Assembly: GCF_015207425.1 (NCBI RefSeq)
Contig: NZ_JADEWZ010000006.1
Location: 1 to 64,000 of the forward strand
Length of the DNA stretch: 64,000 nucleotides
Direction of reading: 5' to 3'
Source: Lusitaniella coriacea LEGE 07157
GTDB taxonomy: Bacteria; Cyanobacteriota; Cyanobacteriia; Cyanobacteriales; Spirulinaceae
Position numbers and translations under genes: made by a program. Position 1 is the stretch's first letter. Each line of letters begins with the position of its first letter. Below are positions 1 through 64,000 of this stretch, piece by piece. Under the pieces are notes generated by a model. The model worked only from the letters and a program-made list of their open reading frames with translations, made no database searches and had not been told where the DNA came from.

Positions 1-199
1 GGGTGGGTTTGAAGGATACCGCGATCGCGTCTTCCCGAACTGAGAGAGGAATTTTCCGATCGAACACGAGGTAATACAGTTCATTTGTCCCCGATGTTTG
101 CGCGGACAGCGGCATCAGTCCTCCGGCGACGCTGCTGAGAACGAACAAACTCGCTGTAATGACAATTAGGATTAAAAACCGTAAAGTGCGCCCGTGCAT
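1..199 (-). CDS. Secreted protein, N-terminal part only (possibly subtilisin-like S8 peptidase)
   Basis: Only the first 66 codons lie in the window; the gene runs off the left edge. The ATG is at 199 on the minus strand. Residues 1-37 look like a signal peptide: MHGRT, a hydrophobic run LRFLILIVITASLFVLSS, then a probable cleavage after SAQ. The mature start has the pattern LYYLVFDRKIPLSVREDAIA, which resembles the propeptide start of cyanobacterial secreted S8 serine proteases. That family assignment is from memory of the pattern; the catalytic domain is not visible. Export is well supported, the protease identity is not. Confidence 0.5.
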   Translation of the reverse strand, partial: MHGRTLRFLILIVITASLFVLSSVAGGLMPLSAQTSGTNELYYLVFDRKIPLSVREDAIAVSFKPT

Positions 200-242
200 A
201 GCTCGAAATTTCCTTTGAGGTTACCTTTCCGATTGTACAAAC

Positions 243-1658
243 TCATAACCCCTTCCAAGTCCCGTGAAATCCAATGGGGATGGGATGAGGGAGTTGTAAT
301 TTACAAACGGGTTCTTCCTGGAGACGATCGCGATCGTAAATCCAAACTTCTCCAGAATCGCGATCGCCATTATAAACGACGGTCAAGAGCCATCCCTGTT
401 GAGGATTGAGGGCATCGGGGGCGTAAATAGGTTCGGAGGGATAATGGTTCTCTCCCGTATCCGCAAGGGTTAACTCGCCCGTTTTGCGGTCAAAACAGCC
501 AATTGCCCCAAAGATTTCCTCGCCACCCTTTACCCCTTCTCGATGGGTGGATAGATAGGTGTAGCGCCAGGGTTGTCCGACGGATTGGGGGGCAACTTGG
601 GGGAATTCGCACCCTCGATCTAACAGTTGTTCTCGTGCGAGGATGCGTCCGGTTTGAGGATCGAGGCGCACTTGCCAGAGGGTTCCTTTCGCAATGGTTT
701 GGGTTTGTCCCCTTGCGATTTCTTCGAGGTATTGATTGATGCGAAAATCTTCGTAGGCAACCATCTCTGCAATAATGCATCCATCGCGATCGACAAAAGC
801 ATTACTGTGATGGAATTGAAACCAAGGATCGCCCTCGCTGCGACTGATGAGGGAAAGGGTTGCGCGATCGAAAATGAGGATTTGCGTTCCTAACTCCGGT
901 TTCCACTGCAAGGCATCGCTGTAGGACTGTAACCCCAAGGCAACAGGAAAAACATTAACTCGTACTGGGGGAATAAAAAAGACTAAATAAGACCCTGCAA
1001 GGAGGAAGTCGTGGATGAAGGGAAATCCGGGAATTTGTGCCGAACCTTGTTGTTGAATCTTACCCGCGCGATCGAGTTTGTAAAGGAGTAGGGTTCCTTT
1101 TGCCCCCGCTTTGACACCGAAGTTAAAGATTTCTCCCGTTTGGGGATCGACTTTGGGATGAGCGGAAAAAGTCATTCCCTTTTTCAACCCAGACAAGTCA
1201 TCTATTCCCAAAGTTTCTAAAGTTTCGCGATCGAGGGCGTGAGGGGATCCACCTTCCCATAGGGCAAGGAGTCGATCGGAAACCGCTAAAACTGAAGTGT
1301 TGGCAACATTTTTCACTTCTTTTAGCCATTTTTGCCAAAATAACCCCGGTGCAGTCATTCCATAGTTGGGGAATAAGAATCGATTGGCGGCTTCTTCCTG
1401 GCGATATCCAGCAGTTTGCACGTAGCGGTAAGTTGCCTTTGCCTCTTCTTCAGCAAAATGAACAGCTAAGATTGCCCCGTCCCCGTCGAACCAATGTCCT
1501 ACCCGACAATTTCCCCTTTGCAAGCGTCCGGAACCATTTCTATAGAGGGTGCCGCGCAGTCCTTGAGGGATTTTTCCTTCAATAATGGATAAGAGCGTGA
1601 GAGGGAATTCTCGCGCGGGTTTTAGGAGGGATTTTGACCAGGCTTTTTGGGTTGGCAT
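243..1658 (-). CDS. Carotenoid oxygenase (RPE65/ACO family)
   Basis: Non-heme iron dioxygenase that cleaves double bonds of carotenoids or apocarotenals. The four iron-ligand histidines of the seven-bladed propeller family are visible: H167 (FSAHPKVD), H216 (FIHDF), H283 or H284 (FQFHHSN) and H465 (GFHGTW) of 471 residues. The N-terminal block LYRNGSGR followed by HWFDGDG is also characteristic. I chose the ATG at 1658 because the frame extends upstream through a terminator hairpin at 1682-1702 into transketolase coding sequence, and the length then fits cyanobacterial apocarotenoid oxygenases. Substrate and cleavage position cannot be read from sequence. It lies downstream of tkt on the same strand but is separated by the terminator, so it probably has its own promoter. 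Confidence 0.9.
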   Translation of the reverse strand: MPTQKAWSKSLLKPAREFPLTLLSIIEGKIPQGLRGTLYRNGSGRLQRGNCRVGHWFDGDGAILAVHFAEEEAKATYRYVQTAGYRQEEAANRFLFPNYGMTAPGLFWQKWLKEVKNVANTSVLAVSDRLLALWEGGSPHALDRETLETLGIDDLSGLKKGMTFSAHPKVDPQTGEIFNFGVKAGAKGTLLLYKLDRAGKIQQQGSAQIPGFPFIHDFLLAGSYLVFFIPPVRVNVFPVALGLQSYSDALQWKPELGTQILIFDRATLSLISRSEGDPWFQFHHSNAFVDRDGCIIAEMVAYEDFRINQYLEEIARGQTQTIAKGTLWQVRLDPQTGRILAREQLLDRGCEFPQVAPQSVGQPWRYTYLSTHREGVKGGEEIFGAIGCFDRKTGELTLADTGENHYPSEPIYAPDALNPQQGWLLTVVYNGDRDSGEVWIYDRDRLQEEPVCKLQLPHPIPIGFHGTWKGL

Positions 1659-1663
1659 TGTCT

Positions 1664-1702
1664 CCAATAAAAATGAAAATAGGCGGGCATCTAGCGCCCG
1701 CC
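1664..1702 (-). terminator. Rho-independent terminator of tkt
   Basis: On the minus strand a perfect 7-bp GC-rich stem (GGCGGGC/GCCCGCC, 1682-1702, 7-nt loop) is followed by the T-rich stretch TATTTTCATTTTTATT. It lies 32 bases past the transketolase stop and ends just before the carotenoid oxygenase ATG, which supports the shorter start of that gene. Confidence 0.8.
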
Positions 1703-1734
1703 TCAGACGCGCGATCGCGCGAATAAAGAAAGAT

Positions 1735-3762
1735 TTAGCCGAGAACTTCTTTCGCCTTGCTAACCACATGGTCAACAGTGAAGCCCAGCTTCTTCATGAT
1801 TTCGCCGCCAGGAGCAGAAGCACCGAAGCGGTTAACGCCAATTGCGTTCTCTTCGCTGCCAGCATAGCGACCCCAACCAAAGGTCGTTCCTGCTTCCACA
1901 GAAACGCGCTTGGTTACGGCTTTAGGCAGAACGGACTCTTTATAGCTTGCGTCTTGGTCTTCAAAAATTTCCCAACTGGGCATGGAAACCACGCGCACCT
2001 TTTTACCTTCGCCGCGCAGCTTGTCTGCCGCATCCACACACAGGGAAACTTCAGAACCCGTACCGATCAGGATGATATCGGGAGTACCGTCGCTGTCGGA
2101 AAGGACGTAAGCGCCTTTGGCTGCATTTTCGATGGAACTCCCTTCGAGGTTGGGCAATCCTTGACGAGTTAAGGCCAGAAGGGTGGTTTGTTTTTGCGAG
2201 CTGCCAATGCCTTTGGCTCGCTCCAGCGCCACTTTATACGCCCCGGAAGTTTCGTTACCATCCGCAGGACGGTAAACAATCAAATCGGGAATCATGCGCA
2301 GGGAAGCGACGTGTTCCACGGGTTGGTGCGTCGGACCGTCTTCGCCCAAACCAACGGAGTCGTGGGTCATGACAAAAATGACCCCAGCTTGGGAAAGAGC
2401 GGAGAGGCGAATGGCATTCCGCATATAGTCGGTGAAGACCAGGAAGGTTGCACCGTAGGGGACTAATCCTGCTTCATGGAGGGCAATCCCGTTGCAAATA
2501 GCTCCCATTGCGTGTTCCCGCACGCCGAAACGCAGGTTGCGATTTTCGTACTGCCCTTTTTGGAAGTTGCCAGAAACTTTTAACTCGGTCAAGTTGGAGT
2601 GGGTTAAGTCTGCCGAACCGCCAATCAGTTCGGGAACGACGGGGGCCAGGGCGTTGAGGGTCATCTCGGAGTTTTTCCGAGTGGCGAGAGCTTTATCGGC
2701 AGGGGTGTAGGTGGGAAGTGCTTTTTCCCAACCTTCGGGGAGTTTGCCCGACAGGAACCGCTCGAATTCTGCTGCTTCTTCAGCGTATTTGGAACGATAG
2801 GTGGCAAGGGTTTGGTTCCACTCAGCTTCGCTACTTTCACCTCGTTCGACGGCTTTGCGCATATGGTTGAGAGCATCATCGGGGACGTGGAAGGGTTCGT
2901 GTTCCCAACCAAGATTTTCGCGAGTAGCTTTCACTTCGTCGCCACCGAGAGCTGCACCGTGAATCCCAGCAGTGTTGCCTTTGTTGGGGGAGCCGAAACC
3001 GATAGTGGTGGTGACTTTAATCATCGAAGGCTTGTCAGTGACAGCCTTGGCTTTTTCGATAGCTTCGGTGATGGCTTCAAGGTTGGTGTTGCCATCGGGA
3101 ACGTGCTGGACGTGCCAGTTGTAGGCTTCAAAGCGCTTGCTTACGTCTTCGGTGAAGGCGATGTCGGTGGAACCATCGATGGAGATGTGGTTGTCGTCGT
3201 AGAGGGCGATGATTTTGCCTAAGCCTAGGTGTCCGGCAAGAGAGGAAGCTTCGCCAGAGATCCCTTCCATGTTGCAGCCGTCGCCGAGGATAACGTAGGT
3301 GTAGTGATCGACGAGGGTGCAGTCGGGTTTGTTGTATTTGGCGGCGAGGTGAGCTTCCGCGATCGCGAGTCCTACGGCATTGGCAATTCCCTGTCCGAGA
3401 GGACCAGTGGTGATTTCCACGCCAGGGGTCATGAAGTTTTCGGGGTGTCCGGGAGTTTTGGATTCCCACTGTCGGAAGTTCTTGATATCATCGAGGGTCA
3501 CGCCATCATAACCCGTGAGGTAAAGCATGGCATACTGGAGCATACAGCCGTGACCGGCGGAGAGAACGAAGCGATCGCGGTTAAACCATCCGGGGTTTTT
3601 GGGATTGAACCGCATGATGCGATCCCAAAGAACAAATGCCATCGGTGCTGCCCCCATTGGCAAGCCGGGGTGACCGGATTTCGCTTTTTCTACCGCATCA
3701 ATGGCGAGGAAGCGGATTGAATTAATGCAAAGTTCTTCAAGTGATTGTTTAGCAACGACCAT
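1735..3762 (-). CDS. tkt: Transketolase
   Basis: Thiamine-diphosphate enzyme that moves two-carbon ketol units between sugar phosphates in the Calvin-Benson and pentose phosphate pathways. The 675-residue length is standard. Visible family features: N-terminal SGHPGLPMG and the SAGHG loop, the TPP/metal motif [10 protein letters not shown] near residue 160, and the pyrimidine-domain segments GVREHAMGA and [18 protein letters not shown] in the middle. The start at 3762 gives the usual N-terminus [11 protein letters not shown]. The gene is divergent from the thioesterase at 3899 across a 136-bp promoter region, and is followed by a clear terminator. In cyanobacteria this enzyme serves carbon fixation in the cytoplasm. 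Confidence 0.97.
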
Positions 3763-3820
3763 AATTTCTTGTCTTAAAATTTGACACTACGTTGGAGTTT
3801 AAACTTGATGGCACCTGTCG

Positions 3821-3856
3821 CCCCAAGGTTACATTTCTTATAATCCCATCCTTGGG
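3821..3856 (+). promoter_or_regulatory. Palindrome around a -10 element in the tkt/thioesterase divergent region
   Basis: CCCCAAGG at 3821-3828 and CCTTGGGG at 3849-3856 form a perfect 8-bp inverted repeat. A consensus TATAAT (3839-3844, plus strand) lies between the arms. The arrangement could be an operator overlapping the promoter of the thioesterase gene or a hairpin in a leader. No clear -35 box is seen. Confidence 0.4.
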
Positions 3857-3898
3857 GATCGATGGGCAAGCAATTATCTGTTACCGATTTAACTGAAT

Positions 3899-4324
3899 AT
3901 GTCTTTTGTTTACAGCTATACCATTCGTCTATCTGATACTGATGCAGCAGGGGTTGTTTATTTTGCCAATATTTTAACGATTTTTCACGAAGCTTATGAA
4001 GAATTTCTCGCGGCAGAGGGAATCGATCTCAATGGGTTGATTCAAGAAGGATCGGTTGCTTTACCGATCGCGCGCTGTAGTTTGAATTGCCTGAAGCCAT
4101 TGGTTTGTGGCGATCGCGTGTTGGTCAACCTTGCCTTACAAAGTTTGCGCGATCGCGGTTTTGAATTGTCCTATGAAGTTGTTGCCCAAAGCGATCCCAA
4201 AATCATCTCGGCGCGGGGAAGTACCCGTCACGTTTGCATCGATCCCCAAAAACGGCTCAAAGTTGCCTTACCGAAGCAGATCGCGCGATCGCTACAATCT
4301 CTCCCTCATGCAGTAGAACAATGA
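3899..4324 (+). CDS. 4HBT-family acyl-CoA thioesterase, probable 1,4-dihydroxy-2-naphthoyl-CoA hydrolase
   Basis: Hotdog-fold thioesterase of 141 residues. The active-site segment SDTDAAGVVYFANIL (residues 12-26, catalytic Asp near 15) closely matches the cyanobacterial DHNA-CoA thioesterase (Slr0204 type), which releases 1,4-dihydroxy-2-naphthoate from CoA in phylloquinone (vitamin K1) synthesis for photosystem I. The following FHEAYEEFL is typical too. The gene stands alone; no other men gene is in the window. A TATAAT box at 3839-3844 lies 55 bases upstream. A generic 4-hydroxybenzoyl-CoA-type thioesterase is the alternative. Confidence 0.85.
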   Translation: MSFVYSYTIRLSDTDAAGVVYFANILTIFHEAYEEFLAAEGIDLNGLIQEGSVALPIARCSLNCLKPLVCGDRVLVNLALQSLRDRGFELSYEVVAQSDPKIISARGSTRHVCIDPQKRLKVALPKQIARSLQSLPHAVEQ

Positions 4325-4409
4325 GTCGAGCAAAATTTCTTCAAAGACTTGCCAAAGGATTATTTCTGTCGCTATAATTAAAAACTGTTGTTGATATTTC
4401 AACTAACAA

Positions 4410-4481
4410 TCCTCAGTAGCTCAGTGGTAGAGCGGTCGGCTGTTAACCGATTGGTCGCAAGTTCGAATCTTGCCTGGGGAG
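4410..4481 (+). tRNA. tRNA-Asn (GTT)
   Basis: 72-nt cloverleaf without encoded CCA. The acceptor arms TCCTCAG (4410-4416) and CTGGGGA (4474-4480) pair with one T-G wobble; the discriminator base is G at 4481. The anticodon loop CTGTTAA is flanked by GTCGG/CCGAT, giving anticodon GTT. The T-arm carries GTTCGAAT. Confidence 0.95.
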
Positions 4482-4561
4482 TATATCAAGTGAAATGATT
4501 TGAACTTTGCTGTATGAGATTGATGCGGTGAGTTTTTGGATGACGCGGGGAGATGACTGTT

Positions 4562-4674
4562 AACTGAACGTTTAATGTGTATTAGAAGCTAAAACCCTTA
4601 CTCTGCGGTAATTTCTTCTTGCTCTTCCCTATTCCTAGCAAGGGTTTCAGGGTGTTCACATCAGGTGTAACTGA
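4562..4674 (-). repeat. MITE-like element, family A, copy 1
   Basis: About 113 bp, nearly identical in reverse orientation to the core of the element at 34506-34647. Shared blocks include TTAATGTGTATTAGAAGC, CTCTGCGGTAATT and AAGGGTTTCAGGGTGTTCA. Its outer end lies directly against the txlA stop codon, so it supplies the 3' region of the txlA transcript. Confidence 0.75.
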
Positions 4675-4675
4675 A

Positions 4676-5245
4676 TTATTGAACCTGCGCGCCGTGACTG
4701 CGGGGATCGCTTGAGGAGGGAGATTGACCTTGAGCGTTAAATTCCGAGGTTTTTCCCGTTGCATTGGCATAGGGAAGAGGTGCATTGGCAATCAGCGCCT
4801 CTAAATCCGCCTGTAGAACGGAATGGGGTTGCTCTCCGAGGGTTTGCGCGATCGCGTCCCCTTGGCGATTGAGATAAACAAAATGAGGAATTCCATCCAC
4901 CCGATAGCGCAGAATTTCCGGCAACCATTTACTGTTATCGACATTGAGCATGACAAAATTCACATCGCTGCCATAGTCTTGCTTCAATTCTTGCAAATCC
5001 TTCGCCATTGCCTGACAACTCGTACACCAATTGGCGTAAAATTCCATCAGCGTCGGCTTCCCGTTATTCAGCGCCACTTCTAGGGGAACGGCACTTTCTG
5101 CTTGTCCGTCGAGGGATGCGGATTCGGTGGGAGTTTGCAAACCTAAAAACAGAGAAACACTAAGCGCGATCGCGGCGAAGGCAATTAAACTATTTCTGAT
5201 GCGCTTCCCGACAGTTCCTTGGGGTTGAGTTAAATTGTCTGACAT
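4676..5245 (-). CDS. txlA: Membrane-anchored thioredoxin-like protein (TxlA/HCF164 type)
   Basis: Thioredoxin fold with redox motif WCTSC (FYANWCTSCQAM) in the second third, preceded by a single N-terminal membrane anchor (ALSVSLFLGL) and a short linker. Homologues (TxlA, plant HCF164) sit in the thylakoid or plasma membrane with the active site on the lumenal or periplasmic side, where they reduce apocytochromes for c-type cytochrome and cytochrome b6f assembly. I chose the start MSDNLTQ (5245, 189 residues); an upstream ATG at 5272 would add nine residues. The C-terminal 30 residues are Ser/Gln-rich and poorly conserved. The family is sure, the exact partner is inferred. Confidence 0.88.
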   Translation of the reverse strand: MSDNLTQPQGTVGKRIRNSLIAFAAIALSVSLFLGLQTPTESASLDGQAESAVPLEVALNNGKPTLMEFYANWCTSCQAMAKDLQELKQDYGSDVNFVMLNVDNSKWLPEILRYRVDGIPHFVYLNRQGDAIAQTLGEQPHSVLQADLEALIANAPLPYANATGKTSEFNAQGQSPSSSDPRSHGAQVQ

Positions 5246-5313
5246 CTCAATTCTTTTATCCAACCTTAACATCTTTACATACTGCGAACTATGCTTTAAG
5301 CCGTTTCCGCTAA

Positions 5314-5392
5314 TACGTAAGTATAGAAAAACTCGCCATCAGTAATTTTATTCAGCTAGAGAGAAATTCTTCTTAAAATATTTACGTAAGTA
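5314..5392 (+). promoter_or_regulatory. Pair of TACGTAAGTA direct repeats upstream of the hybrid kinase
   Basis: The decamer TACGTAAGTA occurs at 5314-5323 and 5383-5392, 69 bp apart (nearly seven helical turns), in the AT-rich region before the ATG at 5460. Each copy contains the palindrome TACGTA. This spacing would suit two binding sites for one regulator, but no regulator is identified. Confidence 0.35.
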
Positions 5393-5459
5393 ATAGCGAT
5401 TGTTGCACCAATTTAGGGCATCTTAAAGTTTGAGATGTTCTTATGTCAGCGAGTAACTT

Positions 5460-8400
5460 ATGAGTGTACTGCCCGGTTATCAAATAGCAGAAACCCTTCA
5501 CATCAGCGCTCAAAAAATTATTCATCGGGGTTTAAGGGAGAGCGATCGCGTACCCGTCGTGATTAAAGCACTTAAAGCTGAATATCCATCTCTTGACGCG
5601 ATCGCACGCATCCAATACGAATACCAGATCGCCGCAAATCTTCACGTTGAAGGGATCGTTCAAGCCCTAGGTTTAGAGAAATATCAGAACGGCTATGCGC
5701 TGATCCTAGAAGATATTGGCGGCAAATCTCTCAAACAAATCTTTACAACCAAACCTCCTTCAATCATTGAAGTATTGAAGATTGCGGTAAAAGTCGTGCA
5801 AGCTCTCGGACAACTGCACCAACACCGGATTATCCACAAAGATATCAAACCCTCCAATATCATCTTCAACCCCATCACAGAGCAAGTCAAAATCTCTGAC
5901 TTTAGCATTGCAACCTATTTAACAAGAGGCGTTCGACAACCCGATGCAAAGATGCAACTGGAGGGAACGCTGGCGTATATGCCCCCAGAACAAACCGGAC
6001 GAATTGATTGTCCCCTAGACTACCGCAGCGACTTCTATTCCCTAGGGGTAACTCTATACGAAATGTTAACGGGTCAGTTGCCCTTTGACGCGATCGAACC
6101 CCTGGAATTAATTCACTGTCACATCGCCGTTTTACCCGTCCCTCCCCATCAAATCAACACAGCCATTCCAGAAGTCGTATCGAACATTGTGATGAAACTG
6201 CTGGCTAAAAATGCAGAAGACCGATATCAAAGCGCATTGGGACTCAAGATCGACCTAGAACAGTGTTTGCATCAATTGCAAGAATGCGGGCAGGTTGAGA
6301 ACTTTATTATCGGGGGGCGCGATCGTTCCAGTCAATTTCTCATTCCTCAAAAACTCTATGGACGAGAGGAAGAAGTAGCAACCCTATTGCAAGCATTTGC
6401 AAGAGTCTCGCAAGAAAGTTCGGAACTCAGCGACCAATCCTTCACCTCGTCATCCCGTCGCCCCGTCACCCCATCTTTCCAAACCCCTTCGCAAAGCGAA
6501 TTAGTACTTATTTCAGGTTACTCTGGCGTTGGAAAAAGCGCGATCGTCAACGAAATTCGCAAACCCATCGCCGCAGCACGAGGATATTTTATCGCAGGTA
6601 AATTCGACCAATTTCAACGCGATATTCCCTATTCAGCAATCGTTCAAGCCTTTGGTTCCTTAATTCGGCAACTCTTAACCGAACCCGCAGAAAAAATTGC
6701 CCTCTGGCAAGAAAAACTACGATCGCGCCTGGGGGACAACGGACAAGTTATCGCAGAAGTCATCCCCGAAGTCGAACTGATTATCGGCACTCAACCCTCC
6801 ATACTCCAACTAGGTGCAACCGAAACACAAAACCGCTTTAATCAAGTCTTCCAAAACTTTGTTCGGACTTTTGCACAACCCGAACATCCCCTCGTACTCT
6901 TTCTAGACGATCTCCAGTGGGCAGATTTAGCCTCTTTGAAACTCCTCCAACTCTTAATGACTGACTCAGACAGTCAATCTTTGCTCGCGATCGGAGCCTA
7001 CCGCGACAACGAAGTCAGCGCAACTCACCCCTTCATACAAACCCTTGAGAAACTAGAAGAAAATCGCGCGATCGTTCGTCAACTCATCCTCCAACCCCTA
7101 AAACTCGAACACGTCAGTCAACTCATTTCCGATACCCTCCACTGTCACCCTGACAACTGTCAGGCAGCTCACTGCCAACCCGAACGTCAAAAACAGCTTA
7201 TAGAACTACTCTTCCACCAAACTGGTGGAAACCCATTCTTCTTAACTCAACTTCTCCAAACCCTACACGACGAAAAAGTTTTTACCTTTGACTTCAACAC
7301 AGATTCTTGGCAGTGGGAAATCGAGAAAATACACGCTCTTGGCATCACAAACCAAAATATTGTCGAACTCGTTAATAGAAGCCTCAAAAAACTGTCTCCA
7401 AAAACTCAGAACGCCCTAAAATTAAGCGCCTGCATCGGTAATTCTTTCAACTTAGGGACGCTAGCAACAATTTATAAAAAATCCCCAGCAGATACAGCAA
7501 AAGAACTCTGGGAAGCCATTCAAGCCGGACTAATTATTCCCCTAAGTGGTGCGAGTAAAACTACATCCATTACCGAAGAAATCAACCTCACGCCGACACG
7601 ACAGACAACGAACTCTACAGAGCTAACAATTGCCTACAAATTCATTCACGATCGCGTACAGCAAGCAGCCTATTCCTTGATTTCTGACACCGAGAAAACA
7701 CAACTTCACCTCAAAATCGGTCAACTCCTTCTCGCTGACACCCCCTCTGAAGCAATTGAAGAGAATATTTTTGATATTGTCAATCAACTCAATATTGGAA
7801 TGCAATTAATTTCCAATTTGACAGAAAAAAACGAACTTGCCAAACTTAACCTTATTGCGGGCAAAAAAGCCAAAGCCTCCAGCGCTTACGAAGCAGCATT
7901 AAAATACCTCAGAATTGGCTTGAGTTTGCTATCAGAATTAAGCTGGGAAATGCACTATACCCTTACCTACAATCTTTATATCGAACTTCTAGAAGCAGAA
8001 TATATTAACACCAATGTTGAAGAATTCTCTCATCTCTCAGAGATTGCCATGTCAAACACTAAAAACATATTAGATAAATCAAAAATATATGAACTCAGGA
8101 TTTCTCACTATTTCACACAAAATCAGATACAACAATCCTTGGATTCAGGTCTAGAAGCTCTAGATTTACTTGGAATGACAATTCCAAAACACCCAAGCAT
8201 TCCAAGGATTTTTCTTGAGTTCATGAAAGTAAAGTTTCTCAAAGGACACAAAAAAATTGAAGATTTATCTTCTCTATCAAAAATGAAAGATTCTCATAAA
8301 ATAAAAGCAATTAATATACTAAAATCTATTATTCCAGCTACATTTACAACCGATCCAAAGCTGTTTCTTTTAGTTACTTTCAAGATGACCTATTTATCAC

Positions 8401-10985
8401 TAAAGCATGGAAATGCAATACTTTCTTGCTGTGGATATAGCTGTCTCGGCTTAGTTTATTGTGCTGTTTTTGCAAATCCAGAAAAAGGATATCGTTATGG
8501 AGAATTAAGCTTAAATTTACTCGAAAAATTCCAAACAAAAGAAACGAAATCTTTTTTATATGCAACTTTTAATATGTTTGTTTGTCACTGGAAAGAACCA
8601 ATTAGTAAAAATCTAGAAGGATTTCTTAAAGGGGTTGAAATCGGTCAAGTTCTAGGAGACATAGAAAACACTTGTCATTGTGCCGTTTTTTATTGCAGTT
8701 ACTTGTTTTTAAGCGGTAATAGTTTGAAATTTGTTCGTGAAAAGCAGAGTGTTTTAACTGTTATGATTGAGAAATACAAACAAAACTTTCAGCTCAATCA
8801 AGCTCAATTGTGGAGCCAAGTAACCTTGAATTTACAAGGAGAATCATCTTGCCCATCTATTTTGTCCGGAGAAAAATTCAACAAAGAAGAGATTTTACCT
8901 TTATTGATAGAAACAAAAGACAACATGGGAATTTTTTCCACTCATCTTGCTGAATTATTTTTAGCTTATACATTTAAAGACTATGATCGCGCCTTGAAAA
9001 AAGCAACTTTAGCAGAACAACACGAACAAGGTTCAATGGGAACTGCTTATATTCCTGTATTTAAATTTTTCTATTCTCTAGCACTATTAGCTCTATATCC
9101 CACCGCTTCAAAACGAGAACAAAAAAAATATCTCAAAAAAGTTACGGCAAATCAGAAACAAATGAAACATTGGGCTAACCATTGTTCGGTTAATTATAAA
9201 CATAAGTACGAACTTGTTGAAGCAGAAAAAGCAAGAATTTTAGGGCAGACGGAAAAAGCCGCAAAATTGTATGACCGAGCAATTAAGAGTGCAAATAGTT
9301 CTGGTTACACCCAGGAGGAAGCACTCGCCAACGAACTTGCAGCAGAGTTTTATTTCTCACGTGGAATGGATAAGTTTGCTCGAATGTACCTGCACGATGC
9401 TTATCATGGTTATTTACGCTGGGGAGCGCAGGCAAAAGTAGATGATTTGGAATTAAGGTATCCCGAATGGCTCTTTTTATTCCTTACAGAAGAAACACAA
9501 GCAGATGAGGAGATGATATTCCAGAGAACGGCAACGACAACAATGAGTCGAAACGGTTCGAGTGCGTTGGAACTAGCGACAGTAATGAAAGCAACTCAAG
9601 CAATCTCAGGAGAAATTGTTCTTGACAAGCTATTAAATCAGTTGATGCAAATTTCGATCGAAAATGCAGGAGCGCAAAAAGGTTTGCTGTTCTTAATTCA
9701 GGATAATTCTCTTATTGTTGCGGCTGAAGTAGAAGTGGAACGCGAAGAAGAGATCGACCTACCTTTTATTCCCATATCTATGTATTCAAATGCACCAATC
9801 TCTTTGATTAATTACGTGCATCGAACCCAAGAAGAAGTCGTATTAAACCAAGCAACAACAGAAGGACTATTTACAAACGATCCTTATATTACTCAGTACC
9901 AACCGCAGTCTATCCTAGGATTGCCAATTTTCTATCAAGGGAAGCTCATCAGTATTCTCTATTTAGAAAATCGTTTGACTCAGGGAGCATTTACGCGCGA
10001 TCGCTTAGAATTGTTATACCTGCTAGCAACTCAAGCGGCGATCTCTATTGAAAATTCACTTCTCTATACTTCCCTAGAAGAAAAAGTTGCAACTCGAACT
10101 CAGGAATTGAATGTAAAAAATAAACATCTCGAACAAACTCTCTCAGAATTACAACAGACGCAACTTCAACTGATTCAAAGCGAAAAAATGTCCAGTTTGG
10201 GTCAACTGGTTGCAGGAATTGCTCACGAAGTGAATAATCCCGTTAATTTTATCTATGGGAATCTCACTCATGTTGATGAATATACGCGAGATTTACTCAA
10301 CCTTGTTGACCTTTACCAACAGTACTATTCTCAACCCATTGAAGAGATTCAAGACGAGATAGAAGAAATGGAGTTAGAGTTTTTGGTTGAAGATTTACCA
10401 AAAGTTCTCAATTCCATGAAAATTGGTGCTACTCGGATTAAAGAAATTGTACAATCTTTGCGAAACTTCTCTCGCTTGGATGAATCGGAGATGAAAGCAG
10501 TTGATATCCATGAAGGATTGGAAAGTACGCTCCTAATTTTGCGAAGTCGTTTGAAAACTAAACCCAGTCATCTAACGATTGAAGTTATTCAAGAGTACGA
10601 TGAACTTCCTCTCGTGGAGTGTTACGCAGGAGCGTTGAATCAAGTTTTTCTAAATGTGTTGATCAATGCAATTGATGCTTTAGAAGAAGCAATAGTGCAA
10701 TCTGAAATTCCCAATCCACAGATTCGGATTTGTACTGAGGTAGTGAATGATAACCAAATCACCATCCGAATTGCTGATAATGGTATTGGGATGACAGAAG
10801 AAGTCAAACGAAAATTGTTCGACCCCTTCTTTACTACCAAACCCATAGGTCAAGGAACGGGAATGGGAATGTCAATTAGCTACAAAATTGTGGTTGAGAA
10901 ACATTGTGGGAAGTTTAAGTGCATTTCCACTCCCAGTCAAGGTACAGAATTTGTGATTCAGATACCAATTCAACAACATCTTTAA
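5460..10985 (+). CDS. Ser/Thr kinase - AAA ATPase - GAF - sensor histidine kinase fusion
   Basis: 1841 residues. Order: Ser/Thr kinase (about 1-275; VVIKAL lysine, HKDIKPSN catalytic loop near 126-133, SDFS replacing DFG); AAA/STAND-like ATPase (Walker A GYSGVGKS near 353, Walker B LVLFLDDLQWAD near 478); a long AT-rich helical-repeat region (about 800-1330); GAF (about 1385-1535); coiled coil; HisKA with phospho-acceptor His in GIAHEVNNPVNF near 1588; HATPase with N-box NVLINAIDALEE, ADNGIGM and GQGTGMGMSIS. This is the architecture of cyanobacterial HstK-type proteins. No receiver domain is attached, so a separate response regulator is expected. Ser/Thr kinase activity is plausible despite the DFS variant. 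Confidence 0.93.
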   Translation: MSVLPGYQIAETLHISAQKIIHRGLRESDRVPVVIKALKAEYPSLDAIARIQYEYQIAANLHVEGIVQALGLEKYQNGYALILEDIGGKSLKQIFTTKPPSIIEVLKIAVKVVQALGQLHQHRIIHKDIKPSNIIFNPITEQVKISDFSIATYLTRGVRQPDAKMQLEGTLAYMPPEQTGRIDCPLDYRSDFYSLGVTLYEMLTGQLPFDAIEPLELIHCHIAVLPVPPHQINTAIPEVVSNIVMKLLAKNAEDRYQSALGLKIDLEQCLHQLQECGQVENFIIGGRDRSSQFLIPQKLYGREEEVATLLQAFARVSQESSELSDQSFTSSSRRPVTPSFQTPSQSELVLISGYSGVGKSAIVNEIRKPIAAARGYFIAGKFDQFQRDIPYSAIVQAFGSLIRQLLTEPAEKIALWQEKLRSRLGDNGQVIAEVIPEVELIIGTQPSILQLGATETQNRFNQVFQNFVRTFAQPEHPLVLFLDDLQWADLASLKLLQLLMTDSDSQSLLAIGAYRDNEVSATHPFIQTLEKLEENRAIVRQLILQPLKLEHVSQLISDTLHCHPDNCQAAHCQPERQKQLIELLFHQTGGNPFFLTQLLQTLHDEKVFTFDFNTDSWQWEIEKIHALGITNQNIVELVNRSLKKLSPKTQNALKLSACIGNSFNLGTLATIYKKSPADTAKELWEAIQAGLIIPLSGASKTTSITEEINLTPTRQTTNSTELTIAYKFIHDRVQQAAYSLISDTEKTQLHLKIGQLLLADTPSEAIEENIFDIVNQLNIGMQLISNLTEKNELAKLNLIAGKKAKASSAYEAALKYLRIGLSLLSELSWEMHYTLTYNLYIELLEAEYINTNVEEFSHLSEIAMSNTKNILDKSKIYELRISHYFTQNQIQQSLDSGLEALDLLGMTIPKHPSIPRIFLEFMKVKFLKGHKKIEDLSSLSKMKDSHKIKAINILKSIIPATFTTDPKLFLLVTFKMTYLSLKHGNAILSCCGYSCLGLVYCAVFANPEKGYRYGELSLNLLEKFQTKETKSFLYATFNMFVCHWKEPISKNLEGFLKGVEIGQVLGDIENTCHCAVFYCSYLFLSGNSLKFVREKQSVLTVMIEKYKQNFQLNQAQLWSQVTLNLQGESSCPSILSGEKFNKEEILPLLIETKDNMGIFSTHLAELFLAYTFKDYDRALKKATLAEQHEQGSMGTAYIPVFKFFYSLALLALYPTASKREQKKYLKKVTANQKQMKHWANHCSVNYKHKYELVEAEKARILGQTEKAAKLYDRAIKSANSSGYTQEEALANELAAEFYFSRGMDKFARMYLHDAYHGYLRWGAQAKVDDLELRYPEWLFLFLTEETQADEEMIFQRTATTTMSRNGSSALELATVMKATQAISGEIVLDKLLNQLMQISIENAGAQKGLLFLIQDNSLIVAAEVEVEREEEIDLPFIPISMYSNAPISLINYVHRTQEEVVLNQATTEGLFTNDPYITQYQPQSILGLPIFYQGKLISILYLENRLTQGAFTRDRLELLYLLATQAAISIENSLLYTSLEEKVATRTQELNVKNKHLEQTLSELQQTQLQLIQSEKMSSLGQLVAGIAHEVNNPVNFIYGNLTHVDEYTRDLLNLVDLYQQYYSQPIEEIQDEIEEMELEFLVEDLPKVLNSMKIGATRIKEIVQSLRNFSRLDESEMKAVDIHEGLESTLLILRSRLKTKPSHLTIEVIQEYDELPLVECYAGALNQVFLNVLINAIDALEEAIVQSEIPNPQIRICTEVVNDNQITIRIADNGIGMTEEVKRKLFDPFFTTKPIGQGTGMGMSISYKIVVEKHCGKFKCISTPSQGTEFVIQIPIQQHL

Positions 10986-11011
10986 TTCTAAACTGATGCT
11001 TGAAATATCCG

Positions 11012-11032
11012 TTGGCTATAGAACATAGCCAA
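11012..11032. terminator. Hairpin between convergent genes
   Basis: TTGGCTAT, loop AGAAC, ATAGCCAA: a perfect 8-bp stem lying between the stop of the hybrid kinase (plus) and the stop of the methyltransferase (minus). There is no strong T-tract on either side, so termination strength is uncertain. Confidence 0.5.
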
Positions 11033-11037
11033 GACAT

Positions 11038-11991
11038 TTACTTGTGCTTGATAACAGCATAAAAAGTAGGGATTTTAAAACCTCCCTCAAGCAACTGCAA
11101 ATCAGCATCGCTATACAGAAAATCTTCTCCAGAATCTAATATTTCACAATCGGGAAAGAAGTCTTTTATCTTCTCTTCTGTGATATCGCCTGGTCTGATA
11201 CCATGCTCGATTACAAGCGCTAGTTCGCGAGGAGGTTCCCCGTATAACTCAATAAGCGAGTTTAAATAGTCTGTTGCGCCAGCACCTAATTCGATTAAGT
11301 AAAGAATCCCTGTTTTGCCTAAAAGAATTTTCAGGGATTGTGCAAAGCGATCGCGATGCTCTGGAGAAATGTGGTGAAACCCTGTCCTCATATAAATATT
11401 CGCATCGCCAATTTCAACATGAAGAGCAGTGGCTTGTTCTGGCTTGAGAGCATCGAGAGTACGGTACTCAATATTAGGAGCGCTATTATGTTTCTGCGCC
11501 ATTTCTACAGCGCTTTGTGCTACATCAACACCAATCAGTCGAGGAAAATGATCTGCTAGAAAACGGGTTTGGGTACCGTTGCCACACGCCATATCAATGA
11601 GTGGTAATTGGGGAGACATTAAGTCTTTAAAACGAGGCAAGTCTAAAGCAGCAGCTTTTTCGGCATTGCTATCCCACAAAATAGGGTTAGACAAGTTGTA
11701 GGTTTTACTCCAATAGTTTTCCCAAGCAGAAGCAATGTTAATATCTGGTCTTTCCGCTAGATCGATATCTTCCTCCAACTGTCGCTCTGGCAGAATGACT
11801 TTTTTGAGCATATACTCAATGGTTTCTTGTCTCACCCAACCCCTATGCGAGATAATTTCACCAAAACGCATTGTGTTTTCTTTTTGTTCACTTAGCGCTA
11901 TGTCTACTTGATCGAGTGTAATTAGACCTGCCTCTACTAAGTATGCTCCTATCGGCTTTGCAGTTGGTTTAGTTTCAATCGCTTGCATCAT
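11038..11991 (-). CDS. SAM-dependent methyltransferase with N-terminal MshEN-like module
   Basis: 317 residues in two parts. Residues 12-71 form a small module starting KPIGAYLVEAGLIT and ending KVILPER; it looks like the N-terminal domain of type II secretion/pilus ATPases (GspE/MshE), and an almost identical copy forms the C-terminus of the upstream flavoprotein. From about residue 95 comes a class I methyltransferase: motif I LIDMACGNGTQT near 127-135, acidic loop GVDVAQSAVEMA, and FHHISPEHRDRFAQ. A Shine-Dalgarno AAGGAG precedes the tandem ATGs at 11991/11988. Last gene of the 14741-11038 cluster, 124 bp after the flavoprotein. Substrate unknown; small-molecule modification is an inference from context. 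Confidence 0.85.
   Translation of the reverse strand: MMQAIETKPTAKPIGAYLVEAGLITLDQVDIALSEQKENTMRFGEIISHRGWVRQETIEYMLKKVILPERQLEEDIDLAERPDINIASAWENYWSKTYNLSNPILWDSNAEKAAALDLPRFKDLMSPQLPLIDMACGNGTQTRFLADHFPRLIGVDVAQSAVEMAQKHNSAPNIEYRTLDALKPEQATALHVEIGDANIYMRTGFHHISPEHRDRFAQSLKILLGKTGILYLIELGAGATDYLNSLIELYGEPPRELALVIEHGIRPGDITEEKIKDFFPDCEILDSGEDFLYSDADLQLLEGGFKIPTFYAVIKHK
11779..11958 (-). repeat. Duplicated 60-codon module, copy in the methyltransferase
   Basis: Sixty codons encoding KPIGAYLVEAG to ILPER. About 40 of 60 residues are identical by eye to the flavoprotein copy at 12152-12331, and long stretches are also identical at DNA level (for example GAGATAATTTCACCAA and GACCTGCCTCTACTAA-like blocks), so the duplication is probably recent or kept by gene conversion. 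Confidence 0.8.
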
Positions 11992-12115
11992 TTTACTCCT
12001 TAGTTTTACTTCAAAATTTGTACTTTGCAGGGTTAATGAAAGAGATAGAATAAACTCTGAATGACGTTATGATGCTGTCAACAGTTTATCTGGCTCTCTC
12101 TCCGAAAGAATAGTT

Positions 12116-13891
12116 TCAAGCCGACGCAACTAATTCGCTTGTAATCAATCCCTCTCGCTCTGGCAGAATAACTTTCTCCATCATATATTCAATCGTACTT
12201 TGACTCACCCAACCTTGCTGAGAGATAATTTCACCAAGACGTATTGGTGTTGTTTTTTGCTTATCAAGTGCAACTTTGACCTGTGTGACAGTTAATAAAC
12301 CTGCCTCTACTAAATAAGCTCCTAATGGTTTGACTTCTCTTAAAAGTTGAGCCTGCAAAAATGTTTGCAAGGGAATGATATGTCCGTCTTCTATCCATTC
12401 ACTAGCAATATCTTCAATGACATGATGCTCTGCAATAAGTTGATTTCCACAGAAGCGACGAACAATTGGATGAAGGCTAGGACTTTCTGCTGCATTATTT
12501 ACATCATCTTTATGTACGCGCACTATAGCAAAAGGATCGGGATATTCTGCTAATATTTCGTGTCCAAATTCCAGAGATATTATGTAGTAGTGTTCGTTTG
12601 TATTGAGTTCGCTATCGTGGATGTAGTCAAGAGGCATTTCTTGATAGTGTTGAGCCACTCGTCCATTATCTGAAATAACAATCAGATCGCAGAGAAATCC
12701 TGTTTGTTGCCATAGTCCCGAACTGCGGTTAACTCGCTCAATAATTGCCTTAGTTAAGCCTTGAGCAGTGGGTTCTACCAATTGAGAGGGAAGTTCTTTC
12801 CCATTGTACTTTCGCTCTAAAATATGGTGCAGCGCTCGAATATTGTAGCGGAAGCCGTGGATAAAGCCAGATTGCTTTTTCTTGTAATCGCGCTGGTGCA
12901 TCAATACCCCAGCAAAATATAAGTCTTTTACATTGGTTGACTCCCATTCGCTAGTTTGTTCGGGAAAACGGTCATTGATGGTGAGCTTCGGACGACAGGA
13001 TTCGTCAAATAGAGAATCATCAAAGCGGAACCCCGCACAGACAATTACGCGATCGTAGATTAGATCTTCTTGCTCTCCATTAGCGTGTGTGTAGAAGAAG
13101 GATACTACAAACTTTTCATTCTGATACTCAATTTTGCTAACAATTGCATTAAGAACAACATTCTGCGATTTCAGTTGATATGTATCGAGAAAATTGTTAT
13201 TAACTGCTCGTAAATGACCTACATACCGACTCTTCCATGCCATCTCAATGGGTGTTGGACTCACAACATGGATTAGTGATGTAGTTGCTACTAGGTTATC
13301 TGCTGTTTCAAACCCAGAATTACCTTTACCAATAATTAATACCTTCTGATTCGCAAAATCTTCAGGATCGATAGATACATTAACATAGTTTTCCGCTAGT
13401 TCGATGCCGGGAATTGGTGGAATATAAGGTTTGGCAAATCCTGTTGCAACGATCAAGCGTTCACTGCTATAAACGTTTCCATTGCTATCTATAACCATGA
13501 AATCGTCATTTTTGGCAATTCTGACAATTTTGCAACCATATTTTATGTTTAGGTCGTAATAGCTTACAAAATCACCAAGATACCGAACAAATTCTTTTGC
13601 TTGAGGAAAATAATCCCTGCTATAGTTTTTTAATAACAAGTTTTCGTTGTCACACAGAAGGGAGTTCCAATCCCACCTGAGATTGATTTCTGCATCATCA
13701 TATCCCGTGTATAATTTGTTAATTGAAATTAATTTTCCGTGGCGAGGAAACTTCTTGAAAGATGCTCCAGGAGAATCTTCTCCTTCAAGAATCAAATAGC
13801 TGCGATTGGCTTTTTCTAGAAAGTAGCCTAGCTGTAGGCCTGCTGGCCCAGCACCAATAATCACATAATCAAACTGAGTGTTTGAATTCAT
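12116..13891 (-). CDS. FOXRED2-like FAD-dependent oxidoreductase with C-terminal MshEN-like module
   Basis: 591 residues. N-terminal FAD-binding GAGPAGLQLG (residues 13-22), then the block KLISINKLYTGYDDAEINLR and the phrase WDWNSLL, which match the FOXRED2/ERFAD family. A second dinucleotide motif GKGNSGFETAD near 186 indicates NAD(P)H binding, and ATGFAKP is the flavin-monooxygenase-type motif. Residues about 521-580 are a 60-residue module (PLGAYLVEAGLLT to VILPER), near-identical to the N-terminus of the methyltransferase. A probable SD AAGGGAA precedes the ATG. It may hydroxylate or oxidise a small molecule together with the adjacent oxidase; a thioredoxin-reductase-like role is less likely because no CxxC redox pair is seen. 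Confidence 0.85.
   Translation of the reverse strand: MNSNTQFDYVIIGAGPAGLQLGYFLEKANRSYLILEGEDSPGASFKKFPRHGKLISINKLYTGYDDAEINLRWDWNSLLCDNENLLLKNYSRDYFPQAKEFVRYLGDFVSYYDLNIKYGCKIVRIAKNDDFMVIDSNGNVYSSERLIVATGFAKPYIPPIPGIELAENYVNVSIDPEDFANQKVLIIGKGNSGFETADNLVATTSLIHVVSPTPIEMAWKSRYVGHLRAVNNNFLDTYQLKSQNVVLNAIVSKIEYQNEKFVVSFFYTHANGEQEDLIYDRVIVCAGFRFDDSLFDESCRPKLTINDRFPEQTSEWESTNVKDLYFAGVLMHQRDYKKKQSGFIHGFRYNIRALHHILERKYNGKELPSQLVEPTAQGLTKAIIERVNRSSGLWQQTGFLCDLIVISDNGRVAQHYQEMPLDYIHDSELNTNEHYYIISLEFGHEILAEYPDPFAIVRVHKDDVNNAAESPSLHPIVRRFCGNQLIAEHHVIEDIASEWIEDGHIIPLQTFLQAQLLREVKPLGAYLVEAGLLTVTQVKVALDKQKTTPIRLGEIISQQGWVSQSTIEYMMEKVILPEREGLITSELVASA
12152..12331 (-). repeat. Duplicated 60-codon module, copy in the flavoprotein
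   Basis: Partner of 11779-11958, here at the C-terminal end of the FOXRED2-like protein. The pattern (LVEAG-LLT--QV--AL--Q, then LGEII---GWV-Q-TIEY) is that of the small helical domain at the start of GspE/MshE ATPases. It may be a docking or ligand-binding unit shared by enzymes of this pathway. Confidence 0.8.
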
Positions 13892-14024
13892 TTCCCTTAT
13901 CCCTTAAGCTCTATTATTTGAGCAGACGACCCTAGAAAATTTCGAGTGTTACGAAACTCAGAAGATGTAATCTCAAAAATTCCGAACCCTACCCGTTCTT
14001 TTAAATAGTTGTGTAGCCAGTAGA

Positions 14025-14741
14025 TTAGGCAAGCACTAACGATGGATTGAAGTGATATTTCTCGGAGTATGCCATCATTTCTTGCATTGCATCTGTGAAA
14101 ATCGCAAAAACTTTTTCGACTAAATCAAATGCTTTCTCCCGATTGTCCTGAGTCAATCTTATGCTTTTGATAAACTCTTCCATATTGTCTGTTCCAGTGG
14201 CATGACCCGTTTCTACAAGATAATGATATCTGCCAAAGTAGCGATATCGCTGTTTGGATATTTTTCCAAGTTCCTGGGCTACCTCTGATGTCCAAAATAG
14301 TGCAACATTTCCTGTCGCTTCTATTGCTTCGATGACAACTAACTTCAAAACTGGATCTGTGTGAGCAATGCAAAGTGCAGCAAGTCGAGTACAGACTTGG
14401 CGCGTTTTAGAGGTTTCATCACTCCACATAAATCTTAGGGCATCGCTGAAGGGCATTTCGCGATCGATTCCCAAGGTTTTTAAGTCTTCAAGAAACCATT
14501 CCCAATGGTTATCATCTTCGTAAGTATGTAGATTAATGATTTCTTCTATTTTGCTAGTAGCTGGTTCTTTTCTCAGCACATACTTATTTAAGTCAGAAAA
14601 TCCCATCACTAAAGGAGCTGCACAGGGGGCAAAAGCGAGTCGCTGTTTGGGGTCTATACTTTTATCTTGCATAAACTTGAATAGCTGCAACTGAGCAAAT
14701 TCGCGTTTTTTCTCTTCAATTAACGCTAAAACTTCTTTCAT
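14025..14741 (-). CDS. Heme-oxygenase-like diiron oxidase (HDO) family protein
   Basis: 238 residues, all-helical by composition. The segment LHTYEDDNHWEWFLEDL (about 71-87) carries a His/Glu/Asp set typical of heme-oxygenase-like oxidases; later VVIEAIEATGN (about 131-141) and LVETGHATGTDN (about 173-184) supply further Glu and His ligands at the expected spacing. Members of this superfamily (UndA, SznF central domain, PolF and others) use a diiron centre and O2 for N-oxygenation, desaturation or oxidative cleavage. It is the first gene of the cluster, 133 bp upstream of the flavoprotein. The actual reaction is unknown. A TenA/PqqC-type non-oxidase member of the same fold is the alternative. 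Confidence 0.65.
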   Translation of the reverse strand: MKEVLALIEEKKREFAQLQLFKFMQDKSIDPKQRLAFAPCAAPLVMGFSDLNKYVLRKEPATSKIEEIINLHTYEDDNHWEWFLEDLKTLGIDREMPFSDALRFMWSDETSKTRQVCTRLAALCIAHTDPVLKLVVIEAIEATGNVALFWTSEVAQELGKISKQRYRYFGRYHYLVETGHATGTDNMEEFIKSIRLTQDNREKAFDLVEKVFAIFTDAMQEMMAYSEKYHFNPSLVLA

Positions 14742-15146
14742 GGTGGGGGTTGATGAAAATACTAACGAAATACTTACTCAATCGTAATTTTTCTGAAAAA
14801 AAATACATCCGAAAATACACTGAAATGTGGAAAACTCATAGAAACATCAAGTCTGGCTTTCAACAATGACACTGAAATGAATGCATACCAAAGCTTGCAC
14901 TGACTTATTTGAATTGCTAATTGCTTTTTCTAAATTCTTTTTGTACGTGTTAATGATCAAAAAAAGCAGCTTTGAATGTTCAAAATAAGTATTTTTTGTA
15001 AATATATATACTTAGATTGGTTTTTTGCGCTTAGAGCAAAATTAAAATATCTTGTGTATTGGGCTTATCTTCGTACAAATCTCTTGGGCGACCAATTGGG
15101 AACGAGAAACCCAATATTAACGCTGTGATTTTGGCGTAAATTCAGA
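14742..15146. other. AT-rich intergenic region upstream of the oxidase cluster
   Basis: About 400 bp with markedly higher AT content than the surrounding genes and no HIP1 site. It must contain the promoter of the minus-strand cluster starting at 14741. I see no convincing gene, strong hairpin or long repeat in it. Confidence 0.5.
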
Positions 15147-15239
15147 ATGCGTACTACATTCACTGCTGTCTGGCTCGATCCTAAAACGTGCAAACTCGTA
15201 GTTGGTAAGGAATTCAAGCAAAAACCCCGCATCCTTTAA
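15147..15239 (+). CDS. Small 30-codon open frame, doubtful
   Basis: ATG at 15147, stop at 15237-15239, reading MRTTFTAVWLDPK and continuing to KQKPRIL. The composition looks protein-like and the frame ends inside the arm of the tRNA-Leu terminator. There is no clear Shine-Dalgarno. It may be a gene remnant or chance; I do not recognise it. Confidence 0.2.
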   Translation: MRTTFTAVWLDPKTCKLVVGKEFKQKPRIL

Positions 15240-15256
15240 GCGAATGCAGGGTTTTT
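15220..15256 (-). terminator. Terminator of tRNA-Leu
   Basis: On the minus strand AAAAACCCTGCAT pairs with ATGCGGGGTTTTT around a loop, and the 3' arm ends in a T-run (TTTTTGCTT). It lies directly after the 3' end of tRNA-Leu. The A-rich 5' arm makes it usable from the other strand as well. Confidence 0.7.
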
Positions 15257-15260
15257 AAGA

Positions 15261-15345
15261 TGGGGGTGGAGAGACTTGAACTCTCACGACCGATAAAGGT
15301 CAACGGATTTTAAGTCCGCAGCGTCTACCATTCCGCCACACCCCC
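15261..15345 (-). tRNA. tRNA-Leu (TAA), without intron
   Basis: 85-nt class II tRNA. Acceptor GGGGGTG (345-339 of the 15 kb block) pairs with CACCCCC; discriminator A; no CCA encoded. The anticodon stem GCGGA/TCCGT encloses loop CTTAAAA, so the anticodon is TAA. A long variable arm (TTGACCTTTATCGGTC) follows. The loop is continuous: the group I intron that many cyanobacteria carry in this anticodon is absent. Confidence 0.95.
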
Positions 15346-15495
15346 GGTTCAAATTTTTTCAGAATACCAGTTTAGCAGGAATTGAGCTTTTGTTTGTTGC
15401 GACCCATAAAATTCCTGTTTAAGGACAACCCTTTACGTTGAGCAGTATGTCAAAATAGTGAAGCGAAAAACATTACCAAAAAAATCCCGATCGGT

Positions 15496-15765
15496 ATGAC
15501 CTTTCTAACCAATCTGATTTCCTCTGCTCCTGGAACTCTCGATCTCGATACCTTGCTCATTGCAGCACTATATTTATCGTTGAGCGTACTGTATTTAGTG
15601 ATTCTGCCGGGGGGATTGTACCTATATTTACAAAAACGCTGGTACGTTGTTAGTTCTTTCGAGCGCGCATTTATGTATTTTCTGGTTTTCTTTTTCTTCC
15701 CAGGACTTTTGCTGTTGAGTCCTTTTTTGAACCTACGTCCCAAGCAACGCGAAGTTAAGGCGTAG
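15496..15765 (+). CDS. ndhL: NAD(P)H-quinone oxidoreductase subunit L
   Basis: Small membrane subunit of the cyanobacterial NDH-1 complex (cyclic electron flow, respiration, CO2 uptake) in the thylakoid membrane. 89 residues with two hydrophobic segments (LLIAALYLSLSVLYLVIL and FMYFLVFFFFPGLLLLSPF) separated by the conserved LQKRWYVVSSFERAFMY. The end LSPFLNLRP is also characteristic. The first 15 residues before DTLLIA are longer than in many homologues, so a later start is possible. Followed 38 bp downstream by a DUF3007 gene, the usual neighbour of ndhL. Confidence 0.93.
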   Translation: MTFLTNLISSAPGTLDLDTLLIAALYLSLSVLYLVILPGGLYLYLQKRWYVVSSFERAFMYFLVFFFFPGLLLLSPFLNLRPKQREVKA

Positions 15766-15802
15766 TTCGCTCTGTTTGCCATGTTTGACGAGAAATAGCT
15801 TC

Positions 15803-16099
15803 ATGCGACGAATTGATATTATTGGGATTGGTCTGGGGATTTTCCTCGCTGGCGGTGCGGCGTACCTCCTTTTGCAGATAGCTGGATTGGATGGCGTTAC
15901 TGCTGGGATCTGGAGTCAAGCGTTGCTGGTTGTTGGTTTGCTGGGTTGGGTTGCAACTTACCTCTTCCGAGTGAGTACTAAAAATATGACCTACAACCAG
16001 CAGGTGAAGGATTATGAAGATGCAGTGATGCAAAAGCGTTTGGATGAGATGACACCGGAGGAGATCGAGAAGTTGCAGGCGGAAATCGAGCAAGAGTGA
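15803..16099 (+). CDS. DUF3007 family membrane protein
   Basis: 98 residues from the ATG at 15803 (MRRIDIIGIGLGIFLAGG). Two predicted membrane helices (residues about 6-27 and 33-53) and a charged helical tail ending MTPEEIEKLQAEIEQE, the signature of the DUF3007 family of cyanobacteria and plastids. It lies immediately after ndhL and is probably co-transcribed, which suggests a link with NDH-1 or thylakoid function; no biochemical role is known to me. Confidence 0.85.
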   Translation: MRRIDIIGIGLGIFLAGGAAYLLLQIAGLDGVTAGIWSQALLVVGLLGWVATYLFRVSTKNMTYNQQVKDYEDAVMQKRLDEMTPEEIEKLQAEIEQE

Positions 16100-16205
16100 G
16101 CGGCTGTTGCGGCTCAAATATCGATCGCGGCACTTTAAAATCGGGATTTTCTAGTTTTTGGAGTTGCAAACGCTTTCTGGGAAATCTATTTTAGGTCAAA
16201 CGTTT

Positions 16206-17330
16206 ATGTCCGAACGGCGCATTACAATTTCCACGTCAACGCTGTTGTGGGTTGGGATCGTTGGATTGCTGGCAATCTTGTTGTGGCAATTGCAAGGTTT
16301 GCTTTTGGTTCTCGCGATCGCGGTGGTTATTGCCTCAACCTTAGCTCCTGTTATTCAGCGAGCGCAACGATGGGGAATTCCTCGCTGGCTTGCAGTATTC
16401 CTTGTCTATATCGGTTTAATTGCGGGGTTAATTGGAGTTGGCTCGATCGTCGGGGTTCCCGCGATCGATCAAATTCAGCGCTTAATCCGAAATTTGCCAG
16501 GATATCTCGATGTTCTTGAGAGCCTAACGGAAGATTTGGTAATGCGCACGGGAACGATTGACCCGGTGACGTTGGAACAAATTCGCCAATTTTTTGATTT
16601 ACAGGCGATCGCGACGTGGGCGTTTCGTTCCTCACAACAGCTTCTGATTCGTTCCTACAGCGTCACGCGAGGTCTTTTAGGGGGAGCGTTCAGCGTAATT
16701 TTAGCTTTGTTGCTCTCGATTTATATGCTCATCGGTTCCGAGCAATTGGTACAGGGAATTCTCCGCTTGTTTCCCTCCCCTTGGAACGAGCGATTAGCTG
16801 CTCAAGTTCAACCGATGGGTCAACGGATGGGGGGCTATATACAGGGAAGAATTTTAGTTTCGACCATTTTAGCGGTTGTCATTAGTATTGGATTGAATTT
16901 TCTGGGTTTATCGGAATTTTCCCTGGGTTTGGGCGCGATCGCGGGATTAACAAATCTCATTCCTTTCTTTGGCCCTGTCTTGGGTTCAATTCCAGCATTA
17001 ATTGTCGCGATCGCGCAAGGGGGATGGACGTTCCTTTGGGTATTGCTCCTTTTCCTCATGATCCAAAATCTAGAAACCTACCTCCTCGATCCCCTTTTGG
17101 TGGGTAGCACGGTGCGTATTCCCCCTCTCTACCAACTTCTTGCTGTCCTAGGCGGCGCGCAGGTTTTAGGGATTATTGGCGCACTTATCGTTCCACCGTG
17201 GGTTGCGGGAATTTCTGTTCTCTTGGAAAACCTCTATTTAAAACCCAAGTTACAAGCCGAGTTAGAGGAGGGAGATATTTGTGATGACGTGGGGACACGG
17301 GGACGCGGTGACGCGGTGAGAAATTCATAA
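16206..17330 (+). CDS. AI-2E family transporter (PerM/YhhT type)
   Basis: Polytopic inner-membrane protein, 374 residues from the ATG at 16206; an in-frame TTG at 16158 would add 16 residues. Several strong membrane segments, and the family's conserved C-terminal block with NLIPFFGPVLGSIPALIVA and, further on, NLETYLLDPLLVGSTVRIPP. Members export small molecules or act in Na+/H+ exchange; the substrate here is unknown. The last 20 residues (after ELEEGD) are encoded by a dispersed GGGGACACGGGGACGCGG-type repeat that extends the frame, so the C-terminal tail is probably not conserved. Confidence 0.9.
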   Translation: MSERRITISTSTLLWVGIVGLLAILLWQLQGLLLVLAIAVVIASTLAPVIQRAQRWGIPRWLAVFLVYIGLIAGLIGVGSIVGVPAIDQIQRLIRNLPGYLDVLESLTEDLVMRTGTIDPVTLEQIRQFFDLQAIATWAFRSSQQLLIRSYSVTRGLLGGAFSVILALLLSIYMLIGSEQLVQGILRLFPSPWNERLAAQVQPMGQRMGGYIQGRILVSTILAVVISIGLNFLGLSEFSLGLGAIAGLTNLIPFFGPVLGSIPALIVAIAQGGWTFLWVLLLFLMIQNLETYLLDPLLVGSTVRIPPLYQLLAVLGGAQVLGIIGALIVPPWVAGISVLLENLYLKPKLQAELEEGDICDDVGTRGRGDAVRNS

Positions 17331-17333
17331 CTC

Positions 17334-17457
17334 ACGTCTGATGTGTATTACCCAAAAGCTTTGGAAGCCCTCTCCCCCAACCCCTCTCCCAAATCTGGGA
17401 GAGGGGAGAAGATACAGTAAAATGTGGGTTTGGCAGCTCTAATTCACATCAAGCGTA
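17334..17457. repeat. MITE-like element, family A, diverged copy with internal hairpin
   Basis: Ends ACGTCTGATGTGTATTA and TAATTCACATCAAGCGTAA are imperfect inverted repeats related to those of the 34506-34647 element. The interior differs and contains the hairpin at 17381-17406. It sits between the convergent AI-2E permease and glutathionyl-hydroquinone reductase genes. Confidence 0.55.
17381..17406. terminator. Hairpin between convergent genes
   Basis: CCCCTCTCCCA, loop AATC, TGGGAGAGGGG: perfect 11-bp stem between two converging stop codons. Similar hairpins are widespread in cyanobacterial genomes. It may work as a bidirectional terminator although no T-tract follows. Confidence 0.5.
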
Positions 17458-17460
17458 ACC

Positions 17461-18480
17461 CTAAACTTTTTCCCCCCTCAATTGTTCGCGATGGTGGGGT
17501 TCGAGTAAATTGGTCATATCGGGCCCTAGGGGAATGATTCCGCCGGGATTGAGGGGAAACAAATTGCCGTAATAGTCTCGTTTCACACTGTCTAAATCGC
17601 AGGTTTCCGCTACGCCGGGAAGTTGATACAAATCCCGCAAATAGGCGCTTAAATACTCGTAATCTCGAATGCGGCGGCGATTGCACTTGAATAATCCGTA
17701 ATAGACCACATCAAAGCGAAATAGGGTGGTAAACAGCCGAACATCGGCTAAGGTTACGCTGTCTCCGCAGAGATAGCGATTTGTGGCAAGTGCTGCATCA
17801 ATTTCATCGAGGGTGACGAATAGTTCGTTACAGGCTTTGGTATAGGCTTCTTGAGTTTGAGCAAAACCGCAACGATAGACACCATTATTCACCGCCGGGT
17901 AAATTTTGTCGTTCCAGCGATCGATTTGCGTTTGCCATTTGGGGGGGGATAAATCGAGGGTAGGGTGTTTAGCAAAGGCGTTGAAGTTCGCATTGAGCAT
18001 GACAATAATTTCGGAACTTTCATTATTCACAATTGCCTTTTTTTTACTATCCCAAAGAACGGGAACCGTACAGCGTCCGGTGTAACCCGGTTGTGCGAGT
18101 TCGTAGAGTTCTGGAAGCGTGCGACATCCTTCTTCGGGATGGTCAAAAATCCAAATTCCTTCATCGGTGGAAGGGGAGACAATGGAGATCGCGATCGCGT
18201 CCTCTAATCCTTTTAATGCCCGCGTGACCAGGGTTCGGTGCGCCCAAGGACAGCCCAATCCTACATAAAGGCGGTAGCGTCCCGCTTTGGGGGGATGGGG
18301 GTTTCCCTCCTCCTCTCCAATGCTATTTCTGAACGCACTTTGGGGACGAATATATTCCCCTGTGGGATTGCTGGGTGCGAGTTTGGACATCATCACTTGC
18401 CACATTGTCGTCCAAACAAATTTGCCCAGTTTAACAATGTACTTCGAGGGAAGAGATTTACTTTTTTTGGGGTTTGCCAT
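17461..18480 (-). CDS. Glutathionyl-hydroquinone reductase (GST superfamily, YqjG/ECM4 type)
   Basis: Omega/Xi-class glutathione transferase that reduces glutathionyl-hydroquinones to hydroquinones using glutathione. The catalytic Cys is in YVGLGCPWAHRTLV (about residues 77-90), the diagnostic CPWAHR motif. The N-terminal Pro-rich part FRNSIGEEEGNPHPPKAGRY and the C-terminal helical region with NNGVYRCGFAQTQEAY and SVTLADVRLFTTLFRFD are conserved in the family. 339 residues, full length. Soluble enzyme for quinone detoxification. Convergent with the permease at 16206. Confidence 0.93.
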   Translation of the reverse strand: MANPKKSKSLPSKYIVKLGKFVWTTMWQVMMSKLAPSNPTGEYIRPQSAFRNSIGEEEGNPHPPKAGRYRLYVGLGCPWAHRTLVTRALKGLEDAIAISIVSPSTDEGIWIFDHPEEGCRTLPELYELAQPGYTGRCTVPVLWDSKKKAIVNNESSEIIVMLNANFNAFAKHPTLDLSPPKWQTQIDRWNDKIYPAVNNGVYRCGFAQTQEAYTKACNELFVTLDEIDAALATNRYLCGDSVTLADVRLFTTLFRFDVVYYGLFKCNRRRIRDYEYLSAYLRDLYQLPGVAETCDLDSVKRDYYGNLFPLNPGGIIPLGPDMTNLLEPHHREQLRGEKV

Positions 18481-18587
18481 GTCAGCTAGCGCATTACTTA
18501 ACTTGTTTCAGGCTACCCCTGAAAGTACTTTCTTAACCGTCTTCGTATAATTCTAGACTTGACTTTTGCAGCACGCGGACTGTCCAT

Positions 18588-19391
18588 TTAGAAATATCTC
18601 TCTACCTCTGCAATAGGTAAATTCAATGCCTGAGCAACCTGTTCTGCGGTTAGACCCATTTCTCGTAGTTTGGGAATGGCATCTAATTGTGCCTGTTCTG
18701 CTTGCTGCTGTGCCTGTTCTGCTTGCTGCTGTGCTTGTTCTGCTGCCTCCTCCGGAAGGAGAACTAAATTACCCGCGCGATCGTAGAAACGCAGCCAATT
18801 TGCGAATTTTCCTTGAGCTTCTCCTTGCCAGTTCCCCAACCATAACTCTAACTTCTGGCACCACAACCACCCCTTTTCATTGGGTTGTAGGTCTTGGTAG
18901 CCTTGGTCTATGTCTAAATGCCATCCTTGCAAGGAATCTGGATTAAAAGGATCGTAGACGAAATAATCGGAAGTGCGGAAGACTTGCTCGTAAATTTCCT
19001 TTTTCTCGCCAAAATCCTTTTTCGCGGTGGAGGGAGAAAGCAACTCGACAATGACATCGGGATAGCGACCATTTTCTTGCCAACTGACCCAACCTTGACG
19101 CTCTTTTGTGCCATCAACATTGAGAACAACGAAAAAATCAGGACCTCGAAAGTCTTGGTTGCGAAGTTGTTCGAGATTGTAGTAAACGAACATATTTCCT
19201 CCAGCAAAGTAGCTGGAATCTCCCGCTCTAGCCGTTAGCATAGAACGGATAAGGACATTCATCCCGACACGGTGGCGATCGCTTTCCAAGGGTTCTCCGT
19301 CATCAAAAATAAGGTCGGTTGGAGGGGGTTCTGGAACCCAATCCGGTGCTAGAGCTGTATTGACTACTTCTGGAGTGGTTTCAAGAGACAT
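18588..19391 (-). CDS. Uma2 family (DUF820) putative PD-(D/E)XK nuclease
   Basis: 267 residues. The fold core is visible: PDFFVVLNVDG, then PDVIVELLSPSTAKKDFGEK, where the PD, E and K residues match the PD-(D/E)XK arrangement (about residues 85-135). The C-terminus is a Gln/Ala-rich helix of heptads (AEQAQQQ, three times), followed by LREMGLTAEQVAQALNLP, a helix-turn-helix-like tail frequent in cyanobacterial Uma2 proteins. Such genes are present in dozens per genome; their biological target is unknown. Monocistronic, divergent from nothing obvious. Confidence 0.9.
   Translation of the reverse strand: MSLETTPEVVNTALAPDWVPEPPPTDLIFDDGEPLESDRHRVGMNVLIRSMLTARAGDSSYFAGGNMFVYYNLEQLRNQDFRGPDFFVVLNVDGTKERQGWVSWQENGRYPDVIVELLSPSTAKKDFGEKKEIYEQVFRTSDYFVYDPFNPDSLQGWHLDIDQGYQDLQPNEKGWLWCQKLELWLGNWQGEAQGKFANWLRFYDRAGNLVLLPEEAAEQAQQQAEQAQQQAEQAQLDAIPKLREMGLTAEQVAQALNLPIAEVERYF
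18688..18747 (-). repeat. In-frame 21-bp tandem repeat inside the Uma2 gene
   Basis: The 21-mer TGTGCCTGTTCTGCTTGCTGC occurs at 18688 and 18709 exactly and once more partially from 18730. Seven codons per unit encode the heptad AEQAQQQ, so changes in copy number lengthen a coiled coil without a frameshift. Confidence 0.8.
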
Positions 19392-19538
19392 GGTACAACC
19401 TCAAATGGTTGAATATTTTTTATGATATTGCACGTCTTGCTGAAGTGGGGAAACAACTCTTGTGTTTTCATGGGTTTAGAATACTTCAATCAATAAGACT
19501 ATCCCACGTCATATTCTTCTTCAACCCTTGGGCCACTC

Positions 19539-21113
19539 TTAGTCTCTTCCCAACCAAGTAATCGGGAGTGTAGGGGAGGAAACATCCGAAGGAGACTTGG
19601 TTTCAGTATCAAGAACTTGTTCGACGCGATCGTACACCGCTTCAGCTTCTTCAAGGGAATTCCCAATACTGGTCAATCCTAGTTTGCCAAACTCCGACAG
19701 CGCTCCCATTAAATGGAAAATCGTTCCCGTCATCGTACTGCTATCAAAATGGAGGCGATGGCAGGTGATAATATCCATCAAATCCCTGGGAAGTAACCCC
19801 TGATAGCTCTCTTTTTGCAAATTATCGGAAGCAATGTAGTATTTGGCTAAACCGTGTTGACCGTACAGCAATCCTGTTTCTGGGTCGTACTTCCCATTAG
19901 TGAGAAGTTTCAGTGCCATAAAGGGGTGCGTCGTTCCCCCTTTACGCAGGTTAATTTCAATGGCTTGAATGTCCCATTCGGGGGTTTTTCCGGGATGGCG
20001 AACGGCAATAAAATCAACACCGTAGCGTTCCATTGCGCCTTTCTCTGCCAAAATCGCGCCAATTTTTGTCCCTAAGTCTTGTAAGTGCAGCCGATAGGCA
20101 TTATCCGCCGGAAAACGGCAGCCGAGATAGATTTGTCCGTCGGGCCCACCGAGAATTTGATCGTGAGTGGAGAGAATTTCCACTCGACTGTCGGGGGTAA
20201 TATAGCCTTGGAAACTGGGGGATCGCTTCTTTTCCCCTTCAATAAAGACTTCGACAATTGCGCCGAGTTCGGGGATGCGACTGGAAAAGGTTTCCCAGGT
20301 TTCATCGGTGGCTTGAAATTGGAGGTGAGGCAAACGATCGCGCAATTGGTTCGCACGCTCTTGTCTGCTGGTACAGTCTTGGATGGGACGCAAATCGAGC
20401 AGTGCATTCCCTTCCCCAGAAAAGCCTTCATTGAGTTTAATTACCATGCGCTGGAGATCGGGATTTCTCTCCCACAAATCCGTTGCGGCTTCTACTAAAT
20501 CTTCGCGATTCCAAAGGTTGGAACTGCCATCGGGGTGAGGAATTCCAGCTTGCGCAAAAATCTCCCGACTGCCACTTTTAGACCCCCAATGGAGGAGTTC
20601 GGGGGAGGAGGCGAGGAGGGGAACTCCCAGTTTTAGGGATAATTCTTGTTCTAGGTGCGTGGCATTAAAACACACCATATAGGATTGTTGGGAACGCATG
20701 GCTTTGCGAATGCGCTGGACTAAGCGAGGGCGTTCTAGGATCTTTTGGGTGAGGGGTTTGAGGGAGTTATCGTAGGTGGAAAGGAGTAACAGGCGATCGC
20801 GCGCGTGGGAAAAAGGGATTCCGGGTAACAGTTGTAGGTAGTAATCAATTACCGTTGGGGAGAGGGGTTGCGCGGTGACATAAATTAAGCGCGTGCGGGG
20901 ATTGCGCAGGCGAATGAGGGAAAAGAGCAACCGTTCTTCGTAATGAAGGAATCCGGCAACTTTGCCCAACTGTCGTTGGTCGATACTGAGGGAAGGGACG
21001 ACGAGAATATCGCGATCCTCGTACTCGAACAAATTAATACTTTGCCAGCGATCGCGCAACTTTTCCTGCAATTGCCGAAACGCAACAGTTTCTTTCTCTT
21101 TCGATATTGTCAT
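19539..21113 (-). CDS. PGM1-type ATP-grasp peptide ligase-like protein
   Basis: 524 residues. The ATP-grasp core is suggested by RMVIKLNEGFSGEGNALLDL (about residues 219-238), the acidic segments GAIVEVFIEGEKKRSP and DIQAIEINLRKGGTTHPF (metal/ATP binding), and the N-terminal block KVAGFLHYEERLLFSL. This matches proteins annotated as peptide ligase PGM1-related, named after the pheganomycin peptide ligase. In cyanobacteria the gene is common and its substrate is not known; amide-bond formation on a carboxylate is inferred from the fold. It lies upstream of nothing in its operon and is followed by a 147-bp gap. Confidence 0.75.
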   Translation of the reverse strand: MTISKEKETVAFRQLQEKLRDRWQSINLFEYEDRDILVVPSLSIDQRQLGKVAGFLHYEERLLFSLIRLRNPRTRLIYVTAQPLSPTVIDYYLQLLPGIPFSHARDRLLLLSTYDNSLKPLTQKILERPRLVQRIRKAMRSQQSYMVCFNATHLEQELSLKLGVPLLASSPELLHWGSKSGSREIFAQAGIPHPDGSSNLWNREDLVEAATDLWERNPDLQRMVIKLNEGFSGEGNALLDLRPIQDCTSRQERANQLRDRLPHLQFQATDETWETFSSRIPELGAIVEVFIEGEKKRSPSFQGYITPDSRVEILSTHDQILGGPDGQIYLGCRFPADNAYRLHLQDLGTKIGAILAEKGAMERYGVDFIAVRHPGKTPEWDIQAIEINLRKGGTTHPFMALKLLTNGKYDPETGLLYGQHGLAKYYIASDNLQKESYQGLLPRDLMDIITCHRLHFDSSTMTGTIFHLMGALSEFGKLGLTSIGNSLEEAEAVYDRVEQVLDTETKSPSDVSSPTLPITWLGRD

Positions 21114-21176
21114 CCCTCCAACCCTCCTCCATAGCCCTTATACAGCTATCTTATGCGATTCATTGCAGTGAGGAGT

Positions 21177-21569
21177 TTACCATTTCTCTTGAGGCGATTT
21201 CCTGTACCGCGCGCTAGAGGTACAGGTTTCTTGAATTTCAACGGCGTACAATCCCGGCAATCCGACAACTTCGAGACGTTCAAAAACCCATTTCGCGATC
21301 GCCTCGCTGGTGGGATTGGGCAATCCGGTGGTTTCATTGAGATAGTAGTGATCGAGATAGCGATCGCGCAGAGGTTCAATATACTTCTCAATCTCCCCAT
21401 AATCGATAATCATCCCCTGCTGAGAGCCAGATTCGATCAATTTTTCCCCTCGAACGTAAACGCGACCAATCCAGCTATGACCGTGCAAACGACTGCATTT
21501 CCCCTGATAATTGGGCAAGCGGTGTGCTGCTTCAAAGCGAAATTCTTTGTAAATCAACCACTCTTCCAT
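21177..21569 (-). CDS. queD: 6-carboxytetrahydropterin synthase
   Basis: 130 residues from the ATG at 21569 (MEEWLIYKEFRF). Converts 7,8-dihydroneopterin triphosphate to 6-carboxytetrahydropterin, the first dedicated step to queuosine. The zinc ligands are seen in FEAAHRL and RLHGHSW, with the catalytic Cys in KCSRLHGH; DHYYLNE and the C-terminal VEIQETCTSSARY give the other active-site residues. An upstream extension of the frame overlaps queE and was rejected: the chosen start is five bases after the queE stop, consistent with a queE-queD operon. Confidence 0.93.
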   Translation of the reverse strand: MEEWLIYKEFRFEAAHRLPNYQGKCSRLHGHSWIGRVYVRGEKLIESGSQQGMIIDYGEIEKYIEPLRDRYLDHYYLNETTGLPNPTSEAIAKWVFERLEVVGLPGLYAVEIQETCTSSARYRKSPQEKW

Positions 21570-21574
21570 CGGGA

Positions 21575-22192
21575 CTAGGGAACCTCTAGATATTTGTGCA
21601 ACTGTACGGAAAGTCGATAGGTGGGGAACTGTCTGAGTTGTGCGAGAACAATAGGAAGCGCGCGATCGCGCGATGTCCATTCCGGCTGCAAAAAAACGGG
21701 AATTCCATTCTCTTGCGGTAAATACCGGGCATAAAATTCTAACTCTAAACCCGTCTCCACCACCAGTTTAATTTCATTAGCACGCTCCCACATTTCGGGA
21801 ACCACGGGATAGCGAGGACTGACGTGGGTTTTGGGACTGAGGGTAATCCACGCCTGGGGAGAGAGAGGTTGCCAAAATGCGCCGGAAGTTTCAACCGAAA
21901 CGCTTCTTCCTGTTGCTTCAATCGCATCGATAAGTTTGGGTAATTGGGGATGAATTAAGGGTTCTCCCCCAGAAATAACAACGCGGCGCGATCGTAATTC
22001 TCCCAGCAACACCTCAATACTCCGCATCTCGCGTGGCAAATTGCCTCCCCCTTCCCCATACCCCGTATCGCACCAAGGACAGCGCACCGGACACCCCGCC
22101 AAACGAATAAAATCCACAGGCGAACCCATCCAGTACCCTTCCCCCTGGATCGTTTGTTGAAAGGTTTCGTGAATGGGAATGTAATCAGTCAT
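21575..22192 (-). CDS. queE: 7-carboxy-7-deazaguanine synthase
   Basis: Radical SAM enzyme that converts 6-carboxytetrahydropterin to 7-carboxy-7-deazaguanine in queuosine synthesis. The [4Fe-4S] Cys cluster is [17 protein letters not shown] (about residues 33-49); SAM/substrate elements [12 protein letters not shown] and SVETSGAFW follow. The N-terminus [19 protein letters not shown] is diagnostic. 205 residues, normal length. The start codon at 22190-22192 lies inside a heptamer tandem repeat (CAGTCAT units, 22186-22209), so the leader has no normal Shine-Dalgarno. Product is passed to the downstream pathway with QueD. Confidence 0.94.
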
Positions 22193-22237
22193 CAGTCAAC
22201 AGTCATCAGGAGAACTGGTAATTGGTAATTGATAATT
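22186..22237. repeat. Compound heptamer tandem repeat over the queE start
   Basis: Two adjacent 7-bp repeat tracts: CAGTCAT CAGTCAA CAGTCAT (22186-22206) and GGTAATT GGTAATT GATAATT (22217-22237). Such short tandemly repeated heptamers are typical of filamentous cyanobacteria. The first tract includes the initiation codon of queE. Confidence 0.8.
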
Positions 22238-22239
22238 GC

Positions 22240-22809
22240 TTAAGCAAGTCCCTCTTCATTGGGATACGTTACCGTAAGGTGGGAATTATAAATAAACCAA
22301 GTCGTAATTCCTTGAGGACTTCCCTCACTCAGTTGACCCTTTGCGGTGTCGGGTTGCCAAATCTTATGGAGGAAAATCTTGAGATGGTTATTCTCGGCTA
22401 CTTCTGGTTCTTCAATTAGGGACAGTTGCGTGCCAAAGGGGATAGGAAACTGAGCGGTTGTGGCAAGTTCTGCGGTTGAGAGGGGTTTTTGCTTCAATAC
22501 GGTTGCATAGCGAGCAATTCCAATTAAACCTTCTTCAAAAGCATACAAAGCTTGGGAAGAATCGTGATCGGAAACAGCGCCTACGCACTCAATGTCTTCC
22601 TTCTCCACATACCAGGTTACTCTATTGTCCAGTTTGCCTTCAATAAAAACCTTGTAGTGTCCTTCTGGTGATGGTTCTGGCGGTTGTACGAGGACAAATG
22701 TTCGATCTGCTTCAATATTAGCGCGATCGCGCGCCTCTAGATTCTTTGCTGCTGTGGGTTTTTGTTTGAATGTCGTGTCTCGAACGACGCGCATGAGTAG
22801 CTTAGTCAT
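22240..22809 (-). CDS. Conserved protein with two SH3-like repeats
   Basis: 189 residues, no signal peptide or membrane segment. It consists of an internal duplication: residues about 8-72 (TTFKQKPTAAKNL to VTWYVEKEDIE) and about 100-178 (ATVLKQKPLSTAEL to TTWFIYNSHLTV). Each half has a LKQKP start, a short strand-rich middle and a final WY/WF strand, as in bacterial SH3-type cell-wall or ligand-binding domains of cyanobacterial proteins. I do not recognise a function. The gene stands between queE and moaA on the minus strand. Confidence 0.6.
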   Translation of the reverse strand: MTKLLMRVVRDTTFKQKPTAAKNLEARDRANIEADRTFVLVQPPEPSPEGHYKVFIEGKLDNRVTWYVEKEDIECVGAVSDHDSSQALYAFEEGLIGIARYATVLKQKPLSTAELATTAQFPIPFGTQLSLIEEPEVAENNHLKIFLHKIWQPDTAKGQLSEGSPQGITTWFIYNSHLTVTYPNEEGLA

Positions 22810-22952
22810 AAAGACATACCCCCTCTTTTTCCGATCGTTGATGTTTCCGAGTCTAACGCGAAATGAGGTGACGGGGAGATTGGTGTTATTGTTTGTGAAA
22901 TTTGTCCAAAGAGCAGATTGTCATTCTGTATTTGTGTTTAATCAAATTAAGT

Positions 22953-23046
22953 GGAATGTCACTGAAATAAGAGTTCACCAATCGCCAAAAGCTTTGATAT
23001 TTCGTAGGGTGGGCAGCGCCCACCAGCTTTAAGTCAGTGCCATTTA
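22953..23046 (-). repeat. MITE-like element, family B, copy 1
   Basis: Reverse orientation of the element at 54292-54381. Ends CACTGAAATAAG and CTTTAAGTCAGTGCCATTT form imperfect inverted repeats; the middle carries the palindrome GGTGGGCGCTGCCCACC-like core (TAGGGTGGGCAGCGCCCACC). It lies directly before moaA and may be part of its leader. Confidence 0.75.
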
Positions 23047-23082
23047 AATTAAGTTTCATTACAAAATTCAGAAGGTTGTTCC

Positions 23083-24084
23083 ATGTCAAATTTCCCAAAC
23101 CGGGTAGATTATTTGCGAATTAGTTTGATCGATCGCTGTAATTTTCGCTGTCAATACTGTATGCCAGAAGGGACGGAACTGGACTACCTTCTCAATCAGG
23201 AATTACTGACGACAGAAGAAATTTTGATACTACTCCAAGGGGTTTTCATTCCGTTGGGATTTCGCAAATTTCGCTTAACGGGAGGGGAACCGTTGCTGCG
23301 TCCTGGGGTTGTGGAATTGGTTCGCGCGATCGCGCACCTACCGGAAACTGAAGATTTAGCCCTTACCACCAACGGTTTCCGCTTGGGGAAAATGGCGCAA
23401 GACCTCTACGACGCGGGATTGCGAAGGGTGAATATCAGCCTGGATTCTCTCCAAGCCGACACCTTTGACAAAATCATCGGAAATCGGGGAAGAAGTCGCT
23501 GGGAGCAAACCTGGGAGGGCATTCAGACTGCGCATCAGGTAGGGTTCGATCCCCTGAAATTGAATGTGGTAGTCATTCCGGGGGTTAATGATGGGGAAAT
23601 TCTCGATCTCGCCGCCTTAAGCCGCGATCGCGCGTGGCATATTCGCTTTATTGAATTTATGCCCATTGGTAACGATCAATTATTCCGCGATCGCGCCTGG
23701 ATTCCCTCAGAAGAAATTCGCACCGCCATTCGAGAAAAATGGGGTTTAGAAAGTTCTAGCATCCTGGGAAACGGCCCTGCGGATGTGTTTCAAATCCCCG
23801 GCGCGAAAGGAACTTTAGGGTTCATCAGCCAAATGTCCGAATGTTTTTGCGATCGCTGCAACCGAATGCGCCTCTCCGCCGATGGGTGGTTGCGTCCTTG
23901 CCTCCTCAACGAAACCGGGCAAATCGACCTCAAAACCTCTCTCCGCAATGGAATAAGCATCGAAAAACTTAGAGAATCCGTTCGCCAAATCCTTATCCTC
24001 AAACCCGAAATCAATTTCAAAGGGAGAGACACCGGAACCGAAACCCAAACCTATACCCGCACGATGTCTCAAATTGGTGGATGA
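23083..24084 (+). CDS. moaA: GTP 3',8-cyclase (molybdenum cofactor synthesis)
   Basis: Radical SAM enzyme that starts molybdopterin synthesis from GTP. First [4Fe-4S] cluster [12 protein letters not shown] (Cys 19, 23, 26); [11 protein letters not shown] is the SAM-binding GGEP motif; second cluster Cys in [14 protein letters not shown] and RPCLL. The protein ends with the C-terminal Gly-Gly tail (QIGG) required by MoaA for interaction with the substrate. 333 residues, full length. No other moa gene is in the window. It is followed by aroB after a 52-bp leader with heptamer repeats. Confidence 0.96.
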
Positions 24085-24094
24085 TAGGAGTTAT

Positions 24095-24127
24095 GAGTTC
24101 AGAGTTCAGAATTCAGAGTTCAGAATT
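24095..24127. repeat. GAGTTCA heptamer tandem repeat
   Basis: Five nearly perfect 7-bp units (GAGTTCA, GAGTTCA, GAATTCA, GAGTTCA, GAATTA) fill the gap between moaA and aroB. They keep an open frame upstream of aroB, which makes a longer but unlikely start. Confidence 0.8.
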
Positions 24128-24136
24128 ACGTCTAAG

Positions 24137-25246
24137 ATGACTTCATCAAATATTCGCGTCAATTTACCACAAAACTCCTACGATATCGCGATCGCGCCCG
24201 GTTCTCTTTCGCAACTGGGAAATAGCCTGAGCGAATTGAATATAGGGAAAAAAGTTCTCCTCGTCTCCAATTCCACCATTTTCAAACACTACGGCGAACA
24301 AACGATTAATTCTCTCCAAGATGCAGGCTTTGAAGCCTGTTACCACCTCATTCCCGCCGGAGAACGCCACAAAACCCCTGCCTCTATCCGAAAACTCTAC
24401 GATACAGCCCTAAAAAATCGCCTAGAACGTTCCTCAACCCTTATTGCCCTTGGCGGTGGGGTGATTGGGGATATGACCGGGTTTGCGGCGGCGACGTGGC
24501 TGCGCGGCATCAATTTCGTGCAAGTGCCAACCTCCCTCCTGGCAATGGTCGATGCGGCAATTGGCGGGAAAACCGGGGTCAACCATCCCAGGGGGAAAAA
24601 CCTCATCGGTGCATTTCACCAACCCAAACGGGTTCTGATCGATCCCCAGGTATTAACAACCCTTCCGGCAAGGGAATTTCGTGCAGGGATGGCAGAAGTC
24701 ATTAAATACGGCGTAATTTGGGACACAGAACTTTTTGAACGGCTTGAGGCGGCAAAACGCTTAGATAGCTTGCGCTACGTTGACCCAGAGTTATTACAAA
24801 CCATTCTCGCGCGATCGGTGCAAGCCAAAGCCGATGTGGTGAGTAAAGACGAAAAAGAAGCCGGACTGCGCGCTATCTTAAACTACGGTCACACCATCGG
24901 ACATGGGGTTGAAAGCCTCACCGGATATCGCCTCGTCAATCACGGGGAAGCCGTTGGAATCGGCATGGTTGTTGCTGGAGAACTCGCTGCTGCAATGGAG
25001 ATGTGGCAACCCGACGAAGCGCAACGCCAAAATGCTTTAATTGAAAAAACGGGTCTACCCACGCAAATTCCCTCCATGTTAACTGCGCGCGCGATCGCGG
25101 ACAGCCTCAAAAACGACAAAAAAGTCAAAGCCGGAAAAGTCCGTTTCATCCTCCCCACCCACATCGGTTCTGTCACCATCACCGACGACGTTAACCCCGA
25201 TATTCTTCACGAAGTCCTTCAAAAAAACATCCAAAAAACCCCATAA
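24137..25246 (+). CDS. aroB: 3-dehydroquinate synthase
   Basis: NAD-dependent, metal-containing enzyme converting DAHP to 3-dehydroquinate in the shikimate pathway. 369 residues from the ATG at 24137 ([17 protein letters not shown]). Visible: [18 protein letters not shown] (NAD binding), [20 protein letters not shown], and the metal ligands in [20 protein letters not shown] and [11 protein letters not shown] frame-open upstream start at 24074 runs through the heptamer repeats and into moaA and was rejected. Probably co-transcribed with moaA, though the pathways are unrelated. Confidence 0.96.
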
Positions 25247-25361
25247 ACTCAATTAGCAGTTAGTCAGTGTAGGAATGAGGGTAGGATATTTCCGGATCCA
25301 GGTCAGTCTGCTAAACCTAAATAATGGTCGGTAAAAGAGTAAATTCTCAGATAGTAATATT

Positions 25362-26065
25362 CTGGAGTTTAGACGAAACGAGAGAGAAAGGGAGAGAATG
25401 AAAATTGACTAAAAAGAATCATCCTCTCCCCCATGAATTGTCAGCGATTAACCCAATTCCGTCAATCGGCATACCAATTGCTAGGTCAAGCTAAAGATGC
25501 CACCTTTGAGCTGATGGAGGCAGTGCTACTCACTCGAAGCATCTCATCGTTTGCCGAACTGACTTTATCTCCAGTATTCCGCCGTCGATGGCCAAGTATC
25601 TATGAAGCCCTAGAAGATAGTCGTCCTCAGAGTGAGGAATTAAGCCGACTCTACAGTGCGCAAATCCCTCAAAATCACCCGAACAGTGCCAAAGATGGAG
25701 TGATTTGATGCCCTTAATGACTTGGCAACTTTGGTTGGCTCGTGAGATAGTCGTTGATAGCCCCTTACCTTGGCAAAAGCCCAACCCACCTGAGCGACTG
25801 ACTCCTGGGCGAGTTGCGCAAAGCTTAGGAGGGATTTTAGCTCGCATTGGGACTCCAGCACTGGCCCCCAAACCCCGTGGAAAGTCTCCGGGTTGGCCCA
25901 AGGGTCAGAAACGACGTAAAAAACCCCGTTATCCGATGGTCAAGAAAGGTTTTTCTCACCGCAAAAAGCGAAAACCGAGCTAAAATTTTCTCCCACTCGG
26001 CTACTGTGACGGCTTTGCTCACCTTAATTTTTAGGCTGGGCTATTTTCCGTAGTCTAAACTCCAG
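25362..26065 (+). mobile_element. Internally deleted insertion sequence with terminal inverted repeats
   Basis: Terminal inverted repeats CTGGAGTTTAGAC (25362-25374) and GTCTAAACTCCAG (26053-26065) bound a 704-bp element. Inside are two pieces of one transposase in the same orientation (25433-25708 and 25705-25983) but without the catalytic middle part. No target-site duplication is evident at the edges. Confidence 0.8.
25433..25983 (+). pseudogene. Transposase remnant (N- and C-terminal parts, middle deleted)
   Basis: The first part (91 codons, MNCQRLTQFRQSAYQLLG, then ELTLSPVFRRRWPSIYEAL) resembles the start of a large cyanobacterial IS transposase, and the second part (PGRVAQSLGGILARIGTPA, then PKPRGKSPGWPKGQKRRKK and VKKGFSHRKKRKPS) resembles its basic C-terminus. 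The two frames meet at 25705 with a frame change, and the expected roughly 250 central residues with the acidic catalytic residues are missing. The element can therefore move only in trans. The relation to a named IS family is from memory of these sequences and is only moderately certain. Confidence 0.75.
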
Positions 26066-26072
26066 GAAATAA

Positions 26073-26141
26073 GTTGGTCTTGCCAAAGATGCCGTTCGCC
26101 TAGAAACTAAATCTGGGCGATTTATCAGGCTCGATCCCTAA
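26073..26141 (+). pseudogene. Possible 22-codon gene fragment before dctQ
   Basis: Immediately right of the IS end an open frame reads VGLAKDAVRLETKSGRFIRL then DP and stop, two bases before the dctQ ATG. It looks like the last codons of a gene cut by the insertion, but it is too short to identify. Confidence 0.25.
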
Positions 26142-26143
26142 AG

Positions 26144-26698
26144 ATGCAAATACTCCTCAAAATTTCAAGACTTATTGATTCCCTCAATGAATGGGTAGGA
26201 CGACTCGCCTACGGACTCGTTCTACTCATGGTTGGCATAGGAGTCTGGAACGTGATTGGACGCTACCTCGGACGCTATTTAGGGGAAAGCTTAACCTCCA
26301 ATGTCTTCATTGAGATGCAATGGTATCTCTTCGCCATTATCTTTCTCCTTGGAGCCGCATACGCCCTCAAACACGACGAACACGTTCGCGTCGATCTTTT
26401 TTACAAAGACTGGAGTCAAAAAAAGAAAGCCCTCGCCAACCTCATTGGAACCTTCCTCTTTCTCCTTCCCTTCTGCGCAATGGCAATCTACTTTTCTTGG
26501 AACCCTATCCTTAACTCCTGGAAAATTCTCGAACAATCCCCCGACCCAGACGGCTTACCCCGCTATCCCATCAAATCAATCGTTATTATCAGCTTTGCTC
26601 TCTTATTTCTCCAAGGTATCTCAGAAGCCATCAAAAACTGGGTGATTTTGAAATCTTCCCCACAAAATCTCCCCGTGGAGGATACTCATGAGCTATGA
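26144..26698 (+). CDS. dctQ: TRAP transporter small permease
   Basis: DctQ-family subunit of a TRAP transporter (Na+-dependent uptake of organic acids), 184 residues with four hydrophobic segments. The conserved features are NVIGRYLGRYLGESLTSN, EMQWYLFAIIFLLGAAYALKHDEHVRVDLF-like central block (here EMQWYLFAI and HDEHVRVDLFY) and the late YPIKSIVIISFALLFLQG. The stop overlaps the dctM start by 11 bp, so translation is coupled. The usual periplasmic binding protein (DctP) is not present upstream, where an IS remnant lies. Confidence 0.92.
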   Translation: MQILLKISRLIDSLNEWVGRLAYGLVLLMVGIGVWNVIGRYLGRYLGESLTSNVFIEMQWYLFAIIFLLGAAYALKHDEHVRVDLFYKDWSQKKKALANLIGTFLFLLPFCAMAIYFSWNPILNSWKILEQSPDPDGLPRYPIKSIVIISFALLFLQGISEAIKNWVILKSSPQNLPVEDTHEL

Positions 26699-28094
26699 CT
26701 GGTTGGGATTAGGAATGTTCGGCGGGGCGCTCCTTCTGCTCTCCCTCGGCTATCCCGTTGCCTTTGCCCTCGGTGGAACCGCTATTTTATTCGGCTTTTT
26801 GGGCATAGGAGTTGGGGAATTGAGTCCCAATTTCTTGGGGAATTTTCCCCTGCGGGTGTTCAACATCATGTCCAACTACACCCTCCTCGCCATCCCCTAC
26901 TTTATTTTCCTCGGTTCGATGTTGGAAAAAACGGGGATTGCCGAACGGTTATTGGAGACAATGGGCATCCTGTTCGGGCGAGTGCGCGGGGGATTAGCCC
27001 TCGCTGTGGTGTTTGTTGGAGCCTTGCTCGCCGCCTCTACTGGGGTTGTCGCTGCAACCGTCGTCGCAATGGGACTCATCTCTCTGCCCATCATGCTGCG
27101 CTACGGCTATAGCAAGGAATTAGCCACAGGGGTTATCGTTGCTTCAGGAACCTTGGGACAAATCATTCCCCCCAGCGTCGTCCTCGTCGTCTTAGGGGAT
27201 CAATTAGGAATCTCCGTGGGAGACTTGTTTCTGGGTTCCTTGATCCCCGGTTTAATGATGACAGGTGCATTCGCCCTACACGTTTTAATTTCCGCTTGGT
27301 TGCGTCCCGATATTGCTCCCGCACTGCCCGCAGAAGTTCGAGAAATCGGTGGAAAAGCACTGGGGAAGCGAGTCTTAACGGTTATGATCCCGCCGTTGCT
27401 GCTGATCTTTTTGGTTTTGGGTAGTATCTTTTTTGGGGTTGCCACTCCCACCGAAGCAGGTGCTGTGGGGTCTGTGGGCGCAATCGTGTTGGCAGCTTTG
27501 AATCGACAACTCAACTGGACAGCATTAAAACAGGTGTGCGATGCCACGCTGCGCATTACCAGCATGGTGATGTTTATTTTGATTGGTTCGACGGCATTTA
27601 GTTTGGTGTTTCGCGGATTGCACGGCGACCGTTTGATGCTGGAATTGTTGACCAATCTTCCCGGCGGACAATGGGGTTTCCTAATCTTCAGTATGCTGGC
27701 AGTCTTTATATTAGGATTTTTTATCGATTTCTTTGAAATTGCTTTTATATTAATTCCCATTTTTGTCCCAGCCATTAAAGCTTTAGTGCAACAGCAAATG
27801 GGAAGCGATGCAAGTATCGCAGAAGTCGATAAAGCCATCCAAGACTATTTACTTTGGTATGGGGTAGTTTTAGGGGCAAATTTGCAAACTTCCTTCTTAA
27901 CGCCGCCCTTTGGCTTTGCCCTGTTTTATTTACGGGGTGTTGCTCCCGCAGAGATCAAAACCGAGGACATTTATCGCGGCGCAATTCCCTTTATTCTCCT
28001 TCAGCTTTTGGTTTTGGTTTTAATTATTGCTTTCCCCGAAATTGTCCATTTTTTGCCTTCTTTGAGCCAAGGGAGCGGCGTTGCCAGTCCTTGA
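26688..28094 (+). CDS. dctM: TRAP transporter large permease
   Basis: DctM-family channel subunit, 468 residues with about 12 membrane segments. Diagnostic stretches: YTLLAIPYFIFLGSMLEKTG, RGGLALAVVFVGALLAASTG, ATVVAMGLISLPIMLRYGYS, SGTLGQIIPPSVVLVV and PPFGFALFYLRGVAP. A good SD (GGAGG) lies before the ATG within dctQ. It needs a substrate-binding partner encoded elsewhere. In cyanobacteria TRAP systems are known for glutamate or monocarboxylates; the substrate here is not predictable. Confidence 0.95.
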   Translation: MSYDWLGLGMFGGALLLLSLGYPVAFALGGTAILFGFLGIGVGELSPNFLGNFPLRVFNIMSNYTLLAIPYFIFLGSMLEKTGIAERLLETMGILFGRVRGGLALAVVFVGALLAASTGVVAATVVAMGLISLPIMLRYGYSKELATGVIVASGTLGQIIPPSVVLVVLGDQLGISVGDLFLGSLIPGLMMTGAFALHVLISAWLRPDIAPALPAEVREIGGKALGKRVLTVMIPPLLLIFLVLGSIFFGVATPTEAGAVGSVGAIVLAALNRQLNWTALKQVCDATLRITSMVMFILIGSTAFSLVFRGLHGDRLMLELLTNLPGGQWGFLIFSMLAVFILGFFIDFFEIAFILIPIFVPAIKALVQQQMGSDASIAEVDKAIQDYLLWYGVVLGANLQTSFLTPPFGFALFYLRGVAPAEIKTEDIYRGAIPFILLQLLVLVLIIAFPEIVHFLPSLSQGSGVASP

Positions 28095-28570
28095 ATTGGA
28101 CTTTGCATTCCGGTAACAGCCACAGCAATTGTCAATAGATTGTAACGAAATATATTGAATTTTAAGATTTCCTGAAAGCTAGTTTTTCTAGGGGTTCGAT
28201 CTTCCTCTATCTCCTTCTTAGTGATGATTATTTTTCTCTCAAACTTGGATTGACATACCAGAAAAAACAAAAAAAATCATAAGTTTTGCTGGGTTTATCT
28301 CTTGTTTGATTTAAGAAATTATAATAGAATAGCTAGCTGTTGTTGAATTGCTGCAATAGACGGCGCTTTCACCGATCTAATGGGAGGAATTTTGGTAGTA
28401 ATTCCCGTACATTTGCCCTAAAATGACTTGCGTAAATGACCCTTGATGCGTTAGATATGGTGGTAGGTCGTTTTTCTCGGTCTTGACTTCTACACATTGG
28501 TAAAGCGCTAGTCCAGAAAATCGCCTTTAGTCAAGCATTTGTAAAATTAATTATTTCGTAATTGAGAGTT
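28095..28570. other. Intergenic region between dctM and the DUF4327-like gene
   Basis: About 475 bp, AT-rich at 28230-28340. A perfect TATAAT occurs at 28320-28325 but without a matching -35. I see no open frame of note, no tRNA and no long inverted repeat. A leader or small RNA cannot be excluded. Confidence 0.4.
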
Positions 28571-28789
28571 ATGACTCAGCAAGTAGCTCACCCAATGGTG
28601 AAGTTTCAAAGTAAGTTGCGATCGCTCGTCGAATCCAATATCGTTAAATCTAGCGATAGTATTTGGAAAATCGCCCTCCTTTATGGCGATAACTGGTCTT
28701 ATTGGAAGAACGAGCTGGTGGAGTTTGGTTTTTCGATGCAAGACCCAATTGGCGACATTCTCGTCGTTGATGCTTGGGATGAAGACTGA
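28571..28789 (+). CDS. DUF4327-like small protein
   Basis: 72 residues from the ATG at 28571 (MTQQVAHPMVKFQSKLRSLV). It has the shape of the cyanobacterial DUF4327 family: an N-terminal amphipathic helix with SLVES, then SDSIWKIALLYG, a Trp-rich middle NWSYWKNELVEFGF, and an acidic end QDPIGDILVVDAWDED. Soluble, no signal peptide. A TTG nine bases upstream is an alternative start. Function unknown; monocistronic with its own promoter region. Confidence 0.7.
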   Translation: MTQQVAHPMVKFQSKLRSLVESNIVKSSDSIWKIALLYGDNWSYWKNELVEFGFSMQDPIGDILVVDAWDED

Positions 28790-28913
28790 TCCTTAAATCC
28801 GCTCTACATCGTTCTATTCTCGTCAAGGGACGTGCAGAGGAGCTTTGATATTTTCTCTATAAACGGGATTGGGAATGAAGACTTAAATTCCCCCTGCAAT
28901 CGGAAGATGTTTC

Positions 28914-30137
28914 TCAGACACAGCTTTCCAGGGCTTTGGCAAGTTCTTGAGCCGTTGAGAAACGCTTTCTTGGGTTCGGTGCGCAAGCTTGTTCGATAAC
29001 TTGAGCGAGTTGGGGCGCGATCTCGCAGAGATCCGCTTCGCGGTGCGCGAGAATTCCAGTAACATCAATACAATATTGGTTATCCTTGCGATGATAGTGT
29101 GTCATCGGGTCATCTCTCGTAAGTAAGAAAACGAGCGTTGCACCAATGGCATAGATATCTGATTGCGGGCAAGGTTGCCCCCTATCCTGTTCTGGCGCGC
29201 TGTAACCTTCCGCTCCAATCCGCGTCCCTGGGGGAGTTCCAATTTCTTTAACCGCTCCAAAATCGAGAAGAACAATGCGGTTATCCAGGTTGCGAACCAT
29301 TAAGTTTGCAGGTTTAACATCTCGATGAACGAGGGGTGGTCTCAAGGAATGGAGATACTCTAGAATATTGCAGGCTTGAATCATCCATTCGATTCCTTGT
29401 TGGGGTGTAAGAGGTCCCTCTTTATAGATGCGTTGTTCTAAATTTTGACCGTGAACGAGTTCCATTCCCAGATATTTCTTGCCCTCGTGAACAAAAAAGT
29501 CGTAGTACTTGGGAATGCCGGGATGGTCCAGGGTCTTAAGAATGCGTGCTTCTCGCTCGAATAGTTCCCGCGCCTTGGGAATGCGTTCCATGTCCGCATT
29601 CATCTCCTTGAGAACAAATGTGAGGGGATGACCGGAAATCGAACCAGTTTTATCCCAAGCGAGATAGGTGGTTCCCATGCCTCCTTGTCCGAGGGTGCGG
29701 AGAATTTGGTATTGGCGAATGAGCTTTTCTTGGGGAGCGAGGGGTTGACCGCAGTGGATGCAAAATAGGCTGTTGGGCGGGTTATTTTCTGGGGTGCAGC
29801 AGGGATTTTGAGGAATTTGAGCAACGGGAGTCTGAATCTCAAATTGCAGCAGAGGACCTTCTTTGGCAAGCTGGAGAATCCCGCGATTGGCAATGGCTTT
29901 TTGGGAGACGAGGATGCCGTCTAAAAATGTCCCATTGGTGCCATAACTAATGAGTTGCCACGGGGAATCGGGGGTGTTTTGCCGCAGTTCGAGATGGTGG
30001 CGCGAGACTTCAGCGAATTGGTCGAGAACAATTTCGTTATCGCTGGCACGACCGATACGAATGAGAGATTGATAGGGAAAGTGCCACTGTTGTAGTGGGG
30101 TTTTGTTTTGGGGGTCGAGGAGGGTTAGGATAACCAT
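28914..30137 (-). CDS. Ser/Thr protein kinase with FHA and 4-Cys prefix domains
   Basis: 407 residues. FHA domain at about 1-95 (phosphothreonine binding: RIGRASDNEIVLDQ, then VSRHHLELR and GTNGTFLDG). Next a short Cys motif PCCTPENNP and FCIHCGQPL (about 107-127), as in cyanobacterial 4-Cys kinases. Kinase domain about 138-400: GQGGMGTTYLAWD (P-loop), VLKEMN lysine, HRDVKPANLMV catalytic loop near 271, LLDFGAVKE, and APEQDRGQPCPQSDIYAIG. All catalytic residues are present, so it should be active. It lies 211 bp downstream of the PP2C gene on the same strand, suggesting a kinase/phosphatase pair. Confidence 0.95.
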   Translation of the reverse strand: MVILTLLDPQNKTPLQQWHFPYQSLIRIGRASDNEIVLDQFAEVSRHHLELRQNTPDSPWQLISYGTNGTFLDGILVSQKAIANRGILQLAKEGPLLQFEIQTPVAQIPQNPCCTPENNPPNSLFCIHCGQPLAPQEKLIRQYQILRTLGQGGMGTTYLAWDKTGSISGHPLTFVLKEMNADMERIPKARELFEREARILKTLDHPGIPKYYDFFVHEGKKYLGMELVHGQNLEQRIYKEGPLTPQQGIEWMIQACNILEYLHSLRPPLVHRDVKPANLMVRNLDNRIVLLDFGAVKEIGTPPGTRIGAEGYSAPEQDRGQPCPQSDIYAIGATLVFLLTRDDPMTHYHRKDNQYCIDVTGILAHREADLCEIAPQLAQVIEQACAPNPRKRFSTAQELAKALESCV

Positions 30138-30348
30138 TGCCCGTGATATAAAATCCGTTTGAATCGCCTTAGTTAGGGCTGAGGACGCAAGCCGACCTAG
30201 CGGGGACGCGGCACTTCGACACGCTCAGTGACCGGGTGACACGGTGAATTTTCATGATGTGCAATTTGAAGGAATTTGATATGAATCGGTCGAAGTGGCT
30301 TGCCAATTTTTAATTGACAGGGAAGGGGGAAAGGGGAACTGTCTGCGC

Positions 30349-32346
30349 TCACATTCGAGTGGTGTCGGTATTGGGACGAACTTTCATGCGAACGAGCAAC
30401 CCCGTAATGTTGTCGTGACCGTTGTGCTGATTGGCAAAGTCTATCAGTTCGAGCAATCCGTTATCGATATTGGCTTTGGAGCTAATTAGGGGGGTGAGGT
30501 AGGTTTGAAAATTGTTCTCTAGAAGATCGTTGTCTGAAAGACCATCAGAGCAGAGCAGCAGCAGAGTATCTTCGTTAATGTCGAGGAATGTGATGTCTGG
30601 CTTAACAAAGTCATCGCCGCGAGGACCGAGCGCTTGAGTCAATTGGTAGGCATCGGGACGCGCGTAGGCATCTTCTGGGTCTACACCCCGTTGAATTTCT
30701 CGCTGACCCACTTCGTGGTCCACGGTGAGTTGTTCGAGTCCGCGTTTGCGGGTGATGCGATAGATGCGACTGTCTCCCACGTGCGCGATCGCGATATTGG
30801 TATTTTGAATTAAAGCAACGACCAGGGTTGTCCCCATGCGACCGCTTCCGGAACGCTCGTTTTGTTGATTGATGTCGTAAATTTTTTGATTGGCAGCAAG
30901 AATGCCATTGAGAATCGTTTCTTCGTCTGGTAACTCCTCTGCGTCGGTCCAGTAGGTCTGAAAGTATTGTTCGAGGGTTTCAACTGCTAAAGCGCTGGCG
31001 ACCTCTCCGGCTGCGTGACCGCCCATTCCGTCGCACACCACATAAAGACCCCGAACTTGAATGGTTTTTCCCAGAGGGTTTTCTTGAGTTCGGATTTGGG
31101 TTTCAATGCCGAAATGGTCTTCGTTATGTTCCCGTTGGCGACCGATATCGGTATAACCCGCATTTTGTAGGCTGGAGAGTTGCATCGGTAAGACGACAGT
31201 GGGCATATCGTCCGCCGAACTTTGATAGATCATTTTTTCGGGGTCGCCGGTAACATCGGGCGACTCTAGAACGGGGCTTTCTTCTTCAGTAGTGGAGGGC
31301 ATTGGAATATCAAGAGAGTCGGGTTCGGTTAGGTCGATATTTTGTTCGCTGGCAATGGCTTGAAGGTGAGAGCGGACGGCTTCAATGGTTTCAAATTCGC
31401 CGCGACTGGCTTTCATCAAGAATTTGGGGAGCGGGTCGTAGAGGGTGCGTCCGGAACGATCGAACAGACGCTGCCACATTCGACTCAAGGTTTGTAGGGT
31501 CGGTTGAAAGTTGGGGGGGTCGGGGTAAAGTTGTTGCACGCAGAGGGTTTGGTCTTCATCCACCAGCAAGTTGGAGGGTTCGAGGAGGCTGTGACAATAC
31601 CCAATGGTCGCAAATCCTTCCCACAATTTTACGGTTTCGTCGAGCCAACAGAGAAGTTGTAGGAGTGAAACGTCGGTATCGCTCCAGCGATCGCACAGTA
31701 AGTCCCAATGGCAGCGATCTTCAAGGAGAACGATTCCTTTGCCCTCGTATTGCCAAGCATCGCGAACGGAGGGAACGCTGGGGGAGTAGGATTCTTGGAG
31801 GATTAGATAGGGCAGCGCGATCGCGGGAACGCCAATTTTTGCCCAAAAGTCCGACGACATCGAGAGTTGAGAAAAATTTCCCGATTCTTCAATTTCTTCA
31901 AACAGCTCGTCTTGCTGTTCGAGAAGTACTTCTAAAAATGGCTTTTGTAAGGGTTGGGAATCCCAGACAGCAGTTTGGACGAAGGGAAACCGCGAAGATT
32001 CTTCGGAATTGGCTTCTCCTTCAGGATGCTCGGCACTAATTTTGTAGCGTTCTTGAGAGTCTAATTTCCATTGTGAGGTTTCTGGCGGCACGCTGCTTTG
32101 TTCTTCTTCCCCTGGGGGTGTCTCCGAAGCAGCAGGAGGCGCTGGGGTTTTGGAAGATTCTGCATCGGCAATAATCGCCCACCATCCTTCTGCGGTAAAT
32201 GCACCACAAGCTTCGCAATATTCGGCGCTCCAATCTACGCTTGCACCGCATTCATGACAATTTTTCTGCGTCAGGGAAGCGCCACACTGCTGGCAGAACC
32301 GATTTGCTTGTGGATTTTCAAATTGACATTCGGGACAGACAAGCAT
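30349..32346 (-). CDS. PP2C-family protein phosphatase with zinc ribbons and a kinase-like remnant
   Basis: 665 residues from MLVCPECQF (32346); an upstream ATG at 32391 adds 15 residues. Two zinc ribbons at the N-terminus (CPECQFENP, FCQQCGASL, CHECGASVDW, CEACGAFT). Middle part about 190-350 has ATIGYCHSLLEPSNLLVDED, which resembles a kinase catalytic loop (HRDLKPSNLLVDED) lacking the key residues, so a degenerate kinase domain is likely. C-terminal PP2C about 390-665 with TDIGRQREHNEDHFG, VVCDGMGGHAAGE, HVGDSRIYR and LLLCSDGLSDN: all Mn2+-binding Asp residues are present. It probably dephosphorylates Ser/Thr proteins, and the neighbouring FHA kinase is an attractive partner. Confidence 0.92.
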   Translation of the reverse strand: MLVCPECQFENPQANRFCQQCGASLTQKNCHECGASVDWSAEYCEACGAFTAEGWWAIIADAESSKTPAPPAASETPPGEEEQSSVPPETSQWKLDSQERYKISAEHPEGEANSEESSRFPFVQTAVWDSQPLQKPFLEVLLEQQDELFEEIEESGNFSQLSMSSDFWAKIGVPAIALPYLILQESYSPSVPSVRDAWQYEGKGIVLLEDRCHWDLLCDRWSDTDVSLLQLLCWLDETVKLWEGFATIGYCHSLLEPSNLLVDEDQTLCVQQLYPDPPNFQPTLQTLSRMWQRLFDRSGRTLYDPLPKFLMKASRGEFETIEAVRSHLQAIASEQNIDLTEPDSLDIPMPSTTEEESPVLESPDVTGDPEKMIYQSSADDMPTVVLPMQLSSLQNAGYTDIGRQREHNEDHFGIETQIRTQENPLGKTIQVRGLYVVCDGMGGHAAGEVASALAVETLEQYFQTYWTDAEELPDEETILNGILAANQKIYDINQQNERSGSGRMGTTLVVALIQNTNIAIAHVGDSRIYRITRKRGLEQLTVDHEVGQREIQRGVDPEDAYARPDAYQLTQALGPRGDDFVKPDITFLDINEDTLLLLCSDGLSDNDLLENNFQTYLTPLISSKANIDNGLLELIDFANQHNGHDNITGLLVRMKVRPNTDTTRM

Positions 32347-32531
32347 GGTGGAACTCCCTTGATTCCCTTCGGATTGATTCAATGCGGTCATTTGCTTTGT
32401 TTTCGCCTAACCAAATATGGATGTTGATAGCACGCCTTGTATTGTATTCATCAAGACCGGACTTGCCAAGAAAACGAGATTTTGTATAGCCTAATCGTAA
32501 CGTTTTCTTGTGGCAATAGTGTAGGCGATCT

Positions 32532-33350
32532 GTGGCAAAACAAAGACTGGATATGCTTTTGGTCGATCTCAATCTCTGTTCTTCCAGGCAACAAGCGCAG
32601 CGATTAATTCGTGCGGGGGAGGTTAAGGTGAATCGGCAAATCATCGATAAACCGGGGACGGAGGTGGAAAAATCGGCAACAGTTGAGGTGCGGGAAAAAC
32701 CGCCTTACGTCTCTCGCGGAGGCGAAAAGCTCAAAAAAGCCCTGGAGGTCTTTGCAATCCCCATAGAAGGGCGTATTTGCCTGGATGGGGGGATTTCTAC
32801 GGGGGGGTTTACCGATTGTTTATTGCAATTGGGGGCAAAGCAGGTGTATGGGGTGGATGTGGGCTACGGTCAAGTGGCTTGGCGGTTGCGCCAAGACGAT
32901 CGCGTGATTTTAAAAGAACGGACGAATTTGCGCTATTTGCAACCGGAGGATTTATACGGGGACAACCCGCGCGCGAACCTTGGTGTTGTCGATGTTTCGT
33001 TTATTTCTTTAAGTAAAATTTTTCCCGCCCTTTGGACGCTTTTAGAGGCTCCTAAAGAGGTGATTTTATTGATCAAACCGCAATTTGAGGTAGGGCGCGA
33101 TCGCGTGGGCAAAAAAGGAGTCGTCCGCGATCCCCAAGACCACGCCCAAGCCATTTGGCAGGTCATTCAATCGGCGCTAGATTTGGGCTGGTTTTATTGC
33201 GATCTCACCTTCTCTCCCATCACCGGCCCGGCGGGAAATATTGAATATCTCCTGTGGCTCAATACCCATACTGCCAAGCAATCGATCGATTTGGAGACAG
33301 TTCAAACCCTAACTCAGGAAGCTGTTGAGCTTTTAGGAAATTCGCGTTAG
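32532..33350 (+). CDS. tlyA: TlyA family rRNA 2'-O-methyltransferase
   Basis: 272 residues with a GTG start. An S4 RNA-binding domain (about 1-65: RLDMLLVDLNLCSSRQQAQR and IRAGEVKVNRQ) is followed by a FtsJ-like Rossmann methyltransferase with motif I CLDGGISTGGFTDCLLQLGA (about 77-96) and VDVGYGQVAW. In homologues TlyA methylates cytidines of 16S/23S rRNA; the name hemolysin A is historical. The DVG of motif I is DGG here, a mild variant. The gene ends four bases from the convergent zinc-ribbon gene. Confidence 0.93.
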   Translation: MAKQRLDMLLVDLNLCSSRQQAQRLIRAGEVKVNRQIIDKPGTEVEKSATVEVREKPPYVSRGGEKLKKALEVFAIPIEGRICLDGGISTGGFTDCLLQLGAKQVYGVDVGYGQVAWRLRQDDRVILKERTNLRYLQPEDLYGDNPRANLGVVDVSFISLSKIFPALWTLLEAPKEVILLIKPQFEVGRDRVGKKGVVRDPQDHAQAIWQVIQSALDLGWFYCDLTFSPITGPAGNIEYLLWLNTHTAKQSIDLETVQTLTQEAVELLGNSR

Positions 33351-33353
33351 GCA

Positions 33354-34472
33354 TCAATTGCTCATAATCATTCCCACAACCATTATGACGATCGCGGCAG
33401 CACAAATTCCGGCAAAAACGGCTAGTACAATCCTTCTGACGCTGTAGGGACGACTGCCTTGAACTTCTCCGGTTCGTGCATTAATTGCCACTTGATATTG
33501 CCGATCGCGGAAACGATATGCTGTCAGCCAAACGGGGAGTAAAATATGCTTGAAGGTCACATCGCTGTAGTTGGTTGCAACGTTCGTTACCCTTTGCTCG
33601 TCCCCTCCAATATCTCGTTCCGCATCCAAGCGAATTTGAGACTTCATTCGACCCTTTGCCGTTTCAAACCCCTCTTCTAATGCCACTTGCGATCGCTGTG
33701 CCTCAAATCCGGCTAAATAGGAGGGATCGTAAGGGCGTAGGGACTCTTTTAGGTGCCACGGTTCGAGAGCATTAAGATATTTGAGGGGGACTAATTGGGT
33801 TGCTGCAACTAAAATATCGTCAAAAAAGCGCGAAACGTTGCCAGAAACAGAATTCCAGCGCGTTTTTTCAACCTGGCGCGTTCTTGTTTCCTCTTCACCC
33901 TCGGAATTCATCTCTGTATAGGTTTCAGTGACGTAATAGTGAGTTCCGCGTTCTCCTCGATAGTGACTGTCTGTTTGCGCGTCGTAGGTCCAAAAGGGTA
34001 AATAAACCCCCTGAATCTTTTCTGGTTTTGCCAGGGTTTTCAGTTCTTTGGGGGCAAACCACAGCCCATTGAGCCATTGTTGTAGGTGCTGGCGCGCGGC
34101 TTTTCGACCGATGGTAAAGGGTACAATCCCTTCGGGGGCGAGGGTGGGGTCAGCTTGTTTGGGTTGCGCGACAATCGGCGACGCGCAAAAAGGACATTTA
34201 CCGGAGACTTTTGGGGGTTCGAAGGTCATGCTTGCCCCGCACTTATCGCAGGCGACTTCAAGGGCGGTTGAGGAGAGGAGGGCGAGTTGGGTTTGGTTGG
34301 CGTTAAGGTATTGTTCGTAGGTGCGTTCCTCAAGGATTTCCTCTGTCTCGGCGATGGCTTCCCTCCAACCGCAATAGTCGCATCGCAATTTTCCCGCGCT
34401 GGGGTTAAAGGCAAGGTTTGCACCGCACTGGGGACAGGGGAATTGTTGAAGATTGGATGGTTTTTGGGTCAT
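33354..34472 (-). CDS. Zinc-ribbon protein with C-terminal membrane anchor
   Basis: 372 residues from MTQKPSNLQQF (34472). Four Cys pairs give two zinc ribbons (PCPQCGANLAF with CDYCGW; CDKCGASMTF with CPFCASP) in the first 110 residues. A long conserved middle region reads YLPFWTYDAQTDSHYRGERG and PYDPSYLAGFEA. The end has a single membrane helix (VLAVFAGICAAAIVIMVVGM). Homologues are common in cyanobacteria and other bacteria and are annotated as TFIIB-type zinc-ribbon or wrongly as PriA. Function unknown; a membrane-tethered role is inferred from the tail helix. Confidence 0.8.
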   Translation of the reverse strand: MTQKPSNLQQFPCPQCGANLAFNPSAGKLRCDYCGWREAIAETEEILEERTYEQYLNANQTQLALLSSTALEVACDKCGASMTFEPPKVSGKCPFCASPIVAQPKQADPTLAPEGIVPFTIGRKAARQHLQQWLNGLWFAPKELKTLAKPEKIQGVYLPFWTYDAQTDSHYRGERGTHYYVTETYTEMNSEGEEETRTRQVEKTRWNSVSGNVSRFFDDILVAATQLVPLKYLNALEPWHLKESLRPYDPSYLAGFEAQRSQVALEEGFETAKGRMKSQIRLDAERDIGGDEQRVTNVATNYSDVTFKHILLPVWLTAYRFRDRQYQVAINARTGEVQGSRPYSVRRIVLAVFAGICAAAIVIMVVGMIMSN

Positions 34473-34505
34473 GGGCGCGATCGCGTACAGTACAAGGGGC
34501 ATTGA

Positions 34506-34647
34506 GAATTACGCCTGATATGAACACCCTGAAACCCTTGTTAGGAATAGGGAATAGGGAAGAGTAAGAAGGAATTACCGCAGAGTGAGGGTTTTAGCTT
34601 CTAATACACATTAAGCGTCAATTACCAATTCACATTAGGCGTAATTC
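34506..34647 (+). repeat. MITE-like element, family A, copy 2 (complete)
   Basis: 142 bp bounded by inverted repeats GAATTACGCCTGATATGAA (34506-34524) and TTCACATTAGGCGTAATTC (34629-34647). The core shares long identical blocks with 4562-4674. It contains GGGAATA heptamers (about 34549-34563). No coding potential: a non-autonomous element mobilised in trans is the simplest explanation. Confidence 0.8.
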
Positions 34648-34945
34648 TTCTGATAACTGATGGCTGATGACTACTATAACTACATCAGACGCGGGTTGAA
34701 TTTCAGATGGCTTGCTTTATTTTTTGCTATTATTCCGATCGCGATCGCGAGTGCAATGAAAATCCTTCTATTTCTAGCTTGTCTCTTTGTGAAATGCCCT
34801 AATTTCAATGCGTAGTGCTATATATGTACTCTCTCCCCCCTCTCCCCCAGCTTCCCCCTCTCTCCGTGTCTCCGTATCTCCGTGTCTCCCCAATTGGTAA
34901 TTGCTCCCCCAGCTCCCCCAGCTTCCCCATCTTTCCCCGTCGCTT
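34648..34945. repeat. Low-complexity CTCCGTGTCTCC repeat region
   Basis: Between the family A element and the CHAT gene lie pyrimidine-rich repeats (CTCCCCC, CTCCGTGTCTCCGTATCTCC, about 34830-34935). Related runs occur at 38582-38650, 40717-40765 and 60456-60540. They are not coding and are typical cyanobacterial dispersed low-complexity repeats. Confidence 0.6.
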
Positions 34946-37672
34946 TTAAAGCCAATTCCCGACTAAGGTATAGGTTGCCCAGTAATAGGGTGCGGGATAG
35001 CCTAATTCCCGCAATAGGGAGAGTTGCGCCTGACGCAGGGCTGAAGCCTTGGTCGTGCCGGGTTTTGAGAGTTCTTGATAAAATCGCGCCATGAGTTGAG
35101 TATTCGCAGTGTCATCCGCTTTCCAGAGCGTGGATAGGGTGCTGCGCGCTCCCGTGCGCACGGCAATGCCCGCTAAACCCAAAACCGCCCGATTGTCCCC
35201 TTGAGCCGTTTCGCAGGCGCTGAGAACGAGGAGTTCGAGGGGATTTGCACCGCTACGACTGCTTGTTTGAATTAAATGGTTCAAATCTCTGGCTTTAATG
35301 CGATCGCGGTATGCCACCAAATAGGTTTCTTGAGGGTCTGAACTGAAGACCCCGTGAGTTTTCCAGTGAATTGCAGAAAAGCGACCGGGTTCGAGATTTT
35401 GTTGAATATTGGTTTGGGTAAATTGTTCGTCAATAAGGGGTAAACTTGTCTCCAGCGTACTCGAAATTTGCGCGAGTTCTTCCCTGAGTTGCACAATGGG
35501 CGAAAAGGACGTGTTATCAATGGTTTGCGCGATGCCAATGCCGCCGAGAAAAACCTTGAGGGAATCTGTAATTTGGGGGGCAAAAAGTTTGAGTCTTGGA
35601 GAAACCGCGATCGCGCGCTCTTTTTCGATTAAATACCGCTCCCCATCATACAGCGCTCCCATTGGAATATTGCGCAAGTCGCCGTCGGGAACGAAGACCA
35701 AGGTTTTAATTTGCGGATTTTCTGCTAAAACCTCTTCCAAGGGAGCAATGAGCCAGTTGTAGGCGGTTTGAGCGTCCGCGAGGGCTTCTGGGGTGTTTCC
35801 CGGTTCTGTGAGGTTATGGCGCAAGCGTTGCAGCGTTTGTTCGACCTTTTGTTGAGCAATGGGAGTCGCGCGATAGTCTAACGGTTTTTCTCGTCCGGGA
35901 ATATTAAAAACAATCGCAATGCGATCCCGGAGAACGATAGGGTAGATAATTGCCGCAGTGGGATCGATCGCGTCTTCGGGAATTTTTGCAATAGAAGCGA
36001 GACTGCAACCGAGGAAGTTTTGCAATTCAGCGAGTTGAAGTGCGTCGATGCCTTGAATGGCGCGTTTGAGATTGTCTTGAGAGATTTCTATCTCGCTTCG
36101 ATTCGCAGTCCCCTTTTGCGGGGAGACGGGAAAGGGATCGAGGAGTAAATCCACATATTCCCGATAAATGGGTTCGACATTATCGCGAAAAGAAAATTGT
36201 ACGTCTGCTGCGGCGAGGAGCAAATCGTGACGTACCGATTTTAGAGCGTTGAGGGAACGAGTGTACGCCGCGATCGCTCCCCTTTTGTCTCCTTGCGCCT
36301 TCAATAAGCGCCCCAATTGCCATTCCCAACGGTAGCGAATATCCGGTGCTTGCAAGGTTTCAACGCGCAGGAGAGCTTGTTCTGTGAGTTTTTTCGCCTC
36401 TGTATCTTGGCGATTGAGTTCGTAGAGTCCTCCCAATTGTCCCAAGGCGTAGGCTTCAGCGAAGGGATCTTGGAGTTGCTGGGCTTTTTCGACGGCGGAA
36501 GCGAGTTGCAGCGCGGGTTTGTGTTGTTGTGCATTTAAAGAAGTCAGTCGAACCCCGCGATCGCGCCACTCCTTTTTTACACAAGAAAGCGATGCGCTAT
36601 CAACCCCTTGCAAACAAGTTAAACTGCGCGCAAAATTCAATCGAGCGTTAATTTCAGCGCGACTGGGGGGTAAGTTATCCAAAGACGTTTGAATTTGGGC
36701 AACCAATGACTCGGTTTTGTCTCCTTGTCCGGTGGCGATGAGAAGACTGAGTTGGTTGAGTTGTGCTTGCAATCGTTCCTGACTCTTCGGAATGGCAGCC
36801 GCTTGTTGATAAAACTGGAGGGCGTTTTTCGCATGGGTTTTTGCTGTCGTTTCCTTGCCAATCGCGATCGCGCGATCGCCCAAACCCCATTCCACATTGC
36901 CCAACTCTAGCAGCGTTGCCGCGCGATCGGTTGAATTATCCGTCGCCTGCAAACTTTGTTGTAAAATCTTTTGGGACTCTTGCAAATGCCCCACTTGCCG
37001 CAGCGCATGACCCAATCGCCGCAATCCTAACGCTTTGAGGGGAGAATCAGGAGAAGACTGAAGGGTTTGATACACATCCCGCAGTATCTCCTCCGCCTTG
37101 ACGCTAAACCCCAGAACCTGCAACGCTTTGGCTTGATTGAGCTTGCTGGAAATAACTCCCGAATTATCCCCTCCTTGGAGGTAATCGCGAGTGGCATTTT
37201 CCCAACTTTGCAATGCCTCTTGAACCTGTCCTTTTGACCATTGCAAGCGACCTCGCGCGTTCCAGGCTTTTGCCCGTATCTCTGCAACGGATCGATCGGT
37301 ATCTTGGGATTGTGTGAGAAATTGGAAACTCTTTTGAATCGCCTCCTCTGCTTCTTCCCAACGTCCCAGGTGTTGATAGGCGAAGGAAAGATTGCTATTG
37401 GCTAACGCTTTACCCAGAGGATCGTTCTGTGCCGCAAACCCTGACTCTGACTGCTTCCAAAGTTCGATCGCGCGACTAAATTGTTCGGTTTCATACAGTT
37501 CGATGCCTTGTTGCAGAAGCAATCGCGCGTTTTGCTCTATTGCTGGATTCTCCTGCGCCACAACAATGGGAGATGGCACAAAAATACTAGGAAATCCTAA
37601 CGCGATCGCGATTCCCAAACAAAGACAGAGGATAAATCGCATTTTCCGATCGCGCGATCGTCGTGCAAACAT
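34946..37672 (-). CDS. TPR-CHAT domain protein (caspase-like), exported
   Basis: 908 residues from the ATG at 37672; MRFILC at 37642 is another option. An N-terminal hydrophobic signal (MRFILCLCLGIAIALGF) precedes a mature start near VVAQEN. The first 500 residues are TPR-like helical repeats (AIELWKQSESGFAAQ, ALANSNLSFAYQHLGRWEEA and more). The C-terminal CHAT domain has the His-Cys dyad: IHWKTHGVF (H near 770) and VLSACETAQGDN (C near 817), plus SPRLKL. CHAT proteins are clan CD cysteine peptidases. A surface or periplasmic protease or scaffold; no substrate is evident. Confidence 0.9.
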   Translation of the reverse strand: MFARRSRDRKMRFILCLCLGIAIALGFPSIFVPSPIVVAQENPAIEQNARLLLQQGIELYETEQFSRAIELWKQSESGFAAQNDPLGKALANSNLSFAYQHLGRWEEAEEAIQKSFQFLTQSQDTDRSVAEIRAKAWNARGRLQWSKGQVQEALQSWENATRDYLQGGDNSGVISSKLNQAKALQVLGFSVKAEEILRDVYQTLQSSPDSPLKALGLRRLGHALRQVGHLQESQKILQQSLQATDNSTDRAATLLELGNVEWGLGDRAIAIGKETTAKTHAKNALQFYQQAAAIPKSQERLQAQLNQLSLLIATGQGDKTESLVAQIQTSLDNLPPSRAEINARLNFARSLTCLQGVDSASLSCVKKEWRDRGVRLTSLNAQQHKPALQLASAVEKAQQLQDPFAEAYALGQLGGLYELNRQDTEAKKLTEQALLRVETLQAPDIRYRWEWQLGRLLKAQGDKRGAIAAYTRSLNALKSVRHDLLLAAADVQFSFRDNVEPIYREYVDLLLDPFPVSPQKGTANRSEIEISQDNLKRAIQGIDALQLAELQNFLGCSLASIAKIPEDAIDPTAAIIYPIVLRDRIAIVFNIPGREKPLDYRATPIAQQKVEQTLQRLRHNLTEPGNTPEALADAQTAYNWLIAPLEEVLAENPQIKTLVFVPDGDLRNIPMGALYDGERYLIEKERAIAVSPRLKLFAPQITDSLKVFLGGIGIAQTIDNTSFSPIVQLREELAQISSTLETSLPLIDEQFTQTNIQQNLEPGRFSAIHWKTHGVFSSDPQETYLVAYRDRIKARDLNHLIQTSSRSGANPLELLVLSACETAQGDNRAVLGLAGIAVRTGARSTLSTLWKADDTANTQLMARFYQELSKPGTTKASALRQAQLSLLRELGYPAPYYWATYTLVGNWL

Positions 37673-37806
37673 GACACTCACAACCTTGAAAGATTTCTCT
37701 TTGAGTGTAGCCTAATACCCAATTACCAATTGGGGAGATGGGGAGACGGGGAGAAAATTTATCCTTCGTAACTTGTTAAACTGAATGAAACTTAATGTAA
37801 CTTTGA

Positions 37807-38541
37807 ATGATTCGTCAGCGCGATCGCGAAAAAGAACGATTACTCCAACTTGCCCTACTTCTCCTCAGTAGTTTTTTCATTGCAGAATTGACAACTGCCC
37901 TGTGCAGCCACAGTTTATCGCTTCTCGCCGATGCCAGTCACGTTCTTTCAGATATAGGCGCTTTAGGCGTAACCCTAACTGCAACCTGGCTTGCAGGACG
38001 TTCCACCGCGCAACCAACCGCCTCCGGACTCTCTAAAGGGGAAATTATCGCCGCCTCAATCAATGGTATGAGTTTATTGGGTGTTGCGCTTTGGATTGGT
38101 TGGGAAGCGATCGCGCGAATTCATGCACCCCACCCCGAAATCCAAGGATTACCCATGTTATTGGTCGCCATTGTTGGTTTAGGCGTTAATAGCTTCAATG
38201 CCCTCTGGTTATATCGCTGTAGCTGCGGCGATCTCAACCTCAAAGGTGCATTTTTTCACATTGTTGCCGATGTCGTTAGTTCCGTTGGCGTTATTTTAGC
38301 CGCGATCGCGATCGCTTGGTTGCATTGGAATTGGGCAGATGGTGCCATTAGTTTGCTCGTTTCCGGTACAATTGCCACCCTCGCCTTACCCCTACTCTTC
38401 AAAAGCTTACGCCTCCTCTTCTTTCCCCCTTCCTCAACACCTCCATTATACCACTGCCGCGATCGACGTACCGCAGAAGAACTATTATTCCCTTCCCTTA
38501 ATGAAGTGATCCCCAATCCCCCTCTCAAAGATCGGCGATAA
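37807..38541 (+). CDS. Cation diffusion facilitator family transporter, short form
   Basis: 244 residues with six membrane segments. The metal-site motifs are HSLSLLADASHVLSD (TM2, His/Asp) and HIVADVVSSVGVI (TM5, His/Asp), as in Zn2+/Co2+/Fe2+ CDF exporters. It begins close to the membrane domain and ends shortly after TM6 with a 40-residue tail (FFPPSSTPPLYHCRDRRT), so the usual cytoplasmic C-terminal ferredoxin-like domain that binds regulatory metal is missing. Divergent from the CHAT gene. Direction of transport and metal are not established. Confidence 0.85.
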   Translation: MIRQRDREKERLLQLALLLLSSFFIAELTTALCSHSLSLLADASHVLSDIGALGVTLTATWLAGRSTAQPTASGLSKGEIIAASINGMSLLGVALWIGWEAIARIHAPHPEIQGLPMLLVAIVGLGVNSFNALWLYRCSCGDLNLKGAFFHIVADVVSSVGVILAAIAIAWLHWNWADGAISLLVSGTIATLALPLLFKSLRLLFFPPSSTPPLYHCRDRRTAEELLFPSLNEVIPNPPLKDRR

Positions 38542-38677
38542 TTTTTCGGCTGGATTCAAATTGCCTATTATAAAAATTCGACCTGTCTCCCAATCCCTAT
38601 CTCCGTGTCTTCGCGTCCCCCCTTCCCCGCGTCACCGCGTTACCGTATCAGTCCTCACTGAGGGTATTCAGCCGGAT

Positions 38678-40486
38678 TTATATCAAAGCCGAGTCAATAC
38701 GCTGCTTTAGCGTCGCAACCACTTCATCGAGGGCAATTTCTTCAGATTGCTTCGTCGCCCGTTCCACCACTTCCACCTTACCCGCTTTGAGGGATCGCCC
38801 GGTGACGACGCGATAGGGAATGCCGATTAAATCCGCATCCTTAAATTTAAACCCAGCCCGCGCGTCGCGATTGTCGAGGAGGGTTTCGATTCCCGCTTGA
38901 TTCAACTCGGCGTAAAGTTTTTCCGCCGCTTCCATTGCTTTGGTATCGGAAATGTTGGGAACGACAATAATGACATGATAGGGCGCGATCGCGACGGGCC
39001 AAATAATTCCATCTTTATCGTGGGACTGTTCCACCGCAGACTGGGCTAAACGAGATACGCCAACCCCATAACATCCCATCACCAAGGGCAATTCTTCTCC
39101 CTGTTCGTTGGTAAAGGTTGCACCCATTGCAGTGGAATATTTCGATCCCAATTGGAAGATGTGTCCGACTTCAATCCCTCTAGCGGTTTGTAAAATTTGT
39201 TCGGGATCGCGAACCGCGCGATCGCCTGCTACGGTTTTATCCAAATCGACAACTAATTTAGGTAATTCAATTTCCTTGCCCCAATTCGCCCCAAAAACGT
39301 GATATCCCGGCTCATTCGCCCCTGTAACGAAGTTTTTCAACTCTGCCGCCGTTTTATCGACGATGCGAATAAATTTGGGATGAATCGATCCCCCTTGAGT
39401 AGAAATGTAGTCATCTTCGAGATTGGGTGCAATATAACCCGTTGGTAGCGGTTTTGCTGCCCATTTTTGCTTCGCCGCTTCGTCAGGAACCGCGAGAGAC
39501 AAAATCGTATTTGCTTCAAATTCTGGTGCGAGTTGCGCTAACTTGTTTTGCAGCTTAACTTCATTAATATCGCGATCGCCTCGGATACAGGCTAAGACGA
39601 GAACGAGCAACCCATTGTCATATACCGCCTCGTACAAGACATTTTTTACAATATTGGTGGGCGAACACTTCGCGAATTCTGCCAAGGAAGCAATCGTCGG
39701 CGTATTCGGCGTTTCTCGCTTCTCGTACTTTTTAAAGGGCGACGGTTCTACATCGGGAGGGAGAGAAGTCGCCTTTTCTACATTCGCTGCATACTTGCCA
39801 TCTTCCGTGTAGAGAACCTCATCTTCCCCGGCATCTGCCAGTACCATAAACTCTTGGGAACCCGAACCGCCAATTGCGCCCGAATCTGCCTCCACTGCCA
39901 CAAAATCCAACCCGCAGCGACGAAACATATTGCGATATGCCACATCCATATCTGCATAGGTTTGCTTCAAACTTTCCTCATTTGCATGGAACGAATAACC
40001 ATCTTTCATAATGAATTCCCGTCCCCGCATTAACCCGAAACGAGGGCGAATTTCATCGCGAAATTTGCTTTGAATTTGATACAAATGTTGGGGAAGTTGA
40101 CGATAAGAACGAATCGTTTCCTTGGCAATTGTCGTAATCACTTCTTCATGGGTGGGACCTAGTGCAACCTCGCGTCCTTGACGATCCTCAAAGGCGAACA
40201 TAATGCCTTCTGCCTTGGTGTAAGTATCCCAACGCCCCGACTCTTTCCACAACTCCGAGGGTTGTAGTTGCGGTAATAAGCATTCCTGTGCGCCTGTGGC
40301 GTTCATCTCCTCGCGCACGATTTGCGAAACTTTCTGCAAGACTCGCCACATCAGGGGAAGATAGCTGTAAATGCCGCTACCAATGCGTCGAATATAGCCC
40401 GCCCGCAGCAATAATTGATGACTTGGGATAACAGCTTCTGCTGGACTTTCCTTGAACGTAACGAAGAGCATCTGAGACAATCGCAT
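38678..40486 (-). CDS. proS: Prolyl-tRNA synthetase (bacterial type)
   Basis: Class II aminoacyl-tRNA synthetase charging tRNA-Pro, 602 residues. The N-terminal motif [17 protein letters not shown] and motif 2/3 regions ([33 protein letters not shown]) are typical; the middle carries the editing (INS) domain between motifs 2 and 3 ([14 protein letters not shown] to [14 protein letters not shown]), and the C-terminal anticodon-binding domain ends in [11 protein letters not shown]. Full length, starts MRLSQM. Housekeeping gene, apparently single. Confidence 0.97.
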
Positions 40487-40626
40487 TGGTATATTTCCCC
40501 TTTCTCTTATCGGATGACTATTATCGCATCAGTGGGCGCGTGCCGATGGTTAAGGTCGCGTTAGCTTAAACCCGATCGTTTCTATCAAAGCTATAGCAGT
40601 CGCCATAACAGTTATCAGTCATCAGA

Positions 40627-40682
40627 GGGAATAGGGAATAGGGAACAGGGAACAGGGAACAGGGAACAGGGAACAGGGAATA
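40627..40682. repeat. GGGAAYA heptamer tandem repeat
   Basis: Eight 7-bp units: GGGAATA twice, GGGAACA five times, GGGAATA once (40627-40682), in the 303-bp gap between proS and the CHAT gene. A 53-nt sequence that begins in the last units (40672-40724) recurs exactly at 60412-60464. Confidence 0.85.
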
Positions 40683-40789
40683 GGTTTTTTCAGTTATCAA
40701 TCATTCAGTCATCACCGTGTCTCCCACTCTCCGTATCTCCCACTCTCCCCGCGTCACTCTCAACCCGTCAATTCAAAGCTGACAGACCA

Positions 40790-43681
40790 CTACTTCCACT
40801 CCCCTTGCAACGTAAACCCCGCCCAATAGAAGGGCGATTTCCATTCCTCGGTTTGCCACATTTCGATTTGCGCTTGGCGCAGTGCGGCAGAGGGGGAGAG
40901 TCCTTGTTGCAACATTTGCTGATAGAATTTTGCCATTAATTCAGCAGTTCCGCGATCGTCCACATTCCAAAGACTAACGACGACACGCGCTGCCCCTGCA
41001 TACATAAATCCCCGTGTCAGACCAATTAAGCCCTCGCCGCGAACCCTTTCTCCCAAACCCGTTTCGCAGGCACTCAGCACGACTAAATCCGCAGGTAGGG
41101 TGAGATTGAAGAGTTCGTGCATTCGCAAGAATCCGTTTTGGGGTTGTCCTTGGGAATCGAACAGTGTCAGAACCAGTCCGGAGAGTTCTGGATTTTGGCT
41201 GTTAAGGAGTCCGTGGGTGGCAAAGTGAATCATGCGATACTGGCTGAGTTCTTGACTGGTTGCCAGGACGCGGTTTGCCTCAAATCCGATCGCGCCCCTG
41301 GTTTGTTCTTGGGAAACGAGTGCTGAGATATTATCTGCTTCGACTTTGGTAAAGGGGAGTCGCGATAAATTTACGCCTGCTGCCCTTGCAGAGGCTTCGA
41401 GTTCTGCGGGGAGAGTTTGTTCAAAGGCTTCTGTTTTGGAGAGACGATCGTCATTCGAGCCAAAAACCGGATCGGCAAAAATGGCTAAATCTTTAGTGGC
41501 GCGCGATCGCGTATTCTGCTCTTGTCGCAAAATTGCCAGGGTTGAGGCGGAGGGAAGTGATACGATTTCATGTTCGACAATTAAAGGGGGCGTTTCTTCT
41601 TCTCCTGTGGTTCCGGAAACCGACAAGGCGGCAAAGGGAACGTATTGCAGGATATCGTGGCTGACAATCAACAGGCGTTTGCCTTGAATTCGATCGGCGA
41701 CGGGTTTTAGGATTGCATTGCTCAACTTAGACTGGGCTGCGGCGACGGTTTTAATTCTGCGTCGATGGGCAGGAGAAGTCAATAAACGACGATATTCTTT
41801 GGCTAAGGATTGAATTTCGTCTCGTCCCGGCAATTCATAACTCACAAGTTCATTATCCGTCACCGCCCATAGATAGCTGCGTTTTTCCCCTACAAAGTAC
41901 TCCAGCAGCATCGTGTCCTTGTCGAGAACTTGTTGCTGGATTTGTTGGACGTTGAGGGGTTCTGGCTGTGTGAGGGCGGCGTAGCGGGGGCTGGTGGCGC
42001 GAATTTTGGCTCGAACTTGGCGATATTGCTCGATCGCGCTCTCGATTTCGAGATCGAGGTTTTCCGCAGATGCGCTCCCGGATTTCCCACTCAGCCGTTT
42101 AATGCGCTGTTCTTCCATGACGCTGAGTTGGCGCTGCAATTGCTGTTCTTGGGCGAGGAGTTCGGGGTTGACCCCTTGACGGATATCTGCGTTCGCTTCT
42201 CGGAGAACTTCAAGAAGGGTTCGGGCGCGAGTCCGTTCGCTGGCTTGGAGGGCTAAACGGTCGTAACCCGCCTGGGGCTGTTGTTTGTGCCGCTCCATGA
42301 GCAGGTCGATGTAGAATTCGTAATAGTCTTGTTTGGAGGCGAAAAAGGTGGCGCGCAGGTCAGAACGGGCAACATTGCCGCGCAAGTCTTCAATGATTTT
42401 TAGGGCGGCTTCAATTTGACGCTGGGCTTCGTCGAGGTTGTTTAAATCGCGTTGGGCGAGGGCAATGCGGTAGAGGGTCAGGGCTTCTTTCGCGCGATCG
42501 CGTACTTGCCGACGGAAGGTGAGGGCTGTATTGTAGCGTTCCAGGGCATTTTGGGGATTGCCTTGATTTGCCGCGACAACGCCCAAATTGGTGAGGGTGC
42601 TGGCTTCCCCCGCTTTATCTCCCACTTGCTGCCAAAGGGGAAGGGCTTGGTTATAGTATTCCTGGGCTTTTGTCCAGTTGTTGCGGTTGGCGTAAATGAA
42701 GCCAATGTTGTTGAGAGTGCTGGCTTCGCCGGGAACGTTTTCCGCTTCTCTCCAGAGGGCGAGGGCTTGGTTATAGGTACTGAGGGCTTTGTCGCCCTTA
42801 CCAGAGTCAGAATACACTCGCCCTAAATTATTGAGCGTTGCCGCAATATTGATGGGATTGCCTAAATTTTCAACTAAATTGAAGGCATTTTGGTAATAAT
42901 CGAGGGCTTGATTGAAATCTCCTAAATCTGCGTAAACAAAGCCAATATTGTTGAGGGTTGCCGCCTCTCCGGTGCGGAATTTCGCCGCTTGCCACAGCTT
43001 GAGGGCGCGATCGTAGGTATCGAAAGCATTTTGATATTCGCCCCAGGTGGCGTGAATTTGGGCAAGAGTGTTGAGAATGCTGGCTTGGGAGTGGAGATCG
43101 CCGTTTTCCTCGTAAATGCTCAGGACTTGGGTGTAATAATCGGCGGAGGTTTTTAATTCTTTGAGGTTGAAATGCACGAGTCCCAACCAATAGAGGGTCA
43201 GGGCTTCTTGTTCGCGATCGCGCTCATTTCTGGCAATGGCTAGGGCTTCTTCCCAGCGCGCGATCGCGTCCCGCCACGCTACTACCGTTCCTTCACTATA
43301 GCTTTCCATCCCCCCTTGAAACACGCTATTGAAAGGCGTTTTTTGACTCTCGATTTGCTTGAGGTGCTTCTCTGAAAGGCAGGAGGCAGAGGGCAGAGGG
43401 CAGAAGTTAGATTGCACGAGGCAAGAGTCATCGCGGAGAAGGCACAAAGTCGAAAAGCTTGTTTCCTCGCGTCCTTCAATCGTCGTCTTTTGAGTTGTAA
43501 GCGTTTGACTCATTGCAACGGTCGAACTGCCCGCCACACACACAAAACTTATCAATGCGATCCCTCGAATAAGACCGATTTGTAAGGGGGATTTAGGAGG
43601 ATCGCCCTTAGCGAAAGTATCGATTCTGCGTAAACCCTGTTGAAATTTGCCCCAACGAGAAGTCATCATGATTCTGTGCAT
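40790..43681 (-). CDS. TPR-CHAT domain protein with N-terminal membrane anchor/signal
   Basis: 963 residues. A hydrophobic segment near 37-60 (GIALISFVCVAGSSTVAMSQ) directs export or anchoring. From about 110 to 440 regular 40-residue TPRs (ATLNNIGFVYADLGDFNQAL, LGRVYSDSGKGDKAL, and so on). A coiled region follows, then a CHAT domain: MIHFATHGLLNS (H near 820) and VLSACETGLGERVRGEGLIG (C near 869), so the peptidase dyad is intact. It is divergently placed to a FecR-domain gene across 147 bp. Likely a surface-directed caspase-like peptidase; no substrate known. An internal ATG pair at 43669 is another possible start. Confidence 0.92.
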   Translation of the reverse strand: MHRIMMTSRWGKFQQGLRRIDTFAKGDPPKSPLQIGLIRGIALISFVCVAGSSTVAMSQTLTTQKTTIEGREETSFSTLCLLRDDSCLVQSNFCPLPSASCLSEKHLKQIESQKTPFNSVFQGGMESYSEGTVVAWRDAIARWEEALAIARNERDREQEALTLYWLGLVHFNLKELKTSADYYTQVLSIYEENGDLHSQASILNTLAQIHATWGEYQNAFDTYDRALKLWQAAKFRTGEAATLNNIGFVYADLGDFNQALDYYQNAFNLVENLGNPINIAATLNNLGRVYSDSGKGDKALSTYNQALALWREAENVPGEASTLNNIGFIYANRNNWTKAQEYYNQALPLWQQVGDKAGEASTLTNLGVVAANQGNPQNALERYNTALTFRRQVRDRAKEALTLYRIALAQRDLNNLDEAQRQIEAALKIIEDLRGNVARSDLRATFFASKQDYYEFYIDLLMERHKQQPQAGYDRLALQASERTRARTLLEVLREANADIRQGVNPELLAQEQQLQRQLSVMEEQRIKRLSGKSGSASAENLDLEIESAIEQYRQVRAKIRATSPRYAALTQPEPLNVQQIQQQVLDKDTMLLEYFVGEKRSYLWAVTDNELVSYELPGRDEIQSLAKEYRRLLTSPAHRRRIKTVAAAQSKLSNAILKPVADRIQGKRLLIVSHDILQYVPFAALSVSGTTGEEETPPLIVEHEIVSLPSASTLAILRQEQNTRSRATKDLAIFADPVFGSNDDRLSKTEAFEQTLPAELEASARAAGVNLSRLPFTKVEADNISALVSQEQTRGAIGFEANRVLATSQELSQYRMIHFATHGLLNSQNPELSGLVLTLFDSQGQPQNGFLRMHELFNLTLPADLVVLSACETGLGERVRGEGLIGLTRGFMYAGAARVVVSLWNVDDRGTAELMAKFYQQMLQQGLSPSAALRQAQIEMWQTEEWKSPFYWAGFTLQGEWK

Positions 43682-43828
43682 CTCTCCCTACTGTTTCACA
43701 ATAGCTGACGTAAATTTTCGATAAATTCTCCCGATCGCGAAACAGAATTCACAATCGTTTCGTCGTGAAGCGGAATCTTAAGGATTTTATCGACACGCAA
43801 AATTGTACTGTACGCCAAAACAAATTTA

Positions 43829-44563
43829 ATGATGATGCAATTTAATTCCCGTCGTTTTCGGCAACTTGGCTTCGCTTTACTGGGGGGTTTCTGCTTGGTT
43901 GTCGCCCTCGGATTTCCACGCATTCCCGCGATCGCGCAAATCAATCAAGCGGTCATTCAAGAAGTTCTCGGCAATCGCGTCTTTATCGAAGAACAACAAG
44001 CGAATGTTAGCGATATTGCCCAATTCCAAGAAGAAGTTCGCACCGAACAATCGAAAGCTGGACTTCGGTTTAATAATGGTGCGATGGGTCGTCTTGGGGA
44101 AAACTCCTCCGTTACCATCGGTCAGTGTATTGAAGTCGAACGCGGTCAACTTTTAGTAAGCGGGCCGGCTAACGGTTGCGTTGCCGGGTTCTCCATCGGC
44201 GTTCAAGGCACGATCTACACCTTGGGAATGGATCCCGATGATGAAAACGTCATCGCCAATCTCCAAGCCTTAGAAGGACTCGTTCAGGTAGGCAAACCGG
44301 ACGATACAGATACTGACATCCCCACGGATTTGCGACAAGGTAAGAAAGTTGCCCTCCTCGCCGATGGAACCCTCGGTCCCATCCAAGATATTTCCCCTGA
44401 AGAGTACCGTGAAACCCTCTCTGGAGACTTATTCGATGGCTTTAGCGCCCTACCCCAACAAAGCCGTCTCCGAAACGCCTGTCAAGCTCTCTATCCCAAT
44501 TACAACTGCACCGTTGCAGGCATTCCCCAGCCTCGAACTCAACCCGTTCGAGGATTGTGGTAG
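43829..44563 (+). CDS. FecR-domain secreted protein
   Basis: 244 residues. Signal peptide MMMQFNSRRFRQLGFALLGG with hydrophobic core and likely cleavage after AIAQ near residue 36. The FecR/SH3-like beta domain is in the middle: VRTEQSKAGLRFNNGAMGRL, NSSVTIGQCIEVERGQLLVS and FSIGVQGTIYTLGMD, the usual phrases of extracytoplasmic FecR proteins (also found with CHAT and adhesin systems). The C-terminal third has several Cys and a Pro-rich end. It lies head-to-head with the CHAT gene and tail-to-tail with the pilin-like lipoprotein gene, so co-regulation with CHAT is plausible. Confidence 0.85.
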   Translation: MMMQFNSRRFRQLGFALLGGFCLVVALGFPRIPAIAQINQAVIQEVLGNRVFIEEQQANVSDIAQFQEEVRTEQSKAGLRFNNGAMGRLGENSSVTIGQCIEVERGQLLVSGPANGCVAGFSIGVQGTIYTLGMDPDDENVIANLQALEGLVQVGKPDDTDTDIPTDLRQGKKVALLADGTLGPIQDISPEEYRETLSGDLFDGFSALPQQSRLRNACQALYPNYNCTVAGIPQPRTQPVRGLW

Positions 44564-44586
44564 TTTGAGTTGAATTACGCGATCGC

Positions 44587-45480
44587 CTACTTCAGGGAAG
44601 TGTAACCCGAAGGACACGCGATCGCGCCCTCTTCAGTATTGGGTTGAGGGGGTGTGGCTTGAGTCGGTTCGTCGCTTTCGCAAAGCAATGTTTGGCTCAT
44701 TTTGCCCTGAGACTCATCAGTGGCGAAAACAATTCCCGTATAGCTCTTTAAACCCTCTTTCTTCGATGTCGCAAGAGTTTGAACGAGTTTTCCTTCTTCA
44801 ATGACAACAAGATTGTATTTATAGGTCTCCGTTTCCGGCGCAATTCCAATACCCAATTCATCAAGAGCATCCGTAAATTGAGATTCTTCGAGAAAAAATG
44901 CCTGTTGCGCTCGATTCATCGCCCCAACATTGGTTTTACCCTCAGACTGTTTCGCTGTTTTCTCCTCTGTTTCAATATCGTCGCTGCTGACAACAACAAC
45001 ATTTTGGGGAAGCGTCGCGACCTCAGCCGTCTTCCTCAAACGAAGCGTGCGATTTCCAAATTCAGTGGGTCTGGGTTCTCCCGGCGAAGAATTGGCAAAT
45101 TGTAACCGATCTGTATCGGGAAATTCAAAAATAGTTGAAATGACCTGTTCGGCTTCTCCAAAAGAAATATTTAAGTGCTTGGGTTGTGTCGTTGAATCGA
45201 TTGTATAAGTGCCTTCTAAGGCTTCCGAAGGCGAAATAAAGAGATAGAGTATGCCTTCAGGAGCAAAAATCATTTTCCCCGTCTCTTGCGCTTCTTCTGC
45301 TTCTGCTTCCCAAGTTCCAAGGAGTTTTTGGATATCTGGATTCTCTGCAACAACAGATTGAGTTAGGGAGGAAGTTGCCGAATCTGAAGAATCTTTTAAA
45401 CCACACCCCGATAGCGCGAGCATGGTCACGCAACTCATCGCCATTAATGAATAGTGCCATTGGCGTTTTGCAGAAAGCAT
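44587..45480 (-). CDS. Lipoprotein with type IV pilin G/H-like domain
   Basis: 297 residues. Lipobox LALSGC with Cys 26 after a short hydrophobic signal, so it should be lipid-anchored at the outer side of the cytoplasmic membrane. Residues about 35-150 form a calycin-like beta region (GTWEAEAEEAQETGKMIF). About 185-250 reads MNRAQQAFFLEESQFTDAL and IAPETETYKYNLVVIEEG, typical of cyanobacterial pilin-like G/H family proteins, but the prepilin leader (G/F-T-L-x-E) is absent. Role unknown; not a true pilin subunit. Confidence 0.8.
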   Translation of the reverse strand: MLSAKRQWHYSLMAMSCVTMLALSGCGLKDSSDSATSSLTQSVVAENPDIQKLLGTWEAEAEEAQETGKMIFAPEGILYLFISPSEALEGTYTIDSTTQPKHLNISFGEAEQVISTIFEFPDTDRLQFANSSPGEPRPTEFGNRTLRLRKTAEVATLPQNVVVVSSDDIETEEKTAKQSEGKTNVGAMNRAQQAFFLEESQFTDALDELGIGIAPETETYKYNLVVIEEGKLVQTLATSKKEGLKSYTGIVFATDESQGKMSQTLLCESDEPTQATPPQPNTEEGAIACPSGYTSLK

Positions 45481-45999
45481 GAATAGATAGTCCCCCTGAA
45501 TTCAATGTGTGCATTTATGGGATTTAAGGCTCGTACAGTCTAGCCTATTGTCGTTCTGATGTCATGAATCGCTTTAATTTCAAGAAATCAAAAGCTTTCG
45601 ATCGCCGATCGCCGATCGTTCCGTAAATTAGTAGATTACAAGATTAAAAGACTAAATTTGCTTCATCGATCGTGAAATTGCCGAATCAGTCCAGACCCTT
45701 ACAGGATATTAACAAAGTATCCCAGAAATTAGCCCTTGCCAGAGAAAAATACAGGGCGAATCAAAATTGCATTCTTTTCACCGCGCCGTGCTATACATTG
45801 AGTACCGTTAGGCAGAGAGATTCTTGGAGTTTTGTGGATGAGGGTAAGTGTTAACACGATTAATACTTTCCGTTAGCGATCGCGATCGCGCATTCTAACG
45901 ATTTTAATTACCCATTTTCGCGATCGCGATCGCATCTTGAGAACCCCATACCTTGGGACAATACCAAAGGATTAAACGGTTTAGCAAGGGAGCAGGATC
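45481..45999. other. 519-bp intergenic region with clustered HIP1 sites
   Basis: Contains two double HIP1 palindromes (45876-45891 and 45919-45933), a GATCGCC tandem at about 45600-45618, and AT-rich spacers. No convincing gene is seen apart from the small Cys-rich frame starting at 46000. A 60-codon GTG-started frame at 45672 has no family feature. Confidence 0.5.
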
Positions 46000-46176
46000 T
46001 TGAAATTACAACACTGTCGGGGCTGTAATCACTACAAACTCAACGGACGACGCGGTGGCACCTGTCAACTGTTAGAAGTTCAAGTCAAAGGAAATTGGAA
46101 AGCCTGTTCCCTCTCAGTGCAGCCCTTTCGCTCGTCATCTTGCGCCGCTCGTTCAGAACCCGTCTTAGCCGGTTAG
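46000..46176 (+). CDS. Conserved small Cys-rich protein with TTG start
   Basis: 58 residues, TTG start at 46000 preceded by a good SD (GGGAGCAGGATCTTG). The sequence begins LKLQHCRGCNHYKLNGRRGG, then TCQLLEVQVKGNWKACSLSV. Cys 6, 9, 22 and 36 are spaced CxxC...C...C, suggesting a zinc or iron-sulfur knuckle. I recall similar small proteins in other cyanobacteria with the NGRRGGTCQ motif, usually longer at the C-terminus; here it ends early after QPFRSSSCAARSEPVLAG. Function unknown. Confidence 0.7.
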   Translation: MKLQHCRGCNHYKLNGRRGGTCQLLEVQVKGNWKACSLSVQPFRSSSCAARSEPVLAG

Positions 46177-46184
46177 GGCGTACC

Positions 46185-47903
46185 TTAGAGCTTTTTTCCG
46201 AATAACTGCCGAGCATCGGCTTGAATCGCTTCGTATTGCTCCACAATAGGCGCAATGGCTTGTTCTTCCCGTTCCACATAATCGTAAAACTGAACGAAAA
46301 TTCGCTCGACTTCCTCATAAATCAAACCGAGTTTTTGATGCAATCGGTCGGTCACATCGCTATTAAATTTACCTTGTTCGCGATCGAGAGCGCTTTCAAA
46401 CTTGCGGATGATATGATTGCGCTGCCAAGCAATACCCACCGCAAACAAAACCACGCCAATCCCAGCAAAGGCAATGCCAATCGCGTTCATAATCGCCTCA
46501 GCAACCGCAAACTCAAGAACATTGAGAATCGTTCCGGCAATAGTGACAAAAATTCCGCCCACAATTTCTACCGCCATATCCTCCGCATTAGCGTTTAACG
46601 TACTTACCAATCCCTCATCGGTGAGTAACTGCTCCACCTTCGATTTAATGCTTTCAATGACCTCCTGGCGGCGTTCGAGAATGGCAATCGAAATACTGCT
46701 ACTCTCAATTTGATGGGTTTGAACGTTATTGATATCCTGAGTCAGACTTTCCAGCAAGTGGCGAATGCCATCCACAAAATGTTGTGCGCCTTCACTGGAA
46801 AGCTCTTCGAGAGATATTTTGAGATCCGTTTGACAGCGTTCCTTGAAATCCGTAATCCAGGCTTGCATGGACGCTTCTTTTTTGAAAATCCCCACAAACG
46901 AACGCCGAATTACCGTCATCACCGAAAGACTATCTCTAAATTCGAGCTTAATTCGGGAAGAGATGCTATCGTAGCGGTCGCTGAGTCGCTCGACGAGGGT
47001 TTTTATTTCAAAGCGCGATCGCTTGCGACCGGCATCAATTTTAGTTTTAATATTTTCTACGGTCTTTTTATCTGCCGCCAACTGAACCCCCAAAGCTCGA
47101 ACATCATCTGCCAAAGCTTCAATGATTTTCTGGGTGGTATCGCTCACAGAACGCAGCTTAATTTTATAACTCGACCCACTAGACACCATTTCGAGAATAT
47201 AATCCCGAATTTCAGCAAAACCGCTATTTTCCTCGCCATTAAGTTCTCGTTCGGCGGAGGTTGCAAAGACAAGGGGAGCCGCAATTTGTTTTTGACGCGC
47301 GTAGTCTTTAACCCGTTCGACATTCGTTTCCAAGTCTGCGGGTTTGAGCAGATCGGACTGTTGTAAAATAAAAACCACTTTCTTTCGCCATTGAGCGCTT
47401 ACGAAATCGAGAAAATCCCAAGCGCTTTTTTGATAGGGATTTTTGGCGAATAAGACAAAAAAGGTGAGATCGCTATTGGGGATGTAGCGTTCGGTTACGA
47501 TCTGATGGTCTGCAACGATTGTATTGGTTCCGGGCGTATCGACAATGGAAATTTCTTGCAAAATTTCTATAGGTAAACCAATTTTTCTGAGATTAGGTTC
47601 GATTTGCCGCTCGAAGGGCTGCTCTGCGTAGACAATTTGTTGAATGGAATCAGTGCAGGGTTCGATATCCGTTCGGCAAACCGTTGCCTCAAGAAGGGCA
47701 TTGACAAAACTGCTTTTACCCGCTTTCACTTCTCCAACAACCACAAAAAGGAAAGGCTCGTTAATATTCTTTCTCAAGCTATCTGTCGTTGCCTGTAACT
47801 CCGGATTGTTACTATCCGCAGCCAATTGCTGCACGCGCTGGAGTAGGCTATCTAAATCCGAGCGGTAGTCTTGCAATTTTCGATTGACAATGGGGCTGCT
47901 CAT
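46185..47903 (-). CDS. Dynamin-like GTPase
   Basis: 572 residues. G1 GEVKAGKSSFVNALL (P-loop, about 57-71), G2 Thr in CTDSIQQ, G3 VDTPGTN (about 118), and G4 probably QQSDLLKPAD, which is TKxD-like. The middle is coiled coil and the region about 430-470 is hydrophobic (GGIFVTIAGTILNVLEF, GIAFAGIGVVLFAVGIAW), a membrane-binding or transmembrane paddle as in bacterial dynamin-like proteins (BDLP of Nostoc). It likely remodels membranes, for example thylakoid or stress-related fusion. Alone in its transcription unit, close to the small Cys-rich gene on the opposite strand. Confidence 0.9.
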   Translation of the reverse strand: MSSPIVNRKLQDYRSDLDSLLQRVQQLAADSNNPELQATTDSLRKNINEPFLFVVVGEVKAGKSSFVNALLEATVCRTDIEPCTDSIQQIVYAEQPFERQIEPNLRKIGLPIEILQEISIVDTPGTNTIVADHQIVTERYIPNSDLTFFVLFAKNPYQKSAWDFLDFVSAQWRKKVVFILQQSDLLKPADLETNVERVKDYARQKQIAAPLVFATSAERELNGEENSGFAEIRDYILEMVSSGSSYKIKLRSVSDTTQKIIEALADDVRALGVQLAADKKTVENIKTKIDAGRKRSRFEIKTLVERLSDRYDSISSRIKLEFRDSLSVMTVIRRSFVGIFKKEASMQAWITDFKERCQTDLKISLEELSSEGAQHFVDGIRHLLESLTQDINNVQTHQIESSSISIAILERRQEVIESIKSKVEQLLTDEGLVSTLNANAEDMAVEIVGGIFVTIAGTILNVLEFAVAEAIMNAIGIAFAGIGVVLFAVGIAWQRNHIIRKFESALDREQGKFNSDVTDRLHQKLGLIYEEVERIFVQFYDYVEREEQAIAPIVEQYEAIQADARQLFGKKL

Positions 47904-48052
47904 AACTATGCCTTTCCTTGTGCTGGGCGCGTCTTATTTCAATATCTCTGCCCCTATTAGACACTGAGCTGCGTTGTTTCTTCAAGCTTGAGTCGATTTT
48001 CGTTTTGACATTTGAGTACGCTTCAATCGTTAGGTTCTAGAGAAGACCGATA

Positions 48053-49372
48053 TTAATGACAAATCTCTTGCACCGACTTTGGAACCCCAGCAGTCAAAAC
48101 CTCGTGACCCTGTGGCGTAACCAAAAGATCGTCCTCAATGCGCACGCCAATACCGCGCCATTCCTCTGGCACTTCCGGTTGTCCTTCTGCGGGCTTAATG
48201 TTAGGGGCGATATAAATCCCCGGCTCGACCGTTAAAATATGACCGGGTTGTAAGTTTTGCCAAGTGTCTTCCCCCTGTTGATAAACCCCTGCATCGTGAA
48301 CGTCTAACCCCAACCAATGTCCGGTGCGGTGCATATAAAAAGGCTTATATTTTTCCTCTTTAATAATCTCTTCTAAGTTCCCTTGCAACAGTCCAAAGTC
48401 GAGCAATCCTTGAACTAAAACGCACACGGCAATATCGTGAAATTCGTTATAGGGTTTACCCGGTTTGACTTCTTCAATGGCTTTCAGTTGTGCGGCTAAA
48501 ACGAGTTCGTAAATCGCTTGTTGGTGCTTGGTAAATTTGCCGCCAATAGGAAAGGTGCGGGTAATATCGCCGTTGTAATAGTCGTAGCAACACCCCGCAT
48601 CAATCAGTAACAAGTCGCCGTTTTGCAGTTGTCGGTTGTTTTCAATGTAGTGGAGAATGCAAGCATTTGCACCGGAAGCGACAATCGAGGGATATGCGGG
48701 GCCCAATCCTCCTTGCAAGCGAAAGGTATGCTCGATTTCTGCTTGAACTTGATATTCGTACAGTCCTTCCTTGGCAAATGCCATTGCCCGATTGTGGGCT
48801 TCAACAGAAATTGCAGTTGCTTTGCGGACTAATTCAATTTCGGCGGGACTTTTAACTTGGCGTTGAGGATGAAAGGTGGGATTGGTATCTTCGATGGCAA
48901 TGGGCCCCCTCCCGCGTTTGGGATAGATGGCAATAAAGTTCTGCCAGTGTTGGAGAATGGTGTTGTTAAAGGCTTTGTCCCGTCCGAGGTGATAGTAAAT
49001 TCGGTCGGCATCTTTGAGGTATTGCGGCAGTTTTTCGTTGAATTCCGCAATGGGATACACCACATCTGCGCCAAATTGGTCTTTTGCCTGTTCTACGCCG
49101 ACGCGATATCCCGTCCAGGTTTCTTTTTCTAAGTCTTTGGGTTGCACGAAAAGGATAAAGCGATGTTCTTTGTGGTGAGGGGCGAGTACGGCGACGGCTT
49201 GGGATTCGTTGAATCCGGTCAAGTAGTAAAAGTCGCTGTCTTGGCGAAAGGGATGTTCGACATCGTGGTGCATGACGGAGAGGGGCGCACTGCGAAAAAT
49301 GGCGGTTCCTTGACCGATTTTTGCCATTAATTGTTCGCGACGCGAGCGGTATTCGGCTGCGGTAATACTCAT
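48053..49372 (-). CDS. pepP: Xaa-Pro aminopeptidase (aminopeptidase P)
   Basis: Cleaves N-terminal residues from peptides with proline in second position; two-metal pita-bread fold. 439 residues from MSITAAEYRSR (49372); a frame-open ATG eight codons upstream is less likely. N-terminal domain features IFRSAPLSVMHHDVEHPFRQ and YYLTGF; C-terminal metal ligands: LLIDAGCCYDYYNGDITRTF (Asp pair), HRTGHWLGLDVHD (His), VEPGIYIAP (Glu) and GVRIEDDLLV (Glu). Cytoplasmic housekeeping enzyme. Confidence 0.95.
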   Translation of the reverse strand: MSITAAEYRSRREQLMAKIGQGTAIFRSAPLSVMHHDVEHPFRQDSDFYYLTGFNESQAVAVLAPHHKEHRFILFVQPKDLEKETWTGYRVGVEQAKDQFGADVVYPIAEFNEKLPQYLKDADRIYYHLGRDKAFNNTILQHWQNFIAIYPKRGRGPIAIEDTNPTFHPQRQVKSPAEIELVRKATAISVEAHNRAMAFAKEGLYEYQVQAEIEHTFRLQGGLGPAYPSIVASGANACILHYIENNRQLQNGDLLLIDAGCCYDYYNGDITRTFPIGGKFTKHQQAIYELVLAAQLKAIEEVKPGKPYNEFHDIAVCVLVQGLLDFGLLQGNLEEIIKEEKYKPFYMHRTGHWLGLDVHDAGVYQQGEDTWQNLQPGHILTVEPGIYIAPNIKPAEGQPEVPEEWRGIGVRIEDDLLVTPQGHEVLTAGVPKSVQEICH

Positions 49373-49667
49373 TCCTGGTCTGATACGGTTTCTCAACTAT
49401 GGTACTGCGCGTGCTGCCCTTCGGTAGATCCCTTTTTGATCTCGGCAAGCTGAAAGAGGCAATTATTGACGCGATCGTATTATTTCTGTAACATAAAAAA
49501 GTACTCTCAATGAGGCATTGTCTTATGCTTGCGATCTTTGTCGGCACTGTAAAAATCTCAGCCCTAACCCCCGACCGCTATAAATATTGAACCCATGTAT
49601 GACCTATATTTAGGTGCGTCCTCTGGGGTTAAGGCAACGCAACACTGCCAACCGAGAGGAACTCATC

Positions 49668-50729
49668 GTGAATTTAGAACAATTAGGCTGGAATGAATTT
49701 TTCGAGCCGTATTATACGCCGGAAGCTGACTCAGAAAGGATTGTTGGTCGTATCGCTTGTGCCACCTCCCAAACTTACTTAACCTACACTCCCCAGGGAA
49801 ATTATTGGGCAATAACAACGGGAAGAATGCGCTACCTTGCTCGCAATAGCGCCGATTTACCTGCTGTTGGAGATTGGGTTATTCTCAAACCCACAGGAGG
49901 AGAGCAACAGGGAATTATCGAGGAAGTTTTACCCCGAAAAAGCAAATTTTCTCGCCAAGCGGCTGGAGAAATTGTCCAAGAGCAAATTATTGCCACCAAC
50001 ATCGACACAATTTTTCTTGTTGTTGGGTTAGATGGAGACTTTAATCTGCGACGAATCGAACGCTACTTGATTCAAGTTCGGGAGAGTGGGGCGAATCCCG
50101 TTATTCTCTTGAATAAGGCAGATTTACATGGGGATAGCGAACACTATCGCGTTGCAGTGGAATCTGTTGCTCTCGATGTTCCCATTCTTTTACTCAGTGC
50201 TACCTGCAACCAGGGTTTAGAAAGCTTGCACCCCTATTTGAATATGGGTCAAACTGTCGCTCTTGTGGGGTCTTCGGGTGCGGGGAAATCTACGCTTATC
50301 AATCAATTAATCGGTCGCCAGCGTCAGGCGGTACGGGAGGTTCGCCAAGATGACAGCAAAGGTCGCCATACGACGACTCGCCGAGAACTCATCTCTTTAC
50401 CCGCAGGAGGATTGCTTGTCGATACGCCGGGAATGCGAGAGTTGCAAACTTGGCGCGTCGAGGGAGGATTGTCGGAGACTTTTGCGGAGATTGAAGACTT
50501 GGCAACCCAATGCCGTTTTCGTAATTGCCAACACGAGTCAGAACCCAACTGTGCGGTACAGGAGGCAATTTCTGAGGGAACGCTTGACCCGAAACGCTGG
50601 CGCAGCTATAAAAAGTTACAGCGAGAGGCTAAGTTTTCTAATTCTCGACAAGAGAAAACGGCAGCTTTAGTGGAAAAGGAAAAGTGGAAAAAGATTCATC
50701 AGGTTATGCGAAAGCGGAATAAGCTGTAA
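49668..50729 (+). CDS. rsgA: Small ribosomal subunit biogenesis GTPase RsgA
   Basis: Circularly permuted GTPase for late 30S maturation. 353 residues from the GTG at 49668, which has a strong SD (GAGAGGA, 9 bases before); an in-frame GTG at 49614 lacks one. OB fold at the N-terminus, then G4 LLNKADL, G1 LVGSSGAGKSTLIN, G2/G3 RHTTTRREL and DTPGMREL, in the permuted order G4-G1-G3. The C-terminal zinc finger CRFRNCQHESEPNC is intact. Divergent from pepP. Confidence 0.95.
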   Translation: MNLEQLGWNEFFEPYYTPEADSERIVGRIACATSQTYLTYTPQGNYWAITTGRMRYLARNSADLPAVGDWVILKPTGGEQQGIIEEVLPRKSKFSRQAAGEIVQEQIIATNIDTIFLVVGLDGDFNLRRIERYLIQVRESGANPVILLNKADLHGDSEHYRVAVESVALDVPILLLSATCNQGLESLHPYLNMGQTVALVGSSGAGKSTLINQLIGRQRQAVREVRQDDSKGRHTTTRRELISLPAGGLLVDTPGMRELQTWRVEGGLSETFAEIEDLATQCRFRNCQHESEPNCAVQEAISEGTLDPKRWRSYKKLQREAKFSNSRQEKTAALVEKEKWKKIHQVMRKRNKL

Positions 50730-50754
50730 TGAACTCAAAAGTCGGACAAAATTG

Positions 50755-50836
50755 AATGGCACTGACTTAAGGCTGGTGGGCGCTGCCCACCCTACGAAAT
50801 TTTAATGCTTTGGGCGATTTCTTAATGCTTAATGAT
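50755..50836 (+). repeat. MITE-like element, family B, copy 2
   Basis: Begins AATGGCACTGACTTAAGGC and contains the hairpin GGTGGGCGCTGCCCACC followed by CTACGAAAT, as in the copies at 22953 and 54292. The 3' inverted repeat is degraded. It lies between the convergent rsgA and the two-TM protein gene and probably supplies a terminator-like hairpin. Confidence 0.7.
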
Positions 50837-50866
50837 TTCTTTTCACCGTAAGAAAAAGTCATAATC

Positions 50867-51568
50867 TTACCGCCTCCGTCGTAGGGTGTTGGGACGGCGA
50901 CGAGGCGTTTCTCTGTCGCGCGGGTCGCGATTGGAGAGTTGCGCGCTGACTACGCGAAAGGCATCCTTTGCCAAGTAGGGATATTCTCCTATCCAAAGAT
51001 CGTGCTTGGGAATGTAAATATCGCTGATTTTAGTAATTCGTGCGAGGTCGCGGTCGTTGGAGAGAACGACTAATTCTGCTATATTACCAGGCGCGATCGC
51101 TTTGTGGATACGTTGCAGGGGAGCGCGAACGATGGTTCTAAAACCCGTCTCATCTCCCACTTCAACATTAATCCGTCGCTCGCGGTTTTCTACAATGACT
51201 AACTCACCACGATTATTAACGGTTTCTTCTTCGCCTACAAGGTCATCTGTTACGAAGACATCCAGCACTCGACCGCGAAAAAACCCACTATATTGGAACC
51301 GACGATAGGATGCGTTCTTTTGACTCGCCCAGTATGCGGGACTCCACAACCAATACAAACCCGCAGCAAATCCAAGGAGTAGTTTGAGTCCTTGAGCGCT
51401 ATTGCCTAAAAAACTGCCTAACAGCCAAATTACAATCACTGCGACCACAGAAATCATTAATCGCCGCAAGAAGTCGCGAAGTTTGCCCCAACAGGCACCA
51501 TACTGAGAACCCGTAGCAATGAAGGGAATGAGTTGATCGAATTTTTCGCGGGTCAGGGGAATTAGCAT
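50867..51568 (-). CDS. Conserved cyanobacterial membrane protein, two TM segments
   Basis: 233 residues. Two hydrophobic helices near 36-55 (MISVVAVIVIWLLGSFLG) and 60-80 (LKLLLGFAAGLYWLWSPAYW), then a soluble beta-rich region (GRVLDVFVTDDLVGEEETV, ELVIVENRERRINVEVGDE) and an Arg-rich tail. Homologues in cyanobacteria are often labelled phosphate ABC transporter permease, which has no support in the sequence: no permease loop is present. I can say only that it is a membrane-anchored protein with a large soluble domain. Confidence 0.75.
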   Translation of the reverse strand: MLIPLTREKFDQLIPFIATGSQYGACWGKLRDFLRRLMISVVAVIVIWLLGSFLGNSAQGLKLLLGFAAGLYWLWSPAYWASQKNASYRRFQYSGFFRGRVLDVFVTDDLVGEEETVNNRGELVIVENRERRINVEVGDETGFRTIVRAPLQRIHKAIAPGNIAELVVLSNDRDLARITKISDIYIPKHDLWIGEYPYLAKDAFRVVSAQLSNRDPRDRETPRRRPNTLRRRR

Positions 51569-51684
51569 CTACTGGTTTGTCAATTTTCAATTGAGGGGGA
51601 AAGGGGTAAAGGGGAAAGGATAAAGATTTACCCTCGCTAGCAATCCTTAATGTTTGTTGAGTTGAACAGACCGATACAAAAATC

Positions 51685-52512
51685 CTACAGAATTTTTTCT
51701 AATCCATAAACAAGGGTTTTGAGTTGCGTAACTTTGCGAATGGAGAGGAGAACTCCCGGCATGAAGGCGGCGCGGTCTGTGGTGTCGTGTCGCAGGGTAT
51801 AAATTTGACCGGCTGCGCCAAAGATCATTTCTTGGTGGGCGATGAAACCGGGCAAGCGAACGCTGTGGATGCGAATATTTTCATCGGCGAGACATCCTCG
51901 CGCGCCGGGAATTTTTTCGGTTTCTTCGACTTGTGGGGGGTTGTAGGTTTTGCCCATTTCTGCGAGCATTTGCGCGGTTTTAATGGCTGTTCCACTCGGT
52001 GCGTCGGCTTTTTGGTTGTGGTGTAGTTCGATGATTTCGAGGCAATCGAAGTGTTTTGCGGCTTGAAGTGCGGCTTGTTGCATTAATATGACCCCGATAC
52101 AAAAGTTGGGGATAATTAACGCACCCGTACTGGCTTTTTCGGCAAATTCCGTTAAATCTTTAATTTGTTCTGCGCTCAATCCGGTTGTTCCGACGACGGG
52201 ACGCACCCCATACGCGATCGCGCTGCGAGTATTTTCATATACGCTATCAGGGTGGGTAAAATCGACCATCACCCCCTGAATCTCCTGTTGGGTTGCCATC
52301 ACCAACACGCTCTGCAAGTCGTTGAGAATTGGGACTTCTAAGGCTCCGCACCCTGCAATTTCCCCCGCATCTTGCCCTAAGTATTGGGAGTCTCTCTCCA
52401 CTGCTCCCAACAGCATCATATCCTCTGTCTGCGCGATCACTTTGATGGTTTCGCGCCCCATTTTTCCTGCTGCGCCAGCAACAACCACAGGAATTAAAGA
52501 TTCATTTTCCAT
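51685..52512 (-). CDS. dapB: 4-hydroxy-tetrahydrodipicolinate reductase
   Basis: NAD(P)H-dependent reductase of the lysine/diaminopimelate pathway. 275 residues from [11 protein letters not shown] (52512); an ATG seven codons earlier is possible. Nucleotide motif [12 protein letters not shown] at the N-terminus, VVGTTGLS, the substrate-binding [15 protein letters not shown] block and [16 protein letters not shown] near the end are all diagnostic. Monocistronic. Confidence 0.96.
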
Positions 52513-52633
52513 AACTTCGTGTATTTTCACCAAAATGCCCTAGGGGGAATTGTATGCGGTAGGGGCGGGTTTCGCCAATCTCTCGCGAACCCAATACCCA
52601 AATTGTAGAAAGCGTAGGCTATTTGTTGGGTTG

Positions 52634-52655
52634 GGGACGTTCCCTGAAACGTCCC
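52634..52655. terminator. GGGACGTT hairpin downstream of the glycosyltransferase gene
   Basis: GGGACGTT (52634-52641), loop CCCTGA, AACGTCCC (52648-52655): perfect 8-bp stem in the gap between the stop of the GT2 gene and the start of dapB. Similar GGGACGTT...AACGTCCC palindromes are frequent dispersed repeats in cyanobacteria. Confidence 0.5.
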
Positions 52656-52753
52656 TATTCTGAGTGTTGAACTCTATAGACATCTCACAAAGCGACAAGC
52701 TAGAAATAGCAAGACTTTAGCTGATGGCTGAAAGCTGTCCACTAATAACTGAC

Positions 52754-53788
52754 TTACGATTTGCTCGCTACTGAATCTTGACGAGTATAAATCTGTCCGT
52801 CGTTCCACAAGGATTGAACTTGGCTGTTCACCGCATTTAAAAAGCCCAAGCTATAAAAAACTCCGCGCACGACGGATTTCTTGAGGGATTTCTCTTTGTA
52901 ACAAGGAGGATTGCCCAAAACATGACAGTCAAATAACTTGGCAAACAAGCGTACCTGTTCCCCCGGCGTTAGGTTTTTGAGCGCCATCAAAAAATGATTG
53001 TGATAGAACTGCAATTGGTATTTGAGCGATCGCGTACTAATATCGTGACAGCCTCCAGTTTCTTCTCCAATATGAACTAAATGCGCCTCTGGGTCGTACC
53101 AAATTTTGTATCCCGTTTTTCGCAACCGCAAGCAAAAATCCGACTCTTCTCGTACCGCACTTCCCCGAAATCGCTCGTCAAACCATAACCCGTGCTTCAT
53201 GAAAATATCTCGGCGGAACGACATATTACATCCCCTTGCCGATAAGACCTGTTGCGGTTGAACTGTATGCACTAAATCAATGTAATACCAAGCAATTCCG
53301 GGGTCCATCGCCTCTGAGGGCAAATAGTCAATCTCGTAGGACTTTTCCTTCGATTTTTCCTCTGTCCCTTCCGCAAGTTGTCCGCAACCTTGCTGCGCGT
53401 CCCGCATTTTCATACGGTCAAAGACTCTCCCCGCAACCACGCCAATCTCTGGATTGTTGACGAAATTTCGAGCATGAGCGTGCAAATATCCCTCTGGAAG
53501 CTCAACATCGTCATCAATAAAGAGTAAAATCTCTCCCTTTGACCGCCGTACCGCGTAATTTCTCGCCCCCGGCAAACTTGCCCAATCTAGGCGAGACCAT
53601 TGAATTTTTCCCACATCGGACAGTTCTTGGAGCGTTTTCTCGGTTTCGGGTTCGTGAGTTGGGGTTTGATCGACCACTAAAACCTCAAAACTAGGATAGT
53701 CTTGCCGGAGAACGTCTGCAATGCTATCTCGTAGGGCTTGTTCCCGTCCGTAGGTGGGAATAATAACTGAAATCATTGGTAAGTTCAA
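52754..53788 (-). CDS. Family 2 glycosyltransferase, HpsN-like
   Basis: 344 residues. GT-A fold: MISVIIPTYGREQALRDSI, VLVVDQTPTHEP, SLPGARNYAVRRSKGEILLF with the DxD-like FIDDDVELP (about residue 91-97), then ARGCNMSFRRDIF and GSAVREESDFCLRLRKTGYK. These phrases, especially DLVHTVQPQQVL and LVHIGEETGGCHDI, match my memory of the hormogonium polysaccharide glycosyltransferase HpsN. Cytoplasmic, nucleotide-sugar dependent. Near the HpsL-like gene on the same strand, with a GNAT gene between. Sugar donor unknown. Confidence 0.8.
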   Translation of the reverse strand: MNLPMISVIIPTYGREQALRDSIADVLRQDYPSFEVLVVDQTPTHEPETEKTLQELSDVGKIQWSRLDWASLPGARNYAVRRSKGEILLFIDDDVELPEGYLHAHARNFVNNPEIGVVAGRVFDRMKMRDAQQGCGQLAEGTEEKSKEKSYEIDYLPSEAMDPGIAWYYIDLVHTVQPQQVLSARGCNMSFRRDIFMKHGLWFDERFRGSAVREESDFCLRLRKTGYKIWYDPEAHLVHIGEETGGCHDISTRSLKYQLQFYHNHFLMALKNLTPGEQVRLFAKLFDCHVLGNPPCYKEKSLKKSVVRGVFYSLGFLNAVNSQVQSLWNDGQIYTRQDSVASKS

Positions 53789-53807
53789 ATCTACAACTCC
53801 TTAAAAA

Positions 53808-54275
53808 TCAAAGGATCCATTGAAAAAAACATTGATTCCCTTTTTTTTCTATAACCTTTGCGCCCAATCGATTATAAAAGCTTAACCCGCGCGTATTGCG
53901 AGTGTCTGCCGTCCATGCAAGATGCGTACAATGATGGGTTTTTGCGATGCCAACCAGATGATTCATCAATGCAGTTCCCGCACCCTGACTTCTCATTTCT
54001 TCGCTCACATACAAATCATCGAGCCAAATGCTGGGTTGACCGGCGAAGGACGAGTATCTAAACCCATACAATGCAAACCCTATCGCACGTTCTGACTGTT
54101 CTGCAAAAGATACGTAGGCAAAAGGAATTTCGCCAAAAAGGGTTTTTTCTATTTTGCCCTCACAGACTTGCAATATGCCAGAAAAAGCACACATCGCGCG
54201 ATCGAATTCTGCTTTTTTTTGAATAAATGAGAAAATCAACGATACATCCTTTGACGTAGCAGTTCTAATCCTCAT
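53808..54275 (-). CDS. GNAT family N-acetyltransferase
   Basis: 155 residues. Starts MRIRTATSKDVSLIFSFI; the acetyl-CoA-binding pyrophosphate loop is SEEMRSQGAGTALM (motif A, Q/RxxGxG/A), preceded by IWLDDLYV; the end WTADTRNTRGLSFYNRLGA is motif B. A typical small GNAT that acetylates an amine, polyamine or similar small molecule. It lies 19 bases before the glycosyltransferase gene start on the same strand and may be co-transcribed. Substrate unknown. Confidence 0.88.
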   Translation of the reverse strand: MRIRTATSKDVSLIFSFIQKKAEFDRAMCAFSGILQVCEGKIEKTLFGEIPFAYVSFAEQSERAIGFALYGFRYSSFAGQPSIWLDDLYVSEEMRSQGAGTALMNHLVGIAKTHHCTHLAWTADTRNTRGLSFYNRLGAKVIEKKGNQCFFQWIL

Positions 54276-54291
54276 AGATTCACCTTAAAAC

Positions 54292-54381
54292 AAATGGCAC
54301 TGACTTAAGGCGGGTGGGCAATGCCCACCCTACGAAATAACAAGCTTTCAGGCATTTTTTAACGCTTATTTCAGTGCCATT
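54292..54381 (+). repeat. MITE-like element, family B, copy 3 (complete)
   Basis: About 90 bp with inverted ends AATGGCACTGACTTAAG and CTTATTTCAGTGCCATT. Central hairpin GGTGGGCAATGCCCACC. The 9-mer TTCACCTTA occurs on both sides (54279-54287 and 54380-54388) and may be a target duplication, although the right copy overlaps the end of the element. Confidence 0.75.
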
Positions 54382-54397
54382 CACCTTACAACCTTTT

Positions 54398-56059
54398 TTA
54401 TGCCACTTGCCTCGATACTTTTGGTACTTTTTTCTTTTGTTGAAATTGAAGCTCATTTTCTTGAGCAGCTTTGAGTTTTTTCTGTTCCTCCTTATCAATT
54501 TCCGGCAATTTGACAATCACTCCGGCAAAAAACCAGTAATAGACGCAAACGGGGTCGGTATCGAGAGGATACCAATAAGGGAAGAAGCTAATAATTAGTA
54601 CGAAAACCCAAAAACAGGAGCCAAATCCTCGCAAACTTTTCTCCTTGACCGAACGATAGCGGAAAAAGGTAATGAAGGATAAGTGGGCGGTAAAGATTAC
54701 AAATGCACTTAAACCGGGCCAACCCATTTCATAGAGCAGTTTGGGGTGGAAGGTTTCAACCAGTGCTGCTTTGCCAAAAACGCGGGTTGAATTGGTGGCT
54801 TTGCCCAACCCTCTGCCTAAATAGCCTCTCTGTTGTTTGATCGCCCAGCCAAATTGGTGTTCGATAAACTCTTGGGGAGGAGACGCTTCTATCCGACTGA
54901 CGGTACTATCGATGCGTTCTTGAATCAGTTCTGGGTTGCTAATGGCTGCGATAGTGAGCGCTAAACCCAAACCCACTGCAATGGGGAGAAAGCGTTTGAG
55001 GTTGGCAACTTGCCCGGTCAGAACGAGCAAGACGAGAATGATAACAGGGACTAGGAGTGTAGCAATTCGCTGACCGGAAATGACCGCACAGATAAAGACG
55101 ATACCCATTCCCGCCATGCCACCTAAACGCCATAGAAATGCTGTATCGCAGAATGCAGTTGCAAAGGTCAAAGCAGCGTTGGAAATCAAAAACCACGCCC
55201 AGTGCCAAGGGGAAACAAAAGGTCCGGGTAAGCGAATTTGACCGTGGGAGGGGGAGTAGGTGAGCGCGCCACCCACCAAGCATTTTGCCTGTAGGCTGGC
55301 TTTAAAGAGCGCGTCGCCTTCTGCGCCAATGCCTTCGGTTCCAGGGCAAATACCGCTTCTGAGCATTTGATATTGCATCAAGCAGAGAACGCAACAGATA
55401 ATGGCGAGGAGGGTGTGTAAGCGAGTGAGCCAAAGTAGTTGTTTTTTGCTGTCGATGAGGTAGTAGGCGCAAAACATCAAAGGAACGTAGCCAATGAGAA
55501 CTTTTAGTCCCAAAATCCCTTGGGCAAAAGGGATTCCATTTTTATCGGGGGAAATTTGCATCAAGCCGTTGACCAGAAATAGGGTCATTAGGGCGCACAG
55601 AAGAACGAGTATAAAGGTTGGGAAAAGTTCTTTGGGGATGAAGATGCGTTTTTTTTGTTTCCTACATTCTTGCGCGATCGCGACCAATGCCGGAAGATAG
55701 AGTCCGTCTTTTGCGAGTTGAACCAGGGAATTTCCCCCAGCAACCCAGTAGACGACCGTACCGCCAAAGGGCATATAAATGAGAAATGCCCAAAGTGCCA
55801 TGCGAGGGTATTGATAGCTGAGGATGACAGCGGGAATCCCCGCGCCAATAATCACGCCCGTTTTGGGTTCGAGGATGAAGGAAAGGGGAAGACCCACGCA
55901 AAGGGCAATGGCTAAACAAACGCCGATTGTACCGAACAGTTTTTGGCGAGCTGCTCTTTGTTTGCGCTTGAGAATGGCTTGCTCTTTGCGACTCAGAGCG
56001 GGTTCTTCTGAGGCTTTTTTGCCTTTTTTCGATTTCTTTTTCGATTTGGTTTTAACCAT
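54398..56059 (-). CDS. hpsL: O-antigen ligase/polymerase-like membrane protein, HpsL-like
   Basis: 553 residues, basic coiled start (MVKTKSKKKSKKGKKASEEP), about ten membrane helices and a Lys/Gln-rich end. The large loop has GPFVSPWHWAWFLISNAA and the later YLGRGLGKATNSTRVFGK region typical of Wzy/O-antigen ligase-type proteins. The Lys-rich N-terminus and overall shape match my memory of hormogonium polysaccharide protein HpsL. It probably polymerises or ligates an exopolysaccharide at the membrane for gliding motility. Assignment to hps is from pattern memory, not from a full hps operon, which is not in the window. Confidence 0.7.
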   Translation of the reverse strand: MVKTKSKKKSKKGKKASEEPALSRKEQAILKRKQRAARQKLFGTIGVCLAIALCVGLPLSFILEPKTGVIIGAGIPAVILSYQYPRMALWAFLIYMPFGGTVVYWVAGGNSLVQLAKDGLYLPALVAIAQECRKQKKRIFIPKELFPTFILVLLCALMTLFLVNGLMQISPDKNGIPFAQGILGLKVLIGYVPLMFCAYYLIDSKKQLLWLTRLHTLLAIICCVLCLMQYQMLRSGICPGTEGIGAEGDALFKASLQAKCLVGGALTYSPSHGQIRLPGPFVSPWHWAWFLISNAALTFATAFCDTAFLWRLGGMAGMGIVFICAVISGQRIATLLVPVIILVLLVLTGQVANLKRFLPIAVGLGLALTIAAISNPELIQERIDSTVSRIEASPPQEFIEHQFGWAIKQQRGYLGRGLGKATNSTRVFGKAALVETFHPKLLYEMGWPGLSAFVIFTAHLSFITFFRYRSVKEKSLRGFGSCFWVFVLIISFFPYWYPLDTDPVCVYYWFFAGVIVKLPEIDKEEQKKLKAAQENELQFQQKKKVPKVSRQVA

Positions 56060-56145
56060 TGGGGCAGCAGAGTGCTGTCATGGATTCTTTTCGATTGTGC
56101 CACATTTATTTTGGATTGGTGGGTGGCGATCGCGCGAGAATCTCA

Positions 56146-56168
56146 GGGGGTGAGTTTTCCTCACCCCC
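56146..56168. terminator. Hairpin downstream of glmM
   Basis: GGGGGTGAG (56146-56154), loop TTTTC, CTCACCCCC (56160-56168): perfect 9-bp stem, 28 bp past the glmM stop, before the HpsL-like gene. No T-run on the transcript side, so strength is uncertain. Confidence 0.55.
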
Positions 56169-56195
56169 ACAGTCAGTGTATTTTGGGTTTTAAGT

Positions 56196-57653
56196 TTAAA
56201 GAAGATGTTGTTGCACCGCGATCGCGAGTTTTTCGCTCCAGTAATCGACAGCAGTCGCATTTTCGGCTTCAACCATGACGCGAATGACGGGTTCGGTTCC
56301 AGAGGCGCGCACGAGGATACGCCCGGTGTCTCCCATTGCGGCTTCGGCGGACGCGATCGCGTCCATTAGGGGTTGGCAGGTTTGCCAGTTTAAGCGCAAA
56401 TCGCGATTCTCCACCCGAACGTTGCGCAGCAATTGAGGATAGGTTTTGAAGCTTCCATCCACCAACGTCGCCAAGCACCCCCCCGCTTGTCGCACCAATG
56501 CCGTTAAATGCAGGGCAGTTTGCAATCCATCCCCAGAAAAACTGTGGTGGTGGCAGAGGATATGTCCGGATTGTTCCCCTCCCAACATCGCGCCGCTATT
56601 AAACATTTCCGCTTGTACGTATCGATCGCCAACAGCAGTGCGCCGAAATTGACCGCCAAGTTTCGTCCAAGCCCGTTCAAAACCGAGATTCGCCATAACA
56701 GTGGCAATAATCAAATCGTTAGGGAGTTTTCCCTGTTCTTTGAGGGTTTTGCCCCAAAAATAAAGAATGTAGTCCCCATCCACCACGCGACCGCGAGCAT
56801 CAATTGCCATTACGCGATCGGCATCGCCATCGAAAGCAAATCCTAGGTCAGCTTGATGCTCCTGCACCGCAGCTTGTAGGGAGTTGAGGTGAGTCGAACC
56901 GCACCGAACGTTAATGCGATTTCCGTCGGGTCGTTCGTGCAAGCAAATGACCTCTGCGCCCAGTTCTTGAAACACTAGGGGTGCGAGTTGGGAAGCGGCT
57001 CCCCAAGCTAAATCTAAAACAACGCGCTGTCTTTTAAAGTTACTGCCGTAGGGCAACGATCGCGTCAGAAATTCGGCATAATGCTCGATCAAATCGGGGC
57101 GTTGATAGGCGCGTCCCCACCTTTGAGTCAAAATAGAGGGTTCTTGTTCTCCTCTGAGTCCGGCTTCAATTTGTTTTGTCCAATTTGCCGCTAATTTCGT
57201 GCCTTTATCGCCGAAAAACTTAATCCCGTTGTCTTCGGGGGGATTGTGGCTGGCTGAGATGACAATGCCGCCAATGGCTTCTGTTGTTCCGGTCAGGTAA
57301 GATACGCAGGGGGTCGGACACAATCCTAAATTCCACACCTCCAACCCAGCAGAGGTCAATCCGGCGGTTAATGCCGTTGCTAACATATCGCTGGAGTTTC
57401 GCGAATCTTGTCCGATAATCACTGGACCGCTTTGGGATGCTGCAATTTGGAAAATTTGGCCCGCCCAAAATCCGGCTTGTAATGCTAAGGGAGCGGTTAG
57501 TAATTCTCCTGCTTTGCCGCGAATCCCATCGGTTCCAAATAGGGGGGTCTTTGGGAGGGACGCGATCGCGCGCGAGAGAGAAAGATCCCCTTGAGAGGGG
57601 GAAGAGAAATTCAACGGACGACTTTGTTGAGTCCGAACTGGAGACGAAACCAT
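56196..57653 (-). CDS. glmM: Phosphoglucosamine mutase
   Basis: Converts glucosamine-6-phosphate to glucosamine-1-phosphate for peptidoglycan and LPS precursors. 485 residues from MVSSPVRTQ (57653); an upstream open frame of 26 codons ([10 protein letters not shown]) is probably not translated. Active-site Ser in [17 protein letters not shown] (ASHNP), metal-binding [12 protein letters not shown], sugar-binding GGEQSGHI and phosphate-binding [14 protein letters not shown] are all intact. Cyanobacterial GlmM proteins often have this long Ser-rich N-terminal addition before FGTDGIRG. Monocistronic, cytoplasmic. Confidence 0.95.
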
Positions 57654-57851
57654 AACACATTTTTCCTCACACTTACACAGTGGAGAATAACATTTCTCGT
57701 TAAAATTATTTGCTCCACTGGGAATTTTCAATCCTTTCCTTTTCCCACTTCACGCGATTTTCACGATTTGAGTTTTTAGGGTTATGGAAATAGGAATGAT
57801 GGAATAGGTTTCAGGGTTTTATCGCTCGATCCGGAACGTTTTTGCAGCAGT

Positions 57852-58154
57852 TTATGGCTCTTTTGCTCCCAATAGGCGATCGCGCGCGATCGCCCAACTT
57901 AAACCTCTCTCTATATATTGAGGCGCATCCGGATGATAAGGAGCCGCCACGCGATCGATATCAAGAATTTCTGCCTCATCTGGCAAAACAGGAACATCAG
58001 GATCGAACTCAGTCCCCCGCACTAAAGAACTCGAAAATCCCTTGAAAATTACAATTCGATCTTCTTCTGACGCAATTTTTACCCTGACAATCAAAACTTC
58101 TTGAGGATGTTCGAGGGTATAACGTTCTAACAATTTTCCAACGGAATCAGACAC
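57852..58154 (-). CDS. Conserved cyanobacterial/plastid-type small protein
   Basis: 100 residues, soluble. It begins MSDSVGKLLERYTLEHPQEV and contains LIVRVKIASEEDRIVIFKGF, SSSLVRGTEFDPDVPVLPDE, AEILDIDRVAAPYHPDAPQY, a set of strongly conserved-looking blocks that I recognise from cyanobacteria and plant chloroplast proteins without known function (possibly the DUF7734 group). It is 19 bp downstream of the DUF3177 gene on the same strand and likely co-transcribed with it. Confidence 0.75.
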   Translation of the reverse strand: MSDSVGKLLERYTLEHPQEVLIVRVKIASEEDRIVIFKGFSSSLVRGTEFDPDVPVLPDEAEILDIDRVAAPYHPDAPQYIERGLSWAIARDRLLGAKEP

Positions 58155-58173
58155 AATCGGTAAATCCTCCTCT

Positions 58174-58755
58174 TTAGCGTTCCATCGCCGAACGTCCTTG
58201 CTTCCACAAACGAATCAGCAGAAAATAGCCGAGGTAGACCACATAAACGCATAATCCCGACGCACCGAGGAAACCCACAAAACCAACGGTGGCATTTCTA
58301 TGGATAAATTGCTTATACAACCACGGTGCTTCAGACCAAATTTTGCAAGCATTATCCAAACTAAACGCGCAGTGAAGAAAGGGAACCAGGGTAACCAATC
58401 CAATTGCACAGTAAATCGAAATTGCCCAACGCCAAGCCGTTGTGACTAATTTCAAGGCATCGGGGGGGCGATCGTCAATTTCTTCGTTAAGATCCACCCA
58501 AAACCAGAGGGAGAGAGGAATTAAAATTCGGGCTGCAAACCCTGTCGCGAAGGCAATTTCCCAGGAAGGAATCATTAAGTAGATCGTAATCATCAACAAA
58601 CTGGCAACTCGCCAATAGATAATCATTAATCGACTAATGGCTTCGGAACGTTTGATAATTGCCCAAACAGTGACAACGAGTGGCAGCAGTACCGTAAATA
58701 CGATAGCCAGCCAATAATCCATCCAAACTAAAGGTCGAAACATTCCATCGTCCAT
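58174..58755 (-). CDS. DUF3177 family membrane protein
   Basis: 193 residues with five hydrophobic segments. The start MFRPLVWMDYWLAIVFTVLL (from Met 5) and the phrases LMIIYWRVASLLMITIYLMI, PSWEIAFATGFAARILIPLS and WFWVDLNEEIDD are those of cyanobacterial DUF3177. No catalytic motif is seen; function unknown. The first gene of a probable pair with the 100-residue protein at 57852. Confidence 0.8.
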   Translation of the reverse strand: MDDGMFRPLVWMDYWLAIVFTVLLPLVVTVWAIIKRSEAISRLMIIYWRVASLLMITIYLMIPSWEIAFATGFAARILIPLSLWFWVDLNEEIDDRPPDALKLVTTAWRWAISIYCAIGLVTLVPFLHCAFSLDNACKIWSEAPWLYKQFIHRNATVGFVGFLGASGLCVYVVYLGYFLLIRLWKQGRSAMER

Positions 58756-58913
58756 TGCGCGTTACCCAAATAAGCGTGAATATGTGACATCTCCTGACGC
58801 TGACTTTGCGGTACAGCGTGGGGCTTCTTAAGTCGCCTAAAGTATTCTAAGGCGAGTCGGAACCCATGATAAGGGCATGGGCAGACAACGCTCTCTTTTG
58901 GCGAACACTTTCC

Positions 58914-60260
58914 TCAAGTTAAGGAGAGTATGCCCAAATCTTCCCAAAATTGTTGCTTATTGAATTGATAGTCTTCACCGAGATAGGAAATCAATGTTTC
59001 TGTGTCCTCAAAGGCATTCTGTAAACAGGTTGATGCCCCAGGGGATGGGGTGATATTAAACAGAATATTTTCGCCTATGATTTTCGCTTCGCCCATTTCT
59101 AATTTTTGGGTTTTCAGGTTGACAATTTGCGGTCGAATCCCGCCATAACCTTTCGCAAATTCCAGGTCTTTGAGTTGAATTGAGGGAACGATTTTTTTGA
59201 CTTCTTGAATGAATAATTGCTTGCCAATCCAGGGAAGATCGTAAATGAAATTTTTGACAATATAGCGCAAGAAAAACGGATCGGAGAGGATTTTTGCAAA
59301 GCTAAGAAAGGCACTGAAACGCAGTCCGGCGGTTTGAAAATATTCCCCAAGGGTTGCATAGTTGTGTCGCTCTAGTAGGGGAATGACTTTGGCTGTGGGA
59401 CCAAATCTTGTTTTCGCGCAATTATGCACTTCGGGATCGCCGTGAATCGCTGCAAAGGGGAGTTTTTTCAGTTGAACGGCATACACTTTTCCTCGCAAAA
59501 CCTCTGGGGCAAAATAGAAGCTTCCCGCAACGCACAACAAAGCGTAGTGCTGACCATAGCCTAAAGATTTTGCAAATAACAAACTATGCGCCCCGGCTTC
59601 AACTGCAACGGTTCTGGCAAAAACGCTTTTCTCTCCCATTTGCAGGCAAAACAAATTGCCTTCTTTGGCAATTTTAGAGACTTTTTTCTCCATTAAAACA
59701 TCTATCTTTTTTGTTGCGTTTTGAGCAACCGATCGATCTAGAAAAGATTGAGACAGGGCATGAAAATCAACTGCATAACCCTTGGGGGTAAACAGAGCCG
59801 CAATTTCTTCTTGAGTTTCTCTACCAATTAAAACATTCGGTTCGATTTCTTCAATCTCTTGTCTGCCAATCAATCTCAATTCGGGAAAAACCGCTTTAAA
59901 GATTTCAATTCTTTCCTTGAGGGTTTTAACTTGTTCTTCTCCAACCGCCAAAACCATTTTGTGATATTGACTATAAATTGCGCAATCGCGATCGTATCTC
60001 AAAAGATAATTCTCGACCATACTGGCGGCTCGATTGACCGCTTTAGCTTTTTCTAGGGAATAATTGGTTTCAATATCCCCAAAATGTAGCGTTTGGCTAT
60101 TACTTTTTTTGTCGGAATTAACCAGCGCGACATCTTTATTTTTTTCAATTAAAAGAATTTTTTCAACATTGGTGTAATGACTTAACACATAGAGCAGTGC
60201 CGTTCCTGAAACGCCAGCACCAACAATTACAATATCGTAAATATCTTCTTTAGCTACCAT
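58914..60260 (-). CDS. Malate:quinone oxidoreductase-like FAD-dependent protein
   Basis: 448 residues. N-terminal FAD site DIVIVGAGVSGTALLYVL, then KSNSQTLHFGDIETNYSLEK, ARTVAVEAGAHSLLFAKSLG, TRFGPTAKVIPLLER and TPSPGASTCLQNA, phrases of the Mqo family, which oxidise malate to oxaloacetate and pass electrons to quinones at the membrane. A cluster of charged residues at the C-terminus and no membrane helix, so a peripheral association is likely. Substrate assignment is by family likeness only; other 2-hydroxy-acid oxidases of the same superfamily are possible. Monocistronic. Confidence 0.8.
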   Translation of the reverse strand: MVAKEDIYDIVIVGAGVSGTALLYVLSHYTNVEKILLIEKNKDVALVNSDKKSNSQTLHFGDIETNYSLEKAKAVNRAASMVENYLLRYDRDCAIYSQYHKMVLAVGEEQVKTLKERIEIFKAVFPELRLIGRQEIEEIEPNVLIGRETQEEIAALFTPKGYAVDFHALSQSFLDRSVAQNATKKIDVLMEKKVSKIAKEGNLFCLQMGEKSVFARTVAVEAGAHSLLFAKSLGYGQHYALLCVAGSFYFAPEVLRGKVYAVQLKKLPFAAIHGDPEVHNCAKTRFGPTAKVIPLLERHNYATLGEYFQTAGLRFSAFLSFAKILSDPFFLRYIVKNFIYDLPWIGKQLFIQEVKKIVPSIQLKDLEFAKGYGGIRPQIVNLKTQKLEMGEAKIIGENILFNITPSPGASTCLQNAFEDTETLISYLGEDYQFNKQQFWEDLGILSLT

Positions 60261-60546
60261 TTTTTTCCCAATTTATAGCGATCCTCGTTCTCCTTGCGTT
60301 GCTCTTTATATAAAATAGTGAAAACACAGCTACATAATCTCTCACATCAAATCTTTCAAATTGCACATTACGCCTAATGTGAACACCCTGAAACCCTTGC
60401 TAGGAAAAGAAAACAGGGAATAGGTTTTTTCAGTTATCAATCATTCAGTCATCACCGTGTCTCCGTGTCATCCAAAAGCTTCCCCCGCTCACCTTCACCA
60501 ATGTCCTAATACTCCTGGCTATTGCTATATCTCCGCGTCCTATCGC
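60261..60546. repeat. Intergenic repeats: family A end piece and 53-nt dispersed repeat
   Basis: 60366-60410 matches the left end of the family A element (TTACGCCTAATGTGAACACC, AACCCTTG). It continues into GGGAATAGG and a 53-nt segment (60412-60464) identical to 40672-40724. Pyrimidine-rich repeats of the CTCCGTGTC type follow to 60540. No gene is seen. Confidence 0.75.
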
Positions 60547-63500
60547 CTATACCCGATCGAGTAACTCTAAGATTAGATCGAAGCGATACTCACTTGCCAA
60601 ATCGAGCAAACCTTGAGCGATTGTATCGCGCTGGGGTCGAATTTCATTAATTAGTACTTGAACGTGTTTTTGATTGCAAGCTAGTGCTGCATAGCGGAAA
60701 TCTGCTAACCAATCGGCAGGTAAACCCATTAAGTCCGTCGGCGCGATTGCGCAAGGTTCGGAATCTAGACTGCGTTCTTCATCGCCCATAGATTTCGATG
60801 CCGTCTCTTCTGCGTCATAGAGATAGCGAACACCAAGGTTCTGCTGTATTACATTCAATATATCTTGTTCGGCAAAAGGTTTGCGAATAAACTCATCGCA
60901 GCCTGCGGCTAAAATCTCTGCTTTCTGTTCTTCAAAGGCGCTAGCCGTCACAGCAACAACAATCGTCGGAACAGTTTGTTCGTCCGGCTTTCTGTCCGCT
61001 TGCAATTGCCGTTCGCGAATTTTTTGAGTCGCTTCGTAGCCGTCTAGAACGGGCATCCGCATATCCATCAAAATTAAATGGGGTTGCCACTGCTGCCACA
61101 AATCGAGAGCTTCTTGACCGTTCTGTGCCTCTCTCAGGTCAAAACCGAGGGGGTGTAGCAACTTGAGAAGGAGCTGGCGATTATTTTCCTTGTCATCCGC
61201 CACCAAAATTTTGTAGCGGGGTTGGTTGGGCGCAAGGGCGATCGCGCGGCGATTAGAAACATCTTTTTTCTTAAGTTTTCCCTCCACCGCGATCGCGTCA
61301 ATTGTAAACTTTACCGTCGTTCCTTGACCCACTCGCGAGTTGAGGTCGATTTTGCCTCCTAGGAGTTGGACGAACTGACGGCTGAGAGTTAACCCTAACC
61401 CCGTCCCTTCTTGAACTTTTTTACCGGAAGCGGTTTGAACAAAAGGCTCGAATAATTGTTTGATGTCCTCCGGCGCAATCCCGACTCCCGTATCTTCGAC
61501 TTCAAAATAAAGGGTGCGGAAAGAGAAGGAAACTCGCAGCGTAATGCCTCCCCCCTGAGTGAATTTGATGGCATTACCCAACAAATTAATCAAAATTTGG
61601 CGTAACTTTAACTCGTCCGTACAAATATATTCGGGAACGTCCGTCCCGCGATCGAAATTCAACTCCAAACCATTACGTCGGGTTTTGAGGGCAAACAGGT
61701 TGTAGAGATCGTCGAGTAAATGCGTCAGATTGAACTCTGTTAGATTCACCGTCGTGCGTCCCGCATCAATTTTAGACAGATCGAGAATTTGATTAATTAA
61801 AGTTAGAAGATGGTCGCCACTGCGGTGGATAATTTCTAAATTATGGCGCTCGTCTGAGGCAAAATTGTTACTGTGGGTCAGAAGTTGAGAAAAACCAATA
61901 ATCGCATTGAGGGGCGTGCGTAACTCGTGGCTCATATTCGCTAAAAATGCACTTTTGGCGCGATTGGCAGCCTCAGCCGCTTCCTTGGCTTGCTGTAGGG
62001 CAACCTCAAAGTTCTTTCGTTCCAATTCCGCTCCTGCTCGTGCGGCGAAAATTTTGAGAATTCGTTCTTGCTTGAGCGTCACCTGTAGGGGAACGGTATC
62101 CATAATGGCAAGATGACCGAGGATCTGACCTTGAGAGTCTTGTAGCGGAATGCCCCAATAGCCTTCAATCTCTAACTCAACAAATAATCGATCTTGGGGA
62201 AAATGCTGTTGGACATTTTCGGAGTAGTAGGAGAGCAAACCCTCAAGCACTTCCGCACAGGGAGTCCCTATTGGATCGTAGGTGATATTTTTCCCCAATT
62301 CCGCTCCCGTCCAAAACGCCAGCATCTTCAGTTGGCATTGTTTATCATCGATTAACTCGGTGATAAAAGTGTATTGAATATTGAGGACTTGAGCGAGGTA
62401 GCGAACGCAGGTGGCAAAAAACTCGCTTCCGGTTTGAGAAGCCGTTCCTTCAGAGATTAAGCGCAGCGCTTTTTCAATCCGTTTGCGCTCGGTAATATCT
62501 TCAAATAAATAGAGTTTGCCAAAATATTGTTCGTCGTCTCGCACTAAGCCATAGATGCGTCTTATGGTTCGTCCGTCGAGGAGAGGAATTTCATCTTCAA
62601 TCAGGGGGCGATCGCGCGAGAGTTCTAGCGGTTGAGAAGAAGGGACGAAAGTTTTAAGATCGATGCGTTCGACGCAGGCATCAATGATGTTCTCGTGGTT
62701 GAAGGTTTTTTGTTGGAGGGGGTCTGCAAGCTCCTCAAGCTGCCAAATTTTACAAAATTGCGGATTAAAGAACAAAACTCGCTCGTCCTGGCAATCGCTG
62801 ACATACATTCCTAAAGGCGAGGCTTGGTTGATAGATTGCAGGAGTGCTTCTTGATGGCGCAATCGCTCTTCGGTGGCAAGCTGTTGGCTGATATCGGTTT
62901 GTACGCCGATAAAGTGGGTTAAGTTACCGTCTTTGTCGCGCACGGGGGTGACGGTTAATTGCTGCCAAAACTCTGTTCCATCTTTGCGGGTGGTACACAG
63001 GGCAACTTGGGCGGCATGACCGCCATCGAGGGCTTGTTGTAGTTCTTCAAATCCCCGTTGGTTGGGATTTACACCCGGTAAGGAACGGAAATTATAACGG
63101 TCAATTTCTGCTGTGGCGTACCCGGTTAAGCGCTCAAAACCGGAATTGGCGTAAACGATGGAGTTTTGGGAGGATTGGGCGTTGGCGATCAAAACGCCGT
63201 TTTCGGAGGTCGCGATCGCGCGTTCTAAAAGCTGTAGTCGTTTCTGGGCGTGCTTGTTCTCGGTAATATCCTGAATGTGCGCGATGAAATAGAGGGGTTG
63301 CTCTTGGGAATCGCGAACTAGGGAAACGCTGAGTCGAACCCAAACGATGTCGCCATTTTTGCAAATGTAGCGCTTTTCAAGGTGATAGTAATTGATTTCT
63401 CCAGCAGACAAGGCTTCAAATTGCTTGTAGTTGGCTTCCAAGTCATCGGGATGGGTAATGTCTTGAAAGTTCATGAACAGCAATTCTTCCTCGGAGTAAC

Positions 63501-64000
63501 CCCATAATTGGCACGCGGATGAATTGACTTGCAAAAATCGTCCGTTGGGTGCGATGAGACACATCGCAATCGTGGTGGTTTCAAAGGCGTTTCTAAAACG
63601 CTGTTCGCTTTGTCGCAAGTCTTCTGCGCGTTCGGCAACTTGTTGCTCTAGGGTACGCCGATAATTGGCGAGGAATTGTTCTGCTTTTTTGCGTTTGCTA
63701 ATCTCAATAAAGGTCGCGATCGCGTAAACCACTTTTCCTTGGCTGTCAAAAATTGGCGTGGCGCGAACTTCACAAGGAATGCGCTGTCCGCCAGACTCCA
63801 GCTCAATATCCTCAAAAGTGACATTTTCCCCCTCTAGCGCTCGCACCAGAGGCAATTGAGTTTTGGGGTATAAGTGTTCGGTTTTCGCTCGGTAAAATTG
63901 GTAAGCGGTTGCGCTTTGGGGTAAGGTGTCTTCGCCCAGCAAATTCCGAGCGGTTTGGTTGAAATAAGTACTTTTCCCATCGGGTTGGTGAACGGTTACG
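60547..64000 (-). CDS. Hybrid sensor histidine kinase (PAS x4, GAF, HisKA, HATPase, REC), N-terminus outside the window
   Basis: The frame is open to the right edge, so the N-terminus lies outside; 1150 codons are visible. Order: partial PAS (YFNQTARNLLGED), coiled helix, second PAS (FRNAFETTTIAMCLIAPNG), a LOV-like PAS (SIVYANSGFERLTGY, then FWQQLTVTPVRDKDGNLTHF) whose photoreactive Cys position is Phe, a fourth PAS, GAF, HisKA with LANMSHELRTPLNAIIG, HATPase (LLGNAIKFTQ, VEDTGVGI, GTGLGLTLS), and a receiver domain (ILVADDKENN, phospho-acceptor Asp in LILMDMRMPVLDG, Lys in EFIRKPF). The C-terminal 100 residues could hold an Hpt-like helix. Membrane segments are absent in the visible part. 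Confidence 0.93.
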   Translation of the reverse strand, partial: VTVHQPDGKSTYFNQTARNLLGEDTLPQSATAYQFYRAKTEHLYPKTQLPLVRALEGENVTFEDIELESGGQRIPCEVRATPIFDSQGKVVYAIATFIEISKRKKAEQFLANYRRTLEQQVAERAEDLRQSEQRFRNAFETTTIAMCLIAPNGRFLQVNSSACQLWGYSEEELLFMNFQDITHPDDLEANYKQFEALSAGEINYYHLEKRYICKNGDIVWVRLSVSLVRDSQEQPLYFIAHIQDITENKHAQKRLQLLERAIATSENGVLIANAQSSQNSIVYANSGFERLTGYATAEIDRYNFRSLPGVNPNQRGFEELQQALDGGHAAQVALCTTRKDGTEFWQQLTVTPVRDKDGNLTHFIGVQTDISQQLATEERLRHQEALLQSINQASPLGMYVSDCQDERVLFFNPQFCKIWQLEELADPLQQKTFNHENIIDACVERIDLKTFVPSSQPLELSRDRPLIEDEIPLLDGRTIRRIYGLVRDDEQYFGKLYLFEDITERKRIEKALRLISEGTASQTGSEFFATCVRYLAQVLNIQYTFITELIDDKQCQLKMLAFWTGAELGKNITYDPIGTPCAEVLEGLLSYYSENVQQHFPQDRLFVELEIEGYWGIPLQDSQGQILGHLAIMDTVPLQVTLKQERILKIFAARAGAELERKNFEVALQQAKEAAEAANRAKSAFLANMSHELRTPLNAIIGFSQLLTHSNNFASDERHNLEIIHRSGDHLLTLINQILDLSKIDAGRTTVNLTEFNLTHLLDDLYNLFALKTRRNGLELNFDRGTDVPEYICTDELKLRQILINLLGNAIKFTQGGGITLRVSFSFRTLYFEVEDTGVGIAPEDIKQLFEPFVQTASGKKVQEGTGLGLTLSRQFVQLLGGKIDLNSRVGQGTTVKFTIDAIAVEGKLKKKDVSNRRAIALAPNQPRYKILVADDKENNRQLLLKLLHPLGFDLREAQNGQEALDLWQQWQPHLILMDMRMPVLDGYEATQKIRERQLQADRKPDEQTVPTIVVAVTASAFEEQKAEILAAGCDEFIRKPFAEQDILNVIQQNLGVRYLYDAEETASKSMGDEERSLDSEPCAIAPTDLMGLPADWLADFRYAALACNQKHVQVLINEIRPQRDTIAQGLLDLASEYRFDLILELLDRV

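Follow-up and report, generated by a model that had tools for sequence, protein, structure and literature searches.

The three minus-strand genes at 11038-14741 of the window (the whole 64-kb stretch of DNA that was analysed) probably form a compact, regulated small-molecule operon, in which an AetD/SktA-type cleavage would be followed by two MshEN-gated tailoring steps, and to whose cassette a kinase would belong; a probability of about 0.6 is given to this reading. The product is probably a regulated small molecule because two of the enzymes are tagged with the same receptor-type domain and a large sensor kinase lies at the end of the operon.

The open reading frames were found where the earlier note had placed them, in the transcription order 14025-14741 (238 aa), 12116-13891 (591 aa) and 11038-11991 (317 aa), with intergenic gaps of 133 and 124 bp. 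The AT-richer, HIP1-poor character ascribed to this DNA was likewise observed: the GC content is 0.399 over 11038-14741 vs 0.468 over the 64-kb window, and HIP1 (GCGATCGC) occurs once in the 3.7 kb of the operon and 81 times across the window. The low-GC, HIP1-poor island extends past the operon over 5460-15260 (4 HIP1 sites, where the rate elsewhere in the window predicts 13.9; Poisson P 0.002), between tRNA-Asn (4410-4481, on the kinase side) and tRNA-Leu (15261-15345). As it takes in the kinase gene at 5460-10985, the description of the cluster as lying between ordinary genes fails on that side. The AT-rich non-coding stretch upstream (14742-15260, minus strand, GC 0.347) is the presumed promoter region of the operon; the promoter pattern scan (16 found vs 12.0 ± 3.5 expected) and the terminator scan of the locus were both near chance. 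The carrier-protein family PF00550 has six matches genome-wide, on contigs C5 and C20, and none within the window's stretch of contig C6, in keeping with the reported absence of such a gene.

The product of 14025-14741 (minus strand) belongs by sequence comparison to the AetD/SktA family of diiron oxidases (HDO), which bears out its earlier assignment as an HDO-type enzyme. AetD was matched in the PDB by phmmer at E 1.5e-57 over residues 1-228, and by a profile search at E 3.9e-78. Ligand positions were taken from the AetD papers and transferred by alignment, and the iron ligands D76, H79, E141, H173, E177 and H180 correspond to AetD D76/H79/E140/H172/E176/H179; the alignment thus contains the 3-His/3-carboxylate site with HxxxExxH on core helix 3, and Y168 is equivalent to the carboxylate-binding AetD Y167. 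All six ligands are kept in 26 of 29 aligned family members. For the putative metal site the basis is alignment with the solved structures of AetD, and the predicted seven-helix fold follows from homology only; a structure prediction made from two sequences (mean pLDDT 52.7) was not used. Neither Pfam nor NCBIfam names this protein, and among 28 relatives scanned, six matched Haem_oxygenas_2 (best E 1.6e-06).

The second gene (12116-13891, minus strand) encodes a two-Rossmann FAD/NAD(P) flavoprotein, as had been proposed (Pfam Pyr_redox_3, E 4.5e-52), with dinucleotide-binding motifs at 13 (GAGPAG) and 188 (GKGNSG); in a PDB search its closest solved kin belong to the small flavin monooxygenases, 4a9w for example. 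In class B flavin monooxygenases (FMO/BVMO), the fingerprint FxGxxxHxxx(Y/W) precedes the second Rossmann motif. In the flavoprotein no such fingerprint was found before the second motif; the sole match, at 326, comes after it, and its His is present in four of six relatives. An AetF-type halogenase was rejected on the names of the PDB entries, as no match (E<=1e-6 or 1e-5) is named as a halogenase. The flavoprotein occurs in 10 genomes, nine of which were examined: it lies next to an HDO in four and does not in the other five (L046, L178-L181). At L178 and L180, genes labelled NRPS-like and radical-SAM-like by eye only were seen and were not counted as evidence. A plasmid search gave one match (49%), from Nonomuraea gerenzanensis, where the neighbouring genes encode an AMP-ligase and a P450.

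The third gene (11038-11991, minus strand) was confirmed as a SAM methyltransferase, with an N-terminal tag (Pfam Methyltransf_25, E 5.2e-10; PDB 3ggd, E 2.3e-92; CyaF 9k2f, E 3.3e-28). It is not conserved: at E<=1e-30 its core was found, among 292 genomes, in the window's own genome only.

The tag is a domain of about 60 residues that is common to the flavoprotein C-terminus (12176-12328, minus strand) and the methyltransferase N-terminus (11800-11955, minus strand). The NCBIfam model NF053729, for an MshEN-type domain with a c-di-GMP motif, scores them at 47.8 and 50 bits respectively, above its cut-off of 38 bits. The flavoprotein-borne copy is predicted as a four-helix fold (pLDDT 83.7) that superposes on 5htl at 1.5-1.6 Å over 53-54 columns; Foldseek ranked MshE/PilF c-di-GMP domains first to seventh against it, with a best E of 0.21 and none reaching 0.001. 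Pfam gave no match to the isolated domain. In neither enzyme were two complete 24-residue motifs found: in each, motif 2 departs from the pattern at positions 7 and 24, where a hydrophobic residue and the closing Gln are missing. The domain is therefore called MshEN-type and not a proven receptor.

There is a lesser but appreciable chance that the domain is a docking module only, joining the flavoprotein to the methyltransferase or to a partner without nucleotide binding. Consecutive enzymes bearing copies that are 65% identical, with motif 2 degenerate in both, would suit such a role, as would the presence of related domains in many differently built cyanobacterial proteins (26 ORFs inspected by eye, none an evident metabolic enzyme). 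However, motif 1 (24 residues) fits the relaxed MshEN pattern exactly in both enzymes, with the spacer of five residues kept, and among the genome's 10 matches to NF053729 the methyltransferase copy ranks best and the flavoprotein copy second. The domain is also carried by the flavoprotein at L042 and an SDR at L043, both of which adjoin a hybrid kinase; at L042, where the flavoprotein is the one most similar to the window's, that kinase ends in GGDEF and EAL, the c-di-GMP turnover domains, which also argues against docking alone.

AetD-family relatives occur in 23 of the 292 cyanobacterial genomes searched, with very different tailoring genes. A flavin halogenase, of the tryptophan type, lies beside the HDO at 6 of 28 loci (L051, L052, L057, L060, L061, L068) and an aromatic prenyltransferase at L059; other neighbours are an FMO, SDR, methyltransferase or aminotransferase. 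The company of halogenases, a prenyltransferase, FMOs, SDRs and methyltransferases makes it likely that the pathway builds a small molecule out of an aromatic amino acid. The expectation that the three genes would be neighbours elsewhere held for the HDO-flavoprotein pair, which is adjacent in three other genomes (L042, L044, L045), and failed for the full triple, which was found in no other of the 292 genomes searched.

AetD and SktA were the only characterised members of the family in the literature found, and both cut C-C bonds of (bromo)tryptophan (PMC11611611, PMC13108848). AetD makes an indole nitrile in the biosynthesis of aetokthonotoxin, the "eagle-killer" toxin; SktA converts 5-bromotryptophan to 5-bromoskatole (PMC13108848) and also, going by the Adak et al. 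2025 title cited there, to cyanide. N-oxygenation, the example offered previously, is for this reason not the closest precedent, and nothing points to the lipid that had been considered plausible. A small molecule made from an amino acid, by contrast, is supported as the best reading.

Other chemistry, such as N-oxygenation of an aliphatic amino acid or amine, is nonetheless conceivable if unlikely. HDOs with identical ligands catalyse very different reactions (PMC13108848), and the pocket is unlike that of AetD: the nitrile-synthase set M139, A142, S214, F44 and I146, whose functional weight is a suggestion of the AetD papers, is replaced by I140, T143, F215, L44 and A147. Given this difference, the enzyme may act on something other than tryptophan, and its reaction need not yield a nitrile. 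Two of the three SktA residues T139, T142 and F214 are matched (T143 and F215; I140 differs), but as T143 and F215 are common to 24/29 and 25/29 family members they are weakly diagnostic for SktA. Against other chemistry, the only significant PDB matches are AetD entries, the protein is not near SznF, HrmI or BesC, and the family adjoins tryptophan-type halogenases and an aromatic prenyltransferase.

The gene at 5460-10985 (plus strand) is convergent with the operon, 52 bp away, and encodes a hybrid kinase of 1841 aa in which Pfam places a Ser/Thr kinase (Pkinase), AAA_16, GAF, HisKA and HATPase in one chain; its output is a histidine kinase and not GGDEF-EAL. Neither this gene nor the shared MshEN-type domain figured in the earlier note. 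A hybrid kinase lies within 5 kb of the HDO at 13 of 28 AetD-family loci, vs 0.65 expected under uniform placing and 0/20 at control loci around GST genes (Fisher P 2e-4). The HDO sample comprised 32 places, four of which, L072-L075, were excluded for E>1e-40 and have no such kinase in their neighbour lists; presence at the remaining 28 was coded by hand from neighbour lists, and the control took 20 of 26 GST places, three of the stretches being shortened by contig ends. Linked kinases are convergent with the HDO operon at 13 of 15 loci; the tailoring genes that separate the two are swappable and number 0-3. In a tree built by a quick method with 52 non-adjacent kinases out of 204 places in 22 genomes, the HDO-adjacent kinases fall in at least three separate lineages, which means that the pairing originated, or was retained, on more than one occasion. 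The window kinase looks like part of the operon cassette.

A more radical alternative, which is improbable, is that the HDO and the convergent kinase are a signalling unit, in which the HDO would make, in one step, an indole-type product (perhaps with cyanide) that would diffuse as a signal and be read by the GAF domain, with the tailoring enzymes as strain dialects and c-di-GMP gating added in the window's branch. Four loci (L047, L049, L050, L058) consist of an HDO with all six ligands intact and a convergent kinase, and nothing else; HDO-near kinases of several lineages yet hold the same position, and a GAF domain is present in 10 of 10 kinases scanned (the L043 kinase being a fragment). 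However, GAF domains are general in hybrid Ser/Thr-histidine kinases, there is no exporter, and genomes hold 2 to 28 hybrid kinases, most of them not near an HDO. It is very unlikely that the kinase has no part in the pathway and adjoins the operon by chance or as a passenger on mobile DNA: the base composition and flanking tRNA genes of 5460-15260, mobile DNA or plasmids at L045 (where a distant kinase, 29%, lies behind transposase-like ORFs) and in two Calothrix cases, and the lack of a kinase at 15 of 28 loci (L048, L053 and L064 among them ending at a contig edge) would favour it, but the excess over expectation and controls and the convergent placing of several lineages do not.

In the preferred reading, a regulated small-molecule operon, the HDO would cut an aromatic amino acid in its side chain with O2, in the manner of AetD (indole nitrile) and SktA (skatole and cyanide), the likeliest substrate being tryptophan or a substituted form of it; the flavoprotein would next oxidise the product and the methyltransferase would methylate it. 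Since each of these two enzymes bears a predicted MshEN-type domain, c-di-GMP probably switches or co-localises both steps, and the GAF-bearing kinase probably controls or senses the pathway. If so, a second-messenger receptor-type domain on two consecutive tailoring enzymes would mean that c-di-GMP switches a natural-product pathway at the level of its enzymes, and the retention of a sensor kinase, drawn from several lineages, next to AetD-family genes would be a direct lead to the purpose of the products, in a family with few characterised members for its spread and its varied tailoring genes.

The window HDO has in common with AetD its sequence family, the six iron ligands and the substrate-carboxylate Tyr; it differs in that the indole-clamping F44/I146 are L/A and M139, A142 and S214 are I, T and F. 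With SktA, compared residue by residue, it shares the T142 and F214 equivalents, whereas that of T139 is I. Unlike the aet system, the window operon has no halogenase, P450, tryptophanase or other aet-type gene, and its tailoring enzymes bear MshEN-type domains. The kinase has the same Pkinase-AAA_16-GAF-HisKA-HATPase build as other cyanobacterial hybrid Ser/Thr-histidine kinases, but is set apart by its convergent position where AetD-family operons end; the L042 kinase differs in having GGDEF-EAL in place of the histidine-kinase output. With the MshEN/GSPII-B receptor domain of MshE and PilF, the window's domains share two helical half-motifs and a 5-residue spacer, although Pro replaces the first Arg of motif 1 and Val the last Gln of motif 2; the known domain sits on an ATPase or a glycosyltransferase, whereas those of the window sit on a flavoprotein and a methyltransferase.

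The three minus-strand ORFs proposed in the earlier note were confirmed at their positions, in the order HDO-type diiron protein (14025-14741), flavoprotein (12116-13891) and methyltransferase (11038-11991), separated by gaps of 133 and 124 bp. The operon is AT-richer and HIP1-poor as had been claimed, with a GC content of 0.399 against 0.468 for the window and one HIP1 site in 3.7 kb. The anomalous stretch is real, but its limits had been drawn too small: it extends over 5460-15260, between tRNA-Asn and tRNA-Leu, contains 4 HIP1 sites where 13.9 are expected, and includes a hybrid kinase gene (5460-10985, plus strand) that is convergent with the operon. We infer that 5460-15260 is an acquired island.

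No Pfam or NCBIfam family named the HDO. A phmmer search of solved structures returned AetD, the nitrile synthase of aetokthonotoxin, as the sole match (E 1.5e-57), and a profile built from 28 HDO relatives matched AetD at E 3.9e-78. AetD converts 5,7-dibromo-tryptophan to an indole nitrile and coordinates two irons through D76, H79, E140, H172, E176 and H179 (PMC11611611). The aligned residues of the window HDO are D76, H79, E141, H173, E177 and H180; the AetD match and these six positions support, at the level of sequence, the earlier assignment as an HDO-type diiron enzyme. All six ligands are kept in 26 of 29 aligned family members, the exceptions being loci L064, L065 and L070, none of which has a hybrid kinase of the window type. 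These three and a truncated relative (L075), with iron ligands lost, occupy a conserved position close to a gene of the glutamate-kinase-like type, and are possibly a non-catalytic HDO branch.

With its two Rossmann motifs, the flavoprotein is similar to small flavin monooxygenases (FMOs) and to thioredoxin-reductase-like enzymes; a motif scan did not find the usual FMO fingerprint at its expected place. It is rare: across the phylum 4 of 386 genomes have it (E<=1e-60), and across the order 10 of 368 (E<=1e-80). It adjoins an AetD/SktA-family HDO in four of those ten (the window's genome, G251, G174 and G407, the last being the same MAG as locus L042). The HDO-flavoprotein pair thus recurs, but the full triple is not conserved, because in a search of 292 genomes the methyltransferase core was found only in that of the window (E<=1e-30). 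The solved relatives of the methyltransferase are 3ggd (E 2.3e-92) and CyaF. Flavoprotein relatives also occur in other clusters (L178, L180) with genes labelled by eye as amidohydrolase-like and methyltransferases.

Of 292 cyanobacterial genomes, 23 contain HDO relatives (E<=1e-3); so do 2 of 13 genomes from the window's own family. Over the 28 HDO loci with E<=1e-40, a hybrid kinase lies within 5 kb of the HDO in 13 (L045 being a weak case) and is missing from 15, where uniform placing would give 0.65 (P 7e-15, a figure that ignores relatedness). A GST-family gene served as control: 20 stretches flanking it in this genome set held no such kinase. In a tree of 66 kinases the near-HDO state needs at least 3 well-supported changes, 5 in all, and the pairing is therefore not one inherited block. 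The link was not met among the matches listed from the open literature, in searches directed elsewhere.

Two loci that are not among the 28, L042 and Calothrix NIES-4101, bring the linked loci to 15, and in 13 the kinase is downstream and convergent; it is divergent in L051 and tandem in L069. Nothing separates HDO and kinase in L047, L049, L050 and L058. The intervening genes encode a halogenase-type protein in L061 and L068, a halogenase, an FMO and an opposite-strand SDR in L052, an FMO and an SDR in L161, the flavoprotein in L042, the flavoprotein and an FMO in L044, and the flavoprotein and methyltransferase in the window. In L045 they are a methyltransferase, an aminotransferase and then transposase-like ORFs, with the flavoprotein upstream of the HDO. 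An aromatic prenyltransferase (PTase_Orf2, E 2.9e-48) intervenes in L059, following the AetD-family gene (L059:9001-10844), a candidate prenylated-indole pathway.

The end of the flavoprotein and the start of the methyltransferase are 65% identical across 61 residues. Both match the NCBIfam model 'cyclic di-GMP-binding domain, MshE-related' (47.8 and 50 bits, respectively; cut-off 38), as the top two of the genome's 10 matches; Pfam gave no match to the isolated domain. Four sequences gave a confident structural model of it (pLDDT 83.7), and Foldseek ranks 1-7 against the PDB were all c-di-GMP domains of MshE or PilF, although the E-values were weak (0.21 at best). Besides the missing Pfam match, it speaks against the assignment that in both copies the 24-residue motif 2 departs, at positions 7 and 24, from the relaxed MshEN pattern (PMC5013675). 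Cyanobacteria commonly carry related domains (27 of 386 genomes, E<=1e-9), and 26 ORFs carrying them, judged by eye, included no evident metabolic enzyme. The enzyme-borne domain was seen only in the window, the L042 flavoprotein and a Rhizonema SDR (L043), and the latter two likewise adjoin a hybrid kinase of the window type. The L042 kinase (L042:11842-17661; Ser/Thr kinase, AAA_16, GAF), which adjoins the domain-bearing flavoprotein, ends in GGDEF and EAL, not in a histidine kinase; nine further kinases scanned all end in histidine-kinase domains. MshEN-type domains on natural-product enzymes were not found among the matches listed from the open literature, outside which most subscription papers lie.

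The sequences show the enzyme family, domain and gene neighbourhood; from these a pathway can be inferred in which the diiron enzyme would form an aromatic-amino-acid product, the flavoprotein and methyltransferase would complete it, and c-di-GMP and the hybrid kinase would control the process. A bolder reading would make the HDO a signal-maker and the kinase its receiver.

Beyond the cyanobacteria, AetD-family genes occur in Cupriavidus sp. EM10 (L162:8926-9696, 43%) and on Streptomyces clavuligerus pSCL4 (L163:9001-9699, 37%). The E. coli IncX4 plasmid pEC244_4 encodes a 500-aa 'hypothetical protein' (L164:9001-10503; 29% identity, E 2e-23) with two tandem AetD-family HDO domains, of which, by eye, the first keeps HxxxExxH and the second does not. 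Among 332 plasmid records, 266 from Escherichia, 22 from Salmonella and 36 from Piscirickettsia have similar matches, the tandem build having been read in pEC244_4 alone.

Y168 of the window HDO aligns with the substrate-binding Y167 of AetD. Elsewhere the pockets differ: F44 and I146 of AetD are L44 and A147 in the window HDO, and M139, A142 and S214 are I140, T143 and F215. SktA has T139, T142 and F214 at the last three places (PMC13108848). Most family members carry T143 and F215 (24 and 25 of 29, respectively), so AetD is the exception at these two places and an SktA-like reading of the window HDO is weak. The L052 HDO has exactly T/T/F, and its neighbour, which matches 8fov at E 2.5e-183, is a homologue of tryptophan-5-halogenase; this suggests that L052 may be an SktA-type cluster.
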